Notes under the pieces: model-generated
The model's input: only the letters and a program-made list of their open reading frames with translations
Database searches by the model: none
Told to the model about the DNA's origin: nothing
Translations under genes and position numbers: made by a program
Shown here: piece after piece, positions 1-39,982 of the stretch
Position numbering within the stretch: the stretch's first letter is position 1
How the letters are laid out: every line of letters begins with the position of its first letter
Assembly: GCA_937934305.1 (NCBI GenBank)
Contig: CALHAG010000017.1
Location: 1-39,982, forward strand
Source of the DNA: Candidatus Caldarchaeum subterraneum
GTDB taxonomy: Archaea; Thermoproteota; Nitrososphaeria_A; Caldarchaeales; Caldarchaeaceae
Length of the DNA: 39,982 bases
Direction of reading: 5' to 3'

Positions 1-1333
1 TGGCGATGTATCTGGGACATGTTCTCACAAACTCTTTGAGGAAATTTTTTCCCTCATCCGTAAGAGCATCCATGAGGGCGCCAATATCTCTGTAGGTTTT
101 CGCGTTTCTTAGATGAGGTTGGAGATGCTTAGAGACCGATGCCTGCCCCGATTGGATAAGGTGCTGAAGGGCCTCCGCAGAGTCGCGGAATCTTCTCCTC
201 AACAGCGAATACAGCCTATCCCCCGAGACCCACGGCGGAGCCAACAACTCTTTTTTACGCATCTGCTCAGCGATGAAGCGTTCAGCGTTGCCGCTCCACA
301 CTGGAGGACCCAAATGCAACACAGCCGGCGGCAACACGTTTGACTCAAGCTCGAAAACCATGACACCTGTTTTTTCATCAGCCCATCTATCGCTCCTCAC
401 CACGGTGAACCCTAATCCGTCGAGTCCCCGCGACAATCCCTCGACGGTGTGGTTAAGCTCCCCCCAGAGAACATCCGGCGGCTGATTGGGCACGGTGAAG
501 ACGAGGCCGAGGAAACTCCGTCCCTCAACAGCTGCCTTCAGGGCTGTGTCGCCGAGAAAATATTCTATGCTTGGTTTTGTGAGGAAGAGTTTGGATTTGA
601 GGATGAAGTTTGAGAGGGTTGTGAGCGAGACCGCTGCGGCTGTGTTGCGTCCCGGGTCGACGGGGTCAGGTAAATGAAGCACGGTCTCCTGCGGTGGCTT
701 GGCTTCACCGATGACCACGGGAGGCCTCCATCTTGAAGCCGCTTGAACAAGAGAGGTGAAGGAGCCGAACCTTATTATCAAAAGCTCGCACACGTATCCG
801 CTGAAGCCCCTTGTCTTCACCTCCGCTCCGTAAAGGTTGTCGTTCATGAGAAAGGCTTTGAGGAGACGGACATGGTCAGCTCCGCCGGGTGGGAGATTTT
901 TCTTCACATAGGCGGTGTGGTAGGGTGTGCGGTCGACTGGTGTAATCCATTTCCCATACTCGGCGTCGTAGCAGGGCACGATGTTGATACGCACACTGTC
1001 CACAAACCCTTCCACATAGGGATGGCTCGCATACCTAAGCCGATAAACACCACCCATTCCCACAACGGCTTTCACGCCTTCCTCGACTACGCGGCGGCAT
1101 GCTTCATCAACGGGAAACCTTGGCTGAAAATGAATGAAGATGTCGCTCTCCTCTCTGCCGCGGACCATCGTTCCCTTCGCGAAAGAACCCTCCACAGAGA
1201 CACGGCCCTTACCGAACACGTCCTCAAGCCTCTGAACCAAACGCGCCGTAACATCCTCGGTTTTCTCAAGCGTCTCAGGCAAGGGCCTAAGCTTCTCAAC
1301 CACATGACGCAGAACATCTTCAACCGATGTCAA
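1..1333 (-). CDS. cca: CCA-adding enzyme (class I archaeal tRNA nucleotidyltransferase), 3' end cut by window edge
   Basis: Adds or repairs the 3' CCA of tRNA. Translation of the minus strand gives 444 residues still open at the window edge; the A. fulgidus enzyme is about 437 aa, so little is missing. Seen: nucleotidyltransferase signature GSFAKGT (residues 49-55) followed by E62-S-D64, matching the catalytic Glu/Asp pair of the A. fulgidus enzyme (E59, D61); NIVPCY at 117-122; PVDRTPYH; a conserved block around LYGAEVKTRGFSGY. The third catalytic carboxylate (D110 in A. fulgidus, in DVVPCY) is Asn117 here. Start: TTG at 1333 overlaps the stop of the upstream gene (TTGA) and is preceded by GGTGAAG; the first in-frame ATG would delete the catalytic domain start. 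The gene follows ThpR, a common archaeal pairing. Family certain; activity uncertain because of Asn117. Confidence 0.93.
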   Translation of the reverse strand, partial: MTSVEDVLRHVVEKLRPLPETLEKTEDVTARLVQRLEDVFGKGRVSVEGSFAKGTMVRGREESDIFIHFQPRFPVDEACRRVVEEGVKAVVGMGGVYRLRYASHPYVEGFVDSVRINIVPCYDAEYGKWITPVDRTPYHTAYVKKNLPPGGADHVRLLKAFLMNDNLYGAEVKTRGFSGYVCELLIIRFGSFTSLVQAASRWRPPVVIGEAKPPQETVLHLPDPVDPGRNTAAAVSLTTLSNFILKSKLFLTKPSIEYFLGDTALKAAVEGRSFLGLVFTVPNQPPDVLWGELNHTVEGLSRGLDGLGFTVVRSDRWADEKTGVMVFELESNVLPPAVLHLGPPVWSGNAERFIAEQMRKKELLAPPWVSGDRLYSLLRRRFRDSAEALQHLIQSGQASVSKHLQPHLRNAKTYRDIGALMDALTDEGKNFLKEFVRTCPRYIA

Positions 1334-1881
1334 AGATTCTTCACCGCCAAATCTGAGTAAACAGGCCCAGAAGAAGTAAGCACACTCTTCTTCAACACGA
1401 TTCTGGTGACGAGTTGTTTGCCGAAGAAAGTGTCCCTGTTTCTGTTGATGACTTCGAGGAGCGGGCCACGGTTTCTGAGATACTTGACCCGGCAGATGGT
1501 TAGATGGGGGATGAACCTCTGCTCCTCAACCCTGATGCGTGGCAGACGTTTCCGAAGCTGGCTATGCACATCAGCCAAGTTATCCGCCCCATTTCTCACA
1601 CCAACCCATATCACGTTAACTCTTCCCCCGCCCGGAAAATAGCCCACACCATTCATCCCTATCTCGAAAGGCTTCGCCTCTATGGAGCTTAGGGCTTTCT
1701 GGGCCTCGCTCACCTCTTCCTCATTCAATTCTCCGAGGAAAAGAAGTGTGATGTGAAGGTTCTCCGGCTCAACCGGTTTAAGGCCTTCTCCCGCTGCTCT
1801 AAGCAGCTCGTTCTGAATTGCTAACAGGTTTTTGACAGTCTCTTCATCCCGTATATCGACTGCGTAGAAGGCTCTAACCAT
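1330..1881 (-). CDS. thpR: RNA 2',3'-cyclic phosphodiesterase (2'-5' RNA ligase family)
   Basis: Member of the 2H phosphoesterase family that opens 2',3'-cyclic phosphate RNA ends and can ligate tRNA halves through 2'-5' bonds in vitro. The 183 residues fit the family. Both hallmark H-x-T motifs are visible: HITLLFLG in the N-terminal third and HLTICRVK in the C-terminal third; they form the two-histidine active site. ATG start at 1881 overlaps the stop of the upstream kinase gene by 8 nt, and the stop overlaps the TTG start of the CCA gene, so the three genes are probably translated in a coupled manner. The neighbour suggests a role at tRNA ends; the physiological substrate of archaeal ThpR is not settled. 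Confidence 0.92.
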   Translation of the reverse strand: MVRAFYAVDIRDEETVKNLLAIQNELLRAAGEGLKPVEPENLHITLLFLGELNEEEVSEAQKALSSIEAKPFEIGMNGVGYFPGGGRVNVIWVGVRNGADNLADVHSQLRKRLPRIRVEEQRFIPHLTICRVKYLRNRGPLLEVINRNRDTFFGKQLVTRIVLKKSVLTSSGPVYSDLAVKNL

Positions 1882-2548
1882 GTAGACGCGCCTCCCTCAG
1901 GGAGACAAGTTTCTCAGCCAACATGTTAGCCAACTCCTCGAGCATACTGTCTCCGTTGAACACCTTAACCGCCTCCCTCGGTCTCCATGTTAGATAGATG
2001 TCATAGTATTGGCTCACAAGCTTCTGCAGCTCCTCGTCGAACTCGAGAACTCTATCGCTCGTGGCTGTTTTCTGTGCTGTTCGTCTACGCCGTGTCTCCT
2101 CATCCACCTCAACGACAACCGTGAGGTCTGGTTTCGCGAATATATTATCCCCAAGCATTTCAACAATCTCGATAAACCGGGTGAACAGCTTGTCCTCGAC
2201 TTTTCTCCCGTATCTTCTCGACCAGAGGGCGAATCCATACACAACAGAGCAGAGGCTGTAGCGGTCTATCATCATGTAGTCTGGTTTCTTCTCTTCTATG
2301 ATTTTCTTGATAGCTGTGCTGTCGTCCGACGTGTTTGCGAGGAAGAGGAGCATCCGTGTCAACGGGTCTGTGTCGGGTCTGTTACCGTGTTGAACCGCGA
2401 AAATGCCTGTCGGCGAGTTGCTGGGTGTCTTGTAGGTCTCGACACCGTGTCCCTTCTCAGCAAGCCTGTTGACCACGGCGTTCATCAAGGTTGTTTTACC
2501 CGAGCCATCGACACCCTCCCAAGCCACCACAAAAGATGAGCCGAGCAT
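1874..2548 (-). CDS. tmk: thymidylate kinase (dTMP kinase)
   Basis: P-loop kinase that phosphorylates dTMP to dTDP. With the ATG at 2548 the protein has 224 residues. Visible: Walker A EGVDGSGKTT about residues 11-20, a DRYSLCS motif corresponding to the DRY-x-x-S substrate segment of dTMP kinases, and an Arg-rich lid (ETRRRRT). Sequence between the motifs is divergent and long compared with bacterial enzymes, so another nucleoside monophosphate kinase specificity cannot be excluded. An in-frame TTG at 2596 would add 16 residues, but a TATA element (minus strand TTAATAAA, 2571-2578) lies 26 nt from the ATG at 2548, arguing for a leaderless message starting there. First gene of a tmk-thpR-cca unit, divergent from the CBS gene. 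Confidence 0.85.
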   Translation of the reverse strand: MLGSSFVVAWEGVDGSGKTTLMNAVVNRLAEKGHGVETYKTPSNSPTGIFAVQHGNRPDTDPLTRMLLFLANTSDDSTAIKKIIEEKKPDYMMIDRYSLCSVVYGFALWSRRYGRKVEDKLFTRFIEIVEMLGDNIFAKPDLTVVVEVDEETRRRRTAQKTATSDRVLEFDEELQKLVSQYYDIYLTWRPREAVKVFNGDSMLEELANMLAEKLVSLREARLHG

Positions 2549-2637
2549 CCGGCGAGAAAGGCCTGCAATTTTTATTAAGGGTTTCAGCGGCGCCAAAGCT
2601 TAAAAACGGCGTTTGAGAAGATTATCTGTGGTGAGAT
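2549..2637. promoter_or_regulatory. divergent promoters of tmk and the CBS-domain gene
   Basis: Two archaeal TATA-like elements point outwards. Minus strand: TTAATAAA at 2571-2578, 26 nt before the tmk ATG (leaderless). Plus strand: CTTAAAAA at 2599-2606, predicting a start near 2628-2630, with GGTGAG (2630-2635) just before the ATG at 2638. Positions are read by eye from the -26 rule; no experimental support. Confidence 0.5.
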
Positions 2638-3054
2638 ATGCCTGTTACGCTTCGTGTGAAGGATGTGATGGATAAGAAGGTTGTTGAGATTGATGAGAAC
2701 GCGACTGTTGCTGATGCTGTAAAGGCGATGCTTGATAACGAGGTTTGGTCGCTTGTGGTGACGAGGCAGAAGCTTCCAATAGGGGTTGTGACCGAGCGGG
2801 ATGTTATTAGGAGATGCATAGGCAAGGGCCGTCCCATGACGATTAAAGTTGGGGAAATAATGTCTACGCCAATAGAGACCATCTCTCCCGACGCCTCCCT
2901 CGGAGAGGCCATGGCCAAGCTTGTTGAGAAGAACATCCGCAGGCTTTTCGTGATTGAAAACGGTAAGATAATCGGCAGAGTTACCCAGACCGAGCTTTTC
3001 GAGAACACTTTGAACGTTATGATGGCGCTGTCGGCGCTCAAGTCACAGCTTTGA
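2638..3054 (+). CDS. CBS-domain pair protein
   Basis: 138 residues made almost entirely of two CBS motifs (roughly 8-63 and 73-130): VKDVMDKKVVEIDENATV opens the first and VGEIMSTPIETISPDASL the second, each ending in the usual V-x-D/E-x-x-(D/E) helix (TERDVIRR, TQTELFEN). Stand-alone CBS pairs bind adenosyl ligands (AMP, ADP, ATP, SAM) and act as energy sensors; the ligand here is unknown. Cytosolic; no membrane segment or DNA-binding domain. ATG at 2638 has GGTGAG just upstream and a TATA element at 2599-2606. The stop overlaps the TTG start of the UPF0201 gene (TTGA). It sits opposite tmk and near prs, but any regulatory tie to nucleotides is inference. Confidence 0.9.
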   Translation: MPVTLRVKDVMDKKVVEIDENATVADAVKAMLDNEVWSLVVTRQKLPIGVVTERDVIRRCIGKGRPMTIKVGEIMSTPIETISPDASLGEAMAKLVEKNIRRLFVIENGKIIGRVTQTELFENTLNVMMALSALKSQL

Positions 3055-3431
3055 AGCTCTCAGCCACAGTCACAGCTCCCGTAAACTTTACAGAGGACGA
3101 GGAAAAAGTAGCCGAAGCACTTCTCAACATTTTTCCAAAGGCTGTTCTCATCCAAAAAGGTGATGGAAAAGTCGTCGCCCATGTTGAGGGAGCTGCAGGT
3201 TTTGAGAGGCTGCGGATGATAATCCGTTCGCGCCGCATCAGGAATACTGTGAGAGCTCTTCTCAACAAGGGCCTGAGAGAAAACACAGTAACGTTTTATC
3301 TAAACAAGCAGGCCGCCTCCGTCGGCAAGGTCTCGTTTTTTGAAGAGGGCGAGGTAATGGCTCTCGGGCCGATAACCGTGGTCGTTGAAACAGATGAGCC
3401 GGAGAGATTTATCGAGTGGCTGACCGAATAA
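3051..3431 (+). CDS. UPF0201 family protein (putative RNA-binding)
   Basis: 126 residues matching the archaeal UPF0201 family: an N-terminal ferredoxin-like half beginning SATVTAPVNFTEDEEKVAEA, a central basic helix FERLRMIIRSRRIRNTVRALL, the near-invariant YLNKQAASVGKVSF block (about residues 83-96), and an acidic PITVVVETDEPERFIEWL C-terminus. Structures in the family resemble RNA-binding folds and the genes often sit near RNA-processing genes, as here beside RNase Z and TrmG10; no defined biochemical function is known to me. TTG start at 3051 overlaps the CBS stop by 3 nt, implying translational coupling. It converges with RNase Z, 1 nt between stop codons. Confidence 0.85.
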   Translation: MKLSATVTAPVNFTEDEEKVAEALLNIFPKAVLIQKGDGKVVAHVEGAAGFERLRMIIRSRRIRNTVRALLNKGLRENTVTFYLNKQAASVGKVSFFEEGEVMALGPITVVVETDEPERFIEWLTE

Positions 3432-3432
3432 G

Positions 3433-4338
3433 CTATCTCAGCGGAACAAGGTATGTTTCAAAGTCTTCCGCGACATATGACTCGGGGAAAAATGCTCGGG
3501 CTTCGATGAGTAGTTTCTCGGGGTCTTCGTAGCGTGGGCTTATGTGGAAGAGGTAGAGGCGTTTGGCCGAGGCTTCTGCCGCTGTCTTGGCTGCGTCTTC
3601 GGCGGTTGAGTGGCCCTGTTCAAATGCTTTTTCGCGGAGGGAGCTGTCGAATGTCGCGTCATGTATGAGGACATCAGCGTCCTGTGCAGCCTTCACCACT
3701 TCTTCACAGGGTCTTGTGTCCCCTGTGTAGACGATTTTTCTCCCAGGCCTCGGCGGCCCTAGGGCCTCCTCGGGTGTTATCACCCTTCCACCATACTCTA
3801 CTGCATCGCCTCTCTGAAGCCGGCCCCAGAGCGGGCCCCTAGGCACCCCGAGGCTCTCTAGGAACTCTACCCTCATTTTACCTGGGCGGTCATCTTCCTT
3901 GACCACGTATCCGAGGGAGTTTATTGTGTGGTCTGTTTTGAAGGAGGTTACCGTGACTGTGTCTATTCGGACTGTGTCACCTGGGGATAGCTCGTGAACG
4001 TTGATGGCGAAGTTTAGGGTGCCGAGGTGGGGGAGTGTGAGTGCTTTGATGAGTGTGGCGGTGTTTTTGGGGCCGTAGATGTTGACTTCTTTTTCGCGGC
4101 CGTTCATCGAGAGCGTGAAGAGTAGGCCGGGGACGCCGAGGACGTGGTCGCCGTGGAGATGTGTGAGAAATATGTGGAAGCCGGGTTTAACGCCGAGACC
4201 TGAGGATATGAACTGGCGTTGCGTCCCTTCACCACAGTCCATCAACAAAATTGATTTGCTCACCCGTATGGCCACCGACGGCATCCCTCTTCTCCGGGTG
4301 GGCATACCGCCGCTTGTCCCGAGAAAAACAATCCTCAT
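3433..4338 (-). CDS. rnz: ribonuclease Z (tRNA 3' endonuclease)
   Basis: Metallo-beta-lactamase-fold nuclease that removes the 3' trailer of pre-tRNA before CCA addition. With the ATG at 4338 it has 301 residues, the usual short RNase Z length. Visible: FLGTSGGMPTRRR at the N-terminus, the zinc motif THLHGDHVLG near residues 60-69, PHLGTL, VYTGDTRP (metal-binding Asp), HDATFDSS, and HSTAEDAA (the His of motif IV typical of RNase Z). An alternative GTG at 4347 would overlap the upstream stop; the ATG lies one base past it. Working partner of the CCA enzyme at the far end of the same region. Zinc ligands look intact. Confidence 0.95.
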   Translation of the reverse strand: MRIVFLGTSGGMPTRRRGMPSVAIRVSKSILLMDCGEGTQRQFISSGLGVKPGFHIFLTHLHGDHVLGVPGLLFTLSMNGREKEVNIYGPKNTATLIKALTLPHLGTLNFAINVHELSPGDTVRIDTVTVTSFKTDHTINSLGYVVKEDDRPGKMRVEFLESLGVPRGPLWGRLQRGDAVEYGGRVITPEEALGPPRPGRKIVYTGDTRPCEEVVKAAQDADVLIHDATFDSSLREKAFEQGHSTAEDAAKTAAEASAKRLYLFHISPRYEDPEKLLIEARAFFPESYVAEDFETYLVPLR

Positions 4339-4339
4339 C

Positions 4340-5356
4340 TCATTCACGCTTCATCACCACAACCCGCCTCGTCAAACTTCTGTGGACATAGAGGTCATGG
4401 TGCTCGAGCACTCTGAAGCCTGTGAAGGCGTCGACGAGGTCGGGATACGCCGTGTGGGGAACTGTGACAGCAAGCCGAGCATCATCGGTCAAGACGTTGA
4501 CCACGTCCTCTGCAAAAGCTTTCAGCAGGTTTTTGAACGGCATTCCACCGAGTGTAGCGGACCTTCCATATGGCGGGTCTGTAGCCACCGCGTCGAAAAA
4601 TCTTCTAAAAGGTAGATGCCGGGCGTCTCCCTGGACCACATGGCCGAGGCCAACTCCGTAGAACTGCATGTTTCTCCACATTCCGTTGCACACCCATGTC
4701 TTAACCTCGACACCGAGACATACGTGGCCGAGAAGACCGGCCTCTATGATGAGTGCGCCTGAGCCGGCGAAAGGGTCCAGAACCCGCGAGCCGCGGCTGT
4801 TTATTGCGAGGTTGACGAGGCATCGGGCCAGCTTAGGCTGCATGGCGGAGGGGACGCGGAAGGGTCTGTTGCCTGCTTTTCTCTCGGAGAAAAAGTGTTT
4901 GGGCTTCTCCGAGATAAGCAGTCCGGTGAAACAGTTGCTCGGGGTGATGACTGCGGCGAACCTTGCGTCGGGCGTGGTTAGGTTTACCCTCATCCAGGGG
5001 ATGTGCATCTTTATTGCCGCGGCCAGCTTCTTCTCAACATCCACAGAGTTCACATCCACTCCACCCACCTCATAGACCGAAACATCGAAGCTCCGCCTAC
5101 CCTCCACAGCCTCCGCCAAATTATCGGAAAAAACAACCTCCTCATAATCTCTGCCCATCCCCAGCCAAACAGCCGCCAGCTTCGTGTAAGCCGAGCGATG
5201 CACAATCTCAGCGGCCAACCTATTGTCAACCTCCGCAGAAGCTACTCTCTCATCAACCCTCTCAGCATCTACCCCGCCGAGCACTTTTACCAAGTGACGT
5301 AGCTCCGAGTATGAGAGTGTAGGTTTTTCACCCGATAGAAGAAAGAAAACCGCCAA
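4340..5356 (-). CDS. trmG10: tRNA (guanine(10)-N2)-dimethyltransferase, TrmG10/Trm11 family
   Basis: SAM-dependent methylase that forms m2G/m22G at tRNA position 10. 338 residues. N-terminal region (about 1-160) is the N-terminal-plus-THUMP module typical of the family, starting AVFFLLSGEKPTLSYSEL. The Rossmann methyltransferase half has PSAMQPKLARCLVNLA, motif I DPFAGSGALIIEA, GVEVK, QGDARHLPF and the amino-methylase motif IV TDPPYGRS. TTG at 5356 is the likely start: it lies 8 nt after the prs stop and gives the family's usual N-terminus. Order on the minus strand is prs - trmG10 - rnz, tightly spaced, likely co-transcribed. Confidence 0.9.
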   Translation of the reverse strand: MAVFFLLSGEKPTLSYSELRHLVKVLGGVDAERVDERVASAEVDNRLAAEIVHRSAYTKLAAVWLGMGRDYEEVVFSDNLAEAVEGRRSFDVSVYEVGGVDVNSVDVEKKLAAAIKMHIPWMRVNLTTPDARFAAVITPSNCFTGLLISEKPKHFFSERKAGNRPFRVPSAMQPKLARCLVNLAINSRGSRVLDPFAGSGALIIEAGLLGHVCLGVEVKTWVCNGMWRNMQFYGVGLGHVVQGDARHLPFRRFFDAVATDPPYGRSATLGGMPFKNLLKAFAEDVVNVLTDDARLAVTVPHTAYPDLVDAFTGFRVLEHHDLYVHRSLTRRVVVMKRE

Positions 5357-5364
5357 GCCTGTTT

Positions 5365-6231
5365 TCAGCTTAGATGTGAGGCGATTAACCCCGCGACCGA
5401 CGCGTAGCCATATGGGTTAGGCACCGTGTCCGTGGTGAAAATCAGGTCAGCGCCCGCCGAGGATATCTTCTCAGCTGCCGAGCCGATGAACAATCCATGA
5501 ACAGCGGCGACAATAATTTTCGAGGGATTATATGCCTTGAGCTGCTGAATTGTTTTAGCCATGGTTGTTCCGGTGCTTATGATGTCGTCAACCACCACCA
5601 CTTGCCTACCTCTCTCTATCTCCTCCACCTTGACCTCCACTTCTCCTGTCTCGGGGCTTCGCATAGTCTTGACGGCTATGTAGTCTGTTTCGATGACTGA
5701 GGCGACTGCGGCGGCCATCTCCGAGCCTTTTTTACCCGGCGAGACTATGAGCGGCTTCTCCACACCCGCTTGTATGATGTAGGAGGCGAGGAGACCTGAT
5801 GCGTCGATGTTTGTCAGCTTCACCGCCGACTGGTCTGCCGTCCAAGGAGAATGTATGTTGACTGTTATGGCTTCATCAGCTCCAACGGCCCTGAGCGATT
5901 TTAGCAGAGCTTGGATGCTGACAGGCTCCCCTTCGAGAAACACTCTGTCCTGACGAGCGTAGGCCATGTAGGGAATAACTGTTTTCACCGACTTCGCGCC
6001 CATGCGTGTGACCGCGTCCACCAGCAGCAGAAGCTTGACAAAGTTGATGTCCTGCGGCGGATGCGTGCCCTGGACAACAATCACATCCTCTCCACGCACA
6101 TCACCCGACAGCCTGACATAGGATTCGCCGTCGGGGAAAACCTTGGCAAAGACATCGACAGCCTCGACGTTCATGTATCTCGCCACTTTTTCAGCCAGCT
6201 GAGCAGAGGAAGGGCCTTTCACAACCTTCAA
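5365..6231 (-). CDS. prs: ribose-phosphate pyrophosphokinase (PRPP synthase)
   Basis: Makes PRPP from ribose 5-phosphate and ATP, feeding purine, pyrimidine, His and Trp synthesis. 288 residues, the archaeal short form. Visible: FPDGESYVRL, VIPYMAYARQDR with the following FLEGEPVS (catalytic flexible loop region), VNIHSP, and the PRPP-binding loop VVVVDDIISTGTTM near residues 211-224, all intact. Start TTG at 6231; a TATA-like ACATTAAG (minus strand, 6258-6265) about 27-30 nt upstream suggests a leaderless message. First gene of the prs-trmG10-rnz unit and divergent from the 49-aa/ParB-fold unit. Confidence 0.95.
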   Translation of the reverse strand: MKVVKGPSSAQLAEKVARYMNVEAVDVFAKVFPDGESYVRLSGDVRGEDVIVVQGTHPPQDINFVKLLLLVDAVTRMGAKSVKTVIPYMAYARQDRVFLEGEPVSIQALLKSLRAVGADEAITVNIHSPWTADQSAVKLTNIDASGLLASYIIQAGVEKPLIVSPGKKGSEMAAAVASVIETDYIAVKTMRSPETGEVEVKVEEIERGRQVVVVDDIISTGTTMAKTIQQLKAYNPSKIIVAAVHGLFIGSAAEKISSAGADLIFTTDTVPNPYGYASVAGLIASHLS

Positions 6232-6315
6232 GCCAAAAACCTCTATCGGATGCAGAACTTAATGTTTGCGTGTTTTTGGGTAATGCTTATATGGGTTAAC
6301 GGCGGCGTGTTTGGC
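6232..6315. promoter_or_regulatory. divergent promoters of prs and the 49-aa/ParB-fold operon
   Basis: Minus strand ACATTAAG (6258-6265) suits the prs TTG at 6231. Plus strand CTTATATG (6286-6293) lies about 26 nt before the ATG at 6316 and would give a leaderless transcript of the 49-aa gene. Read by eye. Confidence 0.5.
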
Positions 6316-6465
6316 ATGGAGAAGAAGCTGGAGCAGGTGGAGATTCCTGAGCCGAGCCTGCCCGTTTGCGAGGCAATCCTGATGCCTGTCTCCGACGAAT
6401 ACACCTACATCCACCACAACTTCATCCAAATAGGTGTCTTCAAGTACATAGAGAAGGCTCCATAG
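6316..6465 (+). CDS. uncharacterised 49-residue protein
   Basis: Small gene beginning MEKKLEQVEIPEPSLPVCEA and ending GVFKYIEKAP. I do not recognise a family. It has no transmembrane segment; it is acidic at the start, with an aromatic, His-containing middle (YTYIHHNF). One Cys (residue 19) precludes a zinc finger by itself. Why it is believed real: a TATA element 26 nt before its ATG, and its TAG stop directly abuts the ATG of the next gene with zero spacing, a tight operon arrangement. Longer readings from upstream starts would run back through the prs promoter. It may be a partner or regulator of the ParB-fold protein; this is inference from position only. Confidence 0.6.
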   Translation: MEKKLEQVEIPEPSLPVCEAILMPVSDEYTYIHHNFIQIGVFKYIEKAP

Positions 6466-7197
6466 ATGAGCTACGGCTACGACGAGTTCGAGTCCAAGCT
6501 CGGCCAATTCATCTACACTATGGTGATGTATGAAAGGCTCCGAGACTATCTGCTGGATAAGCTTAAGGGCAAAGACCGTGTCTCCGTGAGGATAAACCTG
6601 GGCGCGGATAAGCAGGGCAATCAAGTGGTTATGGATGTTGTGCTCACAGCTGTGCGTCCTCAGCTGCTTGGAGAGGCTAAGCCTGAGAAGCCTTCGCGTA
6701 AAACGCTTGTGATGGTTCTAAGTAATGAGAAGGTTGTGGGTGAGCGTGGTCAGATAGCAGCTGAGATGGAGAGGCTTGTGATGGAGAGTTTGAAGTGGTG
6801 GCATGGATACTTCGGTGACAAGGATAGGCTGATGCTTAACGAGTGGGTGGCTGAGAGGGTGGAGGTCTTGGACGCGCCCGTGGTTGGAACCGTTGTAGAA
6901 GTCCCTGTGAGACGTGTCATATACCAGCCCGCGGCCACGGCGCCCATGAGCGAAGAAGAGCTGGAAACCTTGGCGCAATATGTCGAAATCCTCGGCCCCG
7001 TCGTCGTCAGGCCCTTGGACAACGGGTTCTTCGAGCTCGTGGCTGGTCACAGGGTTTTCGACGTTTTGGTCAACAGGCTTGGCTACGAGAGCGTGAGGGC
7101 TCTTGTCCTCGATGTCGACGACACCGCGGCATCGAGCATGCGTGCGGAATATGAGGAGAAAGTTGAAAAACTTGTCAAAACAGCTTTGAATAGATAG
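6466..7197 (+). CDS. ParB/Srx-fold domain protein with unknown N-terminal domain
   Basis: 243 residues. The C-terminal part (about 145-222) looks like a ParB N-terminal (ParB/sulfiredoxin-fold) domain: VEVPVRRVIY as first strand, a helix EEELETLAQYVEILGPVVVR, then PLDNGFFELVAGHRVFDVL, where ELVAGHR corresponds to the Y/F-E-(L/I)-(I/V)-A-G-x-R motif that binds nucleotide in ParB, and RALVLDVDDTAAS. No helix-turn-helix of true ParB follows, only a short charged helix. Residues 1-140 are unrecognised: alpha/beta, with a WWHGYF segment. No ParA nearby. Expected cytosolic. ATG abuts the preceding stop; the phosphatase gene follows 3 nt after its stop. Domain call moderately sure, function unknown. 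Confidence 0.75.
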   Translation: MSYGYDEFESKLGQFIYTMVMYERLRDYLLDKLKGKDRVSVRINLGADKQGNQVVMDVVLTAVRPQLLGEAKPEKPSRKTLVMVLSNEKVVGERGQIAAEMERLVMESLKWWHGYFGDKDRLMLNEWVAERVEVLDAPVVGTVVEVPVRRVIYQPAATAPMSEEELETLAQYVEILGPVVVRPLDNGFFELVAGHRVFDVLVNRLGYESVRALVLDVDDTAASSMRAEYEEKVEKLVKTALNR

Positions 7198-7200
7198 GCC

Positions 7201-7692
7201 GTGTCACCGATTTTGCGGAAAATCCAGGGCATCTTCACAGAGGGGCCTCCCAACTTCTCCATGTTAACTGAAAACGTCGCAGGAAGCGGGCTGCCCAGCA
7301 CACGGAGGCACATCAAGTTTCTCCGACAACAGGGAATAACCGCGATAATCAGCCTCACCGAGAAGCCTCTTCCACCACAGCTCCTCGAAAACGAGAACAT
7401 CAAGTATTTTCACTACCCCCTCGCCGACCATCAGGCAGCAGACCCCGCCAAAATCCTTGAAATAGTCAAGCATCTGCAGAAGCTTGTCTCCTCAGGTGAG
7501 AAAGTGCTTGTCCACTGTCTCGCTGGGCTGGGGAGGACGGGGATGGTGCTGACGGCTTACACGATGCTGGAGAAAAACCTCGACTGGAGAACTGCTCTGG
7601 AGACTGTGCGGAGCATTCGACCCGGCTCGGTGGAGAAGAATCAGGAGAATTGTTTACGGGAGTTTGAGAAGCTGGCTAAACCTGGCTCTTGA
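7201..7692 (+). CDS. archaeal dual-specificity/tyrosine protein phosphatase
   Basis: Cysteine phosphatase of 163 residues. The P-loop HCLAGLGRTG gives C106 as nucleophile and R112 for phosphate binding; D76 in YPLADHQ is placed like the general acid of the WPD-type loop. Compact size and a P-loop reading HCxAGLGRTG are like small archaeal PTPs and PTEN-like DSPs that dephosphorylate proteins. GTG start at 7201, 3 nt after the ParB-fold gene's stop, retains the conserved NFS...VAGSGLP N-terminus. Third gene of this unit; the phosphatase may act on a neighbour product, which is inference. Its 3' end overlaps the convergent helicase gene by 17 nt. Confidence 0.9.
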   Translation: MSPILRKIQGIFTEGPPNFSMLTENVAGSGLPSTRRHIKFLRQQGITAIISLTEKPLPPQLLENENIKYFHYPLADHQAADPAKILEIVKHLQKLVSSGEKVLVHCLAGLGRTGMVLTAYTMLEKNLDWRTALETVRSIRPGSVEKNQENCLREFEKLAKPGS

Positions 7693-9811
7693 TGCTGGCC
7701 GCTATCCGGGGCCCTATGCTCGGCACCTGTGCAAGCTCCTCGGCAGATGCTCGACGCAGGTCCTCTATTGTTCTATAGCCTGCGTTGTAGAGGTTACGGG
7801 CCCTGACGCGGCCCACGCCCTTCAAGGCTACGAGGGGCAGTAGCTCGGGTCTGACACCGTGCTCAACTCTCTCAGACAACAGCTCAAACAAGTGCACCAA
7901 ATCACCGTGTCCAACGACTTTCATAAGCTGTGAAGCCGCGTAGGAAATCCAGCTAACCCTCTCCCGGAGAACCGCGAGGTCTCCCGGCTCGACACCCCAC
8001 CGCTCATACAGCTCACCCTCACCAACCTCCTCAATCCAAGCATTCATCAAAACAGCTGTCTTGACCGAGTCGAGGAAAAGCTCATAATCATCGGGGCTTT
8101 CAACGGGGTCGGGAACCTGGAAAAACTGTTCACGGTTCTCTTCAACAAACCTCTCAAGCCTCGCCGAATCTACTCTACGCATCGGCACGCTCGGCACCTC
8201 AGACGTGTTGCACACCACCTGCAGCAGACTCAGCTCCGTCATCAGCCTAGGCCTGTTTTCACAAGTCCGAATTATCGCGAGAGCGGTCAACGGGTCTATG
8301 TAGAGCTCGGCTACACGTTTACCCAGCCGTGTAGCCTCCAAGCCATCAACAGCTTCAACAAACCCATGCCGCGCGAGAAAATCGACGACACCCGTGAGTG
8401 ATTTGCGGAGAAGGGCCGAGCCAAACTGGTGACAGAGAAAAGTCGACTCAAAGAACTTGACGAGGCCGTCGAAGGATTTGACGGGTTCAGAGGCTATGAC
8501 CGCGAGTGTCTGTATTCTGAGATGATGTTCGCCTCCCAGCCTAGACCATACTCTTTCAGGCTTCCCCTTGATGTATTTCTCCATGATGAGCTCAAGCTCC
8601 TCCTCATTTCTCGCAACAGTCAACGCCTCGCCCACGGTGTCGAACCCGGGCCGCCCCGCTCGTCCGCAGAACTGTTTATACTCGGTGACAGAGATGTTTC
8701 TAAGGCCTTCGCCCACCTCATATCTCCGCAGCTCTGGAATGATGACCACGCGTGCGGGCAGGTTTACTCCAGCGGCTAAGGTGGGTGTGGCGGCGAGAAC
8801 CTTGAGAACCCTGTTTCTAAAAGCCTTCTCCACAAACCTGCGGTGTACAGCGCCGAGACCAGCGTGGTGGAAACAGGCGCCCTGACGCATCAAAGCCGCG
8901 ACTCTGTCGGTGAAAGACGATGCCTCCGCCGACAATAGAAGCTCGTCAGCCAAGCCATTCAGCTTATCTCGCTCATCATCCGTGACCAGAGTCTCCCGAG
9001 AGAGAGCCGCCGCAGCCTTCTCAGCATACTGCTCAGCCCGTTTACGAGTGTTCGCGAAGACGATGACCTGCCCCCCATCCTGCACGACCTCAAGCAAAAG
9101 CGATATGACAGGGTTGTAGTCAAGCTCCCTCACCTTCCGCCGAGCCCTGTCGCTGTACCGTATCTCGCCGTCATAGTAAACACCCTCTCGCAGGGGCACC
9201 GGTCTCCAGTCGAGGCTGATAAGCTCCGCTCCAAGCCACGCCGCTATCTCGTCGGCGTTGGGTGCTGTAGCGCTTAGTGCGAGGAGCTGGGCTCTTGGGT
9301 TTCTGTTGCGGAGGCGTGTGAGAGTCATCTCGAGGGTGGGGCCTCTGTCTGTGTCGCCGAGCATGTGGACTTCGTCGGCGACGAGAAGGGAGACGCTGTC
9401 TATCCATGGGGCGCCGTGTCTCAGCAGGCTGTCGGCTTTCTCGTTGGTGGTGATTATGACGTCGTAGCTGGCGAGCCATGGGTCGGCGGAGTCATAGTCA
9501 CCTGTGCTGGCTACTGCTTTGAACTCGTCTCCGAGAAAATCGGTGAACTCCTGAAGCTTCTCAGCCGCGAGGGCCCTGAGCGGTGTGAGATAGAGAACCT
9601 TGCCACCGCGCGTCACATGGTTGTAGGCAGCCATCATCGCTATCAGGGTCTTTCCAGATGCCGTCGGCGTAGCAACCATCAGAGGCCTCCCATCCAACAA
9701 CCCCTTTGACAGGGCAAGCGACTGAGGCGGATAAAACGTGGTTATCCCTATTCTCTCGAGGGCGCGGCGAATGTGTGGAGGCGTGTCAGCGGGTGAGCGG
9801 TACTCTGTCAT
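7676..9811 (-). CDS. hel308: ATP-dependent DNA helicase Hel308 (Ski2-like)
   Basis: Superfamily 2 3'-5' helicase acting on stalled replication forks. 711 residues from the ATG at 9811, the normal Hel308 size. Visible in order: Q-motif (YPPQ, Q30), Walker A ATPTASGKT (47-55), LTPLRALAAEK (motif Ia), ADEVH (motif II), LSATAPN (motif III), VFANTR (IV), HHAGLG and TPTLAAGVNLPAR (V), CGRAGRPGFD (VI), then winged-helix/ratchet domains and C-terminal helix-hairpin-helix repeats (LKGVGRVRARNL, VPSIGPRIAASI). The open frame extends 24 codons further upstream, but GGTGATT sits 4 nt before this ATG and a TATA element (TATATAG) 27 nt upstream. Lies downstream of MCM. Confidence 0.95.
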   Translation of the reverse strand: MTEYRSPADTPPHIRRALERIGITTFYPPQSLALSKGLLDGRPLMVATPTASGKTLIAMMAAYNHVTRGGKVLYLTPLRALAAEKLQEFTDFLGDEFKAVASTGDYDSADPWLASYDVIITTNEKADSLLRHGAPWIDSVSLLVADEVHMLGDTDRGPTLEMTLTRLRNRNPRAQLLALSATAPNADEIAAWLGAELISLDWRPVPLREGVYYDGEIRYSDRARRKVRELDYNPVISLLLEVVQDGGQVIVFANTRKRAEQYAEKAAAALSRETLVTDDERDKLNGLADELLLSAEASSFTDRVAALMRQGACFHHAGLGAVHRRFVEKAFRNRVLKVLAATPTLAAGVNLPARVVIIPELRRYEVGEGLRNISVTEYKQFCGRAGRPGFDTVGEALTVARNEEELELIMEKYIKGKPERVWSRLGGEHHLRIQTLAVIASEPVKSFDGLVKFFESTFLCHQFGSALLRKSLTGVVDFLARHGFVEAVDGLEATRLGKRVAELYIDPLTALAIIRTCENRPRLMTELSLLQVVCNTSEVPSVPMRRVDSARLERFVEENREQFFQVPDPVESPDDYELFLDSVKTAVLMNAWIEEVGEGELYERWGVEPGDLAVLRERVSWISYAASQLMKVVGHGDLVHLFELLSERVEHGVRPELLPLVALKGVGRVRARNLYNAGYRTIEDLRRASAEELAQVPSIGPRIAASIKSQV

Positions 9812-9842
9812 CCAATCACCGGATTTTCCCCCATCTATATAC
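9812..9842 (-). promoter_or_regulatory. hel308 promoter and ribosome binding site
   Basis: On the minus strand TATATAG (centre about 9838) lies 27 nt before the ATG at 9811, and GGTGATT lies between, 4 nt from the ATG. This supports an own promoter for hel308 despite its position 68 nt after mcm, and it decides the start codon. Confidence 0.5.
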
Positions 9843-9879
9843 GCATGGCCCCTTTTTCTTCGATGTGCCGCGGGTTTCC

Positions 9880-11901
9880 TCATGTGACCTTGTATGCGCC
9901 TGTGCGGGGCATGAATATTCGGCCGTCGGTGATTAGACGTGTTAGTAGCCTCGTTATCTCTTCCTCGGATAACCCTTCCTGGAGAAGGGCTGTTCTCAGC
10001 TCCTGCTCCGCCGCGTAGCCGCTCTGTTCCTCAAACTTCTTGATGGTGTCGATGACGAGCTTCATCTTCTCCCTCACACTCTTCGGCTTGCCTGTCATGA
10101 TGGTGTCGATGTCCGGTGCACCGCTCTCTATGTCCACACCAACCTCCTGCAGACTCTTCCTCATCAAGAGAATCGCCGCAGCCGCATCCTCCTCATCAGC
10201 CACGTTCCTAAGACGCGCCCGTGCATGGGCCTCCGTTAACCTTATCAAAGACTCAAACTGACGCGCCGTTATGCTCACCGTCGCAGTCTTCTCATACATC
10301 GCCCTCATCTTCAGGTAAAAGTCTTCAAGCTGTTTGAGGGCCTTGGGCGAAATAGAGGGCTCAATCCTCTTGGCGTATGCTATGTATTTTCGCAGCACAT
10401 CGGGAGCGATTGGGGGAGCTTTCTCTGGTTCACCTATCTGGTGAAGCGCCGAGATGTGTGAGGAGATTTTCCTGTCTGTGTCGGGGTTGGGTTCGTCGCG
10501 TAACACGAACATCAGGTCGAAGCGTGATAGGATGGTTATGGGTAGGTTGATGTTTTCGACGAAGTTTTTGTAGGGGTCGTATCTGCCGAGGTAGGGGTTG
10601 GCTGCCGCGAGAACCGCTGTCCGAGCGTTCAGGGTAGCCACTATTCCGCCCTTTGCGACGCTGACGGTCTGCTGAGCCATCGCCTCATGAATAGCCACCC
10701 TATCCTCCTCCCTCATCTTATCAATCTCGTCTATGCAGCAGACACCCATGTCAGCCAAAACCATGGCACCCGCCTCGAGGACCATCCCACCCTCCTTCTC
10801 ACGTATCACAGCCGCTGTCAACCCGGCCGCGGTGGAGCCGCGACCAGATGTGTAGATGCCTCGGGGGGCCAGGCTCGCCACATACTGGAGAAGCTGGCTC
10901 TTCCCTGTGCCCGGGTCGCCGACAAGCAGGATGTTGATGTCTCCTCTGACACGGAGGCCGTCGGGGAAAACCTTGGTTCTTCCGCCGACTAGAAGAAGCA
11001 AGATGGATTTCTTGATGTGTTCAAGGCCGTAAATAGATGGGGCCACCGATTCTGTGAGCTTGTTGATGATGAACGGGTCTTCGGCCATTTTCTTGAATAG
11101 CCTCTCATCCTCGGGTGTGATTTGGACCGATTGGGGCTCCTTGCTCGCCGGCTCTACGCTGACGGCTTCAAGGTATATGCGGAATGTTTTGAGCAGCCCC
11201 TCTGCACCACGCTCCTGCACAGACTCCACAACGCCGACGGCTATGACCCTGTCACCGGGCCTCACAACATCAACCAAATCATCTCTCACACGGACCTCTA
11301 TGACACGTGGAAGCTGGCCCGGCGGAAGGTCTTCCGGCTTCTCCTGCACACCCAGCACCTGATAATCCATGTAGCTGGACTCTTCGGGAACCAGCTCAAA
11401 GCTCGGCCTCTTGCTCCCCCTGCATGTCCTATCGAGACAACCCTCGGGTGTCATAAGCTTTTGAGAAACCTGCTCAACCTCCTGAAGATTGCCGCAGTAG
11501 CGGCAGCGGAAAACACCAACCCTGAGTAGGGGCTTCACAGCCGACGCCTTAGAAACCATGCCATCTATCATCACAAGCTTACGGAGATGCTCCGACCTCA
11601 CCTCGCGGATAGCCGTGACGGTGGGAAGCGAAACAACTCTCGCCGTAAACATTTTGACCGCGGAAGCATATTCAGGGTCCTCAATCTGCAGCTGCCGAAA
11701 ACATGCCCTGTTTAGAACCTTGAGCAGGGCAGTAGGTTTTTCAACCAGCTCTCGCGCAAATTTCTCATCAAATTTAATGAGGTCGTTGAAGTCGACTGGG
11801 ATGCTGCGGCGTTTCTTCACAGCCGCTTCTCTCAGCAGCTCACGATACTTCTCCGACTTGAAGAAGTTGACCAGCTTTTCTTCAAGAGGTTGCTCCGCCA
11901 T
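9880..11901 (-). CDS. mcm: replicative helicase MCM
   Basis: Homohexameric AAA+ replicative helicase. 673 residues from the ATG at 11901 (an in-frame GTG at 11907 would add two). Visible: N-terminal helical A domain; zinc ribbon CRYC...C(x4)C (CLDRTC); OB-fold strands; ACL loop; pre-sensor hairpins; Walker A GDPGTGKS; Walker B CCIDEIDK; sensor 1 AAANP; arginine finger LSRFD; C-terminal winged helix after KKFEEQ. No intein. The start overlaps the end of the GINS23 gene by 20 nt with GGGGGTGG just before it, so both are translationally coupled. Pairing of gins23 with mcm is known from Crenarchaeota such as Sulfolobus. Confidence 0.97.
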   Translation of the reverse strand: MAEQPLEEKLVNFFKSEKYRELLREAAVKKRRSIPVDFNDLIKFDEKFARELVEKPTALLKVLNRACFRQLQIEDPEYASAVKMFTARVVSLPTVTAIREVRSEHLRKLVMIDGMVSKASAVKPLLRVGVFRCRYCGNLQEVEQVSQKLMTPEGCLDRTCRGSKRPSFELVPEESSYMDYQVLGVQEKPEDLPPGQLPRVIEVRVRDDLVDVVRPGDRVIAVGVVESVQERGAEGLLKTFRIYLEAVSVEPASKEPQSVQITPEDERLFKKMAEDPFIINKLTESVAPSIYGLEHIKKSILLLLVGGRTKVFPDGLRVRGDINILLVGDPGTGKSQLLQYVASLAPRGIYTSGRGSTAAGLTAAVIREKEGGMVLEAGAMVLADMGVCCIDEIDKMREEDRVAIHEAMAQQTVSVAKGGIVATLNARTAVLAAANPYLGRYDPYKNFVENINLPITILSRFDLMFVLRDEPNPDTDRKISSHISALHQIGEPEKAPPIAPDVLRKYIAYAKRIEPSISPKALKQLEDFYLKMRAMYEKTATVSITARQFESLIRLTEAHARARLRNVADEEDAAAAILLMRKSLQEVGVDIESGAPDIDTIMTGKPKSVREKMKLVIDTIKKFEEQSGYAAEQELRTALLQEGLSEEEITRLLTRLITDGRIFMPRTGAYKVT

Positions 11902-12415
11902 CTCCACCCCCTTCTCCCGACCCTATCGCTTTCAGCCACTCGTCGACAACTCTGTAAACAGCCTTATACAAGGCCTCCTCCTCGGGCGTCATCCGCCGCA
12001 TAATCTCGCCGTCAAGCCTCTTAGCCGCTATGCTGACAATCTTCATCATACGCATCGTGAGAATATCCCGCAGCTTTTTCACCACATAATCATCCTGAAC
12101 ACCCTCCCTCAACAACTCCACGTAGAAATGCTTCTGCAACGGCTGAAGCTCTCCAGGGTTGTTCTTCTCCCGCCACTCTATCTGAAGAAGCTGGTTAGCC
12201 AGCGACTGTTTCGAAACATACTCTGCACACCTTCTCGCCACAAGCACATCCGCCACCCATCTCCACACATTCAGAACAGTCCCTTTCTTAAGGTCCTCCA
12301 AGCTTCGACCAGCGTAGCTGAGACGAGGAACATCCACGGTCAACGTCACCTTGACCATTGAATGCAGATTCTCGACACGGTTCTCCTCAACCACATCCCT
12401 AAGCCCTGTAAACAT
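11882..12415 (-). CDS. gins23: GINS complex subunit GINS23 (Psf2/Psf3-like)
   Basis: Subunit of the GINS tetramer that joins MCM and Cdc45/RecJ in the CMG-type replicative helicase. 177 residues from the ATG at 12415. A small beta domain comes first (VKVTLTVDVPRLSYAGRSLEDLKKG, read as two pieces, about residues 15-45), then WVADVLVARRCAEYVSK and an alpha-helical domain with ELQPLQKHFYVELLREG and MRMMKIVSIAAKRLDGEIMRRM: this B-then-A order is that of Psf2/Psf3 and archaeal GINS23 rather than GINS15. C-terminal tail is Gly-rich (GSGEGGGDGG). Longer in-frame starts upstream cross the promoter: minus strand ATCTTTAAG about 26 nt before this ATG. Direct overlap with mcm supports the call. Confidence 0.85.
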   Translation of the reverse strand: MFTGLRDVVEENRVENLHSMVKVTLTVDVPRLSYAGRSLEDLKKGTVLNVWRWVADVLVARRCAEYVSKQSLANQLLQIEWREKNNPGELQPLQKHFYVELLREGVQDDYVVKKLRDILTMRMMKIVSIAAKRLDGEIMRRMTPEEEALYKAVYRVVDEWLKAIGSGEGGGDGGATS

Positions 12416-12529
12416 CCTGCATCCATTATGAAGTAAGGTACTTAAAGATACTTTAGCGGTGAGCGGCCGGTAATTCGATTGTGGGAACCGGGGTAATATT
12501 TTTGTATCCGGTGATGTAATTTTCACGGG
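12416..12529. promoter_or_regulatory. divergent promoter region, gins23-mcm and geranylgeranyl-reductase-like gene
   Basis: Minus strand TCTTTAAG about 12437-12445 suits a start at the gins23 ATG. Plus strand TAATATTTTT (about 12494-12503) precedes the TTG at 12530 by about 30 nt, and GGTGAT (12510-12515) lies 14 nt before it, farther than usual. A near repeat, ACTTAAAG / ACTTTAG, occurs within 12440-12460. Nothing else seen. Confidence 0.4.
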
Positions 12530-13537
12530 TTGAGGATAGCGGTTGTGGGATTGGGTGTCGCGGGGAGCTATCTTCTGCGGCGGCTCTCGCTGGAGCACGA
12601 GGTTGTGGGCTTTGATAGACAGCGGAGAGAAAACTTCAAAGCAATATGCGCGTGGGGCACCTCAAGAAACCAGATAAAGAAAATCCTCCAAAAAGTTGAG
12701 ATAGACTTTGACGAATATGTTCTACATCTCGGGGAAAGCCTCATCCTCGACAACGGCAGAGAAACGTCAACAATCCCCCTCATAGGTCTATGCACATATG
12801 ACAAAAAGCGGCTGGAGCTCGATATGACCAAGGGCCTCAAAGTCTTCTACGGAACCACACCCACCGTCAAAGAGTTAGAAAAAGATTTCGACCTCATCAT
12901 CGACGCCACAGGTATCTCGAGAAGCCTTCTACCCCCCGCTGCCCATGACGAGATTGTCCCATGCTTCCAGTACAGGGTCAACTACAACGATAAACCTCCT
13001 TTCGAAGACTTCTACGTCAGGATTTTCAGCGGCTGGGACGGTTACCTCTGGTTTTTCCCTCTCGGCGACGGCGAGGCCTACGTGGGCGCCGGCCACATGA
13101 AAGGCAAACAAGTAGCCGAAGTGAACATGTTCATGAAACGCTATGGTGGCCAACCTGTCGAGAAACTTGGGAAATCTGTGCGTATAGCGCCACCCGAGTT
13201 CATGATACCCTTTTCCGATGGAAAAGTCGTCGGGGTCGGCGAATCCATAGGAACGGTGTTTCCTCTACTAGGTGAAGGCATACTGCCAAGCCTCGAGTGC
13301 GCGGAGATATTTGCTCAGACGATTGGCGACGGAGAAGCTTACAGGAACAAGGTCCTCGAAACCTTCAAACCCTTCTCAGACATGTACAGACTCATCAAAC
13401 TGCGTCAAAGCAACCAGCTTAGCCTCGTCAGACATATGCCCCTCGTGCTCCGCTGCTACAGGTACATGAAGGAGCGGGAGGAGCGGTTCGGGCTGGTCAT
13501 CCGCAAGAGTGATTTGATGCTTATCATCAACGCTTGA
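12530..13537 (+). CDS. geranylgeranyl reductase family FAD-dependent oxidoreductase
   Basis: Flavoprotein that likely reduces isoprenoid double bonds, of archaeal lipids or a quinone side chain. 335 residues, somewhat shorter than well-studied GGRs. Visible: N-terminal dinucleotide-binding VVGLGVAGSYLLRRL; second FAD contact DLIIDATGIS; the family catalytic segment YLWFFPLGDGEAYVGAG (P/Y-x-W-x-FP pattern, about 181-197); and GESIGTVFPLLGEGILPS, the FAD ribityl-binding GD/ESIG...P...GEGI motif. No membrane helix; the C-terminal third is basic and probably membrane-associated. TTG start at 12530 immediately gives the Rossmann strand. Substrate cannot be told from sequence; other GGR-like flavoproteins share these motifs. 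Confidence 0.85.
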   Translation: MRIAVVGLGVAGSYLLRRLSLEHEVVGFDRQRRENFKAICAWGTSRNQIKKILQKVEIDFDEYVLHLGESLILDNGRETSTIPLIGLCTYDKKRLELDMTKGLKVFYGTTPTVKELEKDFDLIIDATGISRSLLPPAAHDEIVPCFQYRVNYNDKPPFEDFYVRIFSGWDGYLWFFPLGDGEAYVGAGHMKGKQVAEVNMFMKRYGGQPVEKLGKSVRIAPPEFMIPFSDGKVVGVGESIGTVFPLLGEGILPSLECAEIFAQTIGDGEAYRNKVLETFKPFSDMYRLIKLRQSNQLSLVRHMPLVLRCYRYMKEREERFGLVIRKSDLMLIINA

Positions 13538-13585
13538 ATAAGGTTTTTAAATTGGAAGAAAACCTTTCCGACAAGGTGGTCGGAG

Positions 13586-14812
13586 CTAAAGCTCGTTTGT
13601 AGAAACTGTGGTTCAGAGTATCCCAACGAGCTGAGGAACGTTTGCGACAAGTGTCTCGGGGCCCTTGACGTTGTCTATGAAGAGGTAGCTGATGGTCTGC
13701 GCGGCAGAATAGCCAGCAGCCATGTCCGCGGTGTCTGGCGCTATGCAGAGCTGCTTCCTGTAGAGGAGAGACATAGGGTCGACATCGGCGCAGGCGGCAC
13801 AGCCCTTGTTCACGCACGTGAGCTGGGCCGGGTGATAGGCGTCCGCAACCTCTACATAAAAAACGATACGACAAACCCCTCATTCTCATTCAAAGACAGG
13901 CCTGCGTCGGTGGCCGTCTCGAAAGCGCGAGAGTTTGGCCTCAGGATTGTTGGATGCGCTTCGACAGGCAACCTGGCCTCGGCCACAGTCGCTCACGCTG
14001 TTGCAGCCGGGTTGACAGGCTTCGTCCTCATGCCCGACACCGTCGAGTTGCCCAAGGTGCGGCAAGCCTCGATATACGGTGGAAAAGTCATCCTCGTCGA
14101 CGGCACATACGACGACGTCAACCGCCTCGCCTACCTCCTCGTCGACACAGCTGAGGTCGGAATAGTCAACGTCAACCTAAGACCCTTCTACGTAGAGGGC
14201 TCCAAGACCATGATGTTCGAGACTGTGGAGGCTCTGGGCTGGCGCGCCCCCCAGCACATCGTGGTTCCCATGGCCAGCGGCGCATTATTCGGAGCACTGT
14301 ATAAAGGTCTTCACGAGCTTGAGGCATTCGGCGCTATATCTGACGCCGACACCGTTTTCCACGGAGTTCAGCCCACAGGATGCTCACCAATATCAACCGC
14401 TTTTGAAAAAGGCGCGGATGAAGTCACGCCGGTCAGGAAACCCGAGACCCTTGTGAAAAGCCTCGCAATAGGCAACCCCGGCGACGGAATATATGCCCTA
14501 AACGTGGCGCGGAAAACAGGCGGCACATGTCAAAAAGTCTCCGACGACGAAACAGTCGAGGCGGTGAAGCTTCTCGCCAAGTATACGGGGATTTTCGCCG
14601 AGCCCGGTGGAGCAATCACGGTTGCGGCGGTAAAGCAGATGAGGGAGAACGGTGTCATTGACGCGGGTGACGAGGTTGTCTGCTGCGTGACAGGCGCCGG
14701 CTTCAAGGTTGACGAGGTTGTTGAACAGGTCAGCGGCCCCGCCTACGTCGTCCCAGCACGTCTCGACAAAATCCTCGAAACCCTCCAAACCAACCAACCC
14801 CTGTCACATTAA
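13586..14812 (+). CDS. thrC: threonine synthase; start codon not identifiable in this sequence
   Basis: PLP enzyme converting O-phosphohomoserine to threonine. In-frame translation from about 13586 gives some 408 residues, the archaeal length. N-terminal rubredoxin-like knuckles CRNC and CDKC, then DIGAGGTALV, NPSFSFKDRP (PLP lysine), CASTGNLASATVAHA, MASGALFGALY and FAEPGGAITVAA. The frame is open back to the TGA at 13535, yet contains no ATG, GTG or TTG before GTG 13832, which would delete the zinc knuckles and the substrate loop. GTG at 13576 is in the +1-shifted frame; removing one G of GTGG there would give a protein starting MSELKLVCRNCG, and a TATA element (TTTTTAAA, 13544-13551) lies 26 nt before it. 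Likely an assembly base error or a real lesion. Ends in a 4-nt overlap with the convergent MscS-like gene. Confidence 0.88.
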   Translation, partial: LKLVCRNCGSEYPNELRNVCDKCLGALDVVYEEVADGLRGRIASSHVRGVWRYAELLPVEERHRVDIGAGGTALVHARELGRVIGVRNLYIKNDTTNPSFSFKDRPASVAVSKAREFGLRIVGCASTGNLASATVAHAVAAGLTGFVLMPDTVELPKVRQASIYGGKVILVDGTYDDVNRLAYLLVDTAEVGIVNVNLRPFYVEGSKTMMFETVEALGWRAPQHIVVPMASGALFGALYKGLHELEAFGAISDADTVFHGVQPTGCSPISTAFEKGADEVTPVRKPETLVKSLAIGNPGDGIYALNVARKTGGTCQKVSDDETVEAVKLLAKYTGIFAEPGGAITVAAVKQMRENGVIDAGDEVVCCVTGAGFKVDEVVEQVSGPAYVVPARLDKILETLQTNQPLSH

Positions 14813-15282
14813 AACATCTTCTGCACCGACTTCGTCGAATAAACCACCACAACCGAGTCCCTAAGCCTCTTGTTAGGCACCACAATCAAGCATTCGTCGC
14901 CCGAGATAACTGTCCTCGTCAGAGATATCTCGATGATTTTGCCGCGTTTTCCATCGATTTCTACCTCGGCTCCTATGTTGATGTATGGGTCGAGGGCGAT
15001 TGAGATGCTGGCGAAGACGTCGCTGACATAGGGGACGAGAGCGAGGGCGAACAACAAACCGAGGGCACCGGCAGTGGCGAGAACACCTACAACAAACTCG
15101 AAAAGCCGCCAAACATAGCCCACGTAGCCGACATAGACACCCGCCACCAATATCAGCGCAACATAGAGAACCTTACGATGCTCCTGCCTAAACTTGGCAC
15201 GGAGAACAAACCTCAAAAACACAACAACCAAACCAAAAACAACAGACGCAACAAGCGTCTCCACAACCTGCTCAACAAGCAT
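14809..15282 (-). CDS. short MscS-like mechanosensitive channel protein
   Basis: 158-residue membrane protein. Three hydrophobic segments are visible (about 5-25, 38-60, 65-85); the last runs into ISIALDPYINIGAEVEIDGKRGKIIEI, which matches the pore-end/beta-domain junction of MscS (family: 'x-x-x-P-F-x-v-G-D-x-V'). The beta domain closes with LIVVPNKRLRDS, and the protein stops soon after, so the C-terminal alpha/beta vestibule of E. coli MscS (286 aa) is absent. It should sit in the cytoplasmic membrane and relieve osmotic pressure, if functional. ATG 15282 or TTG 15288 may start it; a TATA-like TTTTATC lies about 26 nt upstream. Its stop overlaps the threonine synthase stop. Confidence 0.75.
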   Translation of the reverse strand: MLVEQVVETLVASVVFGLVVVFLRFVLRAKFRQEHRKVLYVALILVAGVYVGYVGYVWRLFEFVVGVLATAGALGLLFALALVPYVSDVFASISIALDPYINIGAEVEIDGKRGKIIEISLTRTVISGDECLIVVPNKRLRDSVVVVYSTKSVQKMF

Positions 15283-15321
15283 AACCAAGAAAATGAAAAG
15301 CCAGATAAAACGTTATGCAGG

Positions 15322-15379
15322 CTGCTCAGAGCTCAAGATCCCAGTCACCGGTTCAGACTGGTCAGACTCATCATAGCAG
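15322..15379 (-). ncRNA. candidate C/D box sRNA (2'-O-methylation guide)
   Basis: Minus-strand reading shows every element of an archaeal C/D sRNA in order: 5' stem CTGC (15379-15376); C box ATGATGA (15374-15368); 11-nt guide GTCTGACCAGT (15367-15357); D' box CTGA (15356-15353); 4-nt spacer ACCG; weak C' box GTGACTG (15348-15342); 12-nt guide GGATCTTGAGCT (15341-15330); D box CTGA (15329-15326); 3' stem GCAG (15325-15322), complementary to the 5' stem. A TATA element lies 26 nt before the stem. By the N+5 rule the D guide would modify the C of target AGCTC and the D' guide the second G of ACTGG. Targets not assigned; the C' box is degenerate, as is common. Confidence 0.72.
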
Positions 15380-15400
15380 TCACATAAATTGTTCAGCGTG

Positions 15401-15410
15401 TTCTTAAGGT
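15401..15410 (-). promoter_or_regulatory. TATA element of the candidate C/D box sRNA
   Basis: Minus strand ACCTTAAGAA, preceded by AAA, centred 26 nt before the 5' end of the sRNA stem (15379). It sits between the stop of the MBL gene (15420) and the sRNA, so the sRNA can be an independent transcription unit. Confidence 0.5.
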
Positions 15411-15419
15411 TTTGGCTTG

Positions 15420-16388
15420 CTATGGCCGGTATATGCCGTTTGAGAGCTGTTCGAGTTTTTGCTCCACGTTTCGCCAGTCCGGGTTATTGCTCAGCGTGTA
15501 TGTGAGGCTGTTTCCGTGGATGGCGTAGCCTGTTTCTGCGAGGAAGTCGAGGTGCGATATTGTCTCGAGTAGGGCTAGCCATTTGTCCAGCGGCGTGAGC
15601 GAGGAGAAGCTTCCCTTCGACCACCTGATTTCCTCGGCTACTTCCCTTATCGATGTTCGGCCTTTCTCCAGCGCCGACGCCGCCTGCCTAAGCCTCTCAC
15701 GATGATGGCTGAAAATCTCCCTTACTCTCGGCATCGGGTCTTTTATCAAGGGCCCATGCGAGGGGACAAGCATCTCGACATCAAGCGACGCCACTTTTAC
15801 GAGGCTCTCGAGATAGTTTCTTAGAGGATGGTAGCCGGGTAGAGGCACGTAGGCGACGTTGCTGGTTTCTTTGACCAGTATGAGGTCTCCGGTGATGGCG
15901 TGGTTCTCGCCGACGAGAATGACGTGTCCCGGAGTGTGTCCAGGAGTGTGCATAAGACGCCACATGGACATCGCCATGCCGTCTTCCGCGAAAAAGTCTG
16001 GAGCCGGCAGAACCTTGAGCACGTGCAAAGCCTCTTGGAGAAAATCAACTGACACGTCTGCGAACATTCTGTGGATGCTTTTGTCGAGGTTGATTGCTTG
16101 GTTCAGGGTCTCTAGCTCGAGCCTGTGGTAGATGATTGGAATGTTTTTGGCTTTTTTCACGGCCAGGGCCCCGCCAGAGTGGTCTATGTGAAGATGCGTC
16201 AAGACAATGCTTGAAAGCCTTCGTTTTTCCAGAATATTTAGAAGCTGGGGCACAGTTTCGCCGTATCCTGTGTCAACAAGTATTCTTTTTTCATCTTCTT
16301 TGAGCAGGAAGCAGCGGACGGGAAGTTCAACGTCTCCGTCCAGCTCGACAACTTCAACACCTTCAGCCAGTTCCCAGGTCTCCGCCAA
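15420..16388 (-). CDS. MBL-fold metallohydrolase (glyoxalase II-like)
   Basis: Metallo-beta-lactamase-fold hydrolase of 322 residues. Visible: VDTGYGET, zinc motif THLHIDHSGG (about 63-72), MHTPGHTPGHVILV, AITGDLIL and VPSHGPLI, giving the usual H-x-H-x-DH, H, D, H ligand set. The C-terminal 90 residues form a helical winged-helix-like extension (GRTSIREVAEEIRWSKGSF) seen in LACTB2/SoxH-like members. Substrate (thioester, RNA or lactone) cannot be inferred. TTG start at 16388; a near-palindromic TATA region centred at 16418 lies about 27-30 nt upstream, predicting a leaderless transcript. Divergent from aminotransferase 1. Confidence 0.85.
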   Translation of the reverse strand: MAETWELAEGVEVVELDGDVELPVRCFLLKEDEKRILVDTGYGETVPQLLNILEKRRLSSIVLTHLHIDHSGGALAVKKAKNIPIIYHRLELETLNQAINLDKSIHRMFADVSVDFLQEALHVLKVLPAPDFFAEDGMAMSMWRLMHTPGHTPGHVILVGENHAITGDLILVKETSNVAYVPLPGYHPLRNYLESLVKVASLDVEMLVPSHGPLIKDPMPRVREIFSHHRERLRQAASALEKGRTSIREVAEEIRWSKGSFSSLTPLDKWLALLETISHLDFLAETGYAIHGNSLTYTLSNNPDWRNVEQKLEQLSNGIYRP

Positions 16389-16469
16389 CCCGGATAAACA
16401 GACGCGGAGGTGTGTTTTAAACCACGATGTTTAGAAACCCTTTTTTCAGACCATAAAATATTCTCGGTC
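16389..16469. promoter_or_regulatory. bidirectional promoter with near-palindromic TATA element
   Basis: GTGTTTTAAACCAC (16412-16425) is a near-perfect palindrome (two mismatched positions) around TTTAAA. On the minus strand it lies about 27-30 nt before the MBL TTG; on the plus strand it would give a start near 16444, a leader of about 25 nt before the ATG at 16470. One element may serve both genes. Confidence 0.4.
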
Positions 16470-17771
16470 ATGGATAGGTTTCTGGAGCTTAGGCGATTGG
16501 TTTCGCCGGGGGTGGCGCTTGTTCATCCGATAACGATTATGCGGGGGGAGAACGCTGTGCTCATGGACTCCGAGGGCCGCAGATACATCGACTTCACCTC
16601 TGGGATAGGTGTGGTGAACCTTGGACACGGTAACCCCGAGATAGGTGAAGCGGTGGAAAAAGCGTTGAAGAATTTATGGCATCTCTGTTTCATGGTGGCC
16701 AATTACCCGGGCTACGTGGAAGTTGTTGAGAAGCTTGTCGAAACTGTTCCCGGAGATTTTGAGAAGCGTGGTGCCTTGTTTAACAGCGGGGCCGAGGCGG
16801 TGGAAAACGCTGTCAAAATAGCCCGGCACGTAACCAAGAGACCCTACGCCGTCTCATTCGAGAATTCTTTCCACGGCCGCACATATCTCGCCATGGCTTT
16901 GACAGGCAAGTATGAGCCCTACAAGGTTGATTTCGAGCCGTTTCCATCCGCCGTTGAGCATGTCCCATTCCCCTACTGCTACCGCTGCCCATTTGGACAG
17001 AGCTACCCCGGCTGCGGCCTCGAGTGCATGGACTATGTCAAAAAACATTTCTTCAAGACAAGAGTTCCACCGCATAAGATAGCCTGTTTCATCATCGAGC
17101 CTATACAGGGGGAGGGAGGGTTTGTTCCAGCTCCGCCAGAGTATCTGAGGGAGCTGCGCAGCGTCTGCGACGAGCATGGCATAGTGTTTATTGACGACGA
17201 GGTTCAGACGGGTTTCTGTAGAACAGGCCGCTTCTACGCGATTGAGCACAGCGGCGTGGCTCCCGACCTTGTGACAGTGGGCAAAGCACTTGCCAACGGC
17301 CTTCCCTTGTCAGCGGTTGCTGGAAAAGCTTCGCTCATGGATAACATGCCACCTGGCTCGCTTGGGTCAACCTTCGGAGGAAACCCTGTCGCATGCGCAG
17401 CCGCTGTGAAGGTCTTCGAGATTATGAAGCGTGACGACTTGGCTGGAAGAGCTATGCGTCTGGGCGAGTTGATCGCTGAGAGACTTGGCGAGTTTTTTGA
17501 AAGGTTTGAGCTGGTGGGTGATGTGAGGGGGCTTGGTGTGATGAGGGCTTTTGAGCTGGTGAAAGATAGGAGGAGCAAGGAGCCTGCCGTCAAGGAGACA
17601 TCTATGATTCTTGAGCATGCACGCCGCCGTGGCCTCCTCCTGCTCAAAGCCGGGCTATACTCGAACGTGGTGAGGCTTCATCCACCGTTGACCATAGAAG
17701 AGGAGCTGCTGAACAAGGGCCTCGACACTGTTGAGGAATGTCTGAAAGAGGTTTCTAAGCAGCCAAGCTAA
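16470..17771 (+). CDS. class III aminotransferase 1, 4-aminobutyrate aminotransferase-like
   Basis: PLP enzyme moving an omega- or alpha-amino group to a 2-oxo acid. 433 residues from ATG 16470; the frame runs 20 codons further up through the promoter, rejected. Visible: FTSGIGVVNLGHGNP, NSGAEAVENAVKIA (phosphate cup), FHGRTYLAMALTG, IIEPIQGEGG, IDDEVQTGFCRTG (PLP-binding Asp) and VGKALANGLPLSAV with Schiff-base lysine K272; LGSTFGGNPVACAA. The Cys cluster PYCYRCPFG...YPGCGLEC is typical of archaeal GABA-aminotransferase/broad-range amino-acid racemase relatives. So GabT-like is the best guess, but a racemase is possible. Overlaps the convergent aminotransferase 2 gene by 17 nt. Confidence 0.9.
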   Translation: MDRFLELRRLVSPGVALVHPITIMRGENAVLMDSEGRRYIDFTSGIGVVNLGHGNPEIGEAVEKALKNLWHLCFMVANYPGYVEVVEKLVETVPGDFEKRGALFNSGAEAVENAVKIARHVTKRPYAVSFENSFHGRTYLAMALTGKYEPYKVDFEPFPSAVEHVPFPYCYRCPFGQSYPGCGLECMDYVKKHFFKTRVPPHKIACFIIEPIQGEGGFVPAPPEYLRELRSVCDEHGIVFIDDEVQTGFCRTGRFYAIEHSGVAPDLVTVGKALANGLPLSAVAGKASLMDNMPPGSLGSTFGGNPVACAAAVKVFEIMKRDDLAGRAMRLGELIAERLGEFFERFELVGDVRGLGVMRAFELVKDRRSKEPAVKETSMILEHARRRGLLLLKAGLYSNVVRLHPPLTIEEELLNKGLDTVEECLKEVSKQPS

Positions 17772-19095
17772 ACTGTTTCTTCACTTCTCTGAAAGCCTCC
17801 TCCGCCGCAGCGACTGTCAGCTCCACATCCTCGTCCGTGTGCATAGTCGACAACAAGATTCTCTCACCATCATCCGCATAAATGTAGACTCCTTTTTCAA
17901 ACATCTTAAGGGCCCAGGCGGTGTATGCTGCCGAGTTTGTCTGCAGCTTTTCTCTGTAGGATGTTACTTCGGGTAGGTTGGTGAAGTATACTTGGAACAA
18001 TGGGCCGAGACCTTGCACTATCGCTTCTACACCCGTGTCATCTATGGCCTGCCGAAGCCCCTTCATCAGCTTCTCGCCTGTCGAGTGGAGACGCTGGAAT
18101 GCTTCGCCATTGTTTGCGAGCAGGATGTCGAGGTTGGCTGAGGCGCCTGCGAGGCTGAGTGGATGAGCGTTGTATGTTCCGCCGAACCCTATCTTTCCAG
18201 GCCCGATGTTTTCGAGGATGTCTCTGCGGCCTGTGACCGCGGCGATTGGCACACCTCCTCCCAACGCTTTGCCGAACGTCGCCAAATCGGCTTTTACGCC
18301 GAAATATTCCTGAGCTCCACCAGGTGCAAGCCTGAACCCTGTAATCACCTCATCAAATATCAGCAGAGCATCAGCTTCCTCAGCCAGCTCCTTCAAGGCT
18401 TTGAGGAACCCGGGCTTGGGCAGGATTACTCCGTTGTTAGCCATGACTGGTTCGGCGATGATTGCTGCGAGGTTGCTGCGGTTTCTCCGGACTATTTTCC
18501 GAAGTGCTTCGAGGTTGTTCCACGGCGCTATGGTGACGGTTTTGCCGACTGACTCGGGTATGCCTGGATAGTAGGGGATTCGGAACGGCGAGATCTCGAG
18601 GCCGGGGTTGGATGACTCGACGCTCCACAGAACGTAGTCGTGATGGCCGTGGTAGGAGCCCTCGAACTTGATTATCTTTGTCTTGCCCGTCACAGCCCTC
18701 GCAATCCTGATGGCCTCCATCGTAGCCTCGGTGCCTGTTGACGCGAAGAGAACCATCTCAGCGTTGGGGACAACTCGCTGAATCTTCGACGCAACCTCAA
18801 TCTCCAGCTCAACAGGTGTACCGCTCATCAAAAGCTCCTCCGCCTGCTTCTTCACAGCCTCAACAATCCGTGGATGACAGTGGCCGTTTATCAGCGAGCC
18901 GAAGCCCAGCAGATAATCGATGTACATGTTGCCGTCGACGTCCCAGACACGTGAACCCCTCCCCCGGACAGCGAACATCGGGTTGGGTATCCGGGTTCTC
19001 ATAACCGACGAAGCGCCGGTGGGGATAATCTTCTTCGCCTCATTCAGCAGTGTCTCTGACTTTGAGGATTTTCTTTGTAGGAGTGAGTTCATCAT
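17755..19095 (-). CDS. class III aminotransferase 2, glutamate-1-semialdehyde aminomutase-like
   Basis: 446 residues with the HemL-type layout: RGRGSRVWDVDGNMYIDY near the N-terminus, LFASTGTEATMEAIRIAR, FEGSYHGHHD, FDEVITGFR (PLP Asp) and FGKALGGGVPIAAV with Schiff-base lysine K276, then GGTYNAHPLSLAGA. True HemL makes 5-aminolevulinate, but no other tetrapyrrole gene is in the window, and aminotransferases with this sequence type also act on beta- or omega-amino acids. I therefore keep the specific activity open. ATG ATG at 19095/19092, with GTGATGG a few bases upstream and a TATA-like GATAAATC about 36 nt upstream. Preceded by a hairpin-rich leader. No membrane or signal segment. Confidence 0.88.
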   Translation of the reverse strand: MMNSLLQRKSSKSETLLNEAKKIIPTGASSVMRTRIPNPMFAVRGRGSRVWDVDGNMYIDYLLGFGSLINGHCHPRIVEAVKKQAEELLMSGTPVELEIEVASKIQRVVPNAEMVLFASTGTEATMEAIRIARAVTGKTKIIKFEGSYHGHHDYVLWSVESSNPGLEISPFRIPYYPGIPESVGKTVTIAPWNNLEALRKIVRRNRSNLAAIIAEPVMANNGVILPKPGFLKALKELAEEADALLIFDEVITGFRLAPGGAQEYFGVKADLATFGKALGGGVPIAAVTGRRDILENIGPGKIGFGGTYNAHPLSLAGASANLDILLANNGEAFQRLHSTGEKLMKGLRQAIDDTGVEAIVQGLGPLFQVYFTNLPEVTSYREKLQTNSAAYTAWALKMFEKGVYIYADDGERILLSTMHTDEDVELTVAAAEEAFREVKKQFSLAA

Positions 19096-19123
19096 GGTTC
19101 CATCACTGGCCTCTGTAGTTTTC

Positions 19124-19149
19124 TGCCAGATTTATCCTTTTTTTGCCAG
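19124..19149. repeat. 20-bp-spaced direct hexamer repeat flanking a TATA-like box
   Basis: TGCCAG at 19124-19129 and again at 19144-19149, starts exactly 20 bp apart, with the minus-strand TATA-like GATAAATC between them, upstream of aminotransferase 2. Geometry fits an operator on one DNA face; chance occurrence cannot be excluded. Confidence 0.35.
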
Positions 19150-19190
19150 GAAATAGAAAAATCCACCGTAAAATAGTTAAAAACTGCAGA

Positions 19191-19220
19191 AAACCCCGTT
19201 AGCGGGTTTAGCTACCCGCT
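19191..19220 (-). promoter_or_regulatory. overlapping alternative hairpins in the leader of aminotransferase 2
   Basis: Perfect 7-bp hairpin AGCGGGT / ACCCGCT with a 6-nt loop (19201-19220) shares its arm with a competing 6-bp hairpin AAACCC / GGGTTT (19191-19209). On the minus strand the second is followed by a run of T. Mutually exclusive pairings resemble an attenuator, but no ligand or leader peptide is recognised. Confidence 0.4.
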
Positions 19221-19221
19221 T

Positions 19222-19245
19222 GTATAAAAAACGGCGAACCGTTTT
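19222..19245 (-). terminator. hairpin plus T-run, likely terminator of aminotransferase 3
   Basis: On the minus strand AAAACGG - TTCG - CCGTTTT (19245-19228) is a perfect 7-bp stem with a TTCG loop, followed directly by more T (six in total) and ATAC. It lies 95 nt after the stop of the aminotransferase 3 gene. Archaeal termination depends mostly on the T-run, which is present. Confidence 0.5.
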
Positions 19246-19339
19246 GAGGCTCATAATCGGTAAAGCGTGGTCCCGAAGCTTGAAAAACGTTTAAAAGATG
19301 TTTTGGGGCTGGAGAAGCTTTTATCTGGTTTTTCGCGGT

Positions 19340-20677
19340 TTATGGGGCGTTTTTCTCGGTTTTTTCATCAGCGACTTTTAGGGCGCTGTCAAGAGCTTCG
19401 ACGCCTTTGTCGATGTCCTCCTTCTCGACGATGAGCGGAGGCGCCACCACGAGATGATTTATCCAAGACATGACGAAGACGCCTTGCTTCATCATCTCCG
19501 CGGCCACTTGGTCAACCACGAGCGGTGCGCCGCTGTATTTGTCTTTCGGCACGTTGAAGGGCGCCCTTGACCTCTGGTTCTTGGTGAGGTCAACAGCCCA
19601 GAAAAGCCCTAGGCCCCGCACCTCGCCAACTGATGGATGCTTGTCCCCAACCTCCTTCAACCGCTTACCGAGATACTCGCCCATTCTCCTCGACCGGTCG
19701 ATAAGGTTCAGCCTCCTGTACTCGTCTATAGCCGCCACAGCCGCCGCGAGTGTGAGAGGATGGGCTTCGTAGGTGTGGCCGTGTGGGAAAAAGTGGTCTT
19801 CGAAGTATTCGCTGATTTTCTCAGACGTGGCTGTGAGGCCGAGAGGAAGGTAAGCTGATGTGATACCTTTAGCGGTGGTGAGGATGTCTGGCTCGACGTT
19901 CCAGTGGTTGACGGCGAACCATTCCCCTGTACGCCCCCATCCACTCATAACCTCGTCAGCGATAAGCAAAACACCGTGTCGCCGCGTTATCTCACGCAGC
20001 TTCGGCATATACTCGGGCGGAGGCACTATCACACCGTTGGTCCCCACGACAGGCTCCACAATCACCGCCGCCACGTTTCCGTCATAGCTCAGCATGTAGT
20101 CAACATAGTCGGCGCAAGCGACTCCACATTCGGGATAGGTAAGCTTGAGGGGGCAGCGGTAACAGTAGGGGTCGGGGGCAAACACGGTGCCGGGGACGGT
20201 GTCGACTGCTTCTGCATACCAGCGGCGTATGTCTCCGGTGACCGCGAGAGAGGCGGCTGTTGCTCCATGATAGGAGCGGTAGCGGGCGATTATCTTGTGT
20301 CTGCCTGTGTAAATGCGCGCTATCTTGAGAGCCGCCTCGTTGGCCTCTGTTCCAGAAGTTGAGTAGAAGAATTTTCTCAGCCCCGGGGGAAGTATCTCCA
20401 CCAGTTTTCTGCTAAGCTCCGCCCTGACTTCGCATGTGAAAGCAGGCATGAGATAAGGTGTTTTCTCGAGATAGTTTTTCACAGCCTCGATAACGTTTCT
20501 GTTACGGTGGCCGAGGTTGACGCAGACCAGTTGAGAGGAGAAGTCGAGATATTTTTTGCCCGAGGCGTCGGTGAAGTAGCATCCCTCTGCGTCAACTATG
20601 TGGAGAGGCTTCCACCCCCTCTGCTTTCTCCAAGTTCCATACGTGTATCTTACTGTGTCTTCAACCACTTCATCCAT
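19340..20677 (-). CDS. class III aminotransferase 3, omega-amino acid:pyruvate/taurine type
   Basis: 445 residues from ATG 20677. Visible: TDASGKKYLDFSSQLVCVNLGH, STSGTEANEAALKIARIYTG, YRSYHGATAASLAVTGD, PDPYCYRCPLKLTYPECGVAC, IVEPVVGTNGVIVPP, IADEVMSGWGRTG (PLP Asp) and TTAKGITSAYLPLG with Schiff-base lysine K270, HTYEAHPLTLAAA. The KGITSAYLPLG loop and HG-T-Y-E-A-HP segment are like taurine:pyruvate, beta-alanine:pyruvate and related omega-transaminases, so the product is probably an aldehyde or semialdehyde. The frame continues 27 codons upstream, but TATA-like and GGTGTTT elements lie between the two possible starts, favouring 20677. Divergent from the Mo-hydroxylase gene. Confidence 0.88.
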   Translation of the reverse strand: MDEVVEDTVRYTYGTWRKQRGWKPLHIVDAEGCYFTDASGKKYLDFSSQLVCVNLGHRNRNVIEAVKNYLEKTPYLMPAFTCEVRAELSRKLVEILPPGLRKFFYSTSGTEANEAALKIARIYTGRHKIIARYRSYHGATAASLAVTGDIRRWYAEAVDTVPGTVFAPDPYCYRCPLKLTYPECGVACADYVDYMLSYDGNVAAVIVEPVVGTNGVIVPPPEYMPKLREITRRHGVLLIADEVMSGWGRTGEWFAVNHWNVEPDILTTAKGITSAYLPLGLTATSEKISEYFEDHFFPHGHTYEAHPLTLAAAVAAIDEYRRLNLIDRSRRMGEYLGKRLKEVGDKHPSVGEVRGLGLFWAVDLTKNQRSRAPFNVPKDKYSGAPLVVDQVAAEMMKQGVFVMSWINHLVVAPPLIVEKEDIDKGVEALDSALKVADEKTEKNAP

Positions 20678-20763
20678 GTCGCAAAAACACCTAAACTCCC
20701 TTTGGCAATAAAGCTTTAGGTTGTTCAGCGAATTTTTATAACCCGCATCCCACTCCATTTTAC
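20678..20763. promoter_or_regulatory. divergent promoters, aminotransferase 3 and molybdenum hydroxylase
   Basis: TTATAA (20736-20741) within TTTTTATAACCC is centred about 25 nt before the plus-strand ATG at 20764 (leaderless). Being symmetric it could also fire the minus strand (start near 20712). A second minus-strand element, AATAAAG (about 20705-20711), lies about 30 nt before the ATG at 20677, which has GGTGTTT in front. Confidence 0.45.
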
Positions 20764-23055
20764 ATGGCCAAGCTTGTTGGTGTAGCTGTCAAGCGGAAGG
20801 AGGACCCTCGTCTTGTAAAAGGTGAATCGGTTTACGTCGACGATATCAGGCTTCCGGGGATGCTGTATGCTGTTTTTGTGAGAAGCCCCCACGCACATGC
20901 AAGAATAAAGTCGCTAGATGTGTCGGCGGCGAGAAGGGTTAGGGGCGTGGCAGCGGTTTACACGGGCAAGGACCTGCAGGGAAAAGTGGGTTCGCAGGTG
21001 GTTGAAACAATCATGGATGAGAAGAGGTTTGTCCAGAGACAGCCTCTAGCAGTCGACGTTGTCAAGTTTGTCGGCGAGCCGGTGGCTGTGGTTGTCGCGG
21101 AAGACCTTTACACGGCGCGGGACGCAGCCGAGCTTGTCCAAGTAGAGTATGAGCCTTTGCCCGCTGTTGTCGACCCAGAGAAAGCCCTTGAGAAAGATTC
21201 TCCCCGTGTTCATGAGACGCTCGAGGATAATGTTTGCTACAGGTGGCGGAGGGTTTACGGCGATGTGGAGAAGTTGTTCAAAGAGGCTGACGAGGTTGTG
21301 GAGACGCGTCTGGTTATTCAGCGTCTCGCTCCATCGGCAATGGAGCCGCGCGGTGTTGTCGCCCACTATGATGGCTACAACAGAATGCTTACTGTCTGGT
21401 CCTCGACACAGTTTCCACATCGTCTCCGCACATGGATATCCACGTCGCTGAACATGGCTGAGAACAGGGTGAGAGTAATTGCGCCCGAGGTGGGAGGAGG
21501 CTTCGGCTCCAAGCTCAACCACTATCCTGAGGAAGTAATCATACCCTACCTAGCCATAAAACTCGGCAGACCCGTAAAATGGTTCGAGAACAGGTCTGAA
21601 AACCTCTCAGCCACAACACATGGAAGAGACATGATAGCAAATGTCTCCGCGGCGGTCAAGAGGACTGGCGAGATTCTCGCGGTTCGTCTCAAGCTGTTGG
21701 CTGACCTCGGCGCATACAGCTACGTCTACACCCAGGATAACCCGATTATGGCTGCGAGGATGATTCAGGGCTGCTATATGATTCAGGGCCTCGACCTCGA
21801 GGTGATAGGCGTTTACACCAACAAAATGGCCACGGATGCTTACCGCGGCGCCGGCAGACCCGAGGCATCATACATCATCGAAAGAACTGTCGACGCCGTT
21901 GCCCGTAGGCTTGGAATGGACCCTGCGGAGGTTAGGCGCAGAAACTTCATACCCGCGGAGAAGCTGCCCTACAAGACTTTGACCGGATTTGTCTACGACT
22001 CAGGTGACTATGCGAAGGCTTTGGACACTCTTCTCGCCGCGGCCGACTATGAGGGGTTGAAGAAGATGAGGGATGAGCATCGGAAACAGGGCCGCTATCT
22101 CGGGATAGGCCTCTCCACGTTCATCGAGGTGTGTAACTTCTCCTACCAGAGCGCATCGGTCCGCGTTGAACCGAGTGGAAAAACTCTTGTCTTCACCAGC
22201 ACATCCCCCCATGGACAGGGTGAGGAGACAGCGTTTGCGCAAATAGTATCCGATGCTCTCGGCGTCTCTATTGATGATGTGCAGGTTATTCACGGCGACA
22301 CCTTAGCCATTCCCTATGGGTGGGGAACCGCGGGCAGCTGGACACTCACCTCGGGAGGAAACGCCATCCTAAACGCATGCAAACAGATAAGGCAAAAGAT
22401 GGTAGCCATCGCAGCCCATCATCTCGAATGCAGCCCCGAAGACATAGAAGTCGAGGATGGAAGATTCTTTGTCAAGGACGCTCCCGAGAAAGGTGTCTCG
22501 TTTGAAGAGGTGGCGGCCATGGCTTATGACCCTGAGAAGCTGCCCGAGGGAGTTGAGATGGGTCTCGCCGCAACAAGCTTCTACAACCCAGACCTCACAT
22601 TCCCCTACGGAGCATACCTAGCACTGGTCGAAGTATTTCCGGAGACGGGGGAGGTTGAGGTCAAGAAAGCCTTCCTCGTAAACGACGTCGGCAAAGTAGT
22701 CAACCCGATGCTCGTAGAGGGCCAGATACACGGCGGAGCTGTGCAAGCGCTTGGACAGGCGCTGTATGAGGAGGTTGTCTACGGCGAGAACGGAGCCCTG
22801 TTGACAAGCTCTTTCGCCGACTATCTCCTGCCTTCGGCGACGGAGATACCTGAAATGGTTCTGCAACGGATGGAGACGCCTGCCCCGAATCCCTTAGGCA
22901 CGAAAGGGGTGGGCGAGCTGGCGACCATCGGTTTCACACAGGCCATCGTAAACGCGGTTGAAGACGCGCTGTCACCCCTCGGAATAAGGATAGAGAAAAC
23001 ACCTCTCACACCGTATAGAGTCTGGTCGCTCGCCAACATGGGTCAGCGGCGTTAA
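20764..23055 (+). CDS. molybdenum hydroxylase large subunit (xanthine dehydrogenase family, CoxL form II-like)
   Basis: 763-residue molybdopterin-binding subunit of the xanthine oxidase/aldehyde oxidoreductase/CO dehydrogenase family. Visible: N-terminal VKRKEDPRLVKGESVYVDDI, FVRSPHAHARI, FVGEPVAVVVAED, APEVGGGFGSK (Moco-binding Gly loop), TDAYRGAGRPEASY, and LGTKGVGELATIGF with the catalytic Glu. The loop reads AYRGAGR, the form II type; the AYxCSFR loop with the Cu-binding Cys of true aerobic CO dehydrogenase is absent, so CO oxidation is unlikely and aldehyde or heterocycle hydroxylation likely. The FAD medium and 2Fe-2S small subunits, usually adjacent, are not in this window. First of a plus-strand run with the LysDH-like and PotD genes. 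Confidence 0.93.
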   Translation: MAKLVGVAVKRKEDPRLVKGESVYVDDIRLPGMLYAVFVRSPHAHARIKSLDVSAARRVRGVAAVYTGKDLQGKVGSQVVETIMDEKRFVQRQPLAVDVVKFVGEPVAVVVAEDLYTARDAAELVQVEYEPLPAVVDPEKALEKDSPRVHETLEDNVCYRWRRVYGDVEKLFKEADEVVETRLVIQRLAPSAMEPRGVVAHYDGYNRMLTVWSSTQFPHRLRTWISTSLNMAENRVRVIAPEVGGGFGSKLNHYPEEVIIPYLAIKLGRPVKWFENRSENLSATTHGRDMIANVSAAVKRTGEILAVRLKLLADLGAYSYVYTQDNPIMAARMIQGCYMIQGLDLEVIGVYTNKMATDAYRGAGRPEASYIIERTVDAVARRLGMDPAEVRRRNFIPAEKLPYKTLTGFVYDSGDYAKALDTLLAAADYEGLKKMRDEHRKQGRYLGIGLSTFIEVCNFSYQSASVRVEPSGKTLVFTSTSPHGQGEETAFAQIVSDALGVSIDDVQVIHGDTLAIPYGWGTAGSWTLTSGGNAILNACKQIRQKMVAIAAHHLECSPEDIEVEDGRFFVKDAPEKGVSFEEVAAMAYDPEKLPEGVEMGLAATSFYNPDLTFPYGAYLALVEVFPETGEVEVKKAFLVNDVGKVVNPMLVEGQIHGGAVQALGQALYEEVVYGENGALLTSSFADYLLPSATEIPEMVLQRMETPAPNPLGTKGVGELATIGFTQAIVNAVEDALSPLGIRIEKTPLTPYRVWSLANMGQRR

Positions 23056-23075
23056 GCATCCATGTGTGGGAGGGT

Positions 23076-24239
23076 ATGCGGATAGCTGTTTTGGGCGGCG
23101 CAGGGCTCACGGGCCAAGCGGCTGTGCGAAACCTGCTGGAGAACAAGAAGGTATCCGAGGTCTTGGTGGGCGATGTCAACGAGAAAGCTCTCGAGAGACT
23201 CTCCAACATGTATGGAAGCGGTAAGCTGACCACGGCGAAGATAGATGCACGAAGCATCGAAGAGACCGCGGCGTTTCTTAGAGGATGCGACGTCGTCATC
23301 AACTCCGTCCAATACTATTACAACCTCGAGGTTATGCAGGCGGCTCTAAAAGCGGGTGTGCACTATGTCGACCACGGCGGCCTCTACCACGTGACCTTGA
23401 AACAGCTCGAGCTGGACGGGTTGTTCAAGTCGAAGAACCTGACAGCCCTGGTTGGTATGGGTGCGCAGCCTGGGTTAACAAACCTAGTCGCCAAACATGC
23501 CAGCGAACAACTTGATGAGATGAAGGCTGTCTATATCAGAGATGGCTCTGTCGACCTCACCGAGAACCCTCCTCTCTTCACATGGTCACCGCTCACACTT
23601 TTCGATGAGATGACGCTGGATGCCGTGGTTCTTCGCAACGGCCAGCTCGTGTCAGTTCCACCGCTGAGCTTGATGGAGAGGGTTGAGTTTCCCCAGCCGG
23701 TCGGCGTCCTCGACACATACGTAACCATACACTCTGAGCTGGCCACTTTTCCGCGAAGCTTCCACGACAAGGGTTTAAGCGAATGCGACTGGATGGAGGG
23801 TAGCCCCGACCTACTCTTTGTTAAGAAACTCGCCGACATCGGTTTCGCCTCATCAAGCGACATCGAGATAGGGGGCTGCAGAGTGTCTCCGCGAAGTTTT
23901 CTTCTCAAATTGTTGGAGTCGAGAGGTTTGGTGGGATACCGTGGAGACCAGACGCCGAATGATTGGGAGATAACAAGGCTCATCATACATGGTAAACGAT
24001 TGGGGAAAAACGTCAAACTTGTCTACGACATCCTGTTTCCCCCAAAGCCTGAGTGGAGAATGAGCTGCGCCCAAACAGGAGTAGGCATCCCATCCTCAAC
24101 CGCGGCCATGATGATAGCCGAGGGTGAAATTAAACAACGCGGCGTCATACCTCCCGAGACATGCATCAACCCCGACGAGTTTCTCAAAAAAGCAGAGACC
24201 CACGGAATAAAGACAACAGTCAAGGAATACGATGCATAG
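23076..24239 (+). CDS. saccharopine dehydrogenase family protein 1, lysine 6-dehydrogenase-like
   Basis: 387 residues with N-terminal NAD(P)-binding VLGGAGLTGQAAVRNL, an acidic VGDVNEKAL strand end and DVVINSVQYYYNLEVM. The order of blocks (GVHYVDHGG, GMGAQPGLTNLVAKHA, QLDEMKAVYIRDG, RNGQLVSVPPLS, GGCRVSPRSFLL, KQRGVIPPE) follows, as I recall it, L-lysine 6-dehydrogenase, which oxidatively deaminates the epsilon-amino group. Saccharopine reductase and carboxynorspermidine dehydrogenase share the fold, so the substrate may be lysine, a polyamine or related. ATG 23076 preferred; an in-frame GTG at 23064 is possible. Follows the Mo-hydroxylase gene by 20 nt. A second copy lies at 30804-31955. 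Confidence 0.82.
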   Translation: MRIAVLGGAGLTGQAAVRNLLENKKVSEVLVGDVNEKALERLSNMYGSGKLTTAKIDARSIEETAAFLRGCDVVINSVQYYYNLEVMQAALKAGVHYVDHGGLYHVTLKQLELDGLFKSKNLTALVGMGAQPGLTNLVAKHASEQLDEMKAVYIRDGSVDLTENPPLFTWSPLTLFDEMTLDAVVLRNGQLVSVPPLSLMERVEFPQPVGVLDTYVTIHSELATFPRSFHDKGLSECDWMEGSPDLLFVKKLADIGFASSSDIEIGGCRVSPRSFLLKLLESRGLVGYRGDQTPNDWEITRLIIHGKRLGKNVKLVYDILFPPKPEWRMSCAQTGVGIPSSTAAMMIAEGEIKQRGVIPPETCINPDEFLKKAETHGIKTTVKEYDA

Positions 24240-24250
24240 GATTTCCGAAA

Positions 24251-24262
24251 AAATTTATATGC
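24251..24262 (+). promoter_or_regulatory. promoter of the PotD-like gene
   Basis: AATTTATATG type TATA box centred about 27 nt before the ATG at 24285, with purines (AAAA) upstream; predicts a leaderless message for the binding protein, separate from the upstream dehydrogenase gene. Confidence 0.55.
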
Positions 24263-24284
24263 CTACCTCGTCCACTAAGATGTA

Positions 24285-25508
24285 ATGTCGCAGCCTTCGC
24301 GACGCTCATTTCTCAGAACAGTCGGCTCCATAGTGGCCGCGGGCATAGCGGGTGCAGCGGGTGGATACGTCGCCGGCTCAGAAATAACCCGTAGCCAGCT
24401 CAGTGGACAGGCGGCTAACGTGGCTAACGAGACTATTCGCGCCCTCGAGGCTGAGATAAAAGAGCTGAAGGAGAAGCTCGCGCAGTATGAGATAAAGGAT
24501 AAGGAGGTCAGGTTCTACTTCTGGTCAGAAACTATTCCCGAGCAGTTGCTAACGTTTTTCGAGGAAAAGACAGGTGTGAAAGTTGTTTTCGATACTTTCG
24601 AGAGCAGTGACGAGGTTTTCGCCAAGCTTTTCACGGGCCAGATGCCCTATGACGTTACCTCGGTAACCATGGGTGGGATGACGCGGCAAGAGCATGAGCG
24701 CTACCTCACCAAACTCGACCTAAACCGCATACCCAACTTCAAGAGATACGCCTTCACCGGCTTCATAAAGGAAATTCTGAACCCGCCCTTCGACCCCAAC
24801 CGCGACTACTCGGTGCCCATAGAGCTGGGAACAACCGGCGTCTCCTTTAGAACGGACAAGATAGCTGAGGATGATTGGCCCACCGGTTTCAGAGACTCCC
24901 TCTTCGACTTCGAAGGCTTCCTCCGCAAATACAGTCCAAGAGATGGTGTGAAGAGGGCCACGATGATTCCCGGAGGCGTCGAAACCATTCCAGTGGTCAT
25001 CAAAGCAATCATGGGCAAGTCGATAAACGACATCACACCAGAAAACATCAACGAGGCGAAGGAAATCCTGATTCAGCAGAAGCCCTATCTCGCCACATAC
25101 GGGGGGCCCTCGGAGTTTGTCCCCGGCCTCGCGGAAGGAAGGTTCTGGGTATCCGAGACATGGGTTTGGCAGGATTCCGCCAACAACGTAGACTACGTGG
25201 CTCCAGAAGAGGGCTCCGAAATCTGGGAAGACTCGCTCGTCATACCCAAGTCGGCGAAAAACATCGACGCCGCCTATGCCTTGATAAACTATTTGCTCGA
25301 GCCCGCTGTCCAAGTGGCTCACGTGCTCTACAACAGCCTAGTAACTCCTAACAGCCTCGCCTATGAGATGCTGCCCGACGATGTGAAAGAGGACACAAGC
25401 ATCTACCCGCCTCCAGAGGTTATCTCAAAATATGAGATGTGGCTGAACCGAACACCGGAGCAGAAGGAGATGTTGACCAAGGCGTGGCTAGAGGTTTTGG
25501 CCGCGTAG
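24285..25508 (+). CDS. ABC transporter substrate-binding protein, PotD (spermidine/putrescine) type, Tat-exported
   Basis: 407 residues. N-terminus SQPSRRSFLRTVGSIVAAG carries a twin-arginine signal (R6-R7) and a hydrophobic, Gly/Ala-rich segment that probably anchors the protein outside the membrane. A coiled-coil linker (ETIRALEAEIKELKEKL) follows, then a periplasmic-binding-protein fold: VRFYFWSETIPEQLLTFFEEKTG, TGQMPYDVTSVTMGG, PIELGTTGVSFRTDKI, WVSETWVWQDSAN, and LVTPNSLAYEMLP near the end, typical of the PotD/PotF type 2 family. Ligand is a cationic or polar organic compound; polyamine is the family default. Its permease and ATPase genes lie on the opposite strand; stop codons of potD-like and potC-like genes abut with no gap. 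Confidence 0.9.
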   Translation: MSQPSRRSFLRTVGSIVAAGIAGAAGGYVAGSEITRSQLSGQAANVANETIRALEAEIKELKEKLAQYEIKDKEVRFYFWSETIPEQLLTFFEEKTGVKVVFDTFESSDEVFAKLFTGQMPYDVTSVTMGGMTRQEHERYLTKLDLNRIPNFKRYAFTGFIKEILNPPFDPNRDYSVPIELGTTGVSFRTDKIAEDDWPTGFRDSLFDFEGFLRKYSPRDGVKRATMIPGGVETIPVVIKAIMGKSINDITPENINEAKEILIQQKPYLATYGGPSEFVPGLAEGRFWVSETWVWQDSANNVDYVAPEEGSEIWEDSLVIPKSAKNIDAAYALINYLLEPAVQVAHVLYNSLVTPNSLAYEMLPDDVKEDTSIYPPPEVISKYEMWLNRTPEQKEMLTKAWLEVLAA

Positions 25509-26282
25509 CTACCTTGACCTGAACCGTGTGTACAATATGGCGAGGGTAATAGAGATGATGAGTGAGATAGTCGCGACCGCGTTGACCTCGGGCGATATAC
25601 CTCTTCCACGACCGCCCACCGCGTTCCATATGTAGACAGGCAGTGTTTCGAAGCCTGGGCCACGTGTGAACTGTGTCTTGATGAAGCTGTCCCAAGACCA
25701 TGTGAATATGAGGAGACCTCCCGTGATTATGCCGGGCATCAACAGAGGCAGCGTCACGTTCAGAAAAGTCTTCAGCCCCGAGGCGCCCAACACCCGTGCC
25801 GCGTCTTCGTAGACTTTTGGGAGACCAGCCATCCTCGCCCTCAAAACCACGTAAACCAGCGGAAACCATACGAGATGACCGAGAATCACCGCACCCACAC
25901 CAAACGGTAGATTAACCCATAGAAAGAAGAGAACAAGAGTCAAAGCCTCGGCAATCTCAGGCACGATTAACGAGAGATAGAGAACGTTGTTAACCCCTGA
26001 TTGGATGCGTGCCGAAACCTTGTCGACGGCCACCGCCGCTAGTAGAGCCATTAAAACAGCTGCACCGGTTACTACGCCGGCTATCCAGAAACTATTGTAG
26101 ACCGCTGACAAAATCCTCTCGTTTGAGAAGGCTCTAACGTACCAGTCGAGGGTAAAGCCTTTCCATTCAACCATTGAGCGGCCTGCGTTGAAGGAGCCGA
26201 TGACCAGCGCCGCGAGAGGAGCGTAGAGAAAAGCGAAGATGAGTAGAACAGCTCCCTTTAGCAGAAAGTCGCCCATCCTCAT
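25509..26282 (-). CDS. ABC transporter permease, PotC type
   Basis: 257-residue inner-membrane subunit with about six hydrophobic segments (first one LLKGAVLLIFAFLYAPLAAL). The EAA loop that docks to the ATPase reads EDAARVLGASGLKTFLNVTLP (in two halves, about 165-185), followed by MPGIITGGLLIF. Partner of PotB. ATG 26282 overlaps the potB stop by 4 nt; ATG 26276 is an alternative. Last gene of the minus-strand unit, ending flush against the convergent binding-protein gene. Confidence 0.92.
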   Translation of the reverse strand: MRMGDFLLKGAVLLIFAFLYAPLAALVIGSFNAGRSMVEWKGFTLDWYVRAFSNERILSAVYNSFWIAGVVTGAAVLMALLAAVAVDKVSARIQSGVNNVLYLSLIVPEIAEALTLVLFFLWVNLPFGVGAVILGHLVWFPLVYVVLRARMAGLPKVYEDAARVLGASGLKTFLNVTLPLLMPGIITGGLLIFTWSWDSFIKTQFTRGPGFETLPVYIWNAVGGRGRGISPEVNAVATISLIISITLAILYTRFRSR

Positions 26283-27148
26283 ATCGTCAGCTCCTCTCTG
26301 GAATACTTGAGGTAGAGAGTGATGCCGACAAGCACCAATGCGATGTAGACAAGCGAGAGAGCTGAGCCCCAGTTCCAGTTACGTGCTGATATGAAGGCTG
26401 AGTATATCATGGTGCCTACGAAGACTTCGCTGGGGCCTCCCAGAAACGAGGGGATGACGAATTCTCCCGCTGCGGGTATGAAGGTGAGAAGAGTGCCCGC
26501 TATGAGCCCGGGTTTGCTGAGAGGCAGCGTTATCCTGAGAAAGGCTGTGAATGAGTTTGCGCCGAGAGTTTTCGCGGCCTCGATGACTGTTTTGCTTATT
26601 TTCTCAAGGCTGGCGTATAGGGGGAGTATCATGAAGGGTAAGTATCCGTAGAGCATTCCGAGCATGACGGCGAACTCGTTGTAGATGAGGAACAGAGGCT
26701 GCTGAATGACTCCGAGGTTGATTAGAATCGAGTTGACAACGCCCTCGGGCCCGAGAAGTGATAGGACAGCGTAGGCTCTGAGGACAAACGTTACCCAGAG
26801 AGGTAGAATTACGAGAAGTATGAGGAAGTTTTTGTAGCGGCCTCCTCTGAAGGCGATGAAATAGGCGACGGGGAAACCTAGAAGAATGCATCCCACTGTT
26901 GTCGCCAAGGCATATGCGAGGGAGCGGCCGAGAATTCTGAGGAAAACCGGGTCAAGAGCGTCTTGGAAATAGCGGAGCGTGAAAAACTCTCCACGAGCCC
27001 GCTGCGCCTCGCTGGGAAGAATGATGCCAACGCTTACGCCGACAACTGTGAAAAACGGCACTAGAAAGAATAATATGTAGAAGAGGAGAGGCGGTAGAAG
27101 AAGTAGGAGAATCAGCCCCGTTTTTCTCTGATGCTTCATGGATGTCAT
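26279..27148 (-). CDS. ABC transporter permease, PotB type
   Basis: 289-residue membrane permease. A basic N-terminus (MTSMKHQRKTG) precedes the first helix LILLLLLPPLLFYILFFL; about six transmembrane segments in all. EAA loop: EAAKTLGANSFTAFLRITLP, followed by SKPGLIAGTLLTFIPAAGEF, which is characteristic of PotB/MalF-type subunits of polyamine and ferric transporters. Overlaps potA stop by 4 nt (ATGA) and potC start by 4 nt, giving a coupled A-B-C order. Confidence 0.92.
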   Translation of the reverse strand: MTSMKHQRKTGLILLLLLPPLLFYILFFLVPFFTVVGVSVGIILPSEAQRARGEFFTLRYFQDALDPVFLRILGRSLAYALATTVGCILLGFPVAYFIAFRGGRYKNFLILLVILPLWVTFVLRAYAVLSLLGPEGVVNSILINLGVIQQPLFLIYNEFAVMLGMLYGYLPFMILPLYASLEKISKTVIEAAKTLGANSFTAFLRITLPLSKPGLIAGTLLTFIPAAGEFVIPSFLGGPSEVFVGTMIYSAFISARNWNWGSALSLVYIALVLVGITLYLKYSREELTI

Positions 27149-28215
27149 CTCTCAATGAGGTAGGAGTCGGAGGCTTTCCAGCAGACTGGGACACGGTCGC
27201 CGAGATTGAGGTTTTGCAGAATTTCGGGTTCGTGGACATGAACCGTGAGAACCAGATTGTTGCCTATCTCGACCTTCAACATCGCGTAGGGGCCCATGTA
27301 GGTTTTGTCCACAACTGTTCCCGTGAACCTGTTCTCCTTGTCGATGGAGTCGCTGAGATAGATGCGTTCAGGTCTAATGGCTAGGTAGGCATGTTTACCA
27401 ACTAATCCGTCAGCTGCTTCGGGAGCAATTCTTATCAACGGTAGACCATCTGCGGCGAAGACATTCTGCTCCTCAACTCTGCCCTCTATTAGGTTGGTTT
27501 CGCCGATGAAGTCCGCCACGAACCTGCTCAAAGGCCTTCTGTAAATCTCCTCGGGTGCGCCAACCTGAATCACTGCACCTTTCTCCATCACAGCTATTCT
27601 ATCCGACATGGCGAAAGCCTCCGTCTGGTCATGTGTGACATAGATGAATGTTGTGCCAACTTTTTTCTGGAGACGCTTAAGCTCCAGCTGCATCTTCTGC
27701 CTTATCTTGAGGTCCAGAGGCCCAAGAGGCTCGTCGAGCAGTAGCACCTTCGGCTCAATAACAAGCGACCGCGCTATCTCAACACGTTGCCTCTCACCAC
27801 CGCTGAGCTGATGCGACTTTTTCCACGCATATTTTTCGAAAGGCATGTTCATCAGCTCAAGGACGTTGCGAACCCTCTCCCGTATCTCCTGCCGTGGATA
27901 CTTTCGCATCCTGAGGCCGAACGAGATGTTGTCATACACCGTCATGTGAGGGAAGATGGCAGTGCCTTGGAAAACCAGTCCAACACCTCGTTTATGTGGT
28001 GGGACGTTGTCGACGTTTCTCCCGCCTATCAGCACCTCGCCCTCGTCCTGCTGCTCCAACCCAGCTATAATCCTGAGAAGAGTGGTCTTGCCGCATCCGC
28101 TGGGCCCAAGCAGAGAAAAGAACTCGTTTTTCTCGATGGCGAGGCTCACGCCTCTAAGGGCCTCGACACCGCCTTCGTAAATTTTTTTGACGTTTCTAAT
28201 CTCTACTTCAGCCAT
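27145..28215 (-). CDS. ABC transporter ATP-binding protein, PotA type
   Basis: 356-residue ATPase energising the PotB/PotC pore. Visible: Walker A GPSGCGKTT (about 37-45), Q-loop LVFQGTAIFPHM, signature LSGGERQRVEIARSL, Walker B VLLLDEPLGPLD, switch His THDQTEAF; then a C-terminal TOBE-type regulatory domain (about 240-356) with YLAIRPERIYL and VVDKTYMGPYAMLKVEIG, as in PotA/UgpC/MalK. First of the potABC genes, 46 nt after the aminotransferase 4 gene. Specificity cannot be taken from the ATPase. Confidence 0.93.
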   Translation of the reverse strand: MAEVEIRNVKKIYEGGVEALRGVSLAIEKNEFFSLLGPSGCGKTTLLRIIAGLEQQDEGEVLIGGRNVDNVPPHKRGVGLVFQGTAIFPHMTVYDNISFGLRMRKYPRQEIRERVRNVLELMNMPFEKYAWKKSHQLSGGERQRVEIARSLVIEPKVLLLDEPLGPLDLKIRQKMQLELKRLQKKVGTTFIYVTHDQTEAFAMSDRIAVMEKGAVIQVGAPEEIYRRPLSRFVADFIGETNLIEGRVEEQNVFAADGLPLIRIAPEAADGLVGKHAYLAIRPERIYLSDSIDKENRFTGTVVDKTYMGPYAMLKVEIGNNLVLTVHVHEPEILQNLNLGDRVPVCWKASDSYLIER

Positions 28216-28261
28216 TTTCTCGCTTGTATAAAGGAGAGAGATTTCCCTGAAATAAGGTTTT

Positions 28262-29635
28262 TCAGAGAATCTCTTCTACACCAACCTGTATGTAGGCGTC
28301 TTTGAGCTGCTTGACAACTTTTTTCATCACCTCCAACGCCTTCTCCACATCCTCCCTGCTGTGCTGAACAGAGACAGTCCACTGCTCATCATATCCAAGG
28401 GCCTGTGGAATCACGCCGTTCACAAGCATGCCGACCACCCATGCAAACCATTTACCGAAGTCGTTGAATTTTACAAAGTCTCTCCAGTTGCGTATGGGGT
28501 GCTCGGTGAAGTATATTGTTCCGCTTGTCGCGATGTGTGAAATGTTGTATGCGATTTTTGCTTCTTCGAGGATGTCGCTGTAGCCTTTCGCAAGCTCTTT
28601 GCTGAGGCTCTGGGCATGGCGGAGATTGTCTTCGGTGAGTATCTTGGTCAAGGTTACGAGGGCAGCGTTCACGGATAATGGGTTGGAGTTGAAGGTTCCG
28701 CCGTGGGCGGTCTTGTTGGGCCCCACCATGTCGAAAACCTCTCTCCTCGACAGCACAGCCGAGAAGGGATATCCTCCTGCTATCGACTTTGCCGCAACCA
28801 TTATGTCGCCCTTCACGCCGCACCACTCCTGCACCCCGCGGTAAAACTTGCCGCTTGTCTTAACCTCGTCGAAGATAAGGAGCGAGTTGTATTCATCCGC
28901 CAGCTTCCTCAACCCCTTCAAAAACTCCAGCGGAGGAATGACTACACCCATGTTCATAGCAATAGGCTCAAGAATAATGCCAGCAATGTCGTTACCGTGT
29001 TTCTGCATGATTTTCTCGACGGCGTCCAGGTCTCCGTAGGGTGCGACGGTTACGAGGTCGGCGAACTCCTGCGGCATACCCATGCTCGCTGGCACAGAGT
29101 TAGGTGTCTTGGGATGACCCGCTCTGTAGATGCTTGGCTTAACGCTCACCATCAAAGGCTCATGCGAACCGTGGAAACATCCCTCAAACTTGAGAATTTT
29201 CCTACGGCCTGTGAAGGCTCTCGCCAGCCTAACAGCCAGCATCGTCGCCTCCAGCCCAGTTGTCGCAAACCTCACCCTCTCATACCCAAACCGTTCTGTC
29301 AAAACCTTAGCCGTCTTCACCGAAGCCTCCGACTCGAAACCATAGATGGTGCCGTTCTCGATAACTTTCCTCATCTCCTCGACGAGAATAGGATGAGCAT
29401 GGCCGACGCCAAGCGCCCCGAAAGCCATGTTAAAGTCCAGATACTCGTTCCCGTCCACATCCCATATTTTCGAGCCTTTTCCCCTGCTCATGTAGAGCGG
29501 GTAGGGGTCGAAGATGCGCCAGTTGCTGTGCACACCGTGGGGCGTTAACCCAAGGGCCTCATCATAAAGGGCCTTGCTACGCTTCGTGACCTCGAGAAAC
29601 TTTTCCAGAAACGTTTTACCCTGCAACTCTCTCAC
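28262..29635 (-). CDS. class III aminotransferase 4, glutamate-1-semialdehyde aminomutase-like
   Basis: 457-residue PLP enzyme. Visible: RGKGSKIWDVDGNEYLDF, RFATTGLEATMLAVRLAR, KFEGCFHGSHEP, IILEPIAMNMG, LIFDEVKTSGKFYRG (PLP Asp) and VAAKSIAGGYPFSAVLSR with Schiff-base lysine K283, AHGGTFNSNPLSVNAAL. Related in layout to aminotransferase 2 but clearly diverged and longer. GTG start at 29635 with a TATA element (GATATAAA, about 29653-29660) about 22-25 nt upstream. Lies between the M20 gene and potA on the same strand, so it likely handles the imported compound or its deacylated product. True GSA aminomutase activity is doubtful in this context. Confidence 0.88.
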   Translation of the reverse strand: MRELQGKTFLEKFLEVTKRSKALYDEALGLTPHGVHSNWRIFDPYPLYMSRGKGSKIWDVDGNEYLDFNMAFGALGVGHAHPILVEEMRKVIENGTIYGFESEASVKTAKVLTERFGYERVRFATTGLEATMLAVRLARAFTGRRKILKFEGCFHGSHEPLMVSVKPSIYRAGHPKTPNSVPASMGMPQEFADLVTVAPYGDLDAVEKIMQKHGNDIAGIILEPIAMNMGVVIPPLEFLKGLRKLADEYNSLLIFDEVKTSGKFYRGVQEWCGVKGDIMVAAKSIAGGYPFSAVLSRREVFDMVGPNKTAHGGTFNSNPLSVNAALVTLTKILTEDNLRHAQSLSKELAKGYSDILEEAKIAYNISHIATSGTIYFTEHPIRNWRDFVKFNDFGKWFAWVVGMLVNGVIPQALGYDEQWTVSVQHSREDVEKALEVMKKVVKQLKDAYIQVGVEEIL

Positions 29636-29660
29636 AAATTTGTTGACGCAGGTGTTTATA

Positions 29661-30782
29661 TCAGTTGCGCGAGCCGCTGACCATGTTGATGAAACGCCTA
29701 AGCACCCGGTAGCACTCGATTACATCCTTGATGGATACATGTTCTTGGCTGGAATGTGCGTAGGCTATGTCGCCTGGGCCATAGACTATGCATGGGATTC
29801 CTCCCTTATGGTATAGGGCGTTTCCATCCGTCTCAGACTCGATTAGACCTGTTTTGGGTTGCTGACCCGTCTCCATGCTGTAAGCCTGTTTGAGTTTATG
29901 GAGATATTGGTTCGTCTGCGGCAGAATGAAGCCATCGCATCCATGGAGCATGGTTAGCTCAACAACGGCTCCCAGCTCCTCCGCGGTCTCCTTAACCAGT
30001 CTGCGGACAATATCTAAACCGTCTCTGTAGCTTATCGAGGGATGCATGTGAACCAGTACTTCGCAGAAGGCCTTAGATGGAATAACCCAGCCACCATATC
30101 CACCCTCAAACCTCCCAAGGTTGATGATAGGCGACATCGGAAAATCAGAGTTCCTGACATCAAGCTCCGTCATCACCCGTCTCTCAAAAATCTCGTAGAA
30201 ACGCATAAGTGACTTCACCGCGTTGCCGTCGGCGCGCGAGGCCCCGTGGCCGCTTTTTCCCGACGCTGTTAGCCTAAACTCCATGCATGACGCGTTGCCC
30301 ACACATATGACGTTGCTGGTTGGCTCGGTTATCACACATATCTCGGCGCGCATTCCACGCCGCATAAGCTCCGCCGCCCCTCGTCCATACATCTCCTCAT
30401 CAACCACAAACGCAAACGAGGCATTCGGCTCAGGCTCCATTTGTCGGAGACTCTCCAGCAGAAGAAGCAGGGAAACCACGCCACCCTTCATGTCGCATGC
30501 ACCACGGCCATAAAGCTTGTCTCCGACAACACGGGGCCTGAAAGCATCAGCCATATCATACTCGGGAACCACGTCGAGATGACCGCAGAACAGCACATCA
30601 CCTCCGTCGCCGATTCTGGTCACCACATTATACCCCGTCTTATACACCTCCTGCCTCTCGGCAACAAACCCCAGAGACTCCACATGCTCGGCTACAATGT
30701 CGCAAACCTTTTCCTCATGCCCCGAAAGGCTTGGAACAGCGACAAGTCTCGCTAAAAGCTGTAGAACCCGGTCGCTATCCAT
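29661..30782 (-). CDS. M20 family metallohydrolase (ArgE/DapE-like deacylase or peptidase)
   Basis: 373 residues. Zinc-binding layout intact: LFCGHLDVVPE (first His and Asp), LYGRGACDMKGGVVSLLL (bridging Asp), FVVDEEMYGRG (catalytic Glu pair) and ITEPTSN; the dimerisation lid domain in the middle; and AYSMETGQQPKTGLIESETDGNAL before a final IAYAHSSQEHV metal ligand. M20 enzymes remove acyl groups from amino acids or diamines (acetylornithine, succinyl-diaminopimelate, LysW-lysine) or cleave dipeptides; which applies is unknown. ATG 30782 is 21 nt after the LysDH-like 2 stop, and the aminotransferase gene follows 25 nt later. Confidence 0.9.
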   Translation of the reverse strand: MDSDRVLQLLARLVAVPSLSGHEEKVCDIVAEHVESLGFVAERQEVYKTGYNVVTRIGDGGDVLFCGHLDVVPEYDMADAFRPRVVGDKLYGRGACDMKGGVVSLLLLLESLRQMEPEPNASFAFVVDEEMYGRGAAELMRRGMRAEICVITEPTSNVICVGNASCMEFRLTASGKSGHGASRADGNAVKSLMRFYEIFERRVMTELDVRNSDFPMSPIINLGRFEGGYGGWVIPSKAFCEVLVHMHPSISYRDGLDIVRRLVKETAEELGAVVELTMLHGCDGFILPQTNQYLHKLKQAYSMETGQQPKTGLIESETDGNALYHKGGIPCIVYGPGDIAYAHSSQEHVSIKDVIECYRVLRRFINMVSGSRN

Positions 30783-30803
30783 GGACAGTGAAGTAGGCTA
30801 ATC

Positions 30804-31955
30804 TCATGCCAATAACTTTTCCTCAGAAGACTCTACGTAACTCAGTATCCCATGGCGTGTAAGCTGCTCAACTATTGGGGTAGGGTCAAGCTGCTCGGGA
30901 ACACGCACACCCACCTCATCAATCTCTCCTCTTGCAATCATGGATGCGGCCACTGCGGGGACGGTGCCCGTCAAGTAAGAAGTCGCGTTAACCCTCATCA
31001 GCTTGTTGGCCTCTTCATGGCTCATCAGAGTGTATATGGTGTAGGTGACGGCTTTTCCCTTGGACACTCCATCAACCTCCACAACGAGGCTTGCATAGCC
31101 CTCGATATGTTTAGCTATCTCTGATGGCTTGGGAATGAGGGCCAAGAATACATCGCGAGGAGATACTGATGCATTTTTGACACGCATCCGCCGCGACCTC
31201 AGCAGCCCGATGCGTTTGAGAAGCTTGGTCGCGTTTATCAATTCATCGGCTAGAGCCAGCTTAAAGTCAACATAGCGAACCCCTTTCCCGATAAACCTCG
31301 GAAGCGTATACACCTCCTCATGGTTGACTGAGTAGACCGAAAGCTTGCCAACAGGCTCCGGAAACTCGTAAACCTCATAGCCGCTGAGCGCAGGCAACTT
31401 CCTGAACCGGCCGTTTACGTATACAAGCGAAGGAGAGAGTATCTCGTCGAAGAAAATCTCAGGGGAAAACAACGCTATCAGAGGATATTTTCTGCTTTTC
31501 GAATATTCGCCGTCCCTTATCTTGATGGAGTTGACTCTGTCAAGCTTGTCTGCGGCATATCTTGCGTAGATGTTTGACAGACCAGGGTCCTCTCCCATGC
31601 AGATAAGCGCGAGAACCTCTTTCCGCCGCCAGCCCCTATCCATGGCCAGCTGCTTATCAACATCGTCACTCGCCAAATCCATGTAGTTCACACCATAGCG
31701 TAGACAAGTCTTCATCAGCTCAAGGTTTATCGTAGGGCTTGCGGAATTTATCACGAGGTCTGCGTCTTTAACCACTTCATCGAAGCCGTCTCCGCCCACA
31801 ATACGTGTCTCAACCCTACTCCGCAGCATGCGTTTAATTCGTCTCAGCCTCAGCTCGTCGATGTCAGCAACACTCAGCGAGACCCCGCTTTCACCAGCGA
31901 GATGCTTAGCTATTACCTCTCCAACCGCCCCTATACCAAGAACGAGCACACGCAT
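30804..31955 (-). CDS. saccharopine dehydrogenase family protein 2, lysine 6-dehydrogenase-like
   Basis: 383 residues from ATG 31955, chosen because GGTGGTTT lies 6 nt before it; an ATG at 31970 is possible. N-terminal nucleotide-binding VLGIGAVGEVIAKHL, DLVINSASPTINLELM, GVNYMDLASDD, CMGEDPGLSNIYARYA, NASVSPRDVFLALI and GEIDEVGVRVPEQ run parallel to the copy at 23076-24239, so they are paralogues with strong divergence. Expected reaction: NAD(P)-dependent deamination or imine reduction of an amino-group substrate. First gene of a minus-strand run with the M20, aminotransferase 4 and potABC genes. Confidence 0.82.
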   Translation of the reverse strand: MRVLVLGIGAVGEVIAKHLAGESGVSLSVADIDELRLRRIKRMLRSRVETRIVGGDGFDEVVKDADLVINSASPTINLELMKTCLRYGVNYMDLASDDVDKQLAMDRGWRRKEVLALICMGEDPGLSNIYARYAADKLDRVNSIKIRDGEYSKSRKYPLIALFSPEIFFDEILSPSLVYVNGRFRKLPALSGYEVYEFPEPVGKLSVYSVNHEEVYTLPRFIGKGVRYVDFKLALADELINATKLLKRIGLLRSRRMRVKNASVSPRDVFLALIPKPSEIAKHIEGYASLVVEVDGVSKGKAVTYTIYTLMSHEEANKLMRVNATSYLTGTVPAVAASMIARGEIDEVGVRVPEQLDPTPIVEQLTRHGILSYVESSEEKLLA

Positions 31956-32032
31956 CCAGAAACCACCCATGCATCAACAACACAGAGAAAAACCACTAAA
32001 GCATCAGACAGACTCCCAGCCCCCAAACAAGA

Positions 32033-32047
32033 CCGCGTATGACGCGG
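32033..32047. repeat. 15-bp palindrome CCGCGT-ATG-ACGCGG
   Basis: Perfect 6-bp inverted arms with a 3-bp centre in the divergent gap between LysDH-like 2 and pyrD (31956-32150). A TATA-like ATATATA pair (about 32081-32088) and GGTTAATTAG (about 32116-32125) are also here; the latter is about 30 nt before the pyrD TTG. Possible regulator site; no more can be said. Confidence 0.3.
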
Positions 32048-32150
32048 CCATCATCCTCACAAAAATCTCCTCAACATCGGTATATATCATTTCAGACCCC
32101 ATCTTAAACAGATATGGTTAATTAGTAACCATCCGTGTAAAAGGCATGGC

Positions 32151-33149
32151 TTGTTTACAGAATATTTTTACACGTTTCTTCGGAGACTCCCACCCGAGAC
32201 TGGGCATGCATTTGGTTTAAGTTTGCTTTCACACGCACCCATCAGAGTGGACTTTGATGTGCAAAGTTTTAGCGTTAACACGTCTTTCGGCCGGTTGAGA
32301 AACCCAATAGGCTTGGCTGCAGGTTTTGATAAACAGGGAAAATATGTCAAGGCCCTGCAGCGGCTTGGGTTCGGGTATATTGTGGCAGGGACTGTTACGA
32401 GGATGCGTAGAGAGGGTCTTCCCAAGCCACGGATCGTTAGACGGGAAAAGGAGGAGGCGCTGGTGAACGCCATGGGCTTCCCCAACCCTGGTCTGGAAAA
32501 ATTTCTGGAAAACATCTCCAAGAACAAGCCCTATGAAGTCCCGGTCGTGATAAGTGTTGCCGACGAAAATCCGCAGCATCTTCTCGAATGCTACGGAGAG
32601 GCCCAGAGGCACGCCGACGCCATAGAGATAAACATAAGCTCGCCCAACACCCCGCAGCTGAGACACTACTTCAACCCAGCTCTCTTCAGAGATGTTGCCG
32701 AGTCGTTGGCAGCCGAGAAAACCAAGCCCACCTACCTCAAAATCCCTCCCTACAGCAACTCGGAGGAAAAAGAAGCCATATACCGTGTTGTGAAGATTTG
32801 GTTTGAAACAGGGTTCACAGGCGTCACCGCTGTAAACGCTTTACTAGTTGACGAGCCACGGGTTTCAGCCCGTAAAGGAGGCCTCAGCGGTAAACCGCTT
32901 CTCCCCTACATGCTCCGCGTTGTTTCAGAAGTCCGGGAAATGGTTGGCTCAGGTTTTGAAATCCACGCATTAGGTGGAGTATTCACGGGCAAAGATGTGT
33001 ATGAGGCGTTGAGAAGAGGAGCCAACACGGTACAGCTCTACACGGCGCTTGTCTACAGAGGGCCTTACACGGTTAAGAAAATCTTGGAAGAGCTCAGGCA
33101 TGTTATGGCTGAGAAGGGAGTGGATTCGGTCGAGAGCATCACCGTTTAG
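32151..33149 (+). CDS. pyrD: dihydroorotate dehydrogenase, class 2 (quinone-linked)
   Basis: Oxidises dihydroorotate to orotate in pyrimidine synthesis. 332 residues. Visible: N-terminal amphipathic helices resembling those that anchor class 2 enzymes (FLRRLPPETGHAFGLSLL), GLAAGFDKQGKYV, GTVTRMRREGLPKPR, NAMGFPNPG, INISSPNTPQLR (catalytic Ser, as in class 2), YLKIPPYS, GGLSGKPLLPYML, HALGGVFTGKDVYEA and LYTALVYRGPYTV. The Ser rather than Cys base and the N-terminal extension indicate electron delivery to quinone. TTG start at 32151; TATA-like element about 30 nt upstream. Its 3' end overlaps the convergent gene by 4 nt. Confidence 0.93.
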   Translation: MFTEYFYTFLRRLPPETGHAFGLSLLSHAPIRVDFDVQSFSVNTSFGRLRNPIGLAAGFDKQGKYVKALQRLGFGYIVAGTVTRMRREGLPKPRIVRREKEEALVNAMGFPNPGLEKFLENISKNKPYEVPVVISVADENPQHLLECYGEAQRHADAIEINISSPNTPQLRHYFNPALFRDVAESLAAEKTKPTYLKIPPYSNSEEKEAIYRVVKIWFETGFTGVTAVNALLVDEPRVSARKGGLSGKPLLPYMLRVVSEVREMVGSGFEIHALGGVFTGKDVYEALRRGANTVQLYTALVYRGPYTVKKILEELRHVMAEKGVDSVESITV

Positions 33150-34048
33150 CGGAAGTATCCGGGGATGCCGAACAGGTTTCCGAGGAACTCACCGAAGAGA
33201 AACGTCGCTGCGGCGGTACCCATAATCAGAAGGGTGTTTTCCAGAACCTCTCTTTTGAAGCTGGTCTCGTTGACTACGGCGACGTAGTATGTGAAAATGG
33301 AGGCGAGGATTATGGCGAGAGCCACGGAGGCTGTGAAGGCTTCGAGCATGTCGTGTGTGAGGAAGTAGGGTAATGCGAGGATGATTGTTGACAGTAGGTA
33401 TACCACGCCAGTTACCAGGCCCGAGGTGAATGATTTTTGTCTGAGCTCGCTCTTCGCCTTGAGGTATGCGGCGACGCCCATGGAGATGGATGCGGCGAAG
33501 CCCACAACCAGTCCTGCGACACCCGCTATCAGCGTAGAAGAAGTTACCCCAAGAAAACCGGCGTGAACACCTGAGACCTCGATGATTGAGTCGGATAACC
33601 CCAGAGCTATGAAGCCTATGTATCTCAATATTGGTTCGTCGATTTGGTTTTGGAGAGTTTTCTCATGCTCCTCCTCGTCTCGGAGAAATTGCTCGACTTT
33701 TTCCCGATGTTGTTCCTCAACCTTGTATACGATTTTGCGGTATCTGTTGATGACCTCGGTTTCGTGGCGTTCGAGGAATTTGATGACGAAGGTTATTCCA
33801 AGCAGGCGTCTCAAGAACATGATGAGCCAGAAGCGGAGTTTGCTGAAAGCAGGCCTCTGGTCCGGTGCAAGTGTTCTCCAAAACTCGTAGTGCTCCTTCT
33901 CCATCTCAGAAAGCTTAACCAGCATTTCCCTCCGCTGTCCATTCTTCTCCCTCTGTGCAAGCTCCCTGTATACGACGTGGTCAAAGTATTCGTCGTCACG
34001 GAAAAAAGAGGCGTCAGCCGAAATGTCAACAGGGTCGGCATCAGTCAT
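33146..34048 (-). CDS. erythrin-VIT1 protein: ferritin-like domain fused to a CCC1/VIT1 iron transporter
   Basis: 300 residues in two parts. Residues about 15-135 are a ferritin-like four-helix bundle: YRELAQREKNG (E29), SEMEKEHYEFW (E50-x-x-H53), then LERHETEVINRY and DEEEHEKTLQNQ, the E...ExxH...E...ExxH di-iron pattern of rubrerythrins. A basic hydrophobic hairpin lies between. Residues about 145-300 carry five hydrophobic segments of the VIT1/CCC1 family, with GLSDSIIEVSGVHAGFLG and SISMGVAAYLKAKSE. Likely senses or oxidises Fe2+ and exports it across the membrane, as in bacterial MbfA. ATG at 34048 is 4 nt after the upstream M20 stop. Transport direction is inference. Confidence 0.9.
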   Translation of the reverse strand: MTDADPVDISADASFFRDDEYFDHVVYRELAQREKNGQRREMLVKLSEMEKEHYEFWRTLAPDQRPAFSKLRFWLIMFLRRLLGITFVIKFLERHETEVINRYRKIVYKVEEQHREKVEQFLRDEEEHEKTLQNQIDEPILRYIGFIALGLSDSIIEVSGVHAGFLGVTSSTLIAGVAGLVVGFAASISMGVAAYLKAKSELRQKSFTSGLVTGVVYLLSTIILALPYFLTHDMLEAFTASVALAIILASIFTYYVAVVNETSFKREVLENTLLIMGTAAATFLFGEFLGNLFGIPGYFR

Positions 34049-34052
34049 ATCT

Positions 34053-35399
34053 CTACCCTGTGTAAAGGTAGTTTTTGAAGTTGAGCATTATGAGGGCTAT
34101 GTGTTTGATGTTTGCAGTGAAGTCTGTGAGACGTATGTTTTCGTCGGGGCCGTGTGGGGAGGAGCCGTGGTATCCGCATCCTGTTGAGACGCATGGTGTT
34201 TCGAGGATTTCTGTTATGACGTACATCGGTCCCGAAGCTGCTCCTGAAGGAATTATGATTGGAGATTTTCCGTAGGCTGTTGCGGCGGTGTCTGCTACGA
34301 GCTTGGGGAGAAAGTTGTCGGGGCTTGTCCGTGCAGCTGGATAGGCTTGGTGAATGTGTAGCTTGATGTCGGTTGCGCCGTTTTTCTCGAGATGCTGTAG
34401 AAGAAGCTGCTTTATCTTCTCGGGGTTTTGTCGTGGAACTAGACGTATGTCAAGCTTTGCCGAGGCCTTGGATGGTATGATGGTTTTACTGCCGGGGCCT
34501 ATGTAGCCGGCGTAGAGGCCGTTGAGGTTGATGGTTGGCTCGAGAAACAGCTGTCTTAACGGGTTCTGCTCAGCCGTTTTGAGAAGTTTATGGGGTGGGC
34601 TGAACTCCGCTATGTCAAGCTTCTCCAGCAGTTCCTCGCCCTCGTATACGACATCGTCGTAGAAACCTTCTATCGTTACTCTGCCGTCGGGGCCCCGCAT
34701 CGTGGAAAGAGCTTGCACAAGCCTCCACGCCGGGTTCTCGACAACTGCTCCCCACGAAGAGTGCAGGTCGCTGGCCGGGCCCTCTTTCTCCAGCTCCACA
34801 TATAGCATCCCTTTCTGCCCAAGGTAGATAACGGGTGAGCCGCTTCTGCTCACGTATCCATATTCCCATATGCATCCGTCGGCGAAGAGCTTGTCACGGT
34901 TTTCGCGGACAAATTTTTCAAGTCCGGGGCTACCGACCTCCTCACCCCCCTCTATCAAAAACTTCAGGTTCACAGGCATTTCCCCCAAGGTGCTGAGGAT
35001 GGCTTCAACTGCTGCGAGACGGGCGGCGATGTTGCCTTTGTTGTCAGCCGCGCCCCTTCCAAAGAGTTTGCCGTTTCTGACAGCGGGTGTGAAGGGTGGT
35101 GTTGTCCATTTTTCTAATGGTTCAGCGGGTTGGACATCGTAGTGATTGTAGAACATAAGCGTCGCATGTGCCTCGTAGTTCATCGTGCCAAGCAACATGG
35201 GGCCACCGCCCTCAGGGTTGCTGAACCTCTCCACACGGAATCCATGGTTCTCCAACATCTCCGCAACAAGGTCGGCGCATTCCTCGAGACCGCTGCCATA
35301 GGTCGAGACGCTTGGAACAGTTATCAGACGCTTAGCATACTCTAGATACTTGTCACGGTTTTCTTCCACGTGTCGGAAAAGAGGAGTTAGGTTCACCAT
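34053..35399 (-). CDS. M20 family dipeptidase (CNDP/CPG2-like)
   Basis: 448 residues. Metal-site blocks: MFYNHYDVQPAEP (H-x-D), FGRGAADNKGNIAARLAAVEA (bridging Asp), FLIEGGEEVGSPGL (Glu pair), a lid domain with GLYAGYIGPGSKTIIPSKASAKL, and GCGYHGSSPHGPDENIRL near the C-terminus. The length and NHYDVQP wording are typical of dipeptidases such as carnosinase/CNDP and PepV-like enzymes rather than the shorter ArgE/DapE group (compare the 373-aa gene at 29661). Cytosolic; no signal. ATG at 35399 overlaps the end of a tiny zinc-finger gene by 7 nt, so expression is likely coupled. Confidence 0.9.
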   Translation of the reverse strand: MVNLTPLFRHVEENRDKYLEYAKRLITVPSVSTYGSGLEECADLVAEMLENHGFRVERFSNPEGGGPMLLGTMNYEAHATLMFYNHYDVQPAEPLEKWTTPPFTPAVRNGKLFGRGAADNKGNIAARLAAVEAILSTLGEMPVNLKFLIEGGEEVGSPGLEKFVRENRDKLFADGCIWEYGYVSRSGSPVIYLGQKGMLYVELEKEGPASDLHSSWGAVVENPAWRLVQALSTMRGPDGRVTIEGFYDDVVYEGEELLEKLDIAEFSPPHKLLKTAEQNPLRQLFLEPTINLNGLYAGYIGPGSKTIIPSKASAKLDIRLVPRQNPEKIKQLLLQHLEKNGATDIKLHIHQAYPAARTSPDNFLPKLVADTAATAYGKSPIIIPSGAASGPMYVITEILETPCVSTGCGYHGSSPHGPDENIRLTDFTANIKHIALIMLNFKNYLYTG

Positions 35400-35527
35400 T
35401 TTGTTCGGTCGCCTTCAAGCAGCCCGCTGCCGATATGTATTCTGTCGATGTGTTTGGAGAGCTCGGCCTCGGTCTTGAAGACGGAGTCACAGTAGGGGCA
35501 TCTGAACTCTTTTTTCTCGGAACTCAT
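35393..35527 (-). CDS. 44-residue C2H2 zinc-finger protein
   Basis: Small gene starting MSSEKKEFRCPYCDSVFKTE. One classical finger: C10-x2-C13-x12-H26-x4-H31 (CPYC...FKTEAELSKHIDRIH) with the hydrophobic core Phe and Leu in place, and a short tail GSGLLEGDRTKW. Single C2H2 proteins of this size are common in Thaumarchaeota/Aigarchaeota-like and crenarchaeal genomes and may bind nucleic acid or protein. Evidence for a real gene: an intact finger, ATG 35527 with a TATA-like CTTAATAC about 25 nt upstream, and TGA overlapping the ATG of the peptidase gene (ATGGTGA). May regulate or assist the peptidase; inference only. Confidence 0.8.
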   Translation of the reverse strand: MSSEKKEFRCPYCDSVFKTEAELSKHIDRIHIGSGLLEGDRTKW

Positions 35528-35553
35528 CCATAGACATAACATAAGGCGGCGTA

Positions 35554-36483
35554 TTAAGTCTTGTCTAAGCTGAGCTGGTTGACGGCGTTTCGGATGATTT
35601 TTACGCTTTCGCGGAATTTGGTGAGCTCGTCGGGGGATAGGCTTGGCTCCAGCACCTTCTCCACCCCCTCTGCTCCCAGCACACAGGGGAGAACCGCGTA
35701 AACGTCTTTTTCCCCGTATTGGCCGGTGAGTAGTGTTGATGTGGGGATGATGGATTTCTGGTCCTTGAGTATCGCCTCGACCATGACAGCAACCCCTGCC
35801 CCAGGAGCGTGATGCGCCGACCAGCCCTTCAGCCTGATGATTTCCGCTCCCATTTTACGCGTCGCCTCCACAATCTCCGCCGTGCTTTTCTCATCCATGT
35901 ATTTGCTTAGAGGCTCGGTCCCCACATAGGTGTGGCTGGGCAGCAGAACCATCGAGTCGCCGTGCTCGCCGATAACCATCCCCCTGATAGACTTGTAGCT
36001 CACACCGAGTCTGTTTCTGATGAGGTAACGGTATCTCCCCACGTCAAGCAGTCCGCTGAAGCCCATCACACGTCTGCTCTCGAACCCAGTAACCCTGTAA
36101 GCCACATACGCCATGACATCAAGCGGATTGGTTACAACAATTACCTTAGACTTTGGAGCGTTCTCCCTTATGTGTCTCGAAACCTCCTTGATTATTTCCG
36201 CGTTCTTGAGCAAGAGGTCGAGCCTCGTCATATCGGGTTTGCGTGTGAGTCCCGCGGTGACCACGACGACGTCGGAGCCCTGTATGTCTCGGTAGTCGTT
36301 TGAGCCTTTCACATCGACATCGAGGTCCAATATTGCGCATGCATGGTTTAGGTCAAGGGCCTCGCCCTGCGGAAGACCTTGAATAACATCCAGCAAAACT
36401 ATGTCCCCCAGCTCGCGGAGAGCAATCTGCAAAGCAGCCGAGGTCCCAACCCTTCCACTCCCAACAACGGTGATTAACGGCAT
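35554..36483 (-). CDS. mdh: malate dehydrogenase (LDH-like family)
   Basis: NAD(P)-dependent interconversion of malate and oxaloacetate. 309 residues. Visible: VVGSGRVGTSAAL (nucleotide binding), LLDVIQGLPQGEALDL, TAGLTRKPDMTR (active-site loop; the Arg where lactate dehydrogenases carry Gln supports malate), VTNPLDVMAYVAY, GFSGLLDVGRYRY, GEHGDSMVLLPS (catalytic His) and the C-terminal subunit-contact helices. Acidic D at the end of the second strand (LLDV) suggests NAD preference. Next to succinyl-CoA synthetase genes, matching a TCA-type pathway. ATG at 36483, 32 nt after the MBL gene stop. Confidence 0.95.
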   Translation of the reverse strand: MPLITVVGSGRVGTSAALQIALRELGDIVLLDVIQGLPQGEALDLNHACAILDLDVDVKGSNDYRDIQGSDVVVVTAGLTRKPDMTRLDLLLKNAEIIKEVSRHIRENAPKSKVIVVTNPLDVMAYVAYRVTGFESRRVMGFSGLLDVGRYRYLIRNRLGVSYKSIRGMVIGEHGDSMVLLPSHTYVGTEPLSKYMDEKSTAEIVEATRKMGAEIIRLKGWSAHHAPGAGVAVMVEAILKDQKSIIPTSTLLTGQYGEKDVYAVLPCVLGAEGVEKVLEPSLSPDELTKFRESVKIIRNAVNQLSLDKT

Positions 36484-36515
36484 ATAAAATCATCTTAACC
36501 GCAGGTAAAATAGCT

Positions 36516-37394
36516 TCAGCCGTTTTTTCTAAAATACTCGTACAAGCCCATGGCTGAAATTTTGACAAGGTTTTGGGCGTAGATGGGAAGCTTTTCACCC
36601 GCCTCCTTCTCAAGCATCCGTTCAAGAGCGATGTATATTCCGCCGACACCAGCTCCCCCTCTATACGCCTTCTCAGCCACCGCCACAAACTCACGTGTCT
36701 TCTCTATGAGAAAATCTACATGAGCCTCGTCTGTTTCACGGCTGCCGAAATGAGGTGTGTGGAAGATTTTGGAGCCGAGTTTTCCGAGCTTGGCGAGGCT
36801 GTCTATGAACTGGTTGAGGTCGAAGCTTGGGGGTGGTGTCGAGGGAATGATGAAGGGTTTGCCGGGATATTTTATGGGGACGGCGTCGGCTGTGATGACG
36901 GAGCCGTCGCTGACAGCGACTGTGAATTGATGAGGAGCGTGGCCTGGTGTGTAGATGAATGTTAGCTCAACGTCTCCTAAGACGAGAGTTTCGCCGTCGC
37001 CTGCGCTGTGAACACGATGCTCCTCCACGGGCTTCACTTCCCCGAAAACCTGTAAAATGTCTGGGCCATAGACCTCGAGGACGCTGGCCACGAGCCTCGA
37101 TGGGTCAACCAGATGTTTAACGGCTCTCTGGTGAGCGATTACCTCCGCTTCTCTGAAGTGTTCTGCGAGTCTCCATACCGCTCCCGAGTGGTCCAAGTGA
37201 ACATGTGTCGGGATAATGTAGTCGAGCCTGGTGACACCCATCTCCTTCAAAGCGTTTATCACGACATCGGCAGTCGACGAGTATCCTGCGTCCACCAAAG
37301 CGGTTTTCCGCCCTCTCACGAGGTAGCATGCGACGATTTTCTCAAACCCGAGAGCCCTTGTATCAATGAGGTAAACCTTCTCCGAGACCCGCAA
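36516..37394 (-). CDS. MBL-fold metallohydrolase (glyoxalase II-like)
   Basis: 292 residues. Visible: TALVDAGYSSTADV, zinc motif THVHLDHSGAVWRL (about 62-75), YTPGHAPHQFTVA, SVITADAV and HTPHFGS, so the H-x-H-x-DH, H, D, H ligands are all present. The C-terminal 80 residues are helical. Closest known types are glyoxalase II/thioesterase-like hydrolases; the substrate is not evident. Different from the 322-aa MBL at 15420 in both halves. Starts 1 nt after the phosphatase stop, so it is part of the sucCD-phosphatase unit. Confidence 0.85.
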   Translation of the reverse strand: MRVSEKVYLIDTRALGFEKIVACYLVRGRKTALVDAGYSSTADVVINALKEMGVTRLDYIIPTHVHLDHSGAVWRLAEHFREAEVIAHQRAVKHLVDPSRLVASVLEVYGPDILQVFGEVKPVEEHRVHSAGDGETLVLGDVELTFIYTPGHAPHQFTVAVSDGSVITADAVPIKYPGKPFIIPSTPPPSFDLNQFIDSLAKLGKLGSKIFHTPHFGSRETDEAHVDFLIEKTREFVAVAEKAYRGGAGVGGIYIALERMLEKEAGEKLPIYAQNLVKISAMGLYEYFRKNG

Positions 37395-37395
37395 C

Positions 37396-38187
37396 CTACT
37401 TCAACTCAATTATCTCCGCCTGTTCCTTATAGGTTTGGAGCAGGACCGCCTTCGGTGGAACCATGTAGTAGCGGCATGAGAAAACCGTCAAAAGCCTTCC
37501 GCCGAAGATGTATCGGTATCCGTCGGGCATGGGTTGGTGAGAGCGTATCAGCAGCCTTAAGCCGTTTTGCTCCATGAAGCTTGTGAAGACGTCTTCCCCG
37601 AAGTATAGCGCGCCGCCTCCACGGTCGCTCTCAGCAAACCCTTTGACACCGGGATGAGGGTCGTTCCACAACAGCTGAAAAGCGACAGGATGCTCGGGGT
37701 CGTCTTCCCCGCGCTCAAGCTTCTCAACCTCTTCGACCATGTGCAAACCTCTGGCAATTCCACCGTGGACAAAGAAAACATCTCGCCAGCGTAGCGCGTA
37801 CGGAAGCTGTGCAAATGCTTTGAGGAATTGCTGGTAGGTTTTGAGGCCGTGTCTGCGCGTGACGGTGTCGAGGAAGCCGTAGTATGTGTTCATGGTGAGT
37901 GTTTCATGGTTTCCGCGGAGTAGGAGAAGTCTATTCGGCTCGGCGAGCTTCCGCTCAAAGAGTAGCGTGATGTTTTCTATCTGGTAAGGGCCTCTGTCCA
38001 CGTAGTCGCCGAGAAAAACTGCTACAGCATCTTTCTCATCAGCGTAGTCGAGGGCTTTTTTTGTGGAGTCTACGTCTCCGTGGGTGTCGCCGACAACAAG
38101 AAGAGGCGAGCTATCTGTTCTAAGGAGCGAGGGTTCTTTACGCAGTATTTCGGCGACTTGTTCAGCGAGTTGCGGTAAATCTGTCAT
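37396..38187 (-). CDS. PPP-family (PP2A/PP1-like) serine/threonine protein phosphatase
   Basis: 263-residue metallophosphatase. All PPP signature motifs: VVGDTHGD (GDxHG), [11 protein letters not shown] (GDxVDRG), [13 protein letters not shown] (GNHE), FVHGGIARG and a distal IRSHQP, with the metal-bridging Asp, Asn and His ligands present. Cytosolic protein dephosphorylation is the expected role. ATG at 38187 overlaps the sucD stop by 4 nt, so it is translated with the succinyl-CoA synthetase subunits, and the MBL gene follows after 1 nt. Archaeal PPP enzymes of this length are well known in Sulfolobus and Pyrodictium. Confidence 0.94.
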
Positions 38188-39059
38188 TTGAGGAGTTGGA
38201 CGAGTTTGTCGGCGACTTCGCCGGGTGTGGATGCGACGTGGACGCCTGCTTCGGTGAGTGCTTTGACCTTGCTTGCGGGGTCTCCTGCACCAAGCGATAT
38301 GATGGCCCCCGCATGGCCCATCCGTTTCTCTGGAGGAGCTGTTCTCCCCGCTATATAGGCCACAACAGGCTTGGGGTACCTTGTTTTCACGATGTATTCG
38401 GCGGCCCTCTCCTCAAGGTCTCCACCTATCTCACCGATGAGAACAACAGCTTCCGTCTCCTCATCCCTTCTAAACATCTCAAGCACATCTATGAAGTTGA
38501 GGCCAACAACGGGGTCACCTCCTATGCCTATGCATGTTGACTGGCCGAGGCCTTTGACGGTCACGGCGTGGGCTATCTCGTAGGTGAGCGTGCCGCTGCG
38601 GGAAACAATCCCCACGCGTCCTCTCTTGAAGATGTGGCCGGGCATGATGCCTACCTTTGCGGCGCCGGGTGTGATGACGCCGGGGCAGTTGGGGCCGACT
38701 ATGTTTGAGCCGCGGAGCCTCGCGTATGCGATGAACTTCATTGCGTCATGGATGGGGACATGCTCCGTGATGACGACGACGAGCTTTATCCCCGCGTCAA
38801 GCGCCTCGATAACCGCGTCACCAGCGTAGGGAGCTGGAACCATCACCATAGATGTGTTTATCTCGGGATGCTGCGCCACCGCCTCCTCAACCGAGTCATA
38901 AACAGGCACACCTTCGATAGATTGGCCACTTTTTCCAGGCGTCACCCCTGCCAAAACTTTGGTACCGTACTTGAGCATGGCTTTTGTGTGGAAGGCGCCC
39001 TGCCTGCCGGTGATGCCTTGAACGAGGACGCGTGTGTCTTCGTTGACGAGGATTGCCAT
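38184..39059 (-). CDS. sucD: succinyl-CoA synthetase alpha subunit
   Basis: Catalytic, CoA-binding subunit; converts succinyl-CoA to succinate with NTP formation. 291 residues. Visible: [20 protein letters not shown] and GVTPGKSG (CoA site), [78 protein letters not shown] and [11 protein letters not shown] with the phosphorylated histidine. ATG at 39059, 7 nt after the sucC stop; the stop overlaps the phosphatase gene. Complete. Confidence 0.96.
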
Positions 39060-39066
39060 GTTTTTC

Positions 39067-39982
39067 TCACCTCGCGAGCTCAGCGGCTTTCGCGGCCGCT
39101 TCCTCCATGCTGTCTAGTGGGTAGATGCCGTTTTCGACGAGGATGCGTTTGCCCTCCTCCTCGTTTGTGCCCATCATCCTCACCACAATCTTCTTCCCCG
39201 CGCCGACGGATTTGTATGCAGAGACAAGGCCGCGGGCCACCTCATCACATCGCGTAATCCCTCCGAGTATGTTGACGAACACCACCTTCACCCGTGGATG
39301 TGTCAGCAGCAGCCTAGCGGCCTTTTCCACAACATCTTCAGCAGCTCCGCCGCCGACGTCGAGAAAGTTTGCCGGGCTTCCGCCCTTCAGCTTAACCATG
39401 TCCATCGTCGCCATCGTCAACCCCGCCCCGTTACCGATAATGCCTATTTCACCGTCAAGCTCCACCGCGGCAAACCCGAGACGACGGGCCTCAGCCTCCA
39501 ACCCCGTCCCCGACTCAGGCCGACTAAACTCACCACGCCTAAACAACGCATTATCGTCGACAATAATTTTGGAGTCAAGAGCGACTAGTCTGTTATCAGG
39601 TGTTATGACCAGCGGGTTTATTTCAGCCAGCTCACAGTCGTTTTCGACAAACAGTCGGTATAGACCGCGGAGGATTGTGGCTGCCTGCTGCGCAAGCTTC
39701 TGGTCAAGCTTCATGAAGCTGATGATTTTTCTCACCTGATAGTCGGCGAGGCCCAGCAAAGGGTTTACCTCTGTCTTCAAAACGTGGCCGGGGCTTGTTC
39801 TCGCCAGTTCCTCAATCTCCACACCGCCTTCGGCCGATGCGATTACCACGGGCGCACGCTTGAACCTGTCAACTATGATGCCGAGATAAAGCTCCTTCAC
39901 CACCTCAGTATACTCTGTCACAATGAGCGACTCAACCTTCTCACCCTTAATCTCCGAGCCCAGCATTTTGCCCGCCAACATC
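39067..39982 (-). CDS. sucC: succinyl-CoA synthetase beta subunit, 5' end beyond the window
   Basis: Nucleotide-specificity subunit. The 304 residues visible begin around [19 protein letters not shown], corresponding to roughly residue 85-90 onward of complete SucC, so the start lies off the right edge; the ATG at 39981 is internal. Visible: [83 protein letters not shown] and [14 protein letters not shown], the ATP-grasp C-terminal and flavodoxin-like domains. Co-transcribed with sucD. Confidence 0.96.

Follow-up and report, generated by a model that had tools for sequence, protein, structure and literature searches.

A conserved C/D box sRNA of Caldarchaeum with two predicted guides for precursor tRNAs

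Does the short gap between the genes for an MscS-like protein and a metallo-beta-lactamase-fold protein hold a genuine C/D box sRNA gene, and to which RNAs could its two guides be directed? The original prediction had placed such a gene, equipped with its own promoter, between these two genes in the window, i.e., the whole stretch of 39,982 nucleotides that was analysed. This position was borne out: the gap measures 131 bp, from the start of the MscS-like gene (15288, minus strand) to the end of the metallo-beta-lactamase-fold gene (15420, minus strand), and both flanking genes run in the same direction as the sRNA. The window contains no tRNA gene, hence the sRNA is not encoded in a tRNA intron.

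Structure and conservation of the sRNA gene

All predicted elements, namely the C, D', weak C' and D boxes in order, guides of 11 and 12 nt, a spacer of 4 nt and a closing CTGC/GCAG stem, were located on the minus strand within a core of about 58 nt (15379-15322), delimited from the sequence and its homologues. Read 5' to 3' from 15379, the core comprises the 5' stem arm CTGC (15376-15379), a T, the C box ATGATGA (15368-15374), the D' guide GTCTGACCAGT (15357-15367), the D' box CTGA (15353-15356), the spacer ACCG (15349-15352), the degenerate C' box GTGACTG (15342-15348; ATGATNN in most relatives), the D guide GGATCTTGAGCT (15330-15341), the D box CTGA (15326-15329) and the 3' stem arm GCAG (15322-15325). 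The sequences quoted in the original prediction are the plus-strand complements of the guides and thus read as the expected targets. The features of archaeal C/D box sRNAs are present: a conserved RUGAUGA C box near the 5' end and a conserved CUGA D box near the 3' end, an internal D'/C' pair, a short terminal stem of the kink-turn type, 4 bp long at this locus, and guides of about 10-12 nt upstream of D and D', with the target nucleotide at box+5.

Comparison with Rfam gave a divided answer to the suggested covariance search. At the gathering threshold no match was obtained anywhere in the window, while a permissive scan ranked two archaeal C/D families, sR14 (RF01145, E=1.3e-4) and snoPyro_CD (RF00095), on top and placed them on exactly this span and strand. 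The score of 23.5 bits against sR14 lies well below the gathering cut-off of 38 bits and the guides differ from those of both families, so the sRNA is a member of neither.

The box pattern C-D'-D was found three times in the 1.56-Mb home genome (G000), compared to no match for a reversed control, and the exact match at this locus is G000:C17:15326-15374 on the minus strand. A BLAST search of 61 genomes returned a same-genus homologue (92% over 98 bases, E=7e-35) and, for most other members of the order, matches with E values from 1e-15 to 1e-5 whose alignments stop at the sRNA boundaries; by inspection, 26 of 43 same-order genomes carry the sRNA, boxes included. A pattern scan of 84,980 species yielded 48 matches, 33 archaeal (30 recognized by a box check and three with slightly altered boxes that look genuine by eye) and 15 bacterial; the latter lack the boxes and correspond to the expected chance background, which leaves the boxed form in archaea only. 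The archaeal loci belong mostly to Aigarchaeota/Caldarchaeia (Caldarchaeum, Pelearchaeum, Terraquivivens, Geocrenenecus, Wolframiiraptor, Benthortus and Calditenuis), and a few are recorded under broader or probably misassigned names (Nitrososphaerales, Thermoprotei, Thaumarchaeota).

Conservation is concentrated in the guides: the D' guide is near-invariant (GTCTG[A/G]CCAG in nearly all homologues) and the D guide core GATCTTGAGC is kept in all members found, whereas the surroundings of C', the flanks and the spacer, the last in both sequence and length, vary freely. The two innermost pairs of the closing stem form in all 26 parsed homologues, G-U pairs counted, despite changes of pair type between C-G, G-C and A-U (e.g., GC/GC, GG/CC and GA/TC). 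Moreover, the BRE/TATA-like element CAAAACCTTAAGAAC (15399-15413, minus strand) has counterparts in 28 of 35 homologues, placed 34-39 nt before the C box, and this spacing, as expected for initiation just before the closing stem, supports a promoter of the sRNA's own. Taken together, the order-wide conservation of boxes and guides and the compensating changes in the terminal stem confirm, on comparative grounds, that this is a real C/D box sRNA gene rather than an array of fortuitous boxes.

Predicted pairing of the D guide with the wobble base of tRNAs

The original prediction had called for matches of both guides to rRNA and tRNA. For tRNA this held for both guides, as shown below; for rRNA it did not, since neither guide had a conserved match in the home 16S rRNA and partial 23S rRNA or in the full 23S rRNAs of five relatives. 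The home 16S gene (G000:C15:18411-20538) is 2,128 nt long, implying an insertion of about 650 nt, and the home 23S match (on G000:C16) is interrupted by insertions and lacks its first third at the contig end.

Among 33 parsed tRNA genes of the home genome, the D guide had its five best matches in Leu(UAA), Leu(CAA), Ser(CGA), Leu(UAG) and Trp(CCA), each of which has the wobble base 34 at D+5, opposite a G of the guide. Not one of 1,500 shuffled guides placed all five of its best matches at N34, and the Leu tRNAs of the other genomes sampled keep the same register. That a single guide can cover Leu(UAA), Leu(CAA) and Ser(CGA) is explained by the G at D+5, which pairs with C34 or U34, and by two U's that tolerate A or G at positions 35 and 36; targets with U34 thereby require a G-U pair at the methylation site. 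One mismatch is present in Trp(CCA), Leu(UAG) and Gln(UUG/CUG), and in Trp and Gln it falls on N35, adjoining the target base, where it could prevent methylation.

Some of these tRNA genes are unusual in themselves. The gene at G000:C15:16442-16542 (minus strand) is called tRNA-Arg(cct) by ARAGORN and is, judging by folding and comparison, a tRNA-Trp(CCA) gene whose anticodon intron, GTCGTAATAGCTGGTCACGAGGCGTA, is 26 nt long. The genes for tRNA-Leu(UAA) (G000:C24:4293, minus strand) and tRNA-Leu(UAG) (G000:C2:232518, minus strand) each contain an extra D-loop intron, accompanied in the former by an anticodon-loop intron, and the Rfam tRNA search detected neither gene.

In the home genome, the D-guide duplex passes position 37 into the intron in Leu(UAA) (GGCTTAAG|ATC), Ser(CGA) (CTCGAG|ATC) and Trp (GGCTCCAG|GTC), which suggests that the substrate is probably the unspliced precursor tRNA. 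The same junction occurs in relatives in Leu(UAA), Leu(CAA), Ser(CGA), Trp, Gln(UUG), Gln(CUG) and one Pro(CGG), and it is absent from the relatives' introns of Tyr, His, Ala, most Thr, Arg, Lys, Glu, Pro(GGG) and Ser(UGA). In a hand tally restricted to loci found by means other than the D' motif described below, 21 of 27 introns of target tRNAs started with ATC as compared to 1 of 22 other introns (Fisher p=2e-7); the tRNA sampling beyond the home genome is partial and was in part selected by motif.

Complements of the D' guide in tRNA introns

Initially, the D' guide looked like an orphan. Leu D loops as its only target were rejected, as several of them (CCAGGTCA, CCTGGACA) fit the guide poorly, and it was this misfit that led to the introns being considered. 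The D loops of Val and Gly tRNAs (CTGGTAGGAC) have a central mismatch, and exact matches to CTGGTCAGAC in five genomes shared no common site beyond the sRNA itself; one of them, in G022, is a Gln intron.

The complement of the D' guide across the order reads CTGGTC(A/G)GAY and was first seen, as CTGGTCAGAY, in the pre-tRNA-Leu(UAA) introns of Wolframiiraptor. When CTGGTYRGRY was searched for together with a downstream T arm, 36 matches were found in 23 of 44 genomes of the order, compared to one for the reversed pattern. Inspection assigned about 34 of the 36 matches to tRNA genes, chiefly those for Gln(UUG), Gln(CUG), Ser(CGA) and Leu(UAA). In both Gln tRNAs the motif sits in D-loop introns; in Ser(CGA), in Leu(UAA) and in a single Leu(CAA) it sits in the anticodon intron, and one Met gene has it as well. 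Shorter or variant versions are present in the Trp introns of G000, G014 and G022. Against dinucleotide-shuffled introns the motif matches reached p values of 0.005 to 0.04 each, whereas most introns of other tRNAs were unremarkable and two reached p of about 0.02.

Of the home-genome matches to the D' guide, the best two fall in the Ser(CGA) and Trp introns, and both tRNAs are also predicted targets of the D guide; here, as in the rest of the family, the match consists of seven Watson-Crick pairs and one G-U (CTGGTCA) rather than the full ten. A G-U-containing match in Ile ranks level with these two introns, followed by Leu D loops (CTGGTCA), and several Leu introns lack the motif. Overall, the complementarities suggest that the set of tRNAs bound via the D' guide is largely the set bound via the D guide.

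A Met(CAU) tRNA gene (G006:C141:9619) has CTGGTCAGAC inside an apparent D-loop insertion, although the D guide matches its anticodon loop poorly. The home-genome gene for Gln(UUG) has no intron, whereas its counterparts in other families of the order have two, one of them bearing the D' motif, so that targets may differ between lineages.

The guide and its complements also appear to vary together. The D' guide of G014 and G022 is GTCTGGCCAG in place of GTCTGACCAG, and CTGGCC is found in the Trp intron of G014 and the Ser intron of G022, along with CTGGCCA in the Leu D loops of G022. Where the Leu(UAA) D loop is altered to CTGGACA or CCAGG (Wolframiiraptor, G036), the motif is located in the intron instead, and Leu(CAA) of G029 and G036 has CTGGTCA in the D loop and no motif in the intron. 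By contrast, G031 combines an A-type guide with a Leu(CAA) D loop of CTGGCCA. With few cases, and with the A/G covariation based on two genomes, these patterns are no more than suggestive of co-evolution of guide and target.

Proposed mechanism and relation to known guides

The boxes, their conservation, the complementarities, the N34 register and the intron enrichment are all read from sequence, and we consider it quite probable that they reflect a dual-guide C/D sRNA that directs 2'-O-methylation of N34 in tRNAs with a pyrimidine at position 34, mainly as precursors, with the D' guide on the intron motif. Following this, we infer that the sRNA is transcribed and would assemble with L7Ae, Nop5 and fibrillarin. 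The D guide would then pair with the anticodon loop from about position 31-32, past N34 at D+5, as far as the opening bases of the canonical 37/38 intron, i.e., the GATC junction, reading Leu(UAG), Trp(CCA) and Gln(UUG/CUG) despite one mismatch, and N34 would be methylated mainly on the unspliced precursor. The D' guide would pair with CTGGTCA(GAY) in the anticodon intron (Ser(CGA), Trp and some Leu), in the Gln D-loop intron or in the Leu D-loop exon, a contact that may anchor the RNP on the precursor, and splicing, by taking away most of the pairing, would release it. The proposed mechanism is in line with the Nm34 measured in other archaea (Cm34 in Trp, ac4Cm34 in Gln(CUG), Um34 and s2Um34 in Gln(UUG) and Leu(UAG)) and with the view that C/D guides act on intron-containing pre-tRNAs (PMC7668247).

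That the sRNA might instead be an ordinary N34 guide for tRNA-Leu(UAA/CAA) only, with a D' guide that is orphan or has an unseen target and with intron matches that merely reflect intron structure or shared descent, appears unlikely. Such a reading would agree with the fact that Leu(UAA) and Leu(CAA) pair best with the D guide, that in some Ser introns base pairing within the inner helix of the splice motif could involve parts of the D' motif (ATC...GAY), and that tRNA-directed C/D sRNAs, those of Pyrobaculum as far as they are summarized in PMC7994747 included, usually have one orphan guide. However, the two guides are equally invariant, the complement of the D' guide shows strong enrichment at different positions in introns of different tRNAs that have little else in common, and the tRNAs bearing the motif are largely those with D-guide matches. 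We regard it as far less plausible still that the sRNA mainly masks the junction or intron so as to set the order of splicing or hold it back, or is itself tied up by free introns, with methylation secondary. The D guide does span the 5' splice junction and the D' guide the intron, where their pairing would presumably compete with the bulge-helix-bulge motif and any methyl group directed by the D' guide would be lost; against this, every top target has N34 precisely at D+5, also Leu(CAA), whose home-genome gene has no intron, and a methylation RNP is implied by the canonical C and D boxes. Fortuitous boxes in an intergenic gap that is not an expressed RNA gene, to which the score under the Rfam gathering threshold might point, deserve hardly any credence given the conservation, the promoter register and the compensating stem.

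The retention of so many tRNA introns by archaea, and above all by hyperthermophiles, still calls for an explanation. Within the preferred reading, that of a dual-guide sRNA acting on precursors, the pre-tRNA introns of Caldarchaeia, at least those of Ser(CGA), Trp, Gln(UUG), Gln(CUG), Leu(UAA) and Leu(CAA), might be kept as landing sites in two parts, the GATC junction and the CTGGTCAG motif, for a single trans-acting C/D sRNP, such that splicing releases the guide and methylation is tied to the unspliced state; from the sequences at hand, we see the case for and against this extension as evenly balanced. If true, introns of several tRNAs would gain a testable function as docking sites for one methylation guide, loss or gain of introns should track loss or gain of wobble-base methylation, one guide would serve a mixed set of isoacceptors, and an otherwise orphan guide would obtain a target.

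In the searchable literature, which does not extend to the main Pyrobaculum study, we found no description of a second guide arm reading a motif common to the introns of several tRNAs, which is no proof of absence, and no paper naming both Caldarchaeum and sRNA. The closest known systems are the C/D sRNAs of Pyrococcus for N34 of Leu(CAA), Leu(UAA), Met and Trp (PMC7994747), which share the C/D architecture, the N34 register at box+5 and the Leu(CAA), Leu(UAA) and Trp targets. Four such sRNAs are listed there, whereas in Caldarchaeum a single guide seems to serve as many as seven isoacceptors, and the second guide matches the precursors too, mostly within introns. In euryarchaea, Nm34 of Trp is likewise tied to the precursor: as cited in PMC11408192 and PMC7994747, the pre-tRNA-Trp intron itself encodes the C/D guide (D'Orval 2001; Singh 2004), whereas the Caldarchaeum guide has a gene of its own and the intron bears the complementary site. 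The tRNA-targeting C/D sRNAs of Pyrobaculum, to the extent that PMC7994747 relates them (Lui 2018), are alike in addressing tRNAs, the wobble position 34 included; in those, one guide acts on tRNA and the other has no known target, in contrast to the matches of both guides here.
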